A stretch of 64,000 nucleotides of DNA from Eublepharis macularius (taxonomy: Eukaryota; Chordata; Lepidosauria; Squamata; Eublepharidae): contig NC_072806.1 in the NCBI RefSeq assembly GCF_028583425.1, positions 32,596,001-32,660,000 on the forward strand, read 5' to 3'. Position numbers and translations under genes: made by a program. Positions 1 through 64,000 of the stretch are shown here, piece after piece (the first letter of the stretch is position 1; every line of letters begins with the position of its first letter). The notes beneath the pieces are model-generated. The model saw only the letters and a program-made list of their open reading frames with translations, was not told where the DNA came from and ran no database searches.

Positions 1-549
1 TATCTCTGCTCGCTAGTCACAACTAAGAGCCAGTCAAATAGCCACAGCTACGTTTGTGTTACACATCATGTGAGTGCCTATTTCTGTTTAGCAGGGGGGA
101 GTCCTTGACTAACGGAGGTGAAGGGTGGGGATCCCACCTTTCCATTCCACTAACTGGAGCATTCCGCTGGCCTCCACTTCATACAGCAGAGGCCAGTTCC
201 ACTCTTAGTGGAGTGGAAATGCTGGATCCCTGTCTTAAGAGATGAAGGCAATGGTAGTTACTGGGCCAGGACCCAATGTGAAGTGTTCAGCCAGGCTGGC
301 TGCCTGCTTGGTACTAGGTTCAGGGACTGGCTTCACACCATGCAGGATTCCTTGCTGCAAGATAACAGCAAAGGCAAATTCATGAAAGATCAATCAAACT
401 TCAGGGGTACCTCAACAGTTCACAAGTGACGGGGACAAACACGAGAGAGGACCTTGCCAGAGCCTCCTAGATCTATCTGGGTGCTGTTGGAAACTGTGCT
501 GGACTAGGTGGCTTCTGAGATCCCAAACCGCTTCTTCTTTGTTCCTTAG
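1..549 (+). other. CLTC intron, partial
   Basis: Intron upstream of the first exon in the window, ending in a pyrimidine-rich stretch and ag at 548-549. I see no exon or clear repeat in it. Confidence 0.7.
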
Positions 550-2104
<1,555 letters not shown>

Positions 2105-2236
2105 GTGGCCAATGTGGAACTGTATTACAAAGCGATCCAGTTTTATTTGGAGTTCAAACCACTGCTGCTGAACGACCTTCTGATGGTGCTCTCTCCCCGG
2201 CTTGACCACACCCGTGCCGTAAACTTTTTTAGCAAG
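2105..2236 (+). CDS. CLTC: Clathrin heavy chain 1, coding exon (about 1398-1441)
   Basis: The exon is 132 nt (44 codons, phase 0 at both ends), with cccacag before it and aag|gtattc after it. It reads [20 protein letters not shown] and ends AVNFFSK. It differs from human only by conservative changes (YYRA to YYKA, NYFSK to NFFSK). It codes for part of the proximal leg, the region that contacts clathrin light chains. Open frame continues past the donor, but that extension is intronic and not conserved. Confidence 0.97.
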
Positions 2237-3167
<931 letters not shown>

Positions 3168-3199
3168 TAATTTGTGTAGCAAAGCCCTCCTGAGCCTAG

Positions 3200-3505
<306 letters not shown>

Positions 3506-3647
3506 TGAGGGCTTAGTAGAATTGCAGGAAGGCTGGGTGGGTAGGAAGATGGAGAAGTCCTCCTACTTTGTAAGCCTACTGCAATGGGTGGAAGGATGTG
3601 TGTATTTGTATGTGCGTGTCTGGCAAGCACTGGTCCATCTTCACTGA

Positions 3648-3908
<261 letters not shown>

Positions 3909-5858
3909 TGAGCCCATCCGATAAGCGTGAGGCCTCCCTGTTAGCTGCTGGCTGCCCTGTTTGTCTGTTACACCTCTGTTGTGTTTGTGCTACTAACACC
4001 TGTGCTGCCTTTATTGGAAATGTCTGTCTCTGTCTCTATTTGCACTCCTCATTCTGGGCCCAGCTGAGGAAGCAAGGACCTGGATGCTTGCAGAGCAGGT
4101 TGTTGTCAGAAGCAGAGTTAATAGTAGCATCCCAGCTGATCAATAAGGACATTTTAGAGTTAGATTTGTACCAGAAGTTCCACAGCCACAGAAGAGCCCC
4201 TTTATCTGCTCCCGCAACCCTAGAAATGGAGTCCTGTTATCCCTTTGAAATTTAACAGCAAGTTTTTGCAGCTGAATCCTGAACCCAAGATACTGAGTGA
4301 TGGGAGTGGTTTACTGTCAAAAGCTGCATCCCTAAAAGATCAGCTCCTGGCCTGCCTTCATATTGGCACTTGCAGCTGGGATGTAACCCGAGTCCAGCTC
4401 CTCTGGTTACTCCCCATCTACATCTCGTATCTCTCCAGACCAACGTCAGCTGGCACAGATGTCTTTGCTGTGTTGTTGGGGTAGCCACTCATCCGTTTCT
4501 GTCCAGTACAGAGATCTGCATCATCCTGAAGCTCTGTGTGGCCAGATGCCGACACCTCTTGCCTCAGCAGCACGTCTTGTTGCAGCCATTTAATCGGCTC
4601 TGCACCAGGCTGATGGTCTCCAGCTTCCTCGTGCTGCAAACAGGTTTTGGATTTAATGCACTGTGTCCCGGTGACACTGCATTCAAAACGGGGAATATAG
4701 AACTGACCATTGTTCTGTCAGCTTCTTCCTTGTGATGCTGAATGGGTTCCCCAGCCCCTGTTCCACATTTGCCTGCCCTCGTCTCCTGATCTCAAGTTCA
4801 GCCCTTTGGGCGGTCAGATAGGGCTCGCTCCTCTCTCTTTCACGAGTGAAAAAGTTAGCGAGATCTGTCTCGGGTTCTTAAGCATTCTGCAGGGTCTTCT
4901 GCAAGTCTTTACAACCATCCTATAAGGAGGGAGGATGCAATGGCATCGAAACTGGCCAGAGTTGAACCTGGGAGACCTTCAGACCTACTGATGTGTGGTG
5001 GTCTTCTTTGCCCACCCAGTTCTAGGCAGCTTGGATTCCTCCCTGCCATGTGGTTGTTCCTCAGTGTTAAGATGCTGCTTGGGAATCTGCCAAACTCCCC
5101 TGCAGTAGTCCCAGTAGGTGGTGGAAGTGGTAGGCGTGTTCCTTGGCTCCCTATAGGAACGCTCTGTGTCGGAATTGTCACTGCAGTAAGTTCATTCTAG
5201 AAACAGGGGGAACTTCCTGCTCTAAAGAGACCTTGGAAAAAAACCTCAACCATTACCTCACTTCTGGTTTCAAAACAGCAACCCTGCAATCTCGTTAAGT
5301 AGCAGCAATGCAGTTGGGCATCTGTTTCTTTCAGTTTGCCAAGTGCTTTTATTTTCCTCCTTGGAAAAAAACATAGGAAGGACAAGGAGACTGGCCACAC
5401 ATTGTACGGGGAGACGGAGGCCAAGGAATAGGTGGTCCTCTAAGACTGTTGGATTGCAACCTCCAACTCTGCCTCCTTCAGAAGCAGGAGGTTAAAGAGG
5501 GAAGCGCCATAACTTGCGTGCAAAGTTCTGCAAAATAATCTGAACAGCCTCTTGGTAATTAGCTGCTGGGGAATTCTGACATTAAAAACTCTCTACGGTT
5601 AACAACCCCCCCCCTTTTTTTTTGCTAGTACACACATTCCACACGCCGTACTCCATGTAAACATGAAAAGCGTAGCCAGCCAAGCACCCTTGGAATGCAA
5701 AGCCCAACTTGGCTTTCTGCAGCCAGTGCCTCCGACATGCTGTTTGGTTTTTAAAACTTTTTTCTTCCCTCACTCTTTGCTGATTCTATCTTTTTAACAT
5801 GCTCAGTATGGAGTTTGATTTTTTTTCTCTAAGCTGCACCTTCTGAATTCCTTTGCAG

Positions 5859-5879
5859 GTTGATGCAATAAAGGAAAAG
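5859..5879 (+). CDS. CLTC: CLTC alternative 21-nt microexon (VDAIKEK)
   Basis: A 21-nt cassette encoding VDAIKEK sits inside the 6.1-kb intron between the YLTK and VDKLDAS exons. A long pyrimidine tract and cctttgcag precede it, and aag|gtgaac follows. It is in phase 0 on both sides, so inclusion adds seven residues (YLTK-VDAIKEK-VDKL) and skipping keeps the frame. Mammalian CLTC has a seven-residue alternative exon at this site near the trimerisation domain, reported as included in skeletal muscle and linked to flat clathrin plaques. Position, length, phase and sequence fit that exon. Use in this species is inferred, not seen. Confidence 0.88.
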
Positions 5880-7578
5880 GTGAACATTGGTTCTTTTCCC
5901 ATCTTTAAGTCTGGAGACCTAAATCTAAGGAAATCTGCATGAGTTTTCTCTTTCCTACCTTTTTACTACGCTGCTGCTGCTTTCTCCCCCACCCGCGCCC
6001 CTCCCCCCCAACAAAATCTCACTAAAGCCTCTGCAAGTTTAAAACCATAGCAATAGCTGTAGGACAAAACAGTAGACACTAATTGGCTAATCACCTCCAC
6101 AGGAAGGACAGAAGCGATCAGTTGGATCACAGTTTGCAAGAGAAGTGACGAGGTGGTGGGATTGTGCACACAAGGATGCTTGAAAGAAACGATGGCTGCC
6201 CTCGGCGCATCCATTAACGGTGACACCCTGAAGCGTAGCAGGGCAGTGATTGGGTTCGCTGTATAACAGCCTCGTTTTGCATCCCTGCCAAGGGCTGTGA
6301 TCCAGTGTCTGATCTTTTGAGTCTTACTAATGTCTCTTGCTGACGGTAGGCGAAAACCCAAATGCTAGCTGCTTTGAGGCTGTTCCTCACGTTTAACCAG
6401 GCACCGGTCACTTGTGGTTCCAGCTGGCTTTCCCCCTTCCCCTGGACCAAGGCCGGTTTCTTGGGCCCAGATACTCTTGTCAATTTCCCCCCTCCTTGAA
6501 TTCCTGGTACTTCATCCTAAGCCAGAGTTAAGGCGCAAGGCACTGAGGTTCAGCTCATTTGGGCTGATGGGCACCTCATAAACCCTAAGACTTTTAAAAG
6601 TTGGCAGTGTGGTTCTTTTCTTTTTTTAAAAGCCAGATAGCAAGCTTGTCTCCTTGGCCCATTGCCCCCTTGATAGCCCCTGGAGCCACCGGCAAACCTG
6701 TGTCAAACGTGTTGGGCGTTGGCGTCCTCCAGCAGCTAGGCATTGGCGATGGTGAAAGTGTGGTGTGTGGAAAAAGGTACATGAACTGCAGTGTTTGCTT
6801 TCTTGAACTGAGCATGTTCAACAGTCATTGTGATGTACATCTCACTTTCCCTGAAGCTGCAGAGCATTGCTGTGGGGGAGGGAGGAGGGCTGTGTGCCGT
6901 GATCTCTTTTGGGGAAGGGAGCCTGGTTGGCCGCCGTCTCCAGCCTCACTCCTTGCTTCAGTTCTTTTGCCTTTTTTCCATGCACATGAAACACCAAAAA
7001 TATTAACATTGACCGCATGTGATTCTTTTTTTTTGTTCTACTTTTCCCCCCTACTCTGCAGCTTTATCGCTGTCTCTGTGGAAAAGCCTTTTTTAACTGC
7101 AGTTGTATGCACTTTTAATAAACCTGTCAGCAGGCCATCAAACAGTGTGGTTCATGTCAATAAAGAGCCCTCTCTCTCGCCTCCCTTCTCATTTAAACAA
7201 GCTTGCATTCATTCATGGACTGTTCTAAACGCTTGAATATTTTTTAAAGTGCCATCTGAACAGTAAAAATATTGGCTAGGTTTTTTTCTGGGCTGGAAGC
7301 TGGCCAGCTGTATAGGAGCTCTTCCTCTTCGCTTAGCTTGTGTTCTTCTGCGATGCATACCTCTGTCTGGATCTCTGCTTCAGCGCCTCAAAACATTTCC
7401 AGCTTGTTCTTCCTTATTCTAATGCGCCTGAGCTGGAAGGGCAGGGTTCGAATGACACAAAGGCACGATCTGCCTACCGATAATTGCTGAGGGCTGACTC
7501 TGAATACTGTCCCTTGCCTGGGAGTGTGCCTTGTTCTCCTAAATACCTGCTTTTGGTATGGAGCTCTCTCTTGGAGGG

Positions 7579-7768
7579 AGAGGCCATGGCTCAGTCATAG
7601 AGTATCTGCTTTACATGCAGAAGGTCCCAGGTTCAATCTCCGGCAAGGATCAAGGTAGTAGGTGATAGGAAAGACCTCCTGAGACACGGGGGAACCACTG
7701 CCAGTCTGAGTAGACAGTACTGACCTTGATGGGCTGATGCCGTGTAAGGGCAGCTTCATGTGTTCAGG
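7579..7768 (+). repeat. tRNA-derived SINE
   Basis: Head with pol III-type A box (tggctcagtcatagagtatc) and B box (ggttcaatctc), then a body and a tail ending cagcttcatgtgttc. This is a widespread squamate SINE; the same family lies on the other strand at 25318-25532. It is moderately diverged and sits in the CLTC intron. Confidence 0.75.
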
Positions 7769-10031
7769 AAACAAGACGTTGTAGCTAGTTGACCAGAGGC
7801 AGTGGTTGTGGGCAAACGGTATGCCTGCATTCCTGCCTGGACCTGGTGTTGCTTGCAGAAGATGTTGAGGTGTTTCTTCAAGCTGTGAAAGAGGGCCTGC
7901 TGCTCCTCAAATGAGCTCTGGAGTCCTGTGGCACCTTAAAGACTATCGAGGTTTTTTCCCAACTTGGAACCTTACTGTTTATCCTCTTGTTGAATCTTAA
8001 GATGTTGTCTCTAGTTCACAGAAGCTTGTGCTAGAATAGAATTGCCAGTTTTACTCATGCTGCAAGAATCTTTGCTGCAGCGGCGTAAAACGGCCACCAT
8101 TCTGGTACGTCTAAAAAAGTATTTGAGGGCCAGCTGCCAAAAGAGAAGGAGTTCAGCTGCATGAAAATCCACTGAACCCTGGCTCCCGAGGAAAAGAATG
8201 TCAGCATTTTGCCTTCCCTCTGGCTTCTCTTCCCAAGCAAACAGATTTGGGAGGGGGGTGGCTTTCAGAGTCAGGAGTCCAGCAGTTCTCTGGAGTTGTC
8301 CAGTTCACTCCTACTGCACAAGTTGAGTGGGGATCTAAAATAGGACACAAGTGACAGCCAGACATCTTTCCAAAGCGACACTTGATACAGTCCTGTAACA
8401 TCAGTATCTATCTCAGTTTAAACAGTGGTGGGCCACATCTTGGGCAGATATGGTCAGGTAGTGAGTGCAAGTGCAGACCACTTAGGTAGCACACACTGGC
8501 CATGCACTGTGAAGTGGCATTTGCTCTTAATCTGCTAGGATGGGGATGGAGGTAGAAGGCCTGATCCTAACCAAGAGCCCTGGATCTGCCAGCCCCCCCC
8601 CCCTGCTATTAGACTGGAGTGCTGGAAATTCCCTCACTTTCCTTTTTGGGTTAGCCAGCCATGCTGAGAAATGGCTGTATGCAGTTGGAGACTAGACCTG
8701 GGCACTGTTCTGCCAGGATCTTCCCAGGGTCCAGAGTCCATCTTAAGATTTAAACCAGGCCAGAGATGCTAAACACCAAACGTGCAGCTAAGGGAGTGTT
8801 GCACTTTACAGCTGCAGATTGAACGGCAAACTAGGGCGGGATGCTGGCTAGCAAGAATGTACTCTTTGTCCAAATAACAGGTGTCGGCACCTTTCAGAGT
8901 GGCTGTATTGCCGAAGGGAGACTGCAGGTCTCCTATGTCCAGCATAGAGAGGGCCCTACTTGTAAAAAGTCCGTGTTATCTAAGCTTATATACTGGCCAG
9001 CTCATGGGAAATCCCTGATGTGGCCTAGGGATGCTGAGCAGGCTGCCTGGCTTAGCCTAATGAGTGCTCATTCTGAGCTCCACTTTCACATCAGGACTAC
9101 GAGGGGCGAGCAACTGTACAGCAGCTGTGGTCTAGCTCCTTACAACCTTGTCTTCTGTCCCTTGCAAATATATCCAGGACAACCTGTGTCACTAGTGTAA
9201 TTGCGGAGTGAATTTCCTAAGGCACAGGCAGCTGCAGGGGCTGGATATATTTCTGATGGTTGAAACTAGGCTTCAACTTCTTTTTCTTAAGAAAATCAGA
9301 CTTGCTGTTTTTTGTTTTTTTTAAAAAATGGAACTCTTTGGTTTACCCTAAGGCTCCCAGACTGAAATGTTCCCATGGTGTCTGGGCCATTTCACATATC
9401 CGTACTGCTGTATAAAGTGATAGCTTCAAAGCACATCCTGCCTGTGACTCACCTAATCTAAACAACCATGCTGCGTGCCAGAAATGACCCGAGTGAAAGC
9501 CTACCCACTGATAGTGTGCATTGCAGATTACCCACAAACTTGCTCCAGCCGCCATGCTGTTGGGTGGTGGCTCAGTTGTGGAAATAGGTTATCTCCAAGA
9601 GTCCTAAAATGCTGGTTTGGCTGAGAGGCCTAAGCTCTATTGGACTAGGTCAATGGGCAAGCTACACAGAGCCCATTAAAATGACGTTGCATGAAGACCT
9701 TCAGGAAGAAGCCCAGTTGCTCGAGTTTATTGTTAAATCCCACCCCAAGCTGGACCTGTTGAATGCCAGACTTCCAGCTTTGAGCGGGGGAGGCTAATAG
9801 GGCCAGAGATGTTTTTCTCCAAGTGTTGTGGTGGTGTTTGTAAAACGGTCCTCTTGGCAGTCCCACCGATAACTCCCCCTCCCCCCCAAAAAAACTTTTG
9901 CAAGTGGTCAGCAATCTTTGACCGAGTTTCATACCCACTGAAGGCTTTTCCACTTCTCTGCCAGACAACTTAGGATGTGAGCTGTTCAAGCATGGCTTTG
10001 TCTAACTTCTGGGGCTTTTCTGTCTCCCTAG

Positions 10032-10310
<279 letters not shown>

Positions 10311-10854
10311 TGAGATTTTGCTGTCTATTTCAGTGCTTGGTGCCTTGGTCCCTTTTCAGAAGCAGCCCTCCAGCAAAACTGATTGCTGGCCCATGTGCTT
10401 AAGGTTATTTGCTCACACCCTTGGCTTTTCCCAGGAAGCAGCAGTAGATTGCTCATAGAAGCAAAGGCATTGAAGGGCAGAGTGTGCTGGCATTCACTGT
10501 TTGCCACTTTCTAGGCACAGCTTTTTCTTCAGCGTGCTGGCTTTGCCATTCTTACCTGACACAGAGAAGCCGGTTAGGTTTTCCTCTGTGAATCTCATAC
10601 AACAGAGGTAATGGCTGGCATTTTCTGTGAGGCAGCGAGCATCCTGCTGTGAACACTTGTGGGAAAGAACTAGAGAGAGGGGGTGGTAACTTTTAACCAT
10701 GTCATTGGCTACAAGTGAGTGGCAAATTTAAAAGGGACCCAAACTGAGTTATGAATATTTTCAAAGAGTACCCAGTAGATATTCTTCCTTCTGTCACAGC
10801 AGAAAAAGCCGTCCCCTACAATGGAGTTGTTTTCCGCTGCCCCAGAAGGTCGGA

Positions 10855-11297
10855 CCAGAGCCAACGGTTAAAAGAGTTTTTGGCTAAACATTAGAACTTC
10901 CTGACAGAGCAGTCCCTCAGTGGAACAGGCTTCCTCGGGAGGTGGTGGGCTTTCCTCCTTTGGAGGTTTTTAAGCAGAGGCTAGATGGCCACCTGACAGC
11001 AATGCTGATTCTATGAACCTGGGCAGATCATGAGAGGGAGGGCAGGAAGGCTTACATCAGTGCTAAGTTCTCTTGGCCCTTCTTACATGCCCTGGGTGAG
11101 GCCGATTGCCACTTTGGGGTCAGGTAGCAATTTCCCCCAGGCCAGTTTGGCTAGGGATCCTGGCGGTGTTTTGCCGTCTCCTGAGCACGGAGTAAGGGTC
11201 ACTGGGTGTGGGGGCGGGAGGAGGTACTTGGGAATTTCCTGCATTGTGCAGGGGGTTTAGACCCTAGAAGTCCCTTCCAACCTTAAGATTCTATGAT
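10855..11297 (+). mobile_element. CR1-type LINE 3' end
   Basis: The text aacttcctgacagagcag ... ggaggtttttaagcagaggc ... ccttccaaccttaagattctatgatg is the familiar reptile/bird CR1-group 3' tail, ending in the ATTCTATGA motif. It is 5'-truncated, lies in the last CLTC intron, and ends about 135 nt before the final exon. Confidence 0.7.
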
Positions 11298-11373
11298 GGG
11301 ACCAAGCTGGCGTCATCCTGAAAAGTGTATGACTCCTTCAGGGCTCATGTCGTTCTTAATCCCTTACTGTTGA

Positions 11374-11559
<186 letters not shown>

Positions 11560-12536
11560 GGAGCAAGTCTGTCTGGAGTGAGCATCGTTGTTGAACCTCC
11601 ACCGTCCCTCCCCCTTCAACTCAACAGGGAAAAGCTTTGTGTCCTTGTAACCCTACTTCATGAAGGACTGTGTTTTGTTTCGTTTTTTTCCCCTAGTGCA
11701 AGCTCTTTGGATCCCATTTAGTGTAATCCTTTCTTCACATTCCATGTCACTTAGAACTTTCCCGCTGCTCCAAATGGGAATAGTTTCGAATGTTCCAAGT
11801 GGGCTTTCTCTCTCTCTCTGTCTCTCTCTCTCTCTTTGTTTTGGGTTTGGTTTATTTGCAAGACTGCTTCTTGACATTAAACCCAGTCTCTTGTGACGAT
11901 TCCAATTTGCACTCTGTAACGTTTAAAACCTTATTGAATCTTTTAAGTTCAATGTGTATGCGCAGCTTACAAATATGTACTGTCGTATCTAAAACGCATT
12001 AAAAGTCTTGTATATTCTGAAGGGGAGGAAGCTAACAGAAGAATTTGGATTTGGTGTTGAAACACTAACCCAGCATATCCTTCCCAGGTCGGATTGCTTA
12101 GCTCTTTGAAAAAAAAAAATACAAGTTGCGTACAACAGCCTTTCCTGAAATTAAAAACAAACCTAGTCAAGTTTCCCTTACAAACCTATGCAGTATCCAG
12201 TTACTCATAGAGAAAATGCTAGTTGTTTGCTCACTCCATATGTACTGATTGCCCTTCTGTTGTGCTGTGCCCCCTGTGCTTTCTTGTGGGGACCATTTTT
12301 TTTTTAAATTTTCTATTTGAGGAACAAGAGAGCACCAATGAATCCAATCTGTGTGTATTTGACTAACCCTGCCCTGAGGTTTGTGTATGTTGGATATTGT
12401 GGTGTTCAAGATCACTTTTTTTCCTGAGTGTACAGAAGAGAGAGTGGAAGTCAAAGAGGAAGGGGAGGGGAGGAAAAAAACTTAATTGCTGTTCAGTTAT
12501 GTTTGTGCAATTTAAAATGGCTCAAATTGAAAAAAA

Positions 12537-12542
12537 AATAAA
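12537..12542 (+). terminator. CLTC: Proximal poly(A) signal of CLTC
   Basis: AATAAA within an A-rich run about 980 nt after the stop codon, followed by T-rich sequence. Use is inferred. Confidence 0.5.
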
Positions 12543-12965
12543 TTACTGGACTGTGGAAATCCTCTATAGTAGTTTTTCAGTATGCATCTCTCTTCAGACT
12601 CCTTTATTACATATGCACTCAGCCTCAAATAGACTGGTTGAACAGTGTTCTTAAGGTCAAAGGGCAGAACCAGCAGCTTAGCAAAATACCAAATTTCTTA
12701 CTATGGAGACTATTGGCAGGCGTGCACTGAAGAGACGACGTGAGGAAATGTGTATTTTAAATGCTTGGGACTCTATACCGGCGCAGGAGAAAGATGCGAT
12801 AGCACTTTGCAAAGGCTGGCTGTGAGCTGAGCCGATGGCCGTGTCTTCTACCCAGGTGGGGGAAAAAACTCTTTAGGGTTGTAGTTTTGAGTGTTCCAAT
12901 TTAAAATTTGACAAAAACAGATCATGTTATAGGTATGTTAAGTTGCCTTAATATATTAGCTTCAA

Positions 12966-12971
12966 AATAAA
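12966..12971 (+). terminator. CLTC: Distal poly(A) signal of CLTC
   Basis: AATAAA about 1.4 kb after the stop, followed within 50 nt by a TG/T-rich stretch (gtcatgtttatg). No other convincing signal lies between here and the repeats that start at 14.5 kb. Confidence 0.6.
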
Positions 12972-12990
12972 GTTGACTTCAATGTTCAAC

Positions 12991-14536
12991 ACAGTTGAAT
13001 ACTGTCATGTTTATGTACAAGAGGGACCCCGTTGCAGAGCAAGGAAGTTGAAATGGTTTTTCAGAACCCACTTTTGTGGGTGTAAGAATGGTGGGAAAGG
13101 TTTGCTGTAGCTAGAGGGGAAAGGAAGTCTGTCTCTGCAGCACTGTGATGGTTTTAGGAGAAATCATACTTGGGGTACGTGGAATGTACACCGCTGCTGT
13201 CCCGAGACATGCTTTGAGGGCAGTGAGCAGCCAGCCAGACTTGCTGGAATGCTCTGAAGCTGAGAACAGTTGGAAGGGCAGCCCTTCCTCAAGGGCCCCA
13301 CGGCCAGTCCTCCCGCTCTGGTACTGCATACTTCCTAAGGGGGAGGGGTTAGCGGGTCAGTGGGATAACCACCTCCTATGTGCCCTGCTTTTATGGGTAC
13401 ATAAAGGGGCTGGGTCAAAGTATGCCTGATGGTGGCAAAGCAGTTGAAGTCCCTAGAAAGTAGGCTTGTCTGGGTTTCCATTGAAAGATCCCTGGTCATT
13501 CATCATATGGGTGAGGATTCATCAACCAAATCAAAGCAATGTGGTCTTAATGGGTTCATCCTCCTTTGGAATCAGGCAGGATTGCCTAAGAAGTTCGTGT
13601 GCATGCTCACACTTCCCTCCTCAGAGCCAGTAAAGGGGCATGGAGGATCAGGTTCTTCTTAAGCTTAGGTACTGGGGAAGGAGGTGGTCATGAGACACCA
13701 TCTCAAGCCTACTCTAGCTCATAGGCTTTCTGTGTTGATATCGTGGGAAAGCTGCCTAGTATGTTTTGCTTCAGCTTTTGGGAGGAAAAACAGCTAGGCT
13801 ATCTGTTAGGTTAGGAAGGGGGTAATCGGCTGCCACCACTCAGGGATCTCCTGAGTACATCTAGACTGCCCTATTGAGAAGGTGCCCGTCCAGCTGAATC
13901 CCAGCACAATAACTGGGTGAAAACCCTGGGAAATACATTGTAGCAAACTATGTAGTGCCCAGGCAGTCTGGCACATAGGAAAGAGATCCGAAGAAATATC
14001 CCAGAGAAATGGATTGTACTAAGGAAACCCACAAAAAAAAACTTTATAGGAAAAAAGGTTTGTTATAGGAAAAAGGGGGAAATGGTGGGTGGATTCAAAG
14101 GGGGTAGGAATGGGGGCAGGAATACAAAACACAGGGAAGAGCATTCTTATCACACAGCCTCTCAAAAACAATAATGCTGGTTTAACTGAGCTAAGTACAC
14201 TTTACCTAGGTTGTAGCAAGTTTCTCAGAGCATGTACAGAGTTCCTTGCAGTACCAAGGTATTGGAGGAGTCCTTAACCGGTGGATCACTGGTCTAGGGG
14301 TCTCAAGATATTCCAAAGTTGAGACCAGAGAAAAACCCAGAGCTCCCAGATTTTTATGGGCAATGGGAGTCTGATCTTGGTGAGATCGGTTAGCAGATCT
14401 AGTCAATCCCAAGCAAAGCTCCATCTCTGATGTCACAGACTATTTCCACCAATCAGAATTTTTAAAGCGTGGTCTTGCCATTTTAATGACTCTACACTTT
14501 CATGACAAATAGGGGATCTGGCCCAAACCAGTGTTG
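12991..14536. other. Intergenic stretch after CLTC, nothing recognised
   Basis: Region between the CLTC poly(A) site and the first intergenic LINE. The small ORFs here show no family likeness and no repeat family is clear. Confidence 0.5.
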
Positions 14537-15875
14537 CATATTTGTGCGTGTGTATGTGATGTGCCGTCAAGTCGCCTCTGACCTATGGCGACCCTATGAA
14601 TGAGAGACCTCCAAAACGTCCTATCATTAACAGACTTGCTCAGATCTTGCAAACTGGAGGACGTGGCTTCTTTTATTGAGTCAAGACATCTCATCTGAGG
14701 TCTTCCTCTTTTCCTACTGCCTTCCACTTTTCCTAGCATTGTCTTTTCCAGTGAGTCTTGTCTTCTCATGATGTGACCAAAGTACGATAGCCTCAGTTTT
14801 GTCATTTTAACTTCTAGGGAGAATCAGGTTTAATTTGATCCAGAACCCACTTTTTGGTCTTCACCATCCATGGTATCTGCAAAACTCTCCAACACCACAT
14901 TTCAAATGAATAAATTTTCTTACTGTCAGCTTTCACATCCGTATATAGTAATGGGGAATACCATAGTTTGGATTATCTTGATCCCCAGAGAGACATCTTT
15001 AAGGATCTTTTCTAGTTCCCTCATGGCTGCTCTTCCAAGTCTCAATCTTCTTCTGATTTCTTGGTTGCAGTCTCCCTTTTGGTTGATCATTGAGCCAAGG
15101 AATAGATAATCTTGAACAATTTCAATTTCCTCATTGTCAGCTTTAAAACTGTAATTCCTCAGTAGTCATTACTTTTGTGTTCTTGACTGATGTTCGGCTG
15201 TAAACCTGCTTTGGCGCTTTCTCCTTTAACCTTCAGTAGTTGATTCAAATCTTCATTCTTATGCCAGTAATGTGTCATCTGTATATCTCAAATTATTAAC
15301 GTTCCACCAATGTTCACTCCACCTTCTTCTAGATCTAATCCAACTTTCCTTATATGTTCTGCATAGAGGTTGAACAGGAAGGGAAATAATATGCATCCTT
15401 GTCTGACACCTTTGCCAATTGGAAACCATTCTGTTTCCTCATATTCTGCCCTAACAGTAGTCTCTTGTCCAGAGTACAGGTTGCGCATCAGAACAATCAG
15501 ATGTTATGGCTTTTAACACTATCCATAGCTTTTCATGATCCACACAGTCAAAAGCTGTAATCTATAAAACACAGGCTGATTTTCTACTGGAATTCCATGG
15601 TATTTTCCATTAACCATCATAAATTTGCAATGTGATCTCTAGTGCCTCTTCCTTTTTGAACATCTGGCATTTCTCGTTCCATGTATGGTAAGTCTTTGCT
15701 GTAGAATTTTGAGCATCACTTTGCTTGCGTGGGAAATTAACACAATGATCCGATAGTTGCTGCACTCTTTGGCCTCCTCCTTTTTTGGAATTGGTATGTA
15801 AGACTGAGCGTTTCCAGTCTGTGGGCCGTTGTTTTCCATATTTGTTGACAGATTCAGATGTACACATACTCAGGA
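14537..15875 (-). mobile_element. BovB-like RTE LINE, 5'-truncated and decayed
   Basis: On the minus strand it codes for broken pieces of an RTE reverse transcriptase: YSGQETTVRAEYEETEWFPI with GVRQGC, and a C-terminal part with LSYFGHIMRRQDSLEKTMLG and GSRKRGRPQMRCLDSIKEAT, a signature of BovB-type elements. The 3' end (low coordinates) carries the RTE tail, complementary to tgatgtgccgtcaagtcgcc. The frames are scattered over several reading frames, so it is dead. A second copy of the same family lies at about 41.29-45.46 kb. Confidence 0.85.
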
Positions 15876-16297
15876 TTTATTTTGAATATGTATGTACACA
15901 TCTGGCACATAATGTTTGCAGGCTTACAAGATAAGCTTAAGAACAGTTTAAGAAAGCTGTAGTGGAAGATAAATTACCATAATTTTATGCTCACCACTTT
16001 AACATCTCTAATGGCTGAGAAAAGCATTGTTTCAGTTTAAACCTAAGTAAATCAACATTAAATTACACTGTCAAAAGGAAAACTCCTAGGTGAAACAGTT
16101 TTCCACACATTTCAAAATTCCTTTGAGTCCAACAACTATGGCCCTGTATTCTTTTACCTAAAAGTAGATGATACCTCTTGCATTTCAGGGCCTTTAACCC
16201 TACTGTTCAGTTTAAGTACTTATAACTTACTAAGAATTCTGCTGAAGTGGGCTCTAGCTCACAAAAACTTGTGCTGTAATATTACTGCAGCTATGAG
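15876..16297. other. Intergenic gap, nothing recognised
   Basis: AT-rich sequence between the RTE copy and a palindromic MITE. No ORF or repeat assigned. Confidence 0.4.
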
Positions 16298-16441
16298 TGA
16301 TTCTGCACACGTTGGATAATGCACTTCCAATCCTCTTTATAGATCATTTGGAATGGATTTTTTTGTGTGCGGAACAAAAAATCCACCTCAAACGATTGAT
16401 AAAGTGCATTGAAAATGCATTATCCAACGTGTGCGGAATCA
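16298..16441. mobile_element. Palindromic MITE, 144 bp
   Basis: Starts tgattctgcacacgttggat and ends with the reverse complement (atccaacgtgtgcggaatca). The inverted arms run nearly to the middle, so the whole element folds as one hairpin. There is no coding capacity. The superfamily is not settled because I could not fix a target-site duplication. Confidence 0.7.
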
Positions 16442-16871
16442 GCCTCAAATAGCCTGACATGGCACCACCTAATATTTAAAAAACCCTTTAAACTGTTGTT
16501 TAAAAATGGCCACCAGAGGGCAGTGCAGGCTCACCTTCCATGCTGTTGTCTTTAAAAAGGCCCAGCTCAGAGGCTGCAAAGCAAGCAACACAACACGCCA
16601 CTTGTCTTACACACTGTTGCATCAGTTGCTGTCTTGCATAAATGTTTCAGTGGAAGCAGTTGCTAATGTAACTGCCCTTGTGTTTTTTTTGTCCAAGTTG
16701 GCCTGCTTCTGATTCCTCCGGGAGCACCTGACAAATTACATTTCAGAGTTTCGGCATACCCGCTGTGTTCCTCCAGCACAGCATAAACGCTACAGGGAAA
16801 TCCTCTGCTCTGCTCCGTAGTCTTTATTCTGGCTTGACTTTTTCTTGATTGGGAGATAGGAACAAAGATAA

Positions 16872-17145
16872 TACATGGTTGTTGTGGATATTCTGGGCTG
16901 TATAGCCGTGGTCTTGGCATTGTAGTTCCTGACGTTTTGCCAGCAGCTGTGGCTGGCATCTTCAGAGGTGTAGCACCAAAAGACAGAGATCTCTCAGTGT
17001 CTCAGTGTGGAGAAGATGTTGGCAGGTAATTTATATCTGCTCAGGAAGGTGGGTTTGGGCTGAGTCATCCTGTAAGAGTTTCCCAGGGTGTGGAATGCTA
17101 ATGGAGGGAGGCTTCACTGTATCCTGAGGAGGTTCTTTTGCACCT
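16872..17145 (-). mobile_element. Penelope-like element fragment (3' part)
   Basis: Closely matches 36560-36840: gggctgtatagccgtggtc, then cagcagctgtggctggcatc, then gcaccaaaagacagagatct. In the longer copy the neighbouring minus-strand sequence codes for the C-terminal end of a Penelope-like protein, so this is taken as the same family. Confidence 0.6.
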
Positions 17146-17169
17146 CTGAAGATGCCAGTTTTGCTCCGC

Positions 17170-17223
17170 CCTGAGCCCGCTTGTGGGGAGAGCGGATTAT
17201 AAATGCAATTAAATAAATAAATT
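17170..17223 (+). mobile_element. CR1-type LINE tail
   Basis: Short tail ccgccctgagcccgcttgtg followed by attataaatgcaattaaata, the usual 3' terminus of a squamate LINE. Only the last ~55 nt remain. Related tails are at 62610-62745 (+) and 35063-35140 (-). Confidence 0.6.
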
Positions 17224-17372
17224 TATCCTTTTAACAACCCTGTGAGGTAGGATAGGCTGAGTGTGTGCGACTGGCCCAGTCACCAGCAAGCTCCCTTGGC
17301 AGAGCAGGGAATTGAACCTGGATCTCCCAGATCTCCATCTGGCACTTCGAGCACTACATCATATTGGTTCTC
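17224..17372 (-). repeat. tRNA-derived (MIR-like) SINE, inverted
   Basis: Reverse-strand SINE: accctgtgaggtaggatagg, then ggcagagcagggaattgaac (B-box region), then cgagcactacatcatattgg (head). It is diverged and without a clear target duplication. Confidence 0.65.
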
Positions 17373-18423
17373 ACATTACTTACTCCCAACTCCAGATCAT
17401 TTTTTTAAAAAAATAGCACCAGCTCCAATACTGTTCCATATAGGAAAGCACTTTTCTGTTGCAAGAGACGTATATTTCTTCCTGTCATTTAACCACTTTT
17501 TAATCCATAAGAGGGCCTGTCTGCTTTTTTCATGATTTTTAAGTTTACTCAGAAGTCTGATGTTTTTCTAAATAGCCCCGGTAGAATATTATTGTGGCGG
17601 AATATTGTCCTTTCTAGCAGGATGTAGCCTTGTTCCGAAGAATCCTCTCGGTTCCTTCACAGAACTGTTAACAAGTGCCATCATCTCTGTCTTGCTGAAG
17701 GCAAATAACGTATTTCTGGCTTTCTCATATAATGATCTCTTCAACTGTAAATCCAATATACTTGATGCTCCTTAGAGTTTATATAACACAGGGTTTCAAA
17801 GCACATCACGCAAGTGTGATCACATTCATTTTTAAAGCACTGTTATGCCGATAGCAGAGACACGGGCTGGGGGGTGGGGTGGCTTAAGCTTACTGTGTGC
17901 TTTTATGGCTGAGATTTAAGGAAAGTCCCTGCTCGCAGCTTATGCTCTAAACTGTGATGCTGTGTCAGTGCATAAGAACCTCATGCACGCATTCAGCTTC
18001 GTGACAAGTGATGTCACCGGTGGAGATTCCTTGCAAGGAAGTGTATGTACTGCAACTGGGCCAGCATGCAAGTTAAATACGAAAGGCTGAAATGTGCCAT
18101 CTGAGAATCAAGCTTGACGTCCATTACCCTGTTCCTAATGAAGGAGAGCTGTCTGTTCCATAGTGCTAAGCTGTCTTTGCCAATTCGTGGGGAAGTAGTA
18201 TCAAGCACATGGATGTTCTTCGAGCCAGCTCGGGCTGCAGCCAGTGGACACCAGGGGATCTGAGAAAGTGCAGACCCTTTGAGCTATGATGAGCAAACAA
18301 AGCCTTTGGCAGAAGGCACACATTAATGCTCTCGCACCTAGCTGCTTTGTTGTGCTGAGAAGTAATCAAGAACATACAAGCAGAGTCTGTGGACAGTGTG
18401 CCTCGCTTCCAGTTCTATTAATA
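17373..18423. other. Intergenic gap, nothing recognised
   Basis: No convincing gene or repeat. The minus-strand ORF at 18014-18375 is short and has no family likeness. Confidence 0.4.
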
Positions 18424-18895
18424 TTTATTTTATTGACGTCATTTATAGTCCGCCTTTCTCACTGAGACTTAAGGCAGATTACACAGTGTGAGATTGGTAT
18501 GGTCCGTTTCATGGACATTTCCATAAACAATGCCAGAGGGTAAAGAAATACAAGTTTACAAAGACGTAGCATTAGTAAGAATCCAATACAGAGTTGAAGA
18601 AATGTTGCAACAGAACAGAAGCAATTCTAGGGCTGACATCAGACCACACGAAGCACAAGCAGCTCATAGGAGCACATCTTTAAGACGACAGGTAGTAGGT
18701 AAGGCAACATGGGGGTGAAGTCTGTGGTCCTTAACTCATTAGTGAAGCATCTGAGAGCCCCTCCCTACAATACAAAAGCCTTTTTGAATCACTCAGTTTT
18801 GCGTTGTTTGTGGAAAGCTAGGAGAACCCAGAAAAATGTGTGGATGGATGGAGCATTTGGAAATACGGGGCAGTATCCTACGCTTGGTGTATAAG
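18424..18895. repeat. Dispersed repeat, class unresolved
   Basis: Contains tccgcctttctcactgagac ... aaggcagattacacagtgtg ... ggacatttccataaacaatg. The same start motif recurs at 31640-31930 and 55182-55600, so it is a repeat family of this genome. It resembles non-coding 3' parts of a squamate LINE, but I could not place it. Confidence 0.55.
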
Positions 18896-19626
18896 GCACA
18901 GAGTTTCTCCATATTCTTGTCTGTTTGCTGCCGTTATTTCCAAAGCTAGAGATCATTCCTGAACTTTCAGGATCCATGCATAGTAACAGTGGCAAAAGTT
19001 GGCAGGCTTGAGCAAAAATGGGGTGAAACTGTCCCCTCCTCTCAGTGGACCTGTGCTTGAGATTTCTGTTTGTCCTTCCTCACTCTGGGCTTGGGTGGCT
19101 GCAAGGATCCTTCTGAAGGCTGGAAACACCTGAGAGTGATAGAATACTGCTCACTACTTTTATCTCCAATTCCCCAGCAATTCGCCAGGACAAAGCTGTT
19201 TTCTCCTGAGTGGGGCTACACTGGGCCCGTTCCCAGGCCATTAACTCAAACAGCTACTGGCATGTTGGAAAGGGGTCACATGCTAGTGTGGGTCAAATGC
19301 TCTGCTGGGGCCAACAGCACTTGGGTGACCCAGAGGCAACTTTATGACCAATGAAGCCATTATGATAAGACCCTGTGCCTCTTTCAACTCCTGTTTAGGT
19401 GTTCGCTGCAGGCAACCAGATGCATGAGCAAACCGAAGTTGGTCCTCTGGGGAAGGGGCAGCAGCTCGGCAGCCCTCCTTCCCTCTTGTTTAGATCACAC
19501 TCCAGAGGAAATCCCCGTCTCACCAGTTGCCATGGACGAGGGAGGGAAAGCAGCCACTGCCAAGCACCCCCCATCAGGCCCACCCTCAGCTCCAGCCCAG
19601 ATCCTTCCCCATCTTGTGTGTATAAT
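18896..19626. other. Intergenic gap before PTRH2, nothing recognised
   Basis: Spaces the two convergent genes. Short ORFs on both strands around 19395-19718 overlap each other and look like chance. Confidence 0.4.
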
Positions 19627-19632
19627 TTTATT
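19627..19632 (-). terminator. PTRH2: PTRH2 poly(A) signal
   Basis: TTTATT on the + strand is AATAAA on the - strand, about 157 nt after the PTRH2 stop. This implies a short 3' UTR. Confidence 0.65.
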
Positions 19633-19788
19633 GAAACCATCTGCATTCCAAAGCAGTTTATAAACTGATTTATGACACAAGGAGTGTAGGTAGATGTATG
19701 TACTTTATACATTTCCAAAAAAAGAACAATGGAAAATCAATCGGGATTATGTTCCCTATCACTGCTCTAGGATTTGTTTCCTTTCCTT

Positions 19789-20307
19789 TTAAAAAAGTTT
19801 TAAGTGCCCAGAAACTTTATCCACCATTTCAGCTGGTCCCGGTCCGATGCCTAGGACAGTCCGGCATCCTGGGGCGATCTGAGTGCGCCCTGCGTCCTGG
19901 ATTAAGCTGACCGTCAGGCCCAGTAATTTGGCCTCTGTCAGGAGCTGCAGAAGAGTTTCCTCATCGGGAGCCTTCAGGACTACCTTTGGCTGGCCGCAAT
20001 ATTCCCACTGTTTAAGGAGTTCAGGGTTTCGGCGCTGAACTTGCTTGTAGGATGAAACGGCAGCATGGGAGCACTGGGCGGCCACTTTGCCCTTGCCCAT
20101 CTTCAGATCGTTCCGAACGACAATCACCATCTTGAATTCCCCACCTTCACCCATAATGCTGGCCTCGTTGCCCAGTTCATTGGCAACCGCAGTCATTCTG
20201 GCTTTGGATGGGCGGAAGAGCCGTCCGCGAATGCCCCAGCCGAGGCACACCCCACAGGCCACTCCGGCAATTATGCTGAAGAGCCCAGGCTTAGAAAGGT
20301 AATCCAT
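19789..20307 (-). CDS. PTRH2: Peptidyl-tRNA hydrolase 2, mitochondrial (BIT1)
   Basis: A 172-residue product, against 179 in human. It cleaves the ester bond of peptidyl-tRNAs that drop off ribosomes, and in mammals it is anchored at the mitochondrial outer surface and also linked to anoikis (BIT1). Residues about 8-27 ([20 protein letters not shown]) form the N-terminal membrane anchor. A variable linker follows, then the Pth2 fold from about residue 57 with [50 protein letters not shown] and the [11 protein letters not shown] motif, all highly conserved. The lysine-rich KMGKGK stretch and the QDAGRTQ loop line the known active site. The chosen Met matches human Met8 (MDYLSKP against MEYLAHP). 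The 14 nt before it back to the acceptor are open and would read SRSA, like human SKSLV, so translation may begin in the upstream exon. Confidence 0.96.
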
Positions 20308-20321
20308 AGCGCTTCTAGAGA
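20308..20321 (-). other. PTRH2: 5' edge of the PTRH2 main exon (possibly coding)
   Basis: Reading on the - strand, a long pyrimidine run and cttag precede tctctagaagcgctATG. The splice acceptor AG is at 20323-20322, so the exon begins at 20321. The 14 nt carry no in-frame stop. Confidence 0.7.
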
Positions 20322-21171
20322 CTAAGAAAAAAACAAATGTGCAGAGAGTTATTGGAACTTTCAGGATTGCAAAAGGACAATTTCAGACTGTCACAGTGAG
20401 GCCCAGGGCTGTATTGGACAGAGATGGACTCAAGAGAGTGGAGTCTTGGGTTTGAGTTCTTCAGTGAGCCAGGAAGTTTAACATGATATCCTCTTTGTAC
20501 CTAGCCTACCTCACAGGCTTGCTGCGAGGCTCTTGGGTACACCTTAACACGTATGCTTCTTTGAAAAAAGGAGAAACGCAAACACGATTAATAGGCCCAG
20601 TTTGTAAACATGGCCTACATTAAGATTTTTTAATGTTAGCTGTTTTCAAAGTATTTCCTAGTAGTGAAAAAACAGGATATAGATATTTTACCAAACAAAA
20701 CAAAGAAATAAAGCTGCCAGAAGCACATTATTGGTGCACCTTTCCCATTTAAATAGCCAACAGGCATATTTTTAGACAGTCTAACAAGAATTTTTGAATG
20801 CTGGCTGCCTTATTAAAAACTTGTTTTTAAAAGTTTAAATAGATAAGGCTTTAAAAACAACACCAGCCAAATTCTTTTTACTAATGTACTGAGATGACTT
20901 CTTTCTGGAAATGTTCATTATAGTCACTTTTGTTAATTTGTCCATTCAATATGTACAGAAGTCTCTGACTGTTTTATGTAAAAACTGAATCTCTGCCCAA
21001 GCAAGTCCTGTTTCCATACAATAATCCACTTTTGCATCACCTAGACATATTTTAATAAATCCACTCCACAACTAATTCTGGAGTTGTCTGAGGAATATTT
21101 AGAGAAATTGATTTGATTTATTGGATTTAAGTCCACTCTCTCTGCAAATGGGATCAGAGCAGAGTAATAAC

Positions 21172-21432
21172 CAGGGCTTTTTTTCTGGGAAAAGAGGTGG
21201 TGGAACTCAGTGGGTTGCCCTCGGAGAAAATGGTCACATGGCCGGTGGCCCCGCCCCCTGATCTCCAGACAGAGGGGAGTTTAGATTGCCCTATGCGCCG
21301 CTTGGCGGCACATAGGGCAATCTAAACTCCCCTCTGTCTGGAGATCAGGGGGCGGGGCCACCAGCCCATGTGACCATTTTCAAGAGGTTCCGGAACTCCG
21401 TTCCCCCGCGTTCCCCCTGAAAAAAAGCCCTG
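21172..21432. mobile_element. hAT MITE, copy 1 (261 bp)
   Basis: Begins cagggctttttttctgggaa and ends ctgaaaaaaagccctg: terminal inverted repeats of about 15 bp flanked by a perfect 8-bp duplication gtaataac (21164-21171 and 21433-21440). Eight-base duplications are the hAT hallmark. The interior is itself a long palindrome (gatctccagacagaggggag against its complement), so the element folds back almost end to end. Copies 2 and 3 are at 45006-45275 and 56474-56718. Confidence 0.9.
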
Positions 21433-21479
21433 GTAATAACATTTATAAATTACGTTAAAAACATACATAAGATACAGTT

Positions 21480-21870
21480 TGTACAATAATAAAACTTTAG
21501 ATGACAGATGGAGGTGGAGAGAACAGCACGATCTCACTGATGGAATCTCGGGGTGGGGGGAGTCACACCGCCACCACCCCGGACAGGAGGCTGGCGGGAA
21601 GGCACACCTATACCCTAGCCTCAACCATATGCCTGGTGGAACAACTCTGTCTTGCAGGCCCAACAAAGAGATTATATGTCTTGTTGGGCCCGGGTTTCCA
21701 CAGACAGAGTTCCACCAGGTCAGGGCCAGGATGGAGAAGGCCCTAGCTCTGGTCAAGACCAGGTGAGCCTCCCTGGGGCCAGGGACCACCAGCAGATTTT
21801 TACCAGCTGATTGAAGCACCCTCCATGGCATATATGGTGAGAGGGGGTCCTGAACAGCAAAATTCCACTT
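21480..21870. repeat. Dispersed repeat, LINE-related non-coding part
   Basis: Text such as atatgcctggtggaacaact, gagaaggccctagctctggt and gccagggaccaccagcagat is very common in squamate genomes. It looks like the 3' region of a LINE. Boundaries are approximate. The long minus-strand ORF over it is chance. Confidence 0.5.
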
Positions 21871-22134
21871 CGCTGCAGATCTCCGTTCCCTCTTTCTTAT
21901 TTTAGGGGCAGCATGACACAATGGTATGTCCCCCTTGATTTAATTTAAAAGAACATTTTACTCTGATATTATTTCTTATACCTCCAGTGAGTTCAATACA
22001 GAGCACATGATTCTCTGCTCCTTCATTTAAACCCTGAAAGACAGATTATGCTGACAGTGACTAGCGGAGATCATACAAACACAAGACCAGCCATGCTGAA
22101 TCAGACCATCTAATCCAGTATCCTGTTTGAGAGA

Positions 22135-22354
22135 TGCAGAGGAGTTAGCCGTGTTAGCAAAATCAAAAAGAGTCCAGTAGCACCTTTAAGACTAACCATT
22201 TTTATTGTAGCACAAGCTTTCGAGAATTAAGTTCTCTTTGTCAGATGCATGGTACAGAAACACCATGCATCTGACGAAGAGAACTTGATTCTGGAAAGCT
22301 TATGCTACAATAAAGTTGGTTAGTCTTAAAGGTGCTACTGGACTCTTTTTGATT
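22135..22354. mobile_element. Fold-back repeat, copy 1 (220 bp)
   Basis: Two arms in opposite orientation meet around 22255-22262: agagtccagtagcacctttaag at the left and its complement at the right, each arm continuing through cttatgctacaataa and tgcatctgacgaagagaac. A 12-bp duplication ctgtttgagaga flanks it (22123-22134, 22355-22366). The left end alone carries the extra gaggagttagccgtgttag piece. It belongs to the same family as 42881-43587 and 62980-63265. Confidence 0.8.
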
Positions 22355-23081
22355 CTGTTTGAGAGAGCGGCCAACCAGTTACTCCGGCAGAGCCAACAGC
22401 AGGGCACAGAGGCTGAAACCGCCCCCTGATGTTGCCGCTGGCACTCGTATTCAGAGGTTGACTGCCTCAGAATGTGGAGGTTCCTTTTGGTCACATGGCT
22501 AGTGGCCACTGTCACACCTGTCCTCCGTGTAGCTGTCTAAGCCTGTTTTGAAGGCATCTGTGGCTTTGGCCATGACCACATCCTAAGGACAAAAGGAAAG
22601 AGGCCTTTCCTTTGGTCTGTTCTGCATCTCCGGGACCTCAACTTCAAGGTACCTGACAAGCCTCAAGGCAAAAGGGGGGGGCTCTGAACCTGCGTCTCTC
22701 CAGCCCCTTACCCAACATTCCAGCCATTCCAGAATGGGTACAGATGGCTGGATTTCGCTTTTTAAACCCCTGCTCTAAAGGGCTTTGAAGGCCCACCTTG
22801 TCGGGATCGCGTCTCCTCTTGCTGGGCCTCCTCCACCCCCACAGCGCCTCTCCCTCACAGCAACCGTCCCCTCACACCGGCGAGGCTCCCTCGTGGCTGA
22901 GGCGGGATTCGATCCGGGCGCCTTTCCTGCCCCGCCACTTCTCCCTCCCCCCGCGTCCCTCCGGGTCTCCCACCTCATTCGCACGCCTCACTCGAGGCCG
23001 GAACCCCAGCCCGCCTCTTCTCACCGCCTCCCATCTGCAGCCACGACAAGTTCCGGCCGGCCGCGTCACAAACGCTCCCAA

Positions 23082-23086
23082 CCAAT
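23082..23086 (+). promoter_or_regulatory. CCAAT box
   Basis: ccaatcagcgcg in the CpG island, a standard NF-Y type site. Confidence 0.6.
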
Positions 23087-23146
23087 CAGCGCGCAATCCT
23101 CCCGGCCGCGTTACCTCACCTCACCTCTCGCCAAGACGCCTTTTCG

Positions 23147-23154
23147 TGACGTCA
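23147..23154. promoter_or_regulatory. CRE palindrome TGACGTCA
   Basis: Perfect cAMP-response element in cgtgacgtcacacacg, 13 nt upstream of a CCAAT box. Binding by CREB/ATF is inferred. Confidence 0.65.
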
Positions 23155-23166
23155 CACACGCCCTGT

Positions 23167-23171
23167 CCAAT
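23167..23171 (+). promoter_or_regulatory. CCAAT box
   Basis: gtccaatcagtgacgtgg; a half CRE (TGACG) follows directly. Confidence 0.6.
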
Positions 23172-23225
23172 CAGTGACGTGGCGTCGATTCACGCTCGCG
23201 GCTTACAGCGCGTGTCCCGAACCCG

Positions 23226-23233
23226 TGACGTCA
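23226..23233. promoter_or_regulatory. CRE palindrome TGACGTCA
   Basis: Second perfect CRE in cccgtgacgtcacggccaat, 79 nt after the first and 4 nt from a third CCAAT box (23237-23241). The paired CRE/CCAAT layout repeats. Confidence 0.65.
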
Positions 23234-23289
23234 CGGCCAATCCGGAGGGGCTCGGAGGGATAATCGCGTTGACGGGAGGGGGGAAAAAA

Positions 23290-23533
23290 AGCTGGAGCGG
23301 CCACGGAAGTGAGGTAGAGGAGTGGCAATGCGCTCGGGTGAGAAAAGCCGCTTCCGGCAATGGGCGGAGCCGGGCTCGGAGCCCGCCTTCCACTTCCGGG
23401 TTGGCCCGAGCCCAGGCGGCGAGAGCGGCAGGCGGGGAAGGAGGCAGCGGCGCCCCAGAAGCCGGACGGAGACGCCGCGCACAGCAGCCGCGGCCGCCGG
23501 AGGGAGGCGGAGGACGGCGGGAAGGAGGCGCAA
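23290..23533 (+). other. VMP1: Probable VMP1 first (non-coding) exon
   Basis: Candidate 5' UTR exon ending at gcgcaa|gtgagg (donor GT at 23534-23535). It is placed by the promoter, the conserved gene structure (start codon in exon 2 after a long first intron) and one good donor. The 5' limit is a guess and other donors in the island are possible. Confidence 0.4.
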
Positions 23534-25116
23534 GTGAGGAGGGGAACGGCGGGCGGAGGGGAACGGCGGCGCGGGTGGCGGCTGCCCCCTCAGGGCGAGT
23601 GCGGAGGCAGCCCCTCGGGTCCCCCTCAGGGGATTCGGGGAGGGGCCTCCCCAGGAGCCCCTGGCAGGGGCCGGAGGGGCCGAGCCGGCTCTGCGTCCCG
23701 GTCCGCCTCCCGGCTCGACGGGGGCTCCTTTTCCCTCTGGGGGCCCCCGCCTGCTCTGGCGCCCCGCGTGCGTCGCCTTGCCGGGAATAGCGTCGGTGTG
23801 GGGACGCCGGCTGGAGCCTGACAGGGGGGCGAGGGAGACGCGCAGGGCCGCTGCCCCGAGGAGCTCGCAGTCTCGGAGCCGGCGGCTCTGTGGGCACCGC
23901 AGACGCGGGCAAACGGCCGCCTGCCAGCAAACGCATCTGTGTCTGCGGAGGCTACCCAGCAAGGGGTTCCTCATCCAGATGTCGGGGGGATGATCTGACT
24001 CCGCTGCCCTGAGCCCCGGCTGTGGGGAAGGGAGGATTTGCCCAGGTGGTCGTGGGCGTCGCTGAAAACCGCCTGCCCGACGGCTGGCTGAAGAAGGGAG
24101 CTGTGGCTCGCCAAAGCTCAGACCCGAGCGCAGGTTTTGCTAGTCTTATGGGCGCTCCTGGGCTCTCGGCGGTGAGGGACAGAAGCCTCGTCCCGTCGGC
24201 TTGGGAATCTGAGCCCGATGCGCCGTAGAAGGAAGCCAGCCTAGTCTGTGTTTTAGGGTCACTTTAATCTTGGGTATCGTGAGACACCCTGTGCCCGAGT
24301 GAATAGCTGCCAGTGGTTGCGTTGTAGTGGTAGAGAACATGTGTCTGCCCGAATTTCCTCCGTGCCCCTGAAAATGATCCCAGCCTTAGTAAAGAGGGTC
24401 ATTTCCTTGCAATTCTAAAGCTGCTGAGTATGTGGTGGAGATGCTGATCTCCTTCTCCCTGGTTTTCCCCCTGCTTTCTACCAAATTGAATGGAAAGTTC
24501 AGATTGTCCCTGGATTTACCTCCCAGCAGTGCGCTCCCATTGCCCAAGAATATGAGAATGCCAATTTCCCTTTGGGAATCACTAGAGTTAGTCTGGTGGA
24601 AGAGGGAAATGAGGGTTTTGATATTTTGTTGCAAAACAGCATTGCAGCTTCTCCAGACTGGAGGCCTAGGAGTGTTCAGTGATGTTGAGCTGCATTTTCT
24701 TACAGTTCGTCCCTATACCAGCTCCCCCCTGTTCTAAAGGTCAGTTTGATGTAACCTGCGTCTTTCCTCCTCTGCCCTTTCTCCTTCACACCTGAGTGAG
24801 ATTCTTTCTCTTTTCTCCCTGCGCTTGCTCCCTCTAGTGTACAAATTCAAAATAGTTTATACCAAGACTATAATTCTAAGCCCGCTTTCTAAGAATTACG
24901 TCCTATTTGGTTGAACTTGTCAGTAAAATGCGTTCAAAAGGGTTGCAGTACTATTTCGGGGGTTGTGCTTGCTAGGTCACTGCAGAGTCAGGTGCCCAAG
25001 ACCCAAACACTTTGTCTCTTGGTAGCTCAGCTTCATTGCACCCTATAGATAATGTAGTTTTAAAAGACATTGCCTGCATGTAGCACACTTGAGCTGTGGG
25101 CAAGTTTGGCATAATG

Positions 25117-25315
25117 TTTCGGATGTCAGATTAGGGCCTGGAGGGCTCAAGTTCAAATTTCCAGACAGCTAAGAAGTTTGCTGGGTGATCTTAAATTCCA
25201 GGTACTCTCTCTCATTTTCTTGGCATAAGCTATCTCCCAGGATTGTTTTGACATGAACGCCACGTATGCTGTCCTGAAGGCCTTTAAAGGAGGTTAGAAT
25301 AAAAAATAAATAAAT
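25117..25315 (+). repeat. Old tRNA-derived (MIR-like) SINE
   Basis: Diverged body with ctcaagttcaaatttcc, ctcccaggattgttttgac and a tail aaaataaataaatgc. It abuts the SINE that follows. Confidence 0.5.
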
Positions 25316-25317
25316 GC

Positions 25318-25532
25318 ATGAACACAGGCAATTAATTGCCTTATACTGAGTAAGTCCATTGATTTATCAAGCTCAGTATTGTCTATGCTGACAGGCAGCA
25401 GCTCTCCAGGGTCTCAGACTGAGGATTTTCATGGCACCTGCTACCTAATCCTTTAAACTGGAGATGGCAGTGACTGAACCAGGGACCTTTTGCCTGCAAA
25501 GCAGATGCTCTGCCACTGAGCTGTGTGACCCT
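25318..25532 (-). repeat. tRNA-derived SINE, inverted
   Basis: Reverse complement of the 7579-7768 family: B box at gaaccagggacc and A box at gctctgccactgagctgtg near 25500-25520, with the tail at the low-coordinate end (ttatactgagtaagtcc). Confidence 0.7.
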
Positions 25533-26400
25533 TTAGAAATGTGTTACCAAAGGGGCAGTATTAATATTTATTTGGTTTTTCTATCACCCTTCCTCCAAGG
25601 AGCTCAGTGGTTAGAGTTCTCGCCCCTCTATCTTTGCAACAAAGTAAGTTAGGCTGCAAAATCGTGGCTGACCCTCCCCCCCCCCCCGCAATCACCCAAC
25701 AGTTTGAACTTTGCTCTCCTCAGTCCTGCCACATCACTCAATCTGCTTTGTCACAGGGGTCACAGGGAAAACAGTATCATTCTTCCCATGTTATAGATTA
25801 AGGACCTAGGCTGAGTTGTAACAACTTGCCTAAACCTGCCTGGTGAATTTGTGGCTGGTGGAGGTTTGATTAATACTGTTGACAACGATACTGAGCTATG
25901 TTTTAATGTTTGGATTTCACCCGGTGGTAAATTAGTGTGTTCTGAAATACCAATATTTCTTCTGGAGACCATAGATTTGTCTGCAGGTGGGATCTTTGCA
26001 TTGCACAATTCCTGTAATAGTGCTGTGGGGACTTCCCGTATTGTGTTATAGTAATTTGAGAAACTGAATATAAACTCCAATAGCATCTCTAAACATCTTT
26101 TAGAAATGTGAAATTATGTGTCTGTTTTTGTGGAGCTCTTCTTTGAACCCAGTTGCTTCATTCGCTGGTTTCATCTTGTGTTTGAGAGCTACAGCCTATG
26201 GAAGAGTATAGTTTTAAAAATAATTGCTTGGAGGCAGTACAAAGTCTCTCTCTTATCAATGCAAAAGACCAGCAGGGCTCTTCCGATGCATATTTTCATC
26301 TAGGACAAAGTTCCCTTGAATTCTTGAGGTGTTTGCTTTACCATTGACACGATTCTTTTCTGTTTCTCTCTCTGCCCTTATCCTTCTGCAGTTCTTGGAG

Positions 26401-26620
26401 TCAGTGTAGCATAGTAATGAAGAGTATAAGCTGTGAGCTGGTTCATCTCTTAGCTTATCCATGAACTCAGGCTTCTGATCTGTGTCAGCCCCCCCCCCCC
26501 CCCCGCCAACATTTTTCAAATAAGAATCCTAGTCTGTCTTGGAAGGCTGTTGAGTGGATTGCTGAGTTAACATATGCATTGTTTGGGGTGCTTGAAAGAT
26601 GATATATAAATGTTAAATAT
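26401..26620 (+). repeat. Old tRNA-derived SINE with poly(C) run
   Basis: Head agtcagtgtagcatagtaatg and tail gatgatatataaatgttaaa match MIR-like SINEs of this genome. An 18-nt C run at about 26487-26504 lies in the middle. Confidence 0.5.
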
Positions 26621-26728
26621 TATCTTAGTTTGGGGATGGCTGGATGCCATCCTGTTCCACATATCTTACTTATCTTGACCACAGATAAGTCCTGTTCAAG
26701 ACTGTTAGTATTTGAGTCTGTTTACTAG

Positions 26729-27030
26729 GTAAAGGTAGTCCCCCGTGCAAGCACCAAGTCATTACTGACCCATAGGGGGACGTCGCATCACGATGTTTTC
26801 TTGGCAGACTTCTGTTACAGGGTGTTTGCCATTGCCTTCCCCAGTCATCTACACTTTACCCCCAGGAAACTGGGTACTCATTTTACCGACCTCGGAAGGA
26901 TGGAAGGCTGAGTCAACCTTAAACTGGCTACCTGAACCCAGCTTCCGCCAGGATCGAGCTCAGGTCGTGAGCAGACCTTGGGCTGCAGTACTGCAGCTTA
27001 CCATTTTGCACCACGGGGCTCCACAAACCA
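26729..27030 (-). repeat. Squamate SINE with tRNA-like head, inverted
   Basis: Contains taaaggtagtcccccgtgca (3' end), then ttaccgacctcggaaggatg, and ends at a tRNA-like head ggagccccgtggtgcaaaat read on the minus strand, with a B box at gagctcgatcc. This is a common squamate family of about 300 bp, and this copy is close to complete. Confidence 0.7.
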
Positions 27031-27744
27031 GTCACCCACAAGGAGCTTCTCTTTTGTATACTATAAGTATTCAGAAGCTTGAACAGGCTAATTCATGCCC
27101 CCCTTCCCTTTAACTGCCTACAGCCTGCATCCAGAAGCATGTTCAGTGTTTGTCAGGCCATTTTAGTCTCCCCTCCCACTTTTGGTTAATGCACGAAGCT
27201 GTATTTTTCTGCATACCTGGTATTTCCCCATGATCGGCTCCTATCTTGTCTGTTGGGAACCCCATTGCACTCCTTTTGGGACTGATGCTTAAGAACTGTG
27301 AGACCCTCCGTAAAACTAGCTGGTGCTCACGATAAGGCTGGTTTTGAGCTACGCTTTGCTCCAAGAGGCAATCTTTTCATTTTGGGAGATACTAATGGAT
27401 GTGGGACTAGCTAAGGGAGGCAAAATAGAGAGGCAGGCATCTTCTGGCAGCAGAAGGACCTTCCTGGGTCAGTTTGCTAGCAGACACAGTGATGCCCCAA
27501 TTCTTTTCCTTTAGAAGTGTCTGTGTGACCTCTCTTAATATTGTTGTAGGTCGTTATGATCTCCCTGCAGGACTATGCAGTTTGGCCCCTGATTGTTTTT
27601 TCAGCATGCTGCCTGTTTGCTTAATAGCAGGCTACTGAAGCGTGCATGTTTGTGTGTAAGAGATATACAGTGCAAGATCCATTTTAGAATAATTACCTTG
27701 TAAGAGGAAGATTTTTCCTTTCTTTCAAGCTCCATTGATCCAAT

Positions 27745-28120
27745 GATCCTGAGCAGCGAATAAGCAGTCTTTATTTTTTTAAGGAAAATACGGTGGAGAG
27801 ATACTTGGCCACAGCCAGCGAAGTCCTTGGGTCTCTATTCACCAACAGATAGGGGACAATATTATGTTTTAGTACAGTGGAAAGTAATTTAGTTAAAATG
27901 GGGGCGATCCATAATTCACAGTAAGAGGTATGATGAGGGCATTCCAGTATCATATGGGACAAGAACTCAACCTTTTTCAAAACATTGGCAAAATGTAAAT
28001 TGCAATATCTCCCATAGAGGACTGCTGAGGGGGCAGCATTCATACATTCGAGCATGAATGCTCTACAATAACGAGGAGCTATTAGGTGTTTAATGTAGGT
28101 TGGAATGGTTGGAAGTGGAA
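27745..28120 (-). mobile_element. Non-LTR LINE, 3' part (C-terminal coding region)
   Basis: Minus-strand reading includes YGRYCNLHFANVLKKVEFLS then HMILECPHHTSYCELW, the cysteine/histidine C-terminal region of a LINE ORF2. It is the continuation of 28989-30195, split by the AT-rich element between them. The frame is broken. The clade (CR1-, L2- or R4-like) is not resolved. Confidence 0.7.
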
Positions 28121-28980
28121 CAGGGTGGATTTGATTTAAATCAAACTGATTTTAATCATGATTTAAATCACGATTTAAATCACTAGTCAGTAAGGCTTGA
28201 TTTAAATCATAGTTTTCTACATAAAGACTAATTCTTGCTGGTATAACTTTAATATGCAAGTAGATGAAGATTTTTAGAATAACAACTTTTCATATTAGTT
28301 TTACAGTTGTATAAAATATTGATTTTAATACTATTAGAAACACATTATAGTTAATTTATTGTGAGATGAATTATCCCCAGTTTAGTTTAATCATTCATAT
28401 TTGGACAACTTTTCTGTTGTACTTTATTGGAAGGAGAAAAATAATCATTACCTTAATAATACCAATTTAAATTGTTTTATTTATTCAACTGAAACAATAA
28501 CATTACAGCATATGTTATTTGCTGTAGAACAATAGGATTAAGGTCTTTTTCTCAACTCTGTTCATGTTACAGCATTTTTGCTGTGAAGAAGAGGCATGTG
28601 ATCTCTGCTGAGCTGACACAAATTCAGTTTTGAGAACTGCAAAACCAAGCATCTGTGATAATGTCTCGTAGGCAGAGAAACTGCCCAATAATCTTACAAA
28701 AACCTCTGGAAGAGCATGACATTGTGAATGGATTAATGGAATTTATTTACCAAAAAAATTAAACATATACAGCCTTATTCTACATAATTAAAAACTAATC
28801 TTTATTTCATGATGGAATAACCTTTGGATGGTAATATATTTTCCTCAAAAAAGCATTTTATTTTAAAAAATCTAATTTAAATTTAAAAAATCCTATTTAG
28901 ATCAAAAAAATCCGATTTAAATCAAAAAAATCTGATTTTTTTGATTTTTTAAAAAAAATCATTGATTTTTATGCACCCTG
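28121..28980. mobile_element. AT-rich hAT-like non-autonomous element, 860 bp
   Basis: Starts cagggtggatttgatttaaa and ends atttttatgcaccctg, with short terminal inverted repeats (CAGGGTG / CACCCTG) and a perfect 8-bp duplication aagtggaa (28113-28120, 28981-28988). Both ends carry arrays of gatttaaatca / aaaaaatc(t/c)gattt subterminal repeats. There is no ORF. It lies inside a LINE, so it is younger than that LINE. Confidence 0.85.
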
Positions 28981-28988
28981 AAGTGGAA

Positions 28989-30195
28989 GGATGTCAAAGA
29001 ACTTAGCGGAGCATACTCTCTGAGCTTGTATTACTGAGCTAATCTAGGTCTTTTATGTGTTTCTTGATAGCTAGAAAAGATTCGCTTTTCTCAGGTCTGC
29101 GTATAGCATCCTTTGCTAGGCTGAGACTAGACTTTCTTGTCTATTTCTTTCATCCAGCGGGACTAGAATTGATCTTGATTTAGCTCATAGAGCAGACCAT
29201 CATTCTTAGTGGAGAAAAAGACCTTTATCCTGTGTTTAAATGCATGCAGCCACGCTTTGGCTTCGATAGAGCCCTGGCCCAATTCTAATCTTAAAGCTAT
29301 CCCGGGTATACATTTTGGGGTTCCTATAATACATCGCCGGAAATGGCAAAGTGGGTCATCTTGGTTCTCATTTACTCGGAGGATCCATATTGAAGTCCCA
29401 TAAAGGAGCTGTGGAATGATTTTCATGGGTGAAAACATGCAAACCCTCTGGGATATATTTGCCTCCCTTAGAGAAGAAGAAGTGCTTGGTCGCTGACACA
29501 GAAGTTTTGATTTTATTTATTGCAAATTTAAAGTGGGATTGCCAGTTGAGATGAGGATCCAAAACCACACCCAGGTATGGAAGTTTAAAGCCTTGATCTA
29601 ATTGAATACGGCCAATTCTCCAGACCGAGGGGGTAATTCTCTTGGCTTTAAAGAAGACCATAACTTTTAATTTTTGAACCTTTAATAGTTCTTCACATTT
29701 AGGAGTCTTCTCAATCCAACCTGAGTGTAGGACATAAGGATGGCATCATCCACATAGAGGAGTAAAGTTTGCCCCTTTGAAGATAAATACGGAGGGTGAA
29801 ATTCTGCTGAAAAGAGTGCAGTTGCATTCAGACACAGATTGAGCAGAAGGGGTGCTAAGAGGCAGCCTTGCTTCACTCCTCTCTCAAGGCGAAAGCACTT
29901 TGTGAGTTCTCCCTTTTTTCCACAGCGGATTTGAGCCACACAAGAAGAATAGAGATTTTTTTATTAGCCGGTGTAATCTTTTATCAATTAAGATAGGCCC
30001 CGATTTTTTCCCTTGCTCTTGGATATGGTGTCAAAAGCTCTCTTAAGTTGTGTAAGAGAAAAACGTTGCATTTCAGTGATAGTAGCAGTGTTAAGTATGA
30101 ATGAGTTGAGAGGCATGTTCTGAGCTTTGTGTTTATTATGTCAGAGTCTGCCCAGAGGCTTGCTTCTCTGTGGCTTACTCCGAGGCTCCACATTT
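28989..30195 (-). mobile_element. Non-LTR LINE, reverse transcriptase region, decayed
   Basis: Minus-strand pieces show RT motifs: LERGVKQGCLLAPLLLNLCL and LLLYVDDAILMSYTQVGLRR (YVDD variant of the YADD box), then LPYLGVVLDPHLNWQSHFKF and LLYGTSIWI. Together with 27745-28120 it makes about 1.6 kb of a 5'-truncated LINE. There are several frame breaks. Confidence 0.8.
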
Positions 30196-31639
30196 ATTCG
30201 CAAGCACTTTCATCACAGCGGGGGTTTTGTGGGCGGGGGGCGGAGGTAGAATTGCTGGACATTGAGGGAGTGAAAACCAAACTGATTCAGGGCTGGTAGC
30301 TCTGCCTTGGGAGGCTCCATTCATGAGCCAAATATAACCCTTCTTGGGGACCAGGTGGTTAGTGGTGAAGAGAGGAAATAGCTATAAGTATTCAAAGTGG
30401 TGTCTCTTTTCCTTCTACCCTGGAATTCTGCTCACTTAGGCACACTCTTTTTCCCAAATCAATACTGGAAAAGTTTACTTTTGGAATGAGCACGAGTAAC
30501 CCACTCTCAGAAGGCAAACACCCTTATGTTCTGGGTGTGCCTTGTGTTTGGATGGAGAAAGACCTGAGCAGTGACTCATACAGAGACTCAACTGTGCAAT
30601 ACTCTGAGCAGGCTGCCACTGTTTTCACTTCATCTCTGCACCAGTGTTTGAAGGGTCCAGTGATGTCCAGCCCAGAGATGAATTAGAAGTACCATCTCTA
30701 GCAGATGTTAGCTGGAAGGCATGGCTGGATCAACAATACAGGATTTCTTGCGGCACTCTTTCTTGATATGTAGGGCCATGCTGGATGAGGCTTTAGATCT
30801 AACTGGAAACTGCAAAATGAAATTAAGAAATAATAAGAAGATCCTTTGGAGGATCTTCCAAAAGGTATTTATTACAGTCTCTTAAACTATGGTTGGGTGC
30901 TTTCAGGATCTTGTCGCCTTTGCTCTTTAATCCCACTTTGCAAGACGGGGAAGATCTATTTGTGCAAAGAACAAGTAGTTTTGTTTTGGCTCCCAGGACA
31001 GCAACTGACGAGACACATGGTCACTTTTCTTGCTCACTGTTCTGGAGAACCTCACTTTGTCATGCAAGGACATCTTTTCTGGGTCAGCCTGACTTTCCCT
31101 TCGAATTACTATTCTATTTTTTTCCACAGTGGCCAGATCTAGAGTGGCATTTCCCAATATGGGGGATGGGTTGTGGCAAATTGGGAGGGGTGAAGCTCGG
31201 TCTGAGAGGGGGAGGCCAGCAGCCGACCTTCCCTACCGAGTCACAGGAAGCCATCTGCTCATTTGTATGAGGCACTGTGTGGAGAGGGGAATCAGCAAAG
31301 CTTGGTGGTAGAGCGCATACCATGAGTATAGAAAGTCCCAAACCTCGGAGCCCCGACCTCTTGAAGATCTTGGTTATGAGAACTGGTGAAGAGCTTTCTG
31401 AGACTATGGAGAGGCACTTCTAGATGGAGTAGCTCATACTAGGCTAGAGGGTCCAGATGGCATTCTTTGTCAAAATGTGTGGAGGTGGTGATTGCCATAT
31501 GTCACTTGAAAAGGAGACTGGCCATATTGATGGAGGAAAGATCTACCAAGGGATATTATCCTTGGTGGTAAAATGGAAACTCCAGTTTCAGAGGCAGTAT
31601 ACCATTACGTGTTAGTTGGTAGGAAGGGCCAATATTATC

Positions 31640-31930
31640 ATCCTCCTCTTCGCTCATAGCACACTTTTCTCACTGAGGCTCAAGGCAAATTAGAAAATAT
31701 GCAAAACCATTCAACCAAGATCTCTATTAGACAAAACAGTACAGTGGGGCTAGGAGCGAAGAACAGGGAAACTACAGCGAAGAACAGGAAAACTACAAGC
31801 AAACTTAGCGATTTTTTTGGAAGCCTCTGGCTGGCCCTTCTGGAAAACAGAATTCTGGATTCAGTGGCTGTTTGGTCTGATCCACAGGATGTTCTTAACA
31901 GTATGGCATGAGAGATTAGGGAATCTGATT
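31640..31930. repeat. Dispersed repeat, same family as 18424-18895
   Basis: Shares cacttttctcactgaggctc ... aaggcaaattag and then agtacagtggggctagga with the copy at 55182-55600. A short local duplication (gcgaagaacagg twice) lies inside. Confidence 0.5.
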
Positions 31931-34104
31931 TCTAACTCTGGGGGACAGGCAGCTCTAAGAACTTAAGAGTTCTGCTGGATCATGGCCCCCGAGGTCTGTG
32001 TTGTCCAGCCTTGTGTTCCCAGAGTCACACTTCCGCCAAAGTGGCACAAACATGATTGTATAAATAAACCCACAAGTTGACTTTCTCTTCCTGACCTCAT
32101 TTGTCTTCTCTGGGCATAGAGCTGGATTGCGTGTCCCCAGCCCCACCCACAGAGCTGCCAAGTTCATCCTTGCAAAAAGTAGGACAGTTTGCTTGGCCCA
32201 AATTGATAGGTGGCGTTGAGGAGAGAATGTGGCCTGTTGCGCAACTGATGGTGTGACACCCACCCTCATGTTGCTGGCTGTTCCAGTTCAGTTGCAACAC
32301 CAGCAAAGAAAGGAACGGAGTGTGTGGGGAGGGTGTTGATGTCAGCATTGGCGAAAGAAGAGCCCGGGCTGCTTTGGCAATGTGCTAGGGATTGCTTGTG
32401 TGTCTTCAATTTCGTGCCATAAAGTAATACTATCTTTACACTACTGGGAAATTGCTGGCAGTTGGGAGTCCTGACCGAGGCTCGTGGGGTGGGAGGACAA
32501 GATTAATTAGATGCGTGCTGCATGGACAGCTAAACCTCTTTGGCATTTGATCTTAGGGTGAGACCACCCACCTGTTGTCCCAGAAGGTCGCTTAAGGACG
32601 TACAACTTGCCCAGCAAAATTTCCAAGAGTTATTTGGCTAGGTTTTTAGGGCACTTAAAGCTTGCGTTCTTTGGAGAGAGCTGGCACCAGCTTTATTTGC
32701 AATGGCTCCTGAGCAAGAGTAATTGTAGCTCTGCTGCTCTGGGTCCGCATTATTGTGAAATTCCTTGGAAGGGAGAGAGAGGGAAGCCCATAATGGCTTT
32801 TGGCTTGTCGAGCCCTGCTGAAAAGAACTTGTCACCTGCGCTGAGTGGAAATTACACCTGGATGACCAGAAAGAGGATATTTACAAAGAAAATAGCTCTC
32901 TTGATAATGTTTAGGTAATTAATGACAAACATGGAACAATGCAAGGGAATTAGCTTATATGCAGGTTGGTTTTACGTTGTTGATAATTTATGCATACATA
33001 CAAAAATACAGAGGAACCTAGCAGTTGGAGGGCAGGGTGAAAAGAGAGGCAATGGCTTGTGAAATGAGAATATACCTAGGATCAGGAGCAGTTCTGTTAA
33101 GTTACTCTGACTTGTGAGTAACAGGGTGTTTGCGATTCACTCTAGGTCACTCCTTTGGTCGGGGCTGGTTAGTGGCACCTGTGCCAGACAACCAAGTGGG
33201 CAGCCTTTGGATCCTGAGTTCAAGTATTGCTCCAGGCTCAGAGTCTTACAGGTGTGTACCCCAGGCAACCCCCTCACTTTGCTTAATTTTTCTCGGTTTC
33301 TCTGTCACTAAAAATCCCAGAAGTAGAGTGGGTATACTTCGTGATGTAATATTTAGGGTTTGGCAGGGTCTGGGAAGAAAACTGAAACGTAAGCAATGAT
33401 TTCTTATCAGACCCAAGCATTCTCTTAACACTTCAGTAATATAAAATGTTAGCTTCCCTTTGCAGAGAAAACCATACTATATGGGATGTGTTTGTAATTA
33501 TTGCTTGAATAAAAGCAATAGTTTCAAACGTGCCTAGTACTATAGATGGTTCTGACGGCTGTTGCATTTAAAGGTACCAAAGAATATCTTGTTGACAGTG
33601 GAAGGGTGGGCATGTCTTCCCCCCTGTTGGCCCATCATATGCACCCACCAAGGTATACCCAAGTCCTTGGAAGAGAATTGCACCCTCTTCCTCAGGAGAG
33701 CGGAACTTGGGTTTCCATATGGGCCTGTCCCTCCCTCCCTCCCAAAGGCAGCCCTGCAAACTGTAAAGGATTGACCCCTCTCTAACCTGCTAACACAAGC
33801 GCTTGTTCTTGGGGCCTTCCCTCCATCTGTGTCAGGGCAGTTTTAAATGTGGTATGTGATACTCTTTGTGCTGGGGGTTTATTCAAATGCAAAAAGCATG
33901 TGTGTTCTACTTAAAGTAGCTGTTTGGATTGTGGCTAGTACATTATCATCCTCCACTCTTTTTTTTTAGAGGGGAAAAATTCAAACACTCTTGTAATGCA
34001 GTGAGTGATGTTTGGCTGTTCAGGTTTTGTCATGACATTTTATTCTCCAGTAGAATGTTGTCATCCTAGATGGGCTACAGGGCTTGCACTTATATGGGAG
34101 TAAG

Positions 34105-34165
34105 CCCCATTGAATTTACTGGGGCTTGCCTCTGAGTAAACATACATAGGCTCTGGCAGTGAGCT
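34105..34165 (+). repeat. Short dispersed repeat fragment
   Basis: gggagtaagccccattgaat ... cctctgagtaaacatacata is a piece found thousands of times in squamate genomes. Its class is not resolved here. Confidence 0.5.
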
Positions 34166-34344
34166 TTCATCATATCTACAGGAAAACTAGCTATCCTAAA
34201 CTCATATTTATTTTCATAATATCTTGGCTGATTTGAGTGGGTAATATATCCTTGAAAAAGCTGGCATCGCTGGAGTTCATTTCTCTAATCAGTCTCTGAA
34301 AGCGCAGTAATTTCTGACAAAACTTTCACCCTGAGCTTCATGGA

Positions 34345-34367
34345 CCAGTTTTGTGTAATGGTTAGAG
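34345..34367 (+). repeat. tRNA-derived SINE, head fragment
   Basis: ccagttttgtgtaatggttagag is the SINE head. The rest continues at 34904 after the inserted hAT element. Confidence 0.6.
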
Positions 34368-34903
34368 CAGTGGTCCTTAGTGGCTTGGGATCCACAAGTG
34401 GCTCTTTGAAATGCCACGTGGCTCTTCTGAGCACAGTTCCCCCATGGAATCCACCCCGTGTTTCAGGAAAGTGAGCAGTTTCTTTAGAAAGGGGAATAAT
34501 TTCATCTTTACCATCACAATTTCATCATAAGGGCCCAAGATAAAACTGTTTAATTTTTAAAATGCAATAGAACTTGCCCCTGACAACAGTATCAGGTTAG
34601 TACAGAGGTTCTGTGTTTGTGCCTGGATTAACACATGAGGGTGAACGAGGTGGCGGAATGGGATAGACCGCTGTTGAACATTTGCATGTGCAACAAAGCT
34701 CCCAGTATTGGGGAAAGACCACCCTAGATGTTCAGAGGCACTCTGGTATATATTAGGATATATAAAAGGATATATTATAAAAGGATATATTATTGTTCAT
34801 GCATGTTTGAGGTGATGCACAGGGCATACAATAGTCATGTAGCTGTGTGGTTGATGAGATTTTCAAATGTGGCTCTCAGCAATCCACAGTGCGAGCACCA
34901 CTG
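34368..34903. mobile_element. hAT (Charlie-like) element remnant, 536 bp
   Basis: Begins cagtggtccttagtggcttg and ends gcgagcaccactg, terminal inverted repeats of the CAGTGGT type, with an 8-bp duplication ggttagag / ggttaggg (one mismatch). It splits a SINE into two halves. No transposase remains. Confidence 0.75.
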
Positions 34904-35010
34904 GGTTAGGGTATCCTTGTGTCAGGGAGAGCCAGGTTCAAGATCCCACTCTGCCATAAAGCTGGGGCAGTCGCTTTCCCTTGACCTAACCTACCTTTAT
35001 TGTGAGAATA
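34904..35010 (+). repeat. tRNA-derived SINE, body fragment
   Basis: Continuation of 34345-34367: gagagccaggttcaagatcc (B box) then ctgccataaagctggg and gagaataaaatggagatagg. Confidence 0.6.
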
Positions 35011-35062
35011 AAATGGAGATAGGGAGAAACATGCATCCTGCCCCTAGACATAAAAAATTCAG

Positions 35063-35140
35063 TATTTATTTATTTTTTATTTTTTTATTTTACTGTATCA
35101 TATTTGTATTCCGCCCTCCCCGCAAGCAGGCTCAGGGCAG
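35063..35140 (-). mobile_element. CR1-type LINE tail, inverted
   Basis: On the minus strand, ctgagcctgcttgcggggag then a tail of ataaataaata type. Complement of the 17170 and 62610 tails. Confidence 0.55.
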
Positions 35141-35439
35141 ATGCCTGTCTTGTCAGCAAAAGAATTTAGGCAGCTTTTTGACCGAGTTGTATCCAGTTCC
35201 TGGATCAATCTAGTGGTTTACAGTCAATAAGGCTAGTAGCTTACAGTAAAGATGGTAGAATGTTGACGTATAGAGACAGCAGGCACGGCATACCTCTCCG
35301 AATTTCAGTATCTCCGCTTTAGGCAGTAGCTTTGAGATTATAATCCACAAACCAGAAAAACAATTTAAATAATTGTCCACTCTATATGCATGCATACTGA
35401 TCAGAGTCCATTAATTTACAGATGGGGGAAAATATTATA

Positions 35440-36140
35440 GACTAATATTGCTGAGGAAGAATGGCTCTCTCTGCATGAGGAAATCAAGAAATGCCATTTG
35501 AACATAAACATAAGAGAATATGTTAAAGATAATGTGAAGATGGTATCTAACACTGGACAGGATTGTAAAAATGGGAAATCTTTCAAGGATGCTGGAGCTG
35601 TAAACATGTAGATGGTTCTCTCTTACACTTAGTGGTCCTGATGTCCTGTTGCAAAAGCATATTGGCAAGAGGTCTTTAAGATACTAAGAGACGTGTTAAG
35701 GACGAAACTACCAAATGATCCAAAACATCCCTTAGTAGGGCCTATTTTCAGACAGTGGAAGCCAGAAACAAAGGAATTAGTGAAGAATTCACTAGTAGCA
35801 TCTAGATTGATGCTGGTGTAGTACTGAAAAAAACATACAAATGAGTATTTGAATTTGTCACGCCTGGTTTACCCTATTGATGAATAAAAGAACCGTAATT
35901 AAACTGTGGGATGGGCAGAGGTAATATGCAGGAAGATATTCTTAACATTTGATAGCTGTCTATGGTATATTGGAATAAAATTAAGCCAGAGGAAAATGTG
36001 AGAAGAAATTCTGAAGTGTATATGATAAGAATATGGTGTAGTATTTTTCTGGGTACTGTCAGGTCATATAGATTTTGGTGAGATGTAGAATATGTCAGGA
36101 TAGGTATTGACTGTATAAATAAAAACAGCCATTGAGGGGG
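35440..36140 (+). mobile_element. Old L1-like LINE fragment (ORF2 C-terminus)
   Basis: Broken + strand frames resemble the L1 ORF2 C-terminal part: an SRLMLV and KKTYK pair near 35800-35835, followed by further L1-like words. Heavily decayed, with no clear ends. Confidence 0.5.
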
Positions 36141-36553
36141 AGAAGGAACTAATGGATAAATTTTCAGAAGATAGAAGCCTTCCTTAATCGAGACAAGATT
36201 CTTGACTCAGTTCACAGGGTCCATCCTTGATGCTTTGTGTTCCTTCGCAAACATTGCTCAGTTCCTTTCACTTTACATGGAAGACAGGAGAGAGAGAGAA
36301 AGAAAGCATGCATGCTCGGGGTGGGAGGACGGGGTGTGTGTGCCAAGAATATCGTTCCTGGAAATATCTTTTCTGCAGAAAGTGAAGGAGAGAGGCTGGT
36401 GTATCCAAAGTTTTCTCCCACCATGTTGCAAGAGCTGCTATGCTCGGCAGACTCCCAGGTCAGCAGAGAACAGAGGTACTGACATACTGGAGTTATAATA
36501 CAAAAACCACATCCAAGAAGAGTGTAAAAAAGATAGAAGGTATAAAGCAATGG

Positions 36554-37400
36554 TATATTGTCGAAGGCTTTCACGGCCGGAGAACAATGGTTGTTGTGGA
36601 TTTTCCAGGCTGTATAGCCGTGGTCTTTTCGCCAGCAGCTGTGACTGTCATCTTCAGAGGCGTAGCACCAAAAGACAGAGATCTCTCAGTGTCACAGTGT
36701 GGAGAAGATGTTGGCAGGTAATTTATATCTACTCAGGAAGGTGGGTTTGGGCTGAGTCATCCTGTAAGAGTGTCCCAGGGTGTGGAATGCTAATGGCGGG
36801 AGGCTTCACTGTATCCTGAGGAGGTTCTTTTGCATATGGATTGGTACTTGATCTGCTAATCTTCTCTGCAGGGCTATTGTAGGATGTAGAGTATTTTGTT
36901 AGCCTGGTGTTTTCAGGACTGGAAACCATGCTCTATTCATTCTGAAAGTCTCTTCTTTCCTGTTGAAATTGTGCTTATGCTTATGAATTTCAATGGCTTC
37001 CCTGTGCAAAACGCGATGGTTTGTGTGTTTTACAGTGCCTTTTTAACACTCCTTTTGCTTGTGGCTTTTGCATTATGCTTCCAGAACAAGAGTACTTGTG
37101 TTGTGGAAGTTGGTCTCCTCTTTTTATTTCAGACTCCCAGGTTAGACCAAATGTGCAAAGACTGTAACGTGTGCATGTTCTTCTCTAGCACAATCCCTTG
37201 AATGTCTGGTAATCAAGCCCAAAGCACTAGCAATGTTACTTCCCACCAAAAAGTTTCAAAGTGGCTACCCCACTTTTGGACTTGTGTGTCCTTTGCTACT
37301 GAAGTAACTGGCTTGGAGTGTTCTCTGTCAAAGTGGAGTGCCTTGATGAGATGTCCTAATTCCTGTTCTATTTTTCTTCCTAATTGAATTTTTCCTTTTG
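36554..37400 (-). mobile_element. Penelope-like retroelement, 3' part
   Basis: The low-coordinate end (tattgtcgaaggctttcacg ... ctgtatagccgtggtc) is the common 3' end of this family. On the minus strand the rest codes for broken C-terminal Penelope-like protein: words such as SSPENTRLTKYSTSYNSPAE, and an HKHKHNF-type stretch typical of the end of the GIY-YIG part. 16872-17145 is a shorter copy. There are several stops and frame breaks. Confidence 0.65.
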
Positions 37401-39559
37401 GGTGTTCACGGAGCTAAAAATATCTCAAGTTACTCTTTTTTTTTATTCCCTCTCTTGCCACCTAATCACTTATTAAGAAACCTCTTTTTGTAACCTTGAA
37501 AAACTGAATGTTCTGTATCACACCCTGGGCAAGAGATTCTGCATCTCTGTGGATCTGATAGAATACTGAATATCTGCACGGATTAGGCAGTGGACTGTCT
37601 TGAGAAGTTTAAAACCTGGGAGATCAAAGCAGCAAAGAGGTATATGAACACTTACTTGGGAAACTTGATCAGTTGTTCTTGTTTCCTTAAAGCTGGTAAA
37701 CCCATGCATAGTGATTTATGTCTGCTTATTTAATTTGTTTGGGGAAGGAGAGGAAAATTCCCAGCCAAGCTCCTAAAAATTTAACTTTGATGCCTAGAAA
37801 TTGCAGTGCGCCCCTGCCTTCCGAACATTTGAAATGTGTCACTGGGCTTGTTTTGGTAGGGGGCAGGAAGAGAGGGCGCACTGTTTAAATCACAGGAATT
37901 TTCCATGTATCCTTTTATTAGCATGGGAGACTTGTTTAAAGGTGACTTCAGTGAACAAACAGTTCAGTTGCCTAGTCAGTCCTGGGTTAAGTTACTGGTG
38001 TGTTTCAGGTGGCAAACTTAGCCGAGGTTCCTCGATTGGGAAGTCAGGAGGAGTGGACAAGATTCCCTCAAAGACTGCCAGGATGTTGTTATTGATGTTC
38101 CCTTGCAATGCATAGCGGTGTGTGTCTGTGTCTTTGTGTGTGTGTGTGTTGAAAGTCTTCTAGAGGCAGTGTTGGAGCTACGCAGGCTTGTGGTTGAACT
38201 GTGTAGCTCCAACATGTGCCTTACAACTAGGGTTGGTACGGTGGTCAGTTAACTGCTCAGATATTGTCAGTGGTCCACTTACTGTCTGATCCTAGTCAAA
38301 TAATCCCTTAAGCCAAGAATGTCATTCTGTGGGTAGCAGCTTGCCTTTTGTATTTCATGATGGTGTTACTTGTTAGCAAGCGTGAAGGTGGTTTGCCCCT
38401 GGACCCCCCGGTAGACAAGAGCAAAGCAAACCGAACTGCAGAGCAAAGCTTCTCCCACCTAGCCATCTACTGTAATTGCAGGCAGCCCTACACAGCCATT
38501 TTAAAAAAATAGGAGCTGGTACTTTGCTTTATTTTTATTCTAATTCTGTTGTTGGTAAAAGTTTTTTGGCTGTTGGTTGACCCTGGTGTTCCAGGCTAAA
38601 AGAGAAGAACTGTGCAGTGTTCATATCTGTAGAAACCTGAATGCGCATAGTCTAAAGGTATAATCGTTCTTAAACATTGTTAAGGTTGCTTTCATTATTT
38701 CCCAAGAAGGTGTTAGCTTGAAACATAGATTTGTTAATTAAGTATCCAGCCGGTTGATTGCTAGAATCCTTTTTTTTGTTTGAAATAAAGTTAATGTTTC
38801 TAAAATGTTTGGTTAATCAACTAAATATATATTTGGCAGGTCAAATGGCCAATTCTTTCTAGAAGAATAGTGGTTTCCAACTGGTGGTTCTGTTTGATTT
38901 AAGGTAGGCCACTCCACTGAGGCCACTGCTCTCCATATAAGTCCTCAGCATTTTTGAAGAAAAGCTGATACGGGATGATAGAATGGAAGAAAGAATGAAA
39001 GAGAGGGAGGGAGTAGAGGCTATATCCTGTGTCAGGAGTCAACAGCCTTTCATAATTAAAGCCAAGCTACTTCAGAATTCAAAGCAAGAGGTCAACAATT
39101 GTCACTGAAGGAAGCTCACTTGCACAACTGCAAACATGCAATGTAATATTAGTGATAATTGACATGTGGATTAAGAATGCATAAAGTTTCAGCTGCTCAA
39201 AGGCTGGCTGTTGTGAATCCACACAGGAGCATCTTGCACAATTGTTTTAGTGTACTGGCATTAATTCTTGCACTTGGATTACTGGCCGCTATTTTCCTCT
39301 CTTTCCGTATAGCGACTCCCAGAAGCTCTTTAGCCCCATAAAACTCTTTTTCCTAGCATTCCTTTCACATACTGGTTATTCTAGCATCCTCCCACCAATA
39401 TCCATTAATTTAAAGATTTAGTAGCTTCTCCCATTCAGTCATTTGCACCTCCCTGAGATGAGACAAGCAAAAAAAGGAGCTCAAGAGCCAGAGTGCCCAG
39501 TCCTCTTTCAGTGCCAATCCAATACGCGCGCATGTGCGCACTAAAGCACTTAGCAAGCT

Positions 39560-39645
39560 TGCTTGGCAGAGTGGGGATTCAAACCCGATCCTCGCAGATT
39601 GTAGCCTGACACTCTAACCACTACACAATACTGCCATTCGAACAG
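39560..39645 (-). repeat. tRNA-derived SINE fragment, inverted
   Basis: cttggcagagtggggattca, aacccgatcctc and cactctaaccactacacaat are the complement of a SINE head with A and B boxes. Confidence 0.6.
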
Positions 39646-40505
39646 AGTAGTAGTTTCTGGGGAAGCATTTGGGCTCCTTAGCTAAATTTGCTCCTTGCTC
39701 CCATTTTCCTGCTTATTTAAGCGTAGTCTGCCTCTCTCCTTGAACTCAAGACTGAATGCCTCTTCTCCTGACTTATTGCCTAGGTTGTTTTTATTTTTAA
39801 AAAGCTGTTTCTTCGTTCAGCTGTTTTTATGTTGACATTATTCTGATTGGCTTCCTTGGGTATTTTTTTTAACAAACCAAAATGTGGAATATAATTTTAA
39901 AAGAACAAACAACAGAGATCATATCACTTCTTGTGACAAATAGAGACTTCCCTTTTTATTTTGTTTGTATTGGGTTTGTTTTTTGTGTTTCAGTTCCTTT
40001 AAAAAATCAGACAGGCTGTTGCTGTTTCATGTGTGCCTTCTCTGTCAAGTTGGCCAACCCCTTTCTGGTTCTCCTCTGGCCAAAGCCAAGTTTTGATGAG
40101 CAAATATTGTATAATCTAGGAGAAATGTTGTGAGATGAGCCTGGGGCTGAATGGGGCACTGTTGAAGTGGAAGAGCGGGTTACAAAGAACTCCTTGTTCT
40201 CAGAGATCTCTTTAAGGCTAATGTAAACACTCCCGGACACTAGTATATGAAACAAAGGAGAAGATAAACACGAAAACTTTATGTAATTTGTCTTGCATTT
40301 GCGGGTGGCGATCTGCTTGCAGGAGGTGAGAAAATGGGCTTGGAATCCGTTGCACGAAGCTGGCTGATAGTGAATCAAGCAATCTAGCTCAGTCTTTTCT
40401 TTGTTGACTGGCAGTGGTCTCAGGTAGAGCTGTGCCTTTCACAACACCTGCAGCTTAAGCTCTGTTATGTGTAGATGGTGGTAGTTGAACTGGGAACCCT
40501 CTACA

Positions 40506-40753
40506 GCCAGTTTGATGTGGTGGTTAAGAGCGGCCGGACTCTAATCTGGAGAGCCGGGTTTGATTCCCCACTCCTCCACTTGAAGCCAGATGGGTGACCT
40601 TGGGCTAGTCACAGCTCTCAGAGCTCTCTCAGCCCCACCCACCTCACAGGTTGATTGTCATGAGGATAAATAATAACACACTTTGTAAACCTCTCTGAGT
40701 GGGTGTTAAGTTGTCCTAAAGGGCAGTATATAAATTGAATGTTGTTGTTGTTA
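40506..40753 (+). repeat. tRNA-derived SINE, near complete
   Basis: gccagtttgatgtggtggtt (head), ccgggtttgattccccact (B box), gggtgaccttgggctagtca, cagccccacccacctcacag, then the tail gggcagtatataaattgaat with a (gtt)n end. The sister copy is at 53411-53659. Confidence 0.8.
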
Positions 40754-41289
40754 AATGCGATAAACATCACCTGGATATTTTTGTTGAAGTCATACTTATT
40801 CTTGGTTTAAAATGTACAAGGAATGAGTAATTGGGGATTTTGGCAACCCATCAGTTCATGCGTTTTTGTGCATCTGCAATAATTGCTTAAAGGGGAGAGA
40901 AACTGAAACCTGGTGGCTCTGAAAGCACACTTAACCATGGCTCATTTTCTTTAATTACGGATAAGCGCTATCTGTGAATACATTAGTTAAGTATTGCCTA
41001 GAAACCAGGATGTGAAGCTGTAAGGGCTTGAAATAGGTTTAATAACCTTGAGCTAGTCATTATGTCTACGCTAGAAACCGGGTGTTAGTTGTGGGGTGTG
41101 GCTGCAAAATTTTGAGACATTTGGAGGCCATGAACGGAAAAGAAAACTTTGGTGAGGATTGAAATTTTTGTAAAAGTTGAGATACATGCAATTCTTACTT
41201 TCCAAATAATCCTGAACTTATTTTGCTGATTTAATATCAGAAAAGCATGATTTATAACTTAGCGTCTAAAACTGTACCATTTGGCAAAA

Positions 41290-41615
41290 ACGAAAAGGGA
41301 ATATCCAAAGCTGTGTGACACACATAATAGGAACATGAAATATGAGAAGTATGAATCCAAGTAAGCTAGAAATCATAAAACAAGAAATGGAACATTTAAA
41401 CGTTGCAGTCCTGGGTGTGAGTGAACTAATGTGGACCAACTCAGGACATTTTTGGTCAGAAAAGAAATGACAAACTCAAAAGAAAAGGTGTTGCTCTTAT
41501 GGTGAGACAAGACATAACAGAAGCAGTCAAGAGCTATAACGTCAAGTCTGACCGATTAATATCAATCAGACTTCATGGAAGACCTGTTAACATAACCATC
41601 ATTCACGTTTATGCC
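41290..41615 (+). mobile_element. BovB-like RTE LINE, part 1 (endonuclease)
   Basis: Codes in broken frames for the start of the APE endonuclease (words like VLGVSELMWT). The left end is uncertain. It is interrupted by a solo LTR within a coding stretch that would read HVYAP. Confidence 0.75.
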
Positions 41616-42370
41616 TGTCACGGGCTGGGCCAGCCCAAGCAGGGTGGTTCAAGTCCAAACCTTAATGGCAGAGTCTGAGGGGAGTTCCAAGAGCAAAAGC
41701 CAGGTCAAACCAGTGGTCAGAGCACGAGATAACGGCAGGAGTGAGTCCAGAGTCCAAGAGCAAGGTCAGGTACAATCCAAGGTCATTTACCGGTAGTGTC
41801 AGGTCCAAAAGCAGGCACAGGCACGGGCAAGGTTCACAGAACACGGAGTGGTTGCAGGCAATAGACATGTTGCTTCCACGCCCGGCAGTTCCTCCAGACT
41901 GGCTCTTATAGCCAGGCGTGGTTTTTAGCCAGCTGCTGGGGCTCCATCCTGACACTACTCATCAGGGCTCCATCCTGACACTACTCATCATCACTCTCCA
42001 GCAGCTGGCGTTGGCTCAAGAGGCGAGCACTGCGCCGTCTCTCCTGCAGTTCCAGTCTCTGGCGCTGCCTGCGGCGTTCCTTGGGCGTGGGTGAACCTGG
42101 GGGGGGGGGGTGGAGGCTCTTGGCTGCGCTGCACCTGTAGAAGTCCCTGGCTGAGCTTCCCCTGTGGTATTGGAGCTAGAGGGTGCTGGTGCCTCAGCTG
42201 CTGGCTGCAAGCTCTGATCAGCCAGCAGCTGTTGCTCCTGATTGCTGGCTTCTGCTGAATCAGGGCTAGGGCTGGCTACACAGGGCTCCTCTTCTCCTGA
42301 GGAGTCCTGGCTGGCTACACGAGGCTCCTCTCCTCCAGAGGAGACCTCACTCTCAGACTGGGCCATGACA
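41616..42370 (-). mobile_element. Solo LTR of an LTR retroelement, 755 bp
   Basis: Begins tgtcacgggc, ends ggccatgaca, and is flanked by the 5-bp duplication atgcc (41611-41615, 42371-42375): the TG...CA ends and 5-bp duplication of LTR elements. A ctataagagcc promoter-like box on the minus strand near 41900 suggests minus orientation. No internal region remains, so it is a fossil solo LTR. The family (Ty3-like or ERV) is not resolved. It is younger than the RTE copy it interrupts. Confidence 0.75.
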
Positions 42371-42375
42371 ATGCC

Positions 42376-42880
42376 CCAGCTGCAGATGCTGAGGAGGAAG
42401 AAATCGAAAACTTTTACGCAAGTATCCAAGAAGAAATTGATCATAAACCTAAACAAGATATGCTTATAATCATAGGTGACTGGAATGCAAAAGTAGGAGA
42501 CAAAGCAGAGTCAAACATAGTTGGAAAATTTGGACTAAGATCACGAAATGAAGGAGAAGAGCGGCTCATAGAATTTTGTTCATTGCTAACACATGCTTCA
42601 GGCAACCAAAAAGACGATTGTATACGTGGAAATCACTGGGTGACCAATACGGGAACCAAATAGATTACATAATTGGAAGCAGAAGATGGAGAAGCTCTAT
42701 TCTCTCCGCTAAAACCAGACCAGGAGCTGATTGTGATACAGATCATGAGTTGCTAATATCAAAAATTAGAAAAAAGCTAAAGAAGTTAAAGACCATGTAA
42801 AGAACAATTTTGCAGTGCTAAGTTTAATTGATCATGAGCCTGAAGAACTATGGGCTGAAACCAGAGATATTATCAAGGAA
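42376..42880 (+). mobile_element. BovB-like RTE LINE, part 2 (endonuclease)
   Basis: Continues the RTE copy with IIIGDWNAKVGDKAESNIVG, VGKFGLRSRNEGEERLIEFC, then IDYIIGSRRWRSSILSAKTR and DCDTDHELLISKI, the APE-endonuclease core including the final D-H pair. A frame break lies between the first two and the last two blocks. It is interrupted again at 42881. Confidence 0.85.
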
Positions 42881-43587
42881 AATCAAAATCAAAAAGAGTC
42901 CAGTAGCACCTTTAAGACTAACCAATTTTATTGTAGCATAAGCTTTCGAGAATCACGTTCTCTTCATCAGATGCATGGAGGGCCAACAGAAACTGGTCAA
43001 ATATAGAGGGGGGGAGGAGGAGAGGGGGGATGTAAACAACTCCTTTGATATGGAGATGCAGACAGCTCCTTTTGGTGTGGGGATCAGTTTGCTTGTGTAA
43101 AGATTCAAAGGAGTTTGCCCTGTTAGTTTGTAGTAGCAAAATCAAAAAGAGTTCAGCAGCACTGCAGCACAAGCCCTTGATACCCACAGTCCTCCCTGCC
43201 AGATGCATCTGACAAAGAGAACCGTCAGATGCATCTGGCGGGGAGGACTGTGGTTATTGAGGACTTGTGCTGCTGGACTCTTTTTGATTTTGCTACTACA
43301 GACTAACGCAGCAAACTCCTTTGAATCTTTACACAAGCAAACTGATCCCCACACCAAAAGGAGCTGTCTGCATCTCCATATCAAAGGAGTTGTTTACATC
43401 CCCCTCTCCTCCTCCCCCCCTCTCCTCCTCTATATTTGGCCAGTTTCCTTCTGCCCTCCATGCATCTGATGAAGAGAACGTGATTCTCGAAAGCTTATGC
43501 TACAATAAAATTGGTTAGTCTTAAAGGTGCTACTGGACTCTTTTTGATTTTGCTACTACAGACTAACACGGCTAACTCCTCTGGATC
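42881..43587. mobile_element. Fold-back repeat, copy 2 (707 bp inverted dimer)
   Basis: Two arms of about 320 bp in opposite orientation meet near 43205-43220. A perfect 13-bp duplication tattatcaaggaa flanks it (42868-42880, 43588-43600). Each arm holds an outer unit (gtccagtagcacctttaaga ... agatgcatgga) and an inner unit starting the same way (agttcagcagcac), so it is an inverted pair of dimers. The right arm alone ends with ctactacagactaacacggc and about 20 nt more. It is non-coding and inserted in the RTE copy. Confidence 0.85.
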
Positions 43588-43600
43588 TATTATCAAGGAA

Positions 43601-45005
43601 GAATGTGCAAAAACTATTCCTCTAGCCGAAAGAGAGGAGAAACCTAAATGAATGACTGAGGAAACTCTTAAAATTGCTAAAGAGACAGGAAGCAAAAAGT
43701 GCCAGAAATAGAGTCAAAATTTTAAATGCAGCTTTTCAGTGACTTGCATGCAGAGACAAATAAATCTATTATAATAACGAGTGCAAAGAAATAAAAGACA
43801 AAAACAAAGTTGGAACAAGAGATCTGTTCCACAAGATCTGGGAAATCAAAGGAAAATTCAAGCAACCGTTCTGGATGCTGAAAGAGTAACATGAAAATAC
43901 AGTATCTGGTCAGGACAAAATAAAGGAAAGATGTGAAAATACCCCGAAGAACTGTACAGAAGAGATGGAAAGACGGCAGATACCTTTGAAAAAGAATCTT
44001 TTGATGAAGAACCAGAAATCTTAGAAAGTGAAGTAAAAGCTGCACTCAAAGCAATTGGGAGAAACAAAGCACCTGACGTAGATGGAATACCAATAGAGCT
44101 ATTTCAAGCTACAGAAAATCTTAACAAGAATCCATCAAAATCTTAACAAGAATCTTTCAACAAATATGGAAAACAAAACAATAGCCAACATATTGGAAAC
44201 GCTCAGTCTACATTCCAATTCCAAGAAAAGGGGATGCCAAAGAGTGCAGAAGCTATCAGACAATCATGTTAATTTCCCATGCGAACAAAGTGTGACGCTC
44301 AAAATTCTACAGCAAAGACTCTTACCGAATGTTAAATGAGAAATGCCAGGTGTTGAAGCAGGATTCAGAAAAGGAAGAGGCACTAGAGAGCATATTGCAA
44401 ATCACCCTGTGTTTTATGGATTACAGCAAAGCTTTTGATTATGTGGATCATGAAAAGCTATGAATAGTGCTAAAAGAAATGGGGGTGCTACAGCATCTGG
44501 TTGTTCCGATGCGCAACCTGTACTCTGGACAAGAGGCTACTGTTAGGACAGAATGGTTTCCAATTGGCAAGGATGCATATTATCTCCCTACCCGTTCAAA
44601 CTCTCTGCAGAGCATGTCATAAGGAAAGCTGGACTAGATCTAGAAGAAGGTGGAGTGAAAATTGGTGGAAGAAACATTAATAATTTGAGACATGCAGATG
44701 ACATTACTGGCAAAAAATAGTGGAGACTTGAATCGACTTACTGATGAAGGTTAAAGGAGAAAGCGCCAAAGCAGGATTACATCTGAATATCAAGATGACT
44801 ACTGAGGAATTACACAGTTTTAAAGTTGACAATGAGGAAATTGAAATTGTTCAAGATTATCTATTCCTTGGCTCAATCATCAACCCAATGGGAGACAGCA
44901 ACCAAGAAATCAGAAGAAGATTGAGACTTGGAAGAGCAGCTGTGAGGGACTAGAAAAGATCCTTAAAGATGTCTCTCTGGGGACCACGATCAAGATAATC
45001 CAAAC
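43601..45005 (+). mobile_element. BovB-like RTE LINE, part 3 (reverse transcriptase)
   Basis: Broken + strand frames follow the RTE RT domain: a stretch near 44040-44100 like KAAIGRNKAPDVDGIPIELF, then a box near 44420 encoding YSKAFDYVDHEKL, later RNLYSGQEATVRTEWFPIG and the C-terminal TTEELHSFKVDNEEIEIVQD and YLFLGSIINPMGDSNQEIRR. Numerous stops and frame breaks. Confidence 0.85.
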
Positions 45006-45275
45006 CAAGGCTTTTTTTCAACGGGAACGTGGTGGAACAAAGTTCTGGCACCTCTTGAAAATGGTCACATGGCCAGTGGCCACGCCCCCTGATCTCCAGA
45101 CAGAGGGGAGTTGCGATTGCCTCTAGGTCAGGGGGCGGGGCCACTGGCCATGTGACCATTTTCACCAAGGGTGATTTAAACTTTAAAAAACTTTCCCCTT
45201 GTTCCAGCTGACCCAAAGTGACGTCATTGTGCGGTCCTGAGTTCCACCATCTCTTTTCCCAGAAAAAAAGCCCTG
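45006..45275. mobile_element. hAT MITE, copy 2 (270 bp)
   Basis: Begins caaggctttttttcaacggg, ends cagaaaaaaagccctg, and is flanked by the perfect 8-bp duplication atccaaac (44998-45005, 45276-45283). It shares the ccccctgatctccagacaga core and the gccatgtgaccattttca arm with copies 1 and 3. The right half contains extra sequence with a TGACGTCA palindrome at about 45221-45228. Inserted inside the RTE copy. Confidence 0.9.
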
Positions 45276-45283
45276 ATCCAAAC

Positions 45284-45462
45284 TATGGTATTCCCCGTTA
45301 CTAAGGATGTGAAAGTTGGACAATGAAGAAAACTGGCAGGAAAAAAATGGATTCATTTGAAATGTGGTGCTGGAAGAGAGTTTTGCTGGTACATTTTGGT
45401 GGTCTTTTATTCATAGGGTTGCCATAGATTAGAACCGACTTGACGACTCATAACACACAGAA
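45284..45462 (+). mobile_element. BovB-like RTE LINE, part 4 (3' end)
   Basis: Continues the same RTE copy after the MITE and ends with gttgccatagattagaaccg then acttgacgactcataacac, the RTE 3' tail. The same tail in better state is at 14537-14600 on the other strand. Confidence 0.8.
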
Positions 45463-45855
45463 TTTAAAAGTGTAAATGTTTTAGTTTTCTATAAGAAAAA
45501 TTGCAAATATACTCAAGACAGTATACTCAACAGTCAAAAGTTACAGATTTCTGTACCCTATTCTGCCTTAGCACATGTTTCTTAATTTTTGCCACCTGAT
45601 AGTTAGGAAAAATAAACATTGATATTAAAAACCAATTATGTAGTAAACAAAAGAAAGTAGACTCACTCTCATATGTAGGGCTAACAGCATCTTCAGATAT
45701 TGAAAACCTATTAACCTTTATACTGTTGAAAACAGTGAAGTTTTGGGGGGCGTGGCGTCGGCACCGAGAGGAATGGACGCCTAAAGCCAGAGCTCCGGTT
45801 CAATTCCACCCCTAAACCCCGATAAGCACATCAAAAACGTTCTACACAACTTAGT

Positions 45856-46842
45856 ATGAAGGGTAAGCAAGATCTTACTGCAAAGAAGCCCAACTCTAAG
45901 GCGGCGAAAAATTTGCAGAGCTATTTCCCAGCTTCGCAAGCAGAAGGTACGGAGGGGGAGATAGAGGGAACGAGTGCAAACATGGCGGCCGCGATGATGA
46001 ATGCTGAGGCGCGAAAAACTCAGACGGTTTCCTATGACCCAGCACTAAAAGCCCTACTGCTAGACATCGAATCGAGCTTTTCTAACAAAATCTCCCATCT
46101 AATGGAACCACTATCACAACAATTAACTGACCTTAAGATAGTGATGGACTCTGTGGTCGCTAAATCGGATCAGGCTCTTACCCAGACTGCGGCTTTAAGG
46201 GAGGACGTCCACTCCCTACAATCAGAACAAGATCGTGTCCACTATAAGATCCTGGACATGGAGATTCAGCTGCGGGGTGCTAATTTGAAGTTTAGGGGGA
46301 TAGAGGAAAATGTGGCCGTGGATGCAGACCTGGCCGTTTTTTTGGCGGGCTGGCTGATGACGGAGCTAAAGCTGGAGGAAACCCATGCATTGACTATATT
46401 CAAAGCTTATCGAGTGGGCCCCAGAAATCCAGATAAGAGGCGGGGACCTAGAGATGTGGTGGCCGTCTTTGCCGACTGGAGGCTGAGGAAAAAAACGCTT
46501 GAGGTGGCGAGGGCGCGAAAATTCCTCTCCTACAATGGAGCGCGAATCAGCGTCTATACAGACCTACCGGCCGAGATTTTGGAGCGACGACGACAACTCC
46601 GACAGATAACTGAGGAACTCAGAAATGCCCAAATAGAATACAGCTGGACCCGGTATTCTGCATTGAGAGTCTCGTTGAAGGGCATACAGCACCCGATCTC
46701 TACTCCCGAGGAAGGCCTCCGGTTTCTACGTGAGCTAGGCATAGAGGTCGCCATGGAGACGGAGGCCAGCTCTCAGAAAAGAAAACGACCGCTGCCCATG
46801 TCTCCTCAGAAGAATAATAAAATACCGGTCCGGGACACTTGA
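45856..46842 (+). CDS. L1 ORF1 protein (RNA-binding chaperone)
   Basis: 328 residues, typical length for L1 ORF1p. The N-terminal 60 residues are basic and disordered. A coiled coil covers about residues 65-145 (SNKISHLMEPLSQQLTDLKI ... ALREDVHSLQSEQDRVHYKI), expected to trimerise. An RRM-like domain begins about residue 150 (LRGANLKFRGIEENVAVDAD) and runs into FKAYRVGPRN and PRDVVAVFADWRLRKKTLEV. The C-terminal domain has LPAEILERRRQLRQITEELR, a close match to the L1 (Transposase_22) pattern. The tail KRKRPLPMSPQKNNK is basic. In known L1s this protein coats the LINE RNA. The start Met follows acttagt and is the first ATG in the element. Confidence 0.93.
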   Translation: MKGKQDLTAKKPNSKAAKNLQSYFPASQAEGTEGEIEGTSANMAAAMMNAEARKTQTVSYDPALKALLLDIESSFSNKISHLMEPLSQQLTDLKIVMDSVVAKSDQALTQTAALREDVHSLQSEQDRVHYKILDMEIQLRGANLKFRGIEENVAVDADLAVFLAGWLMTELKLEETHALTIFKAYRVGPRNPDKRRGPRDVVAVFADWRLRKKTLEVARARKFLSYNGARISVYTDLPAEILERRRQLRQITEELRNAQIEYSWTRYSALRVSLKGIQHPISTPEEGLRFLRELGIEVAMETEASSQKRKRPLPMSPQKNNKIPVRDT

Positions 46843-48438
46843 AGCTCTGACTGGTAGGACTTATGACCAGAATATGTTGTGTTGGAACGTCCCAATCTTA
46901 CTTAATTTACTCGTGGGTAGGGGTGGTTGGGGTGGGATTGAAGGGATTGCTTCTTTATTAGCCCCTTACACAAACAGTCCTCCGTTCTGTTTATTTACAG
47001 CAACCTCGTTGCAGAGATTTCTCGCGAGGCTGCTGAGGACTGTGTAGCACCTTAGTTTCTATTTCTCTATTGGAGACGGTTGCTTTAGAGAAATATTAGA
47101 TCTTGTGATAATTATATAAATACACTCTTCAAGTTCTTCCTGGAAAATAAGTAACAAGACGCTGAGTGCTCGTTGTATATAGTTTAGTACGGTAGTTAAG
47201 GCAAGTTAGTGATTTAATATTAAAAGGTGCGCCCCTTGGGTTGATCCACTTCTACATAAAGTAATAAAGAGAAATCTTAATTAATTACTACCTTCTTGAT
47301 TGGCATATCAGATACTCGGAACTCCTTGCAGCTTGATCCGACGTTAGTAAAGGGGGGGAGGTAGCGAAGCAATCTATACACCAGTCACAACTTGCAGTTT
47401 TACCCACTGACTATCTGCTTGCTCCTTACTGCATTGGGCAGAGGTAAGGGCAAGAATTAATTAATCATTTATTACAAGTCTGGGGACAGTTGGTTTAAAG
47501 GAGTATAAATAGTGAGTTAATTGAATATATCTACACTTTCAAGCTTTTACCAAAAACAACATTAAAGTGCTGCGTGCTTATTGTATATAACTTTGTTAAG
47601 GTAGTTAGGCAAATTAGTAATTTAGTGCTAGGAGGTGCATCCATCAATTCAATCTACTCCTCCATAAGGTAACAAACAGACATCTTAATTAATTGATTCT
47701 TGATTGATTAGCAAATTGTACACTTGGAATTAATTGCAGTTTGATCCATCCATAATCAGAGAGAGAAGGTAACATAGCAAACCACAAGCAACTTAGTGAT
47801 TTAAGGTTAAGAGGTACATCTATTAATTTGGTCTACTCCTACATACGGTAATAATAAGAAATTTTAATTAATTGGTACTTACTTGATTGTAACTTGATTA
47901 TCATATACCTGGAATTAATTGCTGTTTGATCCATCCATAATCGGAGAGGGGAGGTAGCATAGCAGACTACAAGCTTATCACAACTGTCAGTTTTGTCCAC
48001 TGACAGTCTGCTTGCTTCCCATCATATTTTGAAAGGGTAAGGGCGGAAGTCGATTAATTATTTATTGAAAATTACCAACATAGTAGATTAACTTACGCTT
48101 GCTATACATTTCATTGCATTTGTGTTTTGTGATACGATTTCTCGTTCCTTTCCAATGAATTTGTTGCATGATTGCCTTCAAAGTGATGAAATTTGATTGC
48201 TTAATTAATTAACACCAGACAGTGATTTATTTACCTGAATCTTATTGCATTTACGTATTGACCCTTTCTTTGGTGCTTAGATCATTTCAGCCATCTCATT
48301 CATATCTATTATAAACTACTGAGGCAAGAGCCCTTACACGCCTGCTAGCGGTCTCTATACTTGCACTTTTGGTTCTGCAATACCAGTACATTTCACTTCA
48401 AAGACCAATTCTGATACTCTACTTTTACCCATTCTATA
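46843..48438 (+). other. L1 inter-ORF spacer with internal repeats
   Basis: 1,596 nt without a long ORF, AT-rich, between ORF1 and ORF2 of the L1. Three diverged copies of one block begin near 47205, 47612 and 47792 (ttag-gattta, then cta-ctcctacata-ggtaa, tcttaattaatt, ttgatccatccataatc-gagag). Copies 1 and 3 also share ccactgac(t/a)(a/g)tctgcttgct. Mammalian L1 spacers are tens of nucleotides. Its role (internal promoter, ORF2 start or structural RNA) is unknown. Confidence 0.85.
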
Positions 48439-51400
48439 ATGGCCTCACAACCACATGTCCATATTGTCTCGCAAAATGTGAGGGGTTTAAACAACCTGGT
48501 GAAGAGAAGGAGAGTTCTGACCAGCCTGGCGAAACTAAATGTAGATGTAGCCCTGATCCAAGAAACACACCTCCATGCATCCTATGAGGCGGAGCTTAAG
48601 GCCCCATGGATAAAATTGCAATTCCACGCAAAAGGCTCCTCCAAATCCCGCGGGGTGGCAATCTTACTAGCAAACAGGGTCCAATTTGAACACAAAGCCA
48701 CCCTACGGGACCCTAGAGGCAGGTTTTTATTCATAAAGGGGCACTTCAATGGACAATTGCTTACACTGGCATCTGTCTATGCGCCCAACACGCAGCAACT
48801 GGAGTTCACGGAAGAAATCCTCCGAAAATTAGAGGCATTCCAGGAGGGATCAGTAATTGTGGGAGGGGACTTCAATTATGTAGCACACTATGACCTAGAT
48901 AAATCCTCATTTCCCCGCAACAATGCACCTCGAGTGCCAAGAAGGCCTAAGAACCCTAATCGTGACACACAGATGCTCACGCTATTTACTCGGTTCCACT
49001 TAGTGGACATATGGAGGGAGATGAACAAACTGGCCAAAGATTACACATACTACTCCCCACGCCATGACGTATACACCAGGATCGACTATATCCTGGTGTC
49101 CCCAGATTTGAGAGACAGAGTACTACTCTCCAGCATAGGAGACATAAGCTATTCGGATCATGCTTGGGTAACGTGCAAATTATCCCTAGATAGGCCCTAC
49201 GAAAGGGAGAGGCATTGGACGTTCCAGAAAAACCTCATACTTAATGAGAACAATGTCCTACAAATTGAACGAGATATCACCCAATATCTCAAAGATAACC
49301 AAACAGGCACGACATCCTCCCAAACGGTGTGGGACGCTCTTAAGGCGGTACTAAGGGGACAACTGATCGCTCTCTCTGCCTCTCTAAATAAGAAGAAAAA
49401 ACTCCAAAAACAACTCATAATGGATAAAATCCACCAATTGGAACGCTTACACAAGGATAGAGGCAGCAAAAAAACCTATAAACAGCTGCTCCATGAGCGC
49501 AAAGCTCTGGAGTCACTTGAAACGTCCCAAATTCAAAAGAACATCTTATATTTAAAGCAAAAGTACTGGAACCACTCTCCTAGGACCCTACGTTATCTGT
49601 CCTGGAAGGTCAAGGAGAAGAGAATAAATAGGCACGTCAGACTCATAAAAAACGACAAGGGACAAACGTTCACTAAATCTCCCGAAATATTGGATGTATT
49701 TACAAAATTTTACACAAATTTATATACTTCCTCCAGGCCAGATAAAATGTCAATTAGGAACTATCTGTCAACCCATAAGAACATTAAAAAACTGGCAGCG
49801 GAACATAGCCAATTAATGGATACCCCAATCACCGCCGCAGAACTGCTGGAATCCATTAAGAATTTAAAGAGCAATAAGGCATCTGGGCCGGATGGCTATC
49901 CGGCCGAATTCTATAAAAAGTTTGCTTTGGTATTAATCCCGCCCCTGTTATCGGCCTGTAATGAGGTGCATAAATTGGGGACCTTACCTGGAACCTGGGC
50001 TGAGGCAGTCATCGCCATGATCCCCAAGGAAGGCAAAGACCCCTCTAACCCCGGTTCGTATAGACCGATTTCTTTGCTGAATGTCGATTATAAAATCTTT
50101 ACCTCAATATATGCACGACGCTTCAATTCTTTCATTGGAAATTATATTTGTACAGATCAGATAGGCTTTATCCCCAATAGGGACATCTCCGACAACATTT
50201 ATAAGGCGCTGAACATTTTAACATTCAGTAGACACAGCAAATTACAAACCACACTCCTCTCCTTGGATGTCGAAAAAGCTTTTGACACCCTGGAGGTCCC
50301 GTACCTGCAGATGCTCCTTTCCCACATGAAGTTCGGCCCCAACTTCCTACAAACAATTAAAGCGATATACGCAGGCCCCAAGGCAAGAATCAAACTTAAT
50401 GACTTAGCGTCCGATCCCTTCACTCTACACCGAGGCACGCGCCAAGGGTGTCCCCTTTCCCCCATCCTTTTCGCCCTCGCGATAGAGCCCTTAGCAGAGG
50501 AGATAAGAACCAATGAAGGGATTCGAGGCATTGAAATAGACAAACGTACTTACAAAATATGCTTATTCGCTGATGACATCTTGCTGTTTCTTACGTGCCC
50601 ACTTGTTTCCCTAAAGGCTCTGGCAATTGTTCTTGCTCACTTTGGGTGTATATCGGGGTTGAGGATAAACCAAGCCAAATCCACCATCCTATCAGTGAAT
50701 CTCCCAGAGGAGACGTGTAACGACATAAAACGGCAATTTAAATACCAGTGGGCCAAATCACACCTCCGATATCTGGGCATAAATATCCCTCCCAACCCAG
50801 CCCAGCTACTCCAGGTAAACCACGTCCAAAAGATGAAAGAAATCAAACACCTCCTGCTCAAATGGAACAAGCAAAACCTGGCATGGTATGAAAGATACCA
50901 TTTGATAAAATCCTTCGTCCTCCCAAAATTGACATTTTTGTATAGAACAATTCCAATTGAAATCCCTAGCAAAATTCTGAGCCAATGGCAGACGGCATTA
51001 AATCGATTCTTGTGGCAGAATAAGCGCCCTAGGATTGCCTTCAAAGTTTTGTGCGCCCCTAAAACAGCAGGGGGCTTTAACTACCCAAATATAGGGCTCT
51101 ATTCTGATGCAGCCAGATTGACAGACATCCTCCAGATATTACTCCCCTCTGGACACTCTGATTGGATAAACATAGTGGGCACCTTTTCCCAGCCAAAAAC
51201 GTTGCGAGAGACTTTCTGGTCTACCCCAAGTTTGCGTCCTCCCTCCATATATCAAAATATGTTCCTTGCTGCACTGCTGAAGCTTTGGGACAGACATAAA
51301 CATTCCCTTCTCCCGGCCATATCCCGCTTTTCAGTGCTCACATCACATAAGGGCATGCCTCGCCAGCATAATATAACCGCACTGCGCTCCTGGGATGACC

Positions 51401-52308
51401 TGCGGGACTTGAGGTTGTTGGACATAGCCACCAAGGATGGTATCATAAGCAGAGTAGACTTGAACAACAACCTGGGCAGGGAAGTCCCCTGGTTTTTCTA
51501 CCTGCAACTGCGATATCTTCTGCACGAATTGAATATAAAAAGCGTAATGACTAAACCACCAACTAAATTTGAAACACTTCTGGACTCCCACTCATTTAAC
51601 CGTAAAGGTCTCCTGTCAAGACTATATCTCACCCTGCTTGATACCAAACCCCTAAACACTGAAGCGCTGCTCAATAAATGGCAACAGGACTGTGGGATAG
51701 AACTCACACGAGAAGATAGAGAGCATGTTTGGCACTCTGCATTGCTTAACTCCCCTGTCACCAATGTGCGCCTCCAAACCTATAAGATTATCCACAGGTG
51801 GTACCTTACTCCCCAAAAGCTGGCGAAAATATATCCCAGCAGGTCTCCACTCTGCTGGAAAAAATGCGGGGAGCAGGGTACGTTCCTACACTGCTGGTGG
51901 GAGTGTAAAAGTGTTGCTGCTTTCTGGAAGGCGGTTCTCCAGGAAATTTCCCGTATCACGACTTATGTGATACCCCCAAGCCCGGGACTTGTCTTCTTGG
52001 ATCTTTGGGGAGACCTAGATATTCCCCATCTGCGGAAGGCATTGGTCAGAACTCTCCTAGCAGCTGCAAAGGCTGCAATTGCACTCAGGTGGAAATCGCG
52101 ATTCCCTCCCACTCTTGACATATGGTATAGAGTGGTGTGGGACCACCTTATGATGGAAAAGATCACAGACAGAATTCGAGCATTGCATAACCCCTCCAAA
52201 CCTACACAATTTTACGCACAATGGTACCCTTTCCTGGAATTTTTATCTCAGAATGAATGGCTGATCTCTAAGCTACCTCACTACGCGATTATAAACCCCG
52301 AAATTTGA
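48439..52308 (+). CDS. L1 ORF2 protein (endonuclease-reverse transcriptase)
   Basis: 1,289 residues, the usual L1 size. The APE-type endonuclease covers residues about 1-245: VSQNVRGLNN, DVALIQETHL (catalytic Glu), VYAPN, VGGDFNYV, IDYILVS and ISYSDHAWV (catalytic Asp-His). The reverse transcriptase runs from about 470 to 770: KASGPDGYPAEFYKKF, PGSYRPISLLNVDYKI, LSLDVEKAFDTLE, RGTRQGCPLSPILFALAIEP and CLFADDILLF (FADD at about 710-713). The C-terminal Cys-rich motif C-x3-C-x7-H-x4-C is exact at C1139, C1143, H1151 and C1156. It nicks target DNA and copies its own RNA by target-primed reverse transcription. No damage is visible. The start is the first Met of the frame (MASQPHVHIV). Confidence 0.96.
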   Translation: MASQPHVHIVSQNVRGLNNLVKRRRVLTSLAKLNVDVALIQETHLHASYEAELKAPWIKLQFHAKGSSKSRGVAILLANRVQFEHKATLRDPRGRFLFIKGHFNGQLLTLASVYAPNTQQLEFTEEILRKLEAFQEGSVIVGGDFNYVAHYDLDKSSFPRNNAPRVPRRPKNPNRDTQMLTLFTRFHLVDIWREMNKLAKDYTYYSPRHDVYTRIDYILVSPDLRDRVLLSSIGDISYSDHAWVTCKLSLDRPYERERHWTFQKNLILNENNVLQIERDITQYLKDNQTGTTSSQTVWDALKAVLRGQLIALSASLNKKKKLQKQLIMDKIHQLERLHKDRGSKKTYKQLLHERKALESLETSQIQKNILYLKQKYWNHSPRTLRYLSWKVKEKRINRHVRLIKNDKGQTFTKSPEILDVFTKFYTNLYTSSRPDKMSIRNYLSTHKNIKKLAAEHSQLMDTPITAAELLESIKNLKSNKASGPDGYPAEFYKKFALVLIPPLLSACNEVHKLGTLPGTWAEAVIAMIPKEGKDPSNPGSYRPISLLNVDYKIFTSIYARRFNSFIGNYICTDQIGFIPNRDISDNIYKALNILTFSRHSKLQTTLLSLDVEKAFDTLEVPYLQMLLSHMKFGPNFLQTIKAIYAGPKARIKLNDLASDPFTLHRGTRQGCPLSPILFALAIEPLAEEIRTNEGIRGIEIDKRTYKICLFADDILLFLTCPLVSLKALAIVLAHFGCISGLRINQAKSTILSVNLPEETCNDIKRQFKYQWAKSHLRYLGINIPPNPAQLLQVNHVQKMKEIKHLLLKWNKQNLAWYERYHLIKSFVLPKLTFLYRTIPIEIPSKILSQWQTALNRFLWQNKRPRIAFKVLCAPKTAGGFNYPNIGLYSDAARLTDILQILLPSGHSDWINIVGTFSQPKTLRETFWSTPSLRPPSIYQNMFLAALLKLWDRHKHSLLPAISRFSVLTSHKGMPRQHNITALRSWDDLRDLRLLDIATKDGIISRVDLNNNLGREVPWFFYLQLRYLLHELNIKSVMTKPPTKFETLLDSHSFNRKGLLSRLYLTLLDTKPLNTEALLNKWQQDCGIELTREDREHVWHSALLNSPVTNVRLQTYKIIHRWYLTPQKLAKIYPSRSPLCWKKCGEQGTFLHCWWECKSVAAFWKAVLQEISRITTYVIPPSPGLVFLDLWGDLDIPHLRKALVRTLLAAAKAAIALRWKSRFPPTLDIWYRVVWDHLMMEKITDRIRALHNPSKPTQFYAQWYPFLEFLSQNEWLISKLPHYAIINPEI

Positions 52309-52549
52309 AATATGGATTTACTCTGCGACATAATGGATGTGCCTGTACATGATTCTCCCGATGCTGTTATAATTAGCTTGCTTAACACTGTATTAGACTC
52401 CTGTTGATTATGTATAATATTTGCACACTTGAATATTGCCAACTGTTAGTGTTTTGATGTTTATGTATTGTTGTATCCGAACATTGTTACGTATGATGTC
52501 ATCTTTTTTCTACGCATTTACTGTTGATCTTGTTACTTGTTACACTTTC

Positions 52550-52555
52550 AATAAA
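52550..52555 (+). terminator. L1 poly(A) signal
   Basis: AATAAA 15 nt before the A tail of the LINE, which starts at 52570. Confidence 0.85.
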
Positions 52556-52639
52556 ATTTTTTTGAAACTAAAAAAAAAAAAAAAAAAAAAAAACAGTGAA
52601 GTTTTAAATGTATTATCATTAAACACACAGTATTTGGTG

Positions 52640-52860
52640 CCCAAAAGTGTTGTCAAGTTATAGCTGACTTCGGACGACCGCTGCTGGGGTTGTCAGCACA
52701 AGAGACTAACAGAGGTGGTTTGCCGTTACCGTCTTCATAGCAATCCTGGTCTTCTTTGGAAGTCTCCCATCCAAGTACTGACCAGGGTTGACCTTCCTTG
52801 GTTTTCGAGATCTGACAAGCTCAGGTTTGCCAGGGCTGCCCAGGTCAGGGCAAATATGTG
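52640..52860 (-). repeat. 5S rRNA-derived SINE, copy 1
   Basis: The right part (tctcccatccaagtactgac, then tttcgagatctgacaagctc) is the reverse complement of 5S rRNA, including the pol III internal control region. The left part (gtcaagttatagctgacttc) is a BovB-like tail. The element therefore reads on the minus strand: 5S head, body, LINE-type tail. This fits the 5S-Sauria SINE type known from lizards. It is diverged and lies 35 nt beyond the L1 insertion. Confidence 0.75.
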
Positions 52861-53410
52861 GTGTATCGTCGCCAAATTTATCCACATTTAAACACATATC
52901 TTTAAGAATATGTGTTGTAAGTCTAAAATCCAATGTTGTAGATTGTTTATATAAATGTTCATACTATACATTTTGAGTAAACCATTGGGGTGGATCCTAC
53001 CCTTATCCTACCGCTTTACTGAGCAAAGTCGGAAGAGCCACGAACATTGTAGGAAGGCTTCCATTAGAGGAAGAGCTACTTAGGCTGGAGGAAGGCTTCT
53101 TGAAGGATAATTGACTCCACCCATAGTCCTAAGAAGCATTTCACTCATTCCAAAAAAGAAAATAGTTCACAGGAATTTTTCTCCAAAATTTTCCAGTTTT
53201 TCCAATTGAAAAATGCCTGTAGGAAAAAGTCTGGCACCCCCACCCTGGGCCTTCCAACCTCTAGTTGGCACCAAGTAACCTTTGCCTCCCTTCTGGGAAG
53301 TCTGGACGTGGCTCTGCCTTTATAAAGGGTGTCTCTATACCTCCCTTTCAGGGGGCAGGACTTTTCTCAGCAAAGTAAACTTACCTTAAACCAATGTAAT
53401 CTTGGGGGAA

Positions 53411-53659
53411 CCAGTTTGGTGTAGTGGTTAGGAGCGGCAGGACTGTAATCTGGAGAACTGGGTTTGATTCCCCGCTCCTCCGCTTGAAGCCAGCTGGGTG
53501 ACCTTGGGACTGTCATAGCCTCTAGGAGCTCTCTCAGCCCCACCCACCTCACAGGACATTTGTTGTTGTGGGGATAATAATGGCATAGTTTATAAACTAC
53601 TCTGAGTGTGCATTAAGTTGTCCAGAAGGGTAGTATATAAATTGATGATGATGATGATG
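53411..53659 (+). repeat. tRNA-derived SINE, near complete
   Basis: Same family as 40506-40753: ccagtttggtgtagtggtta, gggtttgattccccgctcct, cagccccacccacctcacag, ending in agtatataaattgatgatga with a (gat)n tail. Confidence 0.8.
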
Positions 53660-53969
53660 TTAATGTTAACCAGGCAGCAATCGTTAACAGTGGTAATATA
53701 TTCTGTCCTGTTGAGTCTGAGAAGCACCTTTAACAAGTCTTGGTGGATGCTTTATAGCCCTTCTTCAGGCTTCGAAACATATTTTTTTTGAGAGAGAGAA
53801 ATTCAAAACATTTCTAATACACAAATAAAACAAGGTTCCACTTGTAACCTTTAGATGGCATAAACATGTGTGTGTGTGTGTGTGTAGGAGGATTAATGAA
53901 CTTAAGCTTTGTTTTCCTTATTAATATTTTACAATAATATTTTCATATATCTGCTTCCATGACGGATAT

Positions 53970-54372
53970 AACTAGGACTGCCAACCTCATGGTGGAGCCT
54001 GGAGATCCCCTGGATTATAGTTAATCTCCAAGTGAAGGGATCAGTTCCTAGGGATGCCAGCCTCCAGGTGGTGTCTGGAAATCTCCTGGAATTACAACGG
54101 ATCTCCAGGCCACAGAGATCAGTTCCCCTGGAGAAAAGGGCTGCTTTGGAGGGTGGACTCTGTGGCATTATGCCATGCTGAGGTCCTTTCCCTCCCCAAA
54201 CCCTGCACTCTCCAGGCTTCACCCTCAAAATCTCCAGGTATTTTCCATCCTGGAACTGGCAACCCTATCAGTTCGCCTGAAGAAAATGGCAGCTTTGGAG
54301 AGTTGGAGTCCGCAAGCTCCACCCCCAGAATTTCCAAGAGTTTTCCAATTCAGGGTTAGCAACCCTGGCTCT
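53970..54372. mobile_element. MITE-like repeat cluster (three diverged units)
   Basis: Successive blocks share catggtggagcctggagatc / ggtggtgtctggaaatctcc and gatcagttcccctggagaaaa / cagttcgcctgaagaaaatg, starting at ctgccaacctc and closing at tggcaaccct or agcaaccctgg. Ends with (a)gggttgcca are inverted, as in small DNA transposons. It appears to be one element or two nested copies, and the exact ends are not fixed. Confidence 0.55.
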
Positions 54373-54638
54373 AATCTTGTCCCTTTTGCCTCCCATATAA
54401 ATTAAACCAGGGATTCTTGAGAGTTGTGCCTGAGTGGAAAGGCTCCCTCTGGTGGCTACTATGAGCAACAGGTTGCCTGTTTGAACGTGCTTAGACCTGG
54501 TGGAATTAACGCCACGGGATAGTAGACCTGAACCAGCTTGTACAGATGTTTGTTTGTTTTTTGCTGTTCTGCCTAATTGCTTTTTGTGCCTCTCTGTGTG
54601 TTTTGGTGTTAGGTCCCCCAAGGTGACTGATCTATGAA

Positions 54639-54714
54639 ATGGCAGAAAATGGAACAGATTGTGACCAGAGGCGCGTAAGAATGAGCAAAGAACAGCACAA
54701 TGGGAACTTTACAG
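54639..54714 (+). CDS. VMP1: Vacuole membrane protein 1, first coding exon
   Basis: VMP1 is a multi-pass ER protein with lipid scramblase activity in the DedA/VTT superfamily, needed for autophagosome formation and ER-organelle contacts. The exon follows ttggtgttag (acceptor ending 54612), has 26 nt of 5' UTR, and then reads [20 protein letters not shown] and NGNFT, against MAENGKNCDQRRVAMNKEHH in human. It ends acag|gtaagt after one base of the next codon. This is the cytosolic N-terminal tail. The gene runs beyond the window; TUBD1 and MIR21 neighbours, known elsewhere, are not reached. Confidence 0.96.
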
Positions 54715-55181
54715 GTAAGTCGATGCAGAGGCCTTTCCTTTTTGACAGGGTGCTTGCAGTGCATGTAGATGCTGTGTCTTTACTGCGAAAGCATGCTAGG
54801 CTCTGCACACTTAGAGGCAGTGTCCAGGGCTTGTATCCAAAAAGCCACACGCATCTGGCACTCTTGGGTTATCAGCAGTTGAGTGTCTGCTGTTCCTGAT
54901 GGTACCTGCCCCCCACCCAAAAGTTTTGCCCCAGTTCTTCCTTCTCATTGCAGCCTTCTGTGCCCTGTGGCATTTAGCCCCGGGGGCTCCCATTATCTCC
55001 ACTTGTATCCTATTGGGGTGGTCACAGAAGGCTGCAGTGCAGAGGCCAATGAGAAGAGATATCCATTGCCACATGCACCTTCAGCTTGCACAATGGTAGA
55101 ATCCTGCCATTGCACCGTAAACCTCATTTAGAATGAGTGACCAGCTAAGCAAAGGTTGTGTGAACAGTGACTCCCCAGGGC

Positions 55182-55600
55182 TAGTAATTTATTTTCATTT
55201 ACAATCCGCCTGTCTCACTGGGACTCAAAGCAGAACACATGTACAGTAGAACTGTTTTGCCAATCAATAAGCCGATTAGAAAAATATAACATTTGAATCA
55301 TGGCAGTGTTTGAATCTAATAGATTCCTAGTAAAACAACATGATGCAGTGGGGCTGGGATTGAAGAACTGGGAGGGGGGACACTTGCTCCCTAATGGAAG
55401 TCACCCCCTGAGATGACCCATTACATCACAGCTCCCAGCTCTACAAGAGTGCCTTCTTGAACAACTACGTTTTGCACATTTTGTGTAATAATAGAAGCAC
55501 CAGAGGCTTTTCTAATAGCCTTGGGCAGATCGTTCCACAATGTGGGAGCCCTCGAAGAGAATGCCCATGAATTGGCAGTTGCTAATGGTTAGGGAATTTT
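55182..55600. repeat. Dispersed repeat, same family as 18424-18895
   Basis: atccgcctgtctcactggga ... gatgcagtggggctgggatt ... gccttgggcagatcgttcca caatgtgggagccctcgaag. It resembles the non-coding region of a squamate LINE. Confidence 0.5.
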
Positions 55601-56349
55601 GGGGTAGCCCCCGATTTCCCATTCAAAACTTATTGATCCGAGCTGCCCAAAGCCTTTGAGAAAATCCTTCTTACACTCCGTTTTGCATTTCCATTCCTGC
55701 AATTGTTTTTATAACATTAAAACTTTGAGGCCATGGGGGAAAAGGGGCACAGCGAGTTTGCTTCCACTATACACTGAAGGTTATATCCGGAGATATTTAG
55801 CTCCGCCCTAGGTATCCTTTCCCAATTATGTTTTGAAATTAACGGTGCCATCCAAGAAGGTTATTCTTACTGTGTTCCTTTTAATTCCTGGCTATGACTT
55901 GCCAGTCTACACCATTCAGAAGATCACGTACCTCGACTTGATTGTTTGTAAGAACTGGCAGTTTGTTTACAGATCTGTATGAGATCTTATAAACTATATA
56001 CAATTTTTCCGTATTGATTGAAAGGTATAAAATACAGGTGCTGATGCTTTCCTGTATACATTCAGTTAACAAATTGACTGCCTCAAGGCTTATTGCTAAA
56101 TAAACCTTTTTACTTTTGTGATCACCAAGTTTAAATGCCTTGAGTTATTTCTCAGACGAGTAGTGTAGTGGGGAAATCTACAATTGGCTAAGGGTGTTGG
56201 TTTATTTCCCGCAGTACCAATTTTTATCTGTTTGCAGGCACCTTCAGAAGGCTTTGCTTGGATGAGCAAAGCTGTTGCTGCTGAAGTAACAGACTTCAGA
56301 GGCATCCAGCAATCTCCCAAGAGCAGATGACGGCAATGCTACCCAGAGG

Positions 56350-56473
56350 GAGGGGGCTGTTTATTTAAAACACTTTTATGCCGTCTTACTACACAAACAG
56401 GGTCCCCAAGGCAGCACATATAAAAACATTAAAAAGATTTGAACATTAAAACATTAAAAATAATATATAAAAC
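56350..56473 (-). mobile_element. CR1-type LINE tail, inverted
   Basis: gtttatttaaaacactttta then gtccccaaggcagcacatat and an A/T-rich run: the complement of a CR1-like 3' UTR. It is interrupted by the hAT MITE at its right side. Confidence 0.45.
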
Positions 56474-56718
56474 CAGGGCTTTTTTTCAGCTGGAATGTGG
56501 TGGAGTGGAGTTCCGGCACCTCTTGAAAATGGTCACATGGCTGGTGGCCCCGCCCCCTGATCTCCAGACAGAGGGGAGTTTAGATTCAGACAGAGGGGAG
56601 TTAGATCTAAACTCCCCTCTGTCTGGAAATCGGGGGCGGGGCCACCAGCCATGTGACCATTTTCTACCAGGGCAACCCACTGAGTTCCACCACCTCTTTT
56701 CCCAGAAAAAAAGCCCTG
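56474..56718. mobile_element. hAT MITE, copy 3 (245 bp)
   Basis: Begins cagggctttttttcagctgg, ends cagaaaaaaagccctg, and is flanked by the perfect 8-bp duplication tataaaac (56466-56473, 56719-56726). A short internal duplication (cagacagaggggagtt twice) lies at the centre. Closest to copy 1. Confidence 0.9.
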
Positions 56719-56838
56719 TATAAAACAATTCAATGAGAACACAAACCAAACAAAGAAGTCTTCGCTTTTCTGGGGGTAGGGGATACTGTTGTTGTTTCCC
56801 ATAATATTTCTCCCCTTTTTCCTCCTCTCCATTTGCAG

Positions 56839-56974
56839 AGCCCTTTTCATCAAATGAACAGAAGCAAAAAGAACGAGAAGAACGGCAGAGTATTGTACTC
56901 TGGAGGAAGCCTCTCATTACCGTGCAGTATTTTTTCCTGGAAATGCTAATAAACTTGAAAGAATGGACCATAAA
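56839..56974 (+). CDS. VMP1: Vacuole membrane protein 1, coding exon 2
   Basis: Follows ccatttgcag and ends ataaa|gtaaag, with codons split on both sides. It reads (E)[20 protein letters not shown] then [24 protein letters not shown], against human DPSSVNEKKRREREERQNIV LWRQPLITLQYFSLEILVIL. The charged KEREERQ segment precedes the amphipathic region before the first membrane span. Variable residues cluster in the N-terminal tail, as expected. Confidence 0.95.
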
Positions 56975-59900
56975 GTAAAGATACCTCCTCTTAGTTTTTC
57001 CTACTTGAGTCGGTGGGGAGGGGCTTCCAAAGGACATGAGGGTGGCTGCAGTGAAGAGCCAAAGTTTGCCCCTGCCGCCCATAGCCTCCCTCCACAGTGC
57101 CCCCTTTTAATGTTTATCTAAGAAGTTACATGCTTTTTTGTAGTCTGTTTGGCTGTGGTACCTCTGCAGTGTTCTGCAGTTTCGGGTGCCCGTTTGCTTA
57201 GGCTGCTTTTCTCTCCCCCTCTTCTCCTTTAGAGGCCTTCAGTTTTGTGTGTCCTGTTCCCTTTCTTCTTGGGAGGGTTGTGTACACCCAACATCCCAAA
57301 TGAGCACTGCCCATTTTTTAAATCGCTTCAGTCCTGAGTTTGTCCTTTGCCAACTAGCTGTCTTTGAGTCTCTCTACATGAGACGTCTGACATGTGAAGA
57401 ACACGTGTCAGGAGATGCAGTGGTAGCCAAGGAGGGTAGTTTAAAATGACAGAGCCGGCGGCAGGGCAAAGGCATTGCTATACACTGGAGCTGTGTGAAG
57501 GGGCTGTGAAATGCCAGAAGGGAAACTTCAGCCCATTATAACCTCTCCAGGTCCAAGCCTGGCTCTAGAAGGCAGCTCCAGCCCATTTCCATTCCTCACT
57601 GCCCTCTGGTTGCGATCCCACCCAGTTTTAGACTGGAGAGGTGAAAGTGACAGAGCCTCAGGGGAGGTGAAGATGAAATTAACAAACCCTCTGAAGAGCA
57701 ATCTTTGCCTGCTCTGTCTTTTTAAACTATGCTTCTCGGCTAACATTGTGTCTCCCTACACTTGACGAACACGTGCCGAGGCCTCTTGTGTAGAGAGACT
57801 CTGTCAGTAAGAGTCTTTGTTTAATTTAATTTGAATATTCCTACACCTGCTTTGTAGTTCCAAAGTTCACATTAGGAATGCAGTATGAGAAATCATATAA
57901 AATGTCATAAAACAGCAATCAATTTCTTTAAAAAGCAATCAGACGAAGCAAGGGGAGCGCTAGTTCTCACCATTGATGTGAACTTTGTTCAAAGGCCACC
58001 TGGAACAGGGATTTCTTCACCTCTCTCTGGGAGGCGAGTACAGTTGCTTCCAGTTCACTGGAAAGGGCCTTGAGAGTATCCCAGCCAGTCGTGCCTCAGA
58101 TGCCTGGCTCCCACAGGAAGGCTCCATCCATCAGTCTTTCCTTTAAAAAAAAAATTAATAATTTTCATAAATTTATTATTGTTGGTTTTGCTGGTGTACT
58201 GAGTATCTTGATGGCTTTCAGTGCGTGTGTCTAAACCCATTCATCAAAACCACGAGTCCCCAAATTTGTTGATCCTGTGGGCACCTTTGGAATTGCGAGA
58301 GTGGTGGGCATAATGCTGAACCTGTTGCCCAGTTGATTGGCAGCAGGGTGAAGTAGAAGGAGCTTCTCCTAGTCAGGGTGGGCGGGCGCCAATGGGCACA
58401 TCAGCACTCTCAGGCACTGTGTTGCGGATCACTGATCTAATGCTCACTGGAATTTTCTTTCTCAGTGGTGTGAAATTCCATGATGCATGGAAACAAATCA
58501 GGTATCTAAATAATTGGGTCTCTAAAACATTCCTTAAGGGCTTTGAATGGGGTGGGGTGGAGGGACTGCTGCTGCTAAGGCTGGGTAGGAGGTCAGATGT
58601 TTGTTAACACGGCTTTAAAAACTGAACTGTTTTCCCTCTCAGGGCAAAGTTCAGGATTATGTGAAACTTGTGTTCGTATCAGCCAAGAGGATTTTGTTTC
58701 TTACCTGGCTGTCTCCTTCAATAACTGATAATATCTTAATCCAAACAGTTATGTGCAATTTTGGGCAGAATGGGTTAGGATTCAGCTAGCAGGCAGATCT
58801 GGTTAATAAAGGAACACCTGCAAACTTTAAACTCATCGTGTTGTGGTTCTGGTCCAGTGGAATCTCTTCTGATAATGCCTCTCCTATTTAGCAGGCAGAG
58901 AGCCCTGACCCAAATCCTCACAGGGTCCCCTCTTCCAGAGGCTCCACCAGACAGGCAGCCTGTTCCCTTAATTTACTTCCCTTCATCCAGCTACTTCCCA
59001 GGGCTATTGGAGAAAGGGGACTTAAAAGTTTATTTATATATGCTGCTACCATTTACTTAAACTTGATCCATTTAACGTGGCCAGTATTTCATGAGCAATA
59101 TCTGACTCTAGTCGTCGTCTTCACCTGCTCACCTCCACCACCCTAACTATCAAGATGTCTCTGGAGGTGCCTTGTGCTTTCGGCTGTCAAAATTAGTAAA
59201 TAGGATTTTTATGACATTTTAAATGGTTTATCATAACTAGTTTGTGCTTTTAACTTTGAATTGTTAGCCACCTGGGCAGGGTGGCTGGGAAGGAGGCCTA
59301 GAAATATTCCTCCCTGTACTTGCACAACCCTTTCAAACAACTGTCAGTGCTGGTAACCCTTGCAGCATCTGGTGGCGGTGAGTTCCATAGGTGAATTCTG
59401 CATTGTATGGGAAACCGTTTCCTTTAATTCATTACTGAGCCAATTGCATGCCACAAGCTGTCTGGGCAAACAGTGATGTAATACTTCTTGGTCAGATGGT
59501 ATAAGGATTTGGGTATGATTTTCAGTGAGGTGGTAAGCCTGTGTCTTGGCTTTACCACTTCAGAGTTCGTTCTCCTTGAGAATACACTTTTATACGGAAA
59601 ACTTAGCATGTCAAGGAACAGAGCCCTGTTCTAGACTTCTCCCTCCTATGCCAGTTTTCTATGTGCAATGATTTTATTTTTATTCCTTATGGCATGGGAT
59701 CTAAGGTGGCACATCCTAGGCACAAATTTAGTTCCTGCGTGGAGAACAAGGCTTTAGTCATGATACGGCTTGTGCCACACTTGCCAAAGACATTGGCCAG
59801 CAGTGTTTCTTTTTTGGACAACCCTATGGGATTGCCTCTATTTATTTTAGCTTAAACTTTCCAGAGCAGGTAAGGAAAAGTTAGGAACAGGTGCCTTTTA

Positions 59901-60203
59901 AGGCATTATATTGAGATGGAGCTGCATGCTTCTTCTGTGAATAGTCTCAAAGCTCATACATAAGCCCATTCCAAAAGGCCATGCTTATTTGGGTTTTTTG
60001 GGGGGAGGGAGGAGTATTAAATTTTGTTGGTACAACTTAGATGGAGCATGGTCAAAACACAAGCTAGTAAATTTTATGTTGCGCAGTACAGGTACTGTCT
60101 GACCATGCTATGGTTTTGCTGCTTGATGCGTTTACATTGCCTGGTTCAAGATGGCGTTAGGGTGGCACCAAGAGGGCTGTGACAATGCAGGGGAGGCAGG
60201 ATA

Positions 60204-60415
60204 TTTTTTTTTTTTGCCCTAAAGTCGCAGCCGACTTACGGTGACCCCATAGGGTTTTCAAGGCAAGAGACATTCAGAGGCAGTTTGTCACTGCCTGCTT
60301 CTACGTAGCTACCCTGGACTTGCTTGGTGGCCTCCCATCCAGTACTAAGCATGGCTGACCCTGCACAGCTTCCAAGATCTGGCGAGATCAAGCTAGTCTG
60401 GGCCCTGGAGGTCAA
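60204..60415 (-). repeat. 5S rRNA-derived SINE, copy 2
   Basis: Read on the minus strand: a 5S-like head (complement of cctcccatccagtactaagc and ccctgcacagcttccaagat), a body, then a tail complementary to ccctaaagtcgcagccgact and an A run (T run at 60204-60215). It is better preserved than copy 1. The tail resembles the RTE 3' end, the likely source of its reverse transcriptase. Confidence 0.8.
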
Positions 60416-60548
60416 GGTGAGAGACATGATATGGATGATTAAAACTCTGAACAGTACAGAGGTAGACAAACAAGCGTTTATCTCCCTCTCATATAATACT
60501 AGAATTTGAAAAGGATTGGCAGCGCAAGATAAAAGAAGCCCCTTCTTC

Positions 60549-60735
60549 ACATAATGCGTAATTAAGAGCAAGAGTCCCGTAACACCTAGAAGACTAACAA
60601 AATTTGTGGTAGACATGTGAGACTCAGGAAAACTCATCCCCTACCACAAATGTTGTGAGTCTTATAGGTGCTACTGGACTCTTGCTCTTTTCTACTGCTA
60701 CAGACAGCCTAACACAGCTACCCATCTTGATCTAA
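60549..60735. mobile_element. Fold-back repeat, copy 3 (degenerate)
   Basis: Arms agagcaagagtcccgtaaca and its complement tgctactggactcttgctct face each other around 60614-60641, with aaatttgtggtag / ctaccacaaat near the centre. The right side continues gctacagacagcctaacaca, like the right end of copy 2. An imperfect duplication (aatgcgtaatta / aatgcatgatta) may flank it. Confidence 0.6.
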
Positions 60736-61105
60736 ATGCATGATTAACTTAGAGTTTGTCAGGCCAAACACCCCCTCCTTGTACAGAGGCCGTATACTCC
60801 CTAGTTACGGGTGCTGGGGGCAAACTTAATAAAGGCCACAGTCCCCTTCACGCCCAGCCTGTGAGCTTCGTAGGAGCAGTGGGGTTGTGTGGAAACTACT
60901 GAGTTTAGCCTAATCCTTCAGAGTTGCTCTTCTGTTCTCTGCCACTTACGATACCCGGGTTTGGGTCAACACAGGTGAAGAAGTGGTGGGAGGGGGAAGT
61001 ACTGGTATGATCAAGCATTAAGATGGACTTCGGGAGCTGATGGCGATTGCATGGTCTTTTTCCAGCCCTGCACATTTCAAAACAATTCTTCTTTCCCTCC
61101 TCCAG

Positions 61106-61196
61106 GTTGTGGCACCGTCGAAGTATCGTGGCGTCTCTTTTGTTGCTACTTGTGGTTCTTATGTCTGCGTATTATATTGAAGGAGCACATCAACAG
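61106..61196 (+). CDS. VMP1: Vacuole membrane protein 1, coding exon 3 (first membrane span)
   Basis: Follows ccctcctccag and ends caacag|gtaatc. After completing a Lys codon it reads [20 protein letters not shown] then [10 protein letters not shown], against human [49 protein letters not shown] is the first transmembrane helix. Confidence 0.96.
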
Positions 61197-62609
61197 GTAA
61201 TCCTGATGCCTAGGGCAGATCTAAGGCCTTCTAAATGCCCAAAGTGCCTTCCGTCCATCTTGTGGCGATCTTGACACCAGTTAGAAGGTGCACAAATGTG
61301 TTCACCCATAACTGAACACGTTTCTTCCGGTAACAGTTCTCTGCTCTTCTCTAGGTTTAGGAGGCTATCAGGAAATCTCTCTTACCTCACCCTTTTGCCT
61401 CACTGTTCTTCAGGCCTTTTTGCAACAAGGACAAACTCATCCCACCTTCTCGAAATCATAGCTGGGGATGAAGGAGAAGGGAGTGTTTGGGTCTACAGTC
61501 ATACAGAGTCAGAAGTATTCAGGCCTCTTCTAGTATCATCTCTGTTTCTAGACTCTCACTCCCCTCCTCCAGGGGTAAAGCACAATTTTTGCTGACTATA
61601 CAGTCTGTGCAAAATGTGTGGACTGCTGAGAGCAACCCTGTATGGTGGACCATCATTGTTCCCAGAACGGAGGCTGGGGGCAAGTGGTTTGTCCCAGGTC
61701 AGTGAGTGTGTTTGTGGCGTTCGAGTCAGGGACTTTGGCCGAGCCTCTTAGTCATTAAGTACTCTAGATACAAAGGGAATCGCTTTAACGTGAATCTGTG
61801 GTTTTTAGTCTGCAGTATCCCACGTTTCACCAGAGCTAAGTCCTTCCCAAAGAGCTCACACGCTAAGGGCCGCTTTCCAGATTCTATGGTGCTGCAGCGC
61901 ATCCCAGTTCCTGATAGGGAGGTAGTAGGGTGAACTTGGTGCTGAAAACTACCGTATGAAAAATTCCACCCAGTTATCAAGGAAAAGCAGGAGGAGGTAT
62001 AATTGTCAATGCTTTGATTACAGAAACGGTTGACAATAATGGTTTGGAAAGATGCTTTAAAGCAGGGATGACTTAACTACCCTCTTTTGCGGGCTACCTG
62101 TTGGTTAGTGTTAAGCACTAGCACCTACCAGTGTTGTAGAATAGTATTGTACCCACAGGGGGGTTCTTAACAGCGGAGGCATCCAGCAAACGTGTGTGGA
62201 GAGGACTGGAGAACGGGCTCTGCTCAAGGGATTAGAAGTGGATCTAGGCCTACTTCCTGCATTTTTTTGGTGTGAATTCCAGGAACTTACACCAGAAATT
62301 GGCTTCTCTGCTTGTAACACTACAGTATGAAACATAAGTCTTGGGGAGTTACCGTAGGCTCTTCATAGTCTCCATGCTCCACATTAGGCATCATACCAAT
62401 AGTTAGGGAAGCAATGCTTGTAGCCAGGGGTTGACCTACCAGTGTTTGGTCCTGTCTACCTTCCAGTAGTGGGGGGGGGGGGTGTTATGTGGTCCATCTG
62501 CCCCTACGTGCCGGGGAGTTAGAGTTTACCAACCCGCACCTCTGCCCTCTTTCCCCCCTGTGCATGGTGTGCAGGGAAGGGGAATGGCACCCCATCTGGG
62601 ATATTGAAA

Positions 62610-62745
62610 TGTATGCTGCCATATAAGATTTGATTGTATTGTTTTACTGTTTTATCTGTTTAACTCTGTAATCTATCTGTTGCTGTAACCCGCCCTGAGC
62701 CCGCTTGCGGGGAGGGCGGGCTATAAATGTAATCGATCAATCAAT
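62610..62745 (+). mobile_element. CR1-type LINE 3' end
   Basis: tgctgtaacccgccctgagc then cgcttgcggggagggcgggc and tataaatgtaatcgatcaat, with a hairpin-forming GC stem followed by a short simple tail (atcaatca). Strongly 5'-truncated. Confidence 0.65.
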
Positions 62746-62979
62746 CAGTATGCAAGCAGCCATTTACTGAAATTTACCATTGCAACTTCCGGGGCCCACT
62801 GAGGGCCATTGCCTCCCCTTCTCTGTTTGTCAAGCCAGAAGTAAAAAGGGGTGCAGAGAGGGTGTTGTCCGCAGGCCTGATTGGTGGGTGGGGATGGGGG
62901 CCCCTGACTGTTAGGACCTTGCTGCATTCACAAGCTGGCCATCCAGGAAAGTAAGTCGCTGACCTGGGCATTGGGGGCA

Positions 62980-63208
62980 CTTGCATCTGACGAAGAGAGC
63001 TGTAGTTCTCGAAAGCTGACGATGCATCTGACGAAGAGAGCTGTGGTTCTTGAAAGCTGACAATGCATCTGATGAAGAGAGCTGTGGTTCTCGAAAGCTG
63101 GCGATGCATCTGACGAAGAGAGCTGTGGTTCTCAAAAGCTGACGATGCATCTGACGAAGAGAGCTGTGGTTCTCAAAAGCTGACGAAGAGAGCTGTGGTT
63201 CTCGAAAG
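62980..63208 (+). repeat. 41-bp minisatellite, about 6 units
   Basis: Unit beginning atgcatctgacgaagagagc and continuing tgtggttctcgaaagctgac at 63022, 63063, 63104 and 63145 (exact 41-nt spacing), with partial units before and a shortened last unit. It is an expansion of the hairpin part of the fold-back family and is followed by the normal family end (63209-63265). Confidence 0.92.
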
Positions 63209-63265
63209 CTTGTGCTACAATAAAGTTGGTTAGTCTTAAAGGTGCTACTGGACTCTTTACTGTCT
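63209..63265 (+). repeat. Fold-back family end, single arm
   Basis: cttgtgctacaataaagttg gttagtcttaaaggtgctac then tggactcttta: the same right arm as in 22295-22350 and 43490-43545, here without an inverted partner. Confidence 0.8.
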
Positions 63266-63304
63266 CACAACTGTAGAATCCCACTTTGCTTGCATTGATG
63301 TTGA

Positions 63305-64000
<696 letters not shown>

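Follow-up and report, generated by a model that had tools for sequence, protein, structure and literature searches.

How does an L1 element make its second protein? The route is unsettled, and the question is raised here by a full-length L1 in the genome of Eublepharis macularius, found in the 64,000-nucleotide stretch of DNA analyzed as a whole (the window). This element has a long spacer between its two ORFs, which is its unusual part and was not mentioned in the earlier note on the same DNA. The signature of the spacer, AUG depletion together with uORFs at a fixed distance from ORF2, points to scanning and is testable with simple reporters. With a probability of about 0.5, we propose that this recently active vertebrate L1 makes ORF2p through ribosomes that would scan the long, AUG-poor and weakly folded spacer.

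An intact L1 upstream of the first VMP1 coding exon

The element and its surroundings comprise the following features, all on the + strand:

45729..45744, +, left target-site duplication, AAAACAGTGAAGTTTT
45745..52593, +, full-length L1
45745..45855, +, 5′UTR, 111 nt, with a GC-rich 5′ start common to 20 other fetched copies (within 0–2 nt)
45773..45784, +, 3-codon uORF, ATGGACGCCTAA; ATG and stop (TAA or TGA) in 8/8 L1 lineages read there
45856..46842, +, ORF1, 328 aa, probably of the L1 ORF1p type, open; related genomic ORF1s match PF02994
48439..52308, +, ORF2, 1289 aa, with endonuclease, reverse transcriptase and C-terminal Cys motif
52550..52555, +, poly(A) signal AATAAA
52570..52593, +, A run, 24 nt, the last 4 in common with the duplication
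52590..52605, +, right target-site duplication
54639..54722, +, first coding exon of VMP1, a 75% match to human VMP1 residues 1–28

The earlier note had described an intact, very young, full-length L1 in sense orientation in a VMP1 intron, and the description held in all but one detail. Both ORFs are open, and the ORF2 translation contains the EN, FADD and CWKKC...HCWWEC motifs. The common 5′ start supports full length, and the 16-bp duplication is present without mismatch on both sides. The A tail had been given as 24 nt; the A run does have this length, but the right-hand duplication accounts for the last 4 A of it, leaving a tail proper of 20 nt. By protein alignment to human sequences, the L1 is placed downstream of the PTRH2/VMP1 CpG island and upstream of the first coding exon of VMP1, in the sense orientation. 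The left flank matched once at 100% among the best 40 of 743 candidates in the one assembly searched (the other 39 at 72–82%), so no empty allele is seen there. Neighboring repeats are decayed, as had been stated: ORF2p-like pieces at 44185–44705 and 15348–15488 match ORF2p at 25–35%. Rfam gave no match at gathering score anywhere in the window.

The ORF2p matched profiles PF03372 (1.6e-16) and PF00078 (3.4e-35) and aligned with human L1 ORF2p (8uw3) over residues 3–1240 with an E-value of 8e-168, whereas matches to R2-type enzymes were far weaker (5.8e-18 at best). The predicted ORF2p, with an apurinic-type endonuclease and a reverse transcriptase closest to L1, places the element in the L1 clade. 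ORF1p matched mouse and human ORF1p weakly (E 0.0024–0.0031) and gave no PF02994 match in a profile search with E-values of up to 1; it does, however, align at 34–42% identity with five ORF1s that PF02994 recognizes. The poly(A) tail is of the L1 type, and the target duplications vary in length (10–18 bp in 18 of the 19 other copies whose 3′ end was found) and are A-rich at the cut, 16 of 19 starting with AA, the window L1 included. The eight lineages in which the 5′UTR uORF was read were recruited by a 5′-end pattern that contains neither its ATG nor its stop.

Near-identical copies, whose absence would have spoken against recent activity according to the earlier note, were found: among the best 40 of 121 candidates, spacers are 95–100% identical. 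The spacer difference is ≤0.25% in 9 of the 20 best-matching copies read, and the window L1 carries 2 private substitutions in 6,453 bases. Of 21 elements (the window L1 and 20 picked by best spacer match), 17 have both ORFs complete and open. Variants in ORF2 fall on the three codon positions as 10/13/36 among shared ones and 27/29/38 among singletons. The family appears to be currently or recently active, with near-identical intact copies that are probably under purifying selection. The spacer changes at about the rate of ORF2 third positions (shared variants 41/1596 vs 36/1290).

AUG depletion in the inter-ORF spacer

46843..48438, +, inter-ORF spacer, 1596 nt, 36.8% GC
46877..48154, +, ATG desert, 1281 nt without ATG from the one at 46874 to the next at 48155
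47071..48066, +, three imperfect direct repeats without ATG (about 47071–47480, 47481–47789 and 47788–48066), aligned parts 70–78% identical
48155..48212, +, uORF cassette with ATGs at 48155, 48168 and 48186 (−284, −271 and −253 from ORF2), forming two overlapping short uORFs

The spacer of the window L1 contains 5 ATGs where 27.8 were expected, while the other five permutations of ATG number 27–35 and the complement, CAT, 32. None of 2000 dinucleotide shuffles had as few as 5 (minimum 13), and the ATG-free run is longer than in any of them (maximum 617). The depletion is also seen within the family: among 198 variants in 28 spacers diverged by up to about 4% from the window L1, there was 1 ATG gain against 10.4 expected, compared to 15 CAT gains against 8.6. 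Controls that lead to no ORF were not clearly depleted, including four tails of ORF1-only elements (6–8 ATGs vs 7.6–9.3 expected), the 3′UTR of the window L1 (10 vs 8.8) and the left (37 vs 37.6) and right (22 vs 28.2) flanks.

We then compared nine lineages from the one genome, consisting of the window L1 and eight sister lineages read from one copy each, which may have decayed since insertion. Their spacers are 961–1596 nt long, and some pairs are 59–70% identical. A common layout was observed: ATGs occur early, up to ~75 nt past the ORF1 stop, and are followed by a long ATG desert and, in 8/9 lineages, an ATG triplet at about −284/−271/−253 from ORF2. The distance from the first triplet ATG to ORF2 is 282–291 nt in these 8/9, while the spacer length varies over its whole range. 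Summed over the nine spacers, there are 73 ATGs vs 213 expected, against 192 vs 218 for CAT. By zone, ATGs number 25 (13.2 expected) in the first 75 nt, 0 (11.5) from 75 to 155 nt, 21 (144.2) from ~155 nt to −300, 25 (9.3) in the cassette zone and 1 (28.7) in the last 240 nt before ORF2. The longest ATG-free run exceeds that of all 500 shuffles in 9/9 lineages; the total counts of lineages A and H were reached by 6/500 shuffles. Lineage C retains a single ATG of the triplet, and further ATGs occur upstream of it in A (4), E (7) and H (5) and once each in B, C, D, F and I. Because the lineages share ancestry (A/H are 96%, B/D 92% and A/E 90% identical), these counts are not independent. Predicted folding of the spacer RNA showed no excess stability, with 17/20 and 20/20 shuffles at least as stable.

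No L1 spacer depleted in AUG is described in the open-licence PMC titles and abstract starts that were listed; work in other journals on the structure of Anolis and other vertebrate L1s lies outside that scope, and such a spacer may already be in print elsewhere.

Routes to the second protein

In the reading that we prefer, small ribosomal subunits would remain on the RNA after the ORF1 stop without initiator tRNA, and AUGs in the first ~75 nt would be ignored because this tRNA is absent. Further on, once it had been regained, AUGs in the remaining spacer would divert subunits and would be selected out. The short uORF pair ~284 nt before ORF2 would be either translated or skipped, and past it the nearly AUG-free ~240 nt would bring ribosomes to start at the ORF2 AUG, whose context is ATA-ATG-G. 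From the sequence, we infer scanning of the spacer, a gating role for the uORFs and reinitiation after ORF1 as the entry route. Reinitiation after an ORF of 328 codons is normally inefficient, which counts against the proposal. Conserved donor and acceptor sites suggest splicing instead of reinitiation; they are listed here together with a further donor past the ORF1 stop:

45860..45868, +, 5′ splice-site-like AGG/GTAAGC at the ORF1 start, in the 14-nt block ATGAAGGGTAAGCA; invariant in 8/8 lineages read there
46851..46859, +, 5′ splice site CTG/GTAGGA, 11 nt past the ORF1 stop; the homologous site is used in an L1–occludin chimera elsewhere in the genome
46985..47001, +, 3′ splice-site-like sequence, TTCTGTTTATTTACAG/C, with the highest score in the whole L1; AG in 9/9 lineages

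The main rival, which we consider possible but rather doubtful, is that ORF2 is translated from a spliced subgenomic mRNA, in which the donor at the ORF1 start (AUGAAGG/GUAAGC, 45862) would be joined to an acceptor ~130–160 nt past ORF1 (47001 in the window L1). ORF1 would be the intron, the remaining spacer would be an AUG-poor leader scanned to ORF2, and the ORF1 AUG would open a short uORF, of 17 codons in 7/9 lineages. Scored with splice-site matrices, the ORF1-start donor ranks third in the window L1 and the acceptor at 47001 first. Apart from the recruited 5′ end, the block around this donor is the sole invariant run of 10 or more nt in the first ~260 nt, but the synonymous constancy of the donor is only suggestive because, of 26 codons other than Met that specify one amino acid throughout the 8 lineages, 10 are likewise invariant, and 39 sites in 128 kb score at least as high as the donor. 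In 7/9 lineages the top-ranking acceptor of the spacer is a second one, TTTGCCCTTTCCACAG or a close variant of it, which comes second in lineage I; its AG is lost in the window L1. The two acceptors lie 27 nt apart, in frame, in the eight lineages that have both. Upstream of the second acceptor ATG is as frequent as expected (25 vs 24.8), and downstream of it ATG is depleted, although on a finer scale the depletion begins at ~75 nt, upstream of both acceptors.

RNA of the same L1 family has been spliced: the retrotransposed L1–occludin chimera demonstrates that one of the family's splice donors has functioned in vivo, but this donor is the 46853 site, not that at the ORF1 start. No copy spliced from the latter was detected. 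A pattern running through the donor and then A, C or T, whose stem matches 8/8 lineages and 19/20 copies, had 0 matches in the genome, and the junction with the first acceptor had 0 with up to 3 mismatches allowed. The junction with the second acceptor had 10, each with 3 mismatches, and the one that was read is not L1-like. Two further candidates were rejected by eye. An in-frame ORF1–ORF2 fusion from the ORF1-start donor finds no AG in the short open stretch upstream of ORF2, and the donor past the ORF1 stop does not mark a conserved spacer intron, its sequence not being kept in sister lineages except I.

The three diverged repeats raise the question of whether ORF2 has an RNA of its own, made from an internal promoter in the spacer. 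The repeats would then serve as promoter units in the way that mouse L1 monomers do, AUGs would be avoided only in the leader, and with a 5′UTR of only 111 nt promoter elements could lie elsewhere. We regard this as unlikely. Because the depletion of AUG extends over almost all of the spacer, the start would have to sit close after ORF1, and such an RNA would lose ORF1 on copying, while all 21 elements read begin at the common 5′ end; this says nothing on truncated copies, because full length was a condition for choosing 20 of them. Slightly less probable still is that the spacer as a whole, or just the final ~300 nt containing the pyrimidine tract and the AUG cluster, acts as an IRES, as reported for a mouse L1 (excerpt of PMC4072516). 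In the nine lineages the AUG triplet region follows a pyrimidine-rich tract, and the near-fixed position of the triplet would fit. However, the spacer folds no more stably than shuffles (weak grounds for exclusion by itself), the consensus fold is weak (−5.48 kcal/mol, with two-sided change in 4/26 predicted pairs), and an IRES would leave the upstream AUG desert of about 530–1280 nt unexplained. The least probable reading, already disfavored, is that the spacer has no function and is a neutral passenger, its lack of ATG going back to a short ATG-poor seed that was multiplied by tandem duplication. Old duplications are present, the spacer evolves at about the third-position rate, and the lineages share ancestry; yet the repeat units of the window L1 are 22–30% diverged without an ATG, lineages up to 41% diverged have few, within-family gains are far below expectation, and the depletion is strand-specific and not seen in the 3′UTR, left flank or ORF1-only tails.

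Returning to scanning, we give even odds to the wider proposal that a group of vertebrate L1 lineages has evolved an untranslated, mostly AUG-free track of 1–1.6 kb between its ORFs, ending in a conserved uORF gate at a near-fixed distance from ORF2. Through scanning and reinitiation this track would tune how much ORF2 product is made, possibly from an mRNA with ORF1 spliced out.

Relation to other L1s and to VMP1

The element resembles mammalian L1s in being dicistronic, in encoding a putative ORF1p and an ORF2p with EN, RT and Cys motif, and in its poly(A) tail and A-rich target duplications; the 111-nt 5′UTR, the AUG desert and the conserved uORF cassette set it apart. The human L1 spacer is 63 nt, compared to 1596 nt here, and unconventional termination–reinitiation has been proposed for mammalian L1 ORF2 (both from an excerpt of PMC5972666). 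ORF spacing in the L1s of 31 mammalian species is 18–580 nt in the excerpt of PMC4072516, so that the present spacer is nearly 3× the longest surveyed there. According to the same excerpt, megabat L1 lineage 1 has an intergenic region of 445 nt that likewise persists in an active family, a persistence the excerpt leaves unexplained. Retrotransposition was reduced by the long region and fell again when the AUGs in it were changed. In that L1 the loss of spacer AUGs is therefore no simple benefit, a point against the scanning proposal; in the window L1, by contrast, AUGs are naturally rare except in the conserved cluster.

Like the SpIREs of human L1 (excerpt of PMC5860796), RNA of this family was spliced and then retrotransposed, but the spliced copy here is the L1–occludin chimera and no ORF1-less copy was found. 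Because splicing has joined a donor within one copy of the family to a host exon, a sense intronic copy may make VMP1 fusion transcripts, and splicing out of the L1 may be a more concrete risk to VMP1 than the poly(A) signal to which the earlier note had pointed.

In passing, we found that the same genome contains ORF1-only elements, which are non-autonomous with an L1-like 5′ end. In these respects they resemble the HAL1 (half-L1) elements of mammals; the window L1 is not of that type.

The L1 in the VMP1 intron

The genome searched was a 2.24-Gb assembly of 72 contigs, in which the window is C17:32596001–32660000. The features in and around the element, referred to in the following as W, were:

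19792–20307, minus strand: PTRH2 (tblastn, human protein query)
21226–21381, 22158–22357, 42884–43552 and 56525–56664: palindromic (self-complementary), MITE-like repeats, the largest ≈670 bp at 90%
23001–24500: CpG-island-like stretch
45460–45660: older interspersed repeat adjoining the insertion; 39 other scored matches, out of 743 candidate places in the genome, are 72–82% identical
45745–52593, plus strand: W, with a 111-nt 5′UTR
45856–46842, plus strand: ORF1 (328 aa)
46843–48438, plus strand: inter-ORF spacer
48439–52308, plus strand: ORF2 (1289 aa)
54639, 56832, 61098 and 63356, plus strand: VMP1 exons (tblastn, human protein queries)
62982–63186: five tandem copies of a 41-bp unit (93% matches) inside VMP1, near the exon at 63356

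The earlier note had described W as very young, with both ORFs uninterrupted, and both frames were indeed open upon translation. The ORF2 product is an L1 ORF2p (E = 8e-168 against human ORF2p); the ORF1 product matched mouse and human ORF1p weakly by sequence (E = 0.0024–0.0031), and a profile search at E up to 1 found no PF02994 in it. The 16-bp target duplication claimed to be without mismatch was exact, and the A run measured 24 nt as described, but 4 nt of it belong to the duplication. The 5′ start is common to W and 20 other fetched copies within 0–2 nt. W lies in sense within VMP1, as proposed, between the CpG island and the first coding exon, and would be in intron 1 provided that the first VMP1 exon sits in the CpG island.

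The near-identical copies expected of a recently active element were found: the 40 scored out of 121 spacer candidates were 95–100% identical over essentially all 1596 nt. An exact 5′-end pattern occurred 71 times in the genome, compared to 0 for a control, a set that mixes the W family with sister lineages. Both ORFs were complete and open in 17 of 21 elements (W and the 20 with the next highest spacer scores), the damaged ones being L010, L020, L022 and L027. Nine of the 20 copies (L009–L017) differed from W by ≤0.25% in the spacer, and within this group W had two private substitutions in 6,453 bases, which bears out a very young insertion. At an assumed rate of 1e-9 per site and year, it would date back a few hundred thousand years. 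Because the left flank is present once at 100% among its 40 scored matches, no empty allele of the site is seen in the assembly. ORF2 variants shared between copies fell mostly on third codon positions (10/13/36), as would be expected under purifying selection in the source lineage, and singletons were less third-biased (27/29/38). The young intact L1 in the VMP1 intron is real, and we consider it unremarkable in a genome whose L1s are active.

Depletion of ATG between the ORFs

The ORFs of W are 1,596 nt apart (36.8% GC); for 31 mammalian species, the megabat L1 paper PMC4072516 gives inter-ORF lengths of 18–580 nt, with a median of 63. The W spacer contains 5 ATGs, compared to a first-order expectation of 27.8, 27–35 of each other A/T/G permutation and 32 CATs. 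In 2000 dinucleotide shuffles the minimum was 13 ATGs, none close to 5, and the longest ATG-free run was 617 nt, compared to 1281 nt in W. The same five ATGs were kept in all 28 spacers of a within-family set diverged from W by no more than ≈4% (W, 20 full copies and 7 more). Among 198 variants in this set, one creates an ATG (10.4 expected) and 15 create a CAT (8.6 expected), expectations that assume independence, although the variants are not wholly independent.

The 71 5′ ends included 38 beside one of the 40 scored spacers and 33 elsewhere. Around the end of ORF1, 31 of the latter were read: 24 were sisters, 73–80% identical to W, five were 84–97% identical and two had no match there. The remaining two were an ordinary copy (L049) and a chimera (L048). 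Spacers were read through for eight representatives chosen by eye from clusters, A, B, C, D, E, F and H from sister clusters and I being the 84% one. Lineages B (L058 and L084) and D (L051 and L085) are 94–95% identical to the W family at the start of ORF2 and 77–80% at the end of ORF1, and look as if recombined between the ORFs.

Spacer length ranged from 961 to 1596 nt over the nine lineages, and the longest ATG-free run (529–1281 nt) exceeded all 500 shuffles in every one. Observed and expected ATGs were 10/18 (A), 6/28 (B), 6/27 (C), 6/28 (D), 12/25 (E), 8/20 (F), 12/19 (H), 8/19.5 (I) and 5/28 (W); counts as low appeared in 6 of 500 shuffles each for A and H, and in none for the other seven. 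The sum was 73 ATGs against 213 expected, with CAT slightly low as well (192 against 218).

ATG counts by spacer zone, nine lineages (observed; expected); negative positions count from the ORF2 ATG
0–75 nt after ORF1 stop: 25; 13.2
75–155 nt: 0; 11.5
ORF1 stop to second acceptor (47001 in W): 25; 24.8
Second acceptor to −300: 21; 144.2
−300 to −240: 25; 9.3
Last 240 nt before ORF2: 1; 28.7

The excess at −300 to −240 contains three ATGs spaced 13 and 18 nt apart in eight of the nine lineages, the first at −282 to −291; lineage C kept the −255 ATG alone. The distance from triplet to ORF2 is near-constant, while total spacer length varies 1.7-fold. A strict ATG-free rule does not hold throughout: further ATGs precede the triplet zone in A (4), E (7) and H (5), in A and E partly within what seems to be a second copy of this cassette, and a single one does so in each of B, C, D, F and I. 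In I, an ATG also stands immediately before that of ORF2. A pyrimidine-rich tract lies upstream of the cassette ATGs in all nine lineages. Translation of six lineages (W, A, B, D, E and F) showed two overlapping reading frames of 6–14 codons beginning at these ATGs. As the uORFs end differently among lineages, conservation seems to lie in where the ATGs stand and not in the encoded peptides. Spacer pieces folded no better than shuffles and a nine-lineage consensus fold of the last 300 nt was weak; as modeled, RNA structure does not look conserved.

Possible routes to ORF2

The AUG depletion is one-stranded and limited to the stretch before ORF2, which would be accounted for if ribosomes scanned the spacer toward ORF2. 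Reinitiating subunits at first lack initiator tRNA, according to PMC5972666, so that tolerance of AUGs just past the ORF1 stop, where subunits would still be without it, fits reinitiation. We put the probability that ORF2 is reached by reinitiation after ORF1 at about one half. It is rather unlikely, but worth weighing, that ORF2 is instead translated from a spliced mRNA whose intron ends ≈130–160 nt after ORF1. The donor-like ATGAAGGGTAAGCA at the start of ORF1 (45862 in W) is invariant in 8/8 lineages read there (D excluded), and two acceptor-like sequences at ≈130 and ≈157 nt past the end of ORF1 are conserved, with a spacing of 27 nt wherever both occur (eight lineages); W has lost the AG of the first and kept the second, its best-scoring acceptor. 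Such an intron end fits slightly less well than reinitiation, since depletion begins at ≈75 nt. Genome pattern searches for donor and acceptor junctions found no spliced L1 copies, and a further junction pattern gave 10 hits at three mismatches, of which the one read was not L1-like. With ≈70 5′ ends, failing to find them counts for little, because one human SpIRE class makes up ≈1.8% of full-length L1 events (PMC5860796).

The chimera at C7:36598094 (L048 and L097) has the L1 5′UTR, ORF1 and 11 nt joined to sequence of the last exon and 3′UTR of occludin (matches to PF07303 at 4.3e-11 and to occludin 1wpa at 3.2e-18); a poly(A) tail comes next, and the target duplication is 14 bp long. Its sequence marks it as a retrotransposed chimera, spliced from a donor that lies 11 nt past the stop codon of ORF1. 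By eye, this donor, distinct from that at the ORF1 start, is absent from the sisters except I.

The spacer design is a new variation on the known L1 layout, and makes the question of how L1 ORF2 is translated testable. A 3-codon uORF in the 5′UTR, ending in TAA or TGA, is kept in 8/8 lineages, which suggests that ORF1 may likewise be reached after a minimal uORF.

Other L1-type elements were also seen. L031 and L033 belong to a different lineage with practically no spacer, ORF2 similarity (from residue 9) starting ≈15 nt after ORF1. ORF1-only, half-L1-like elements of ≈1.65 kb (L030, L032, L034, L035, L036 and L040) are mutually 91–97% identical, some with open ORF1 frames of 300+ codons. Their first ≈53 nt are 80–83% identical to the L1 5′UTR (all but L040 aligned), and L034 and L035 are inserted within L1 ORF2-like sequence, with target duplications.
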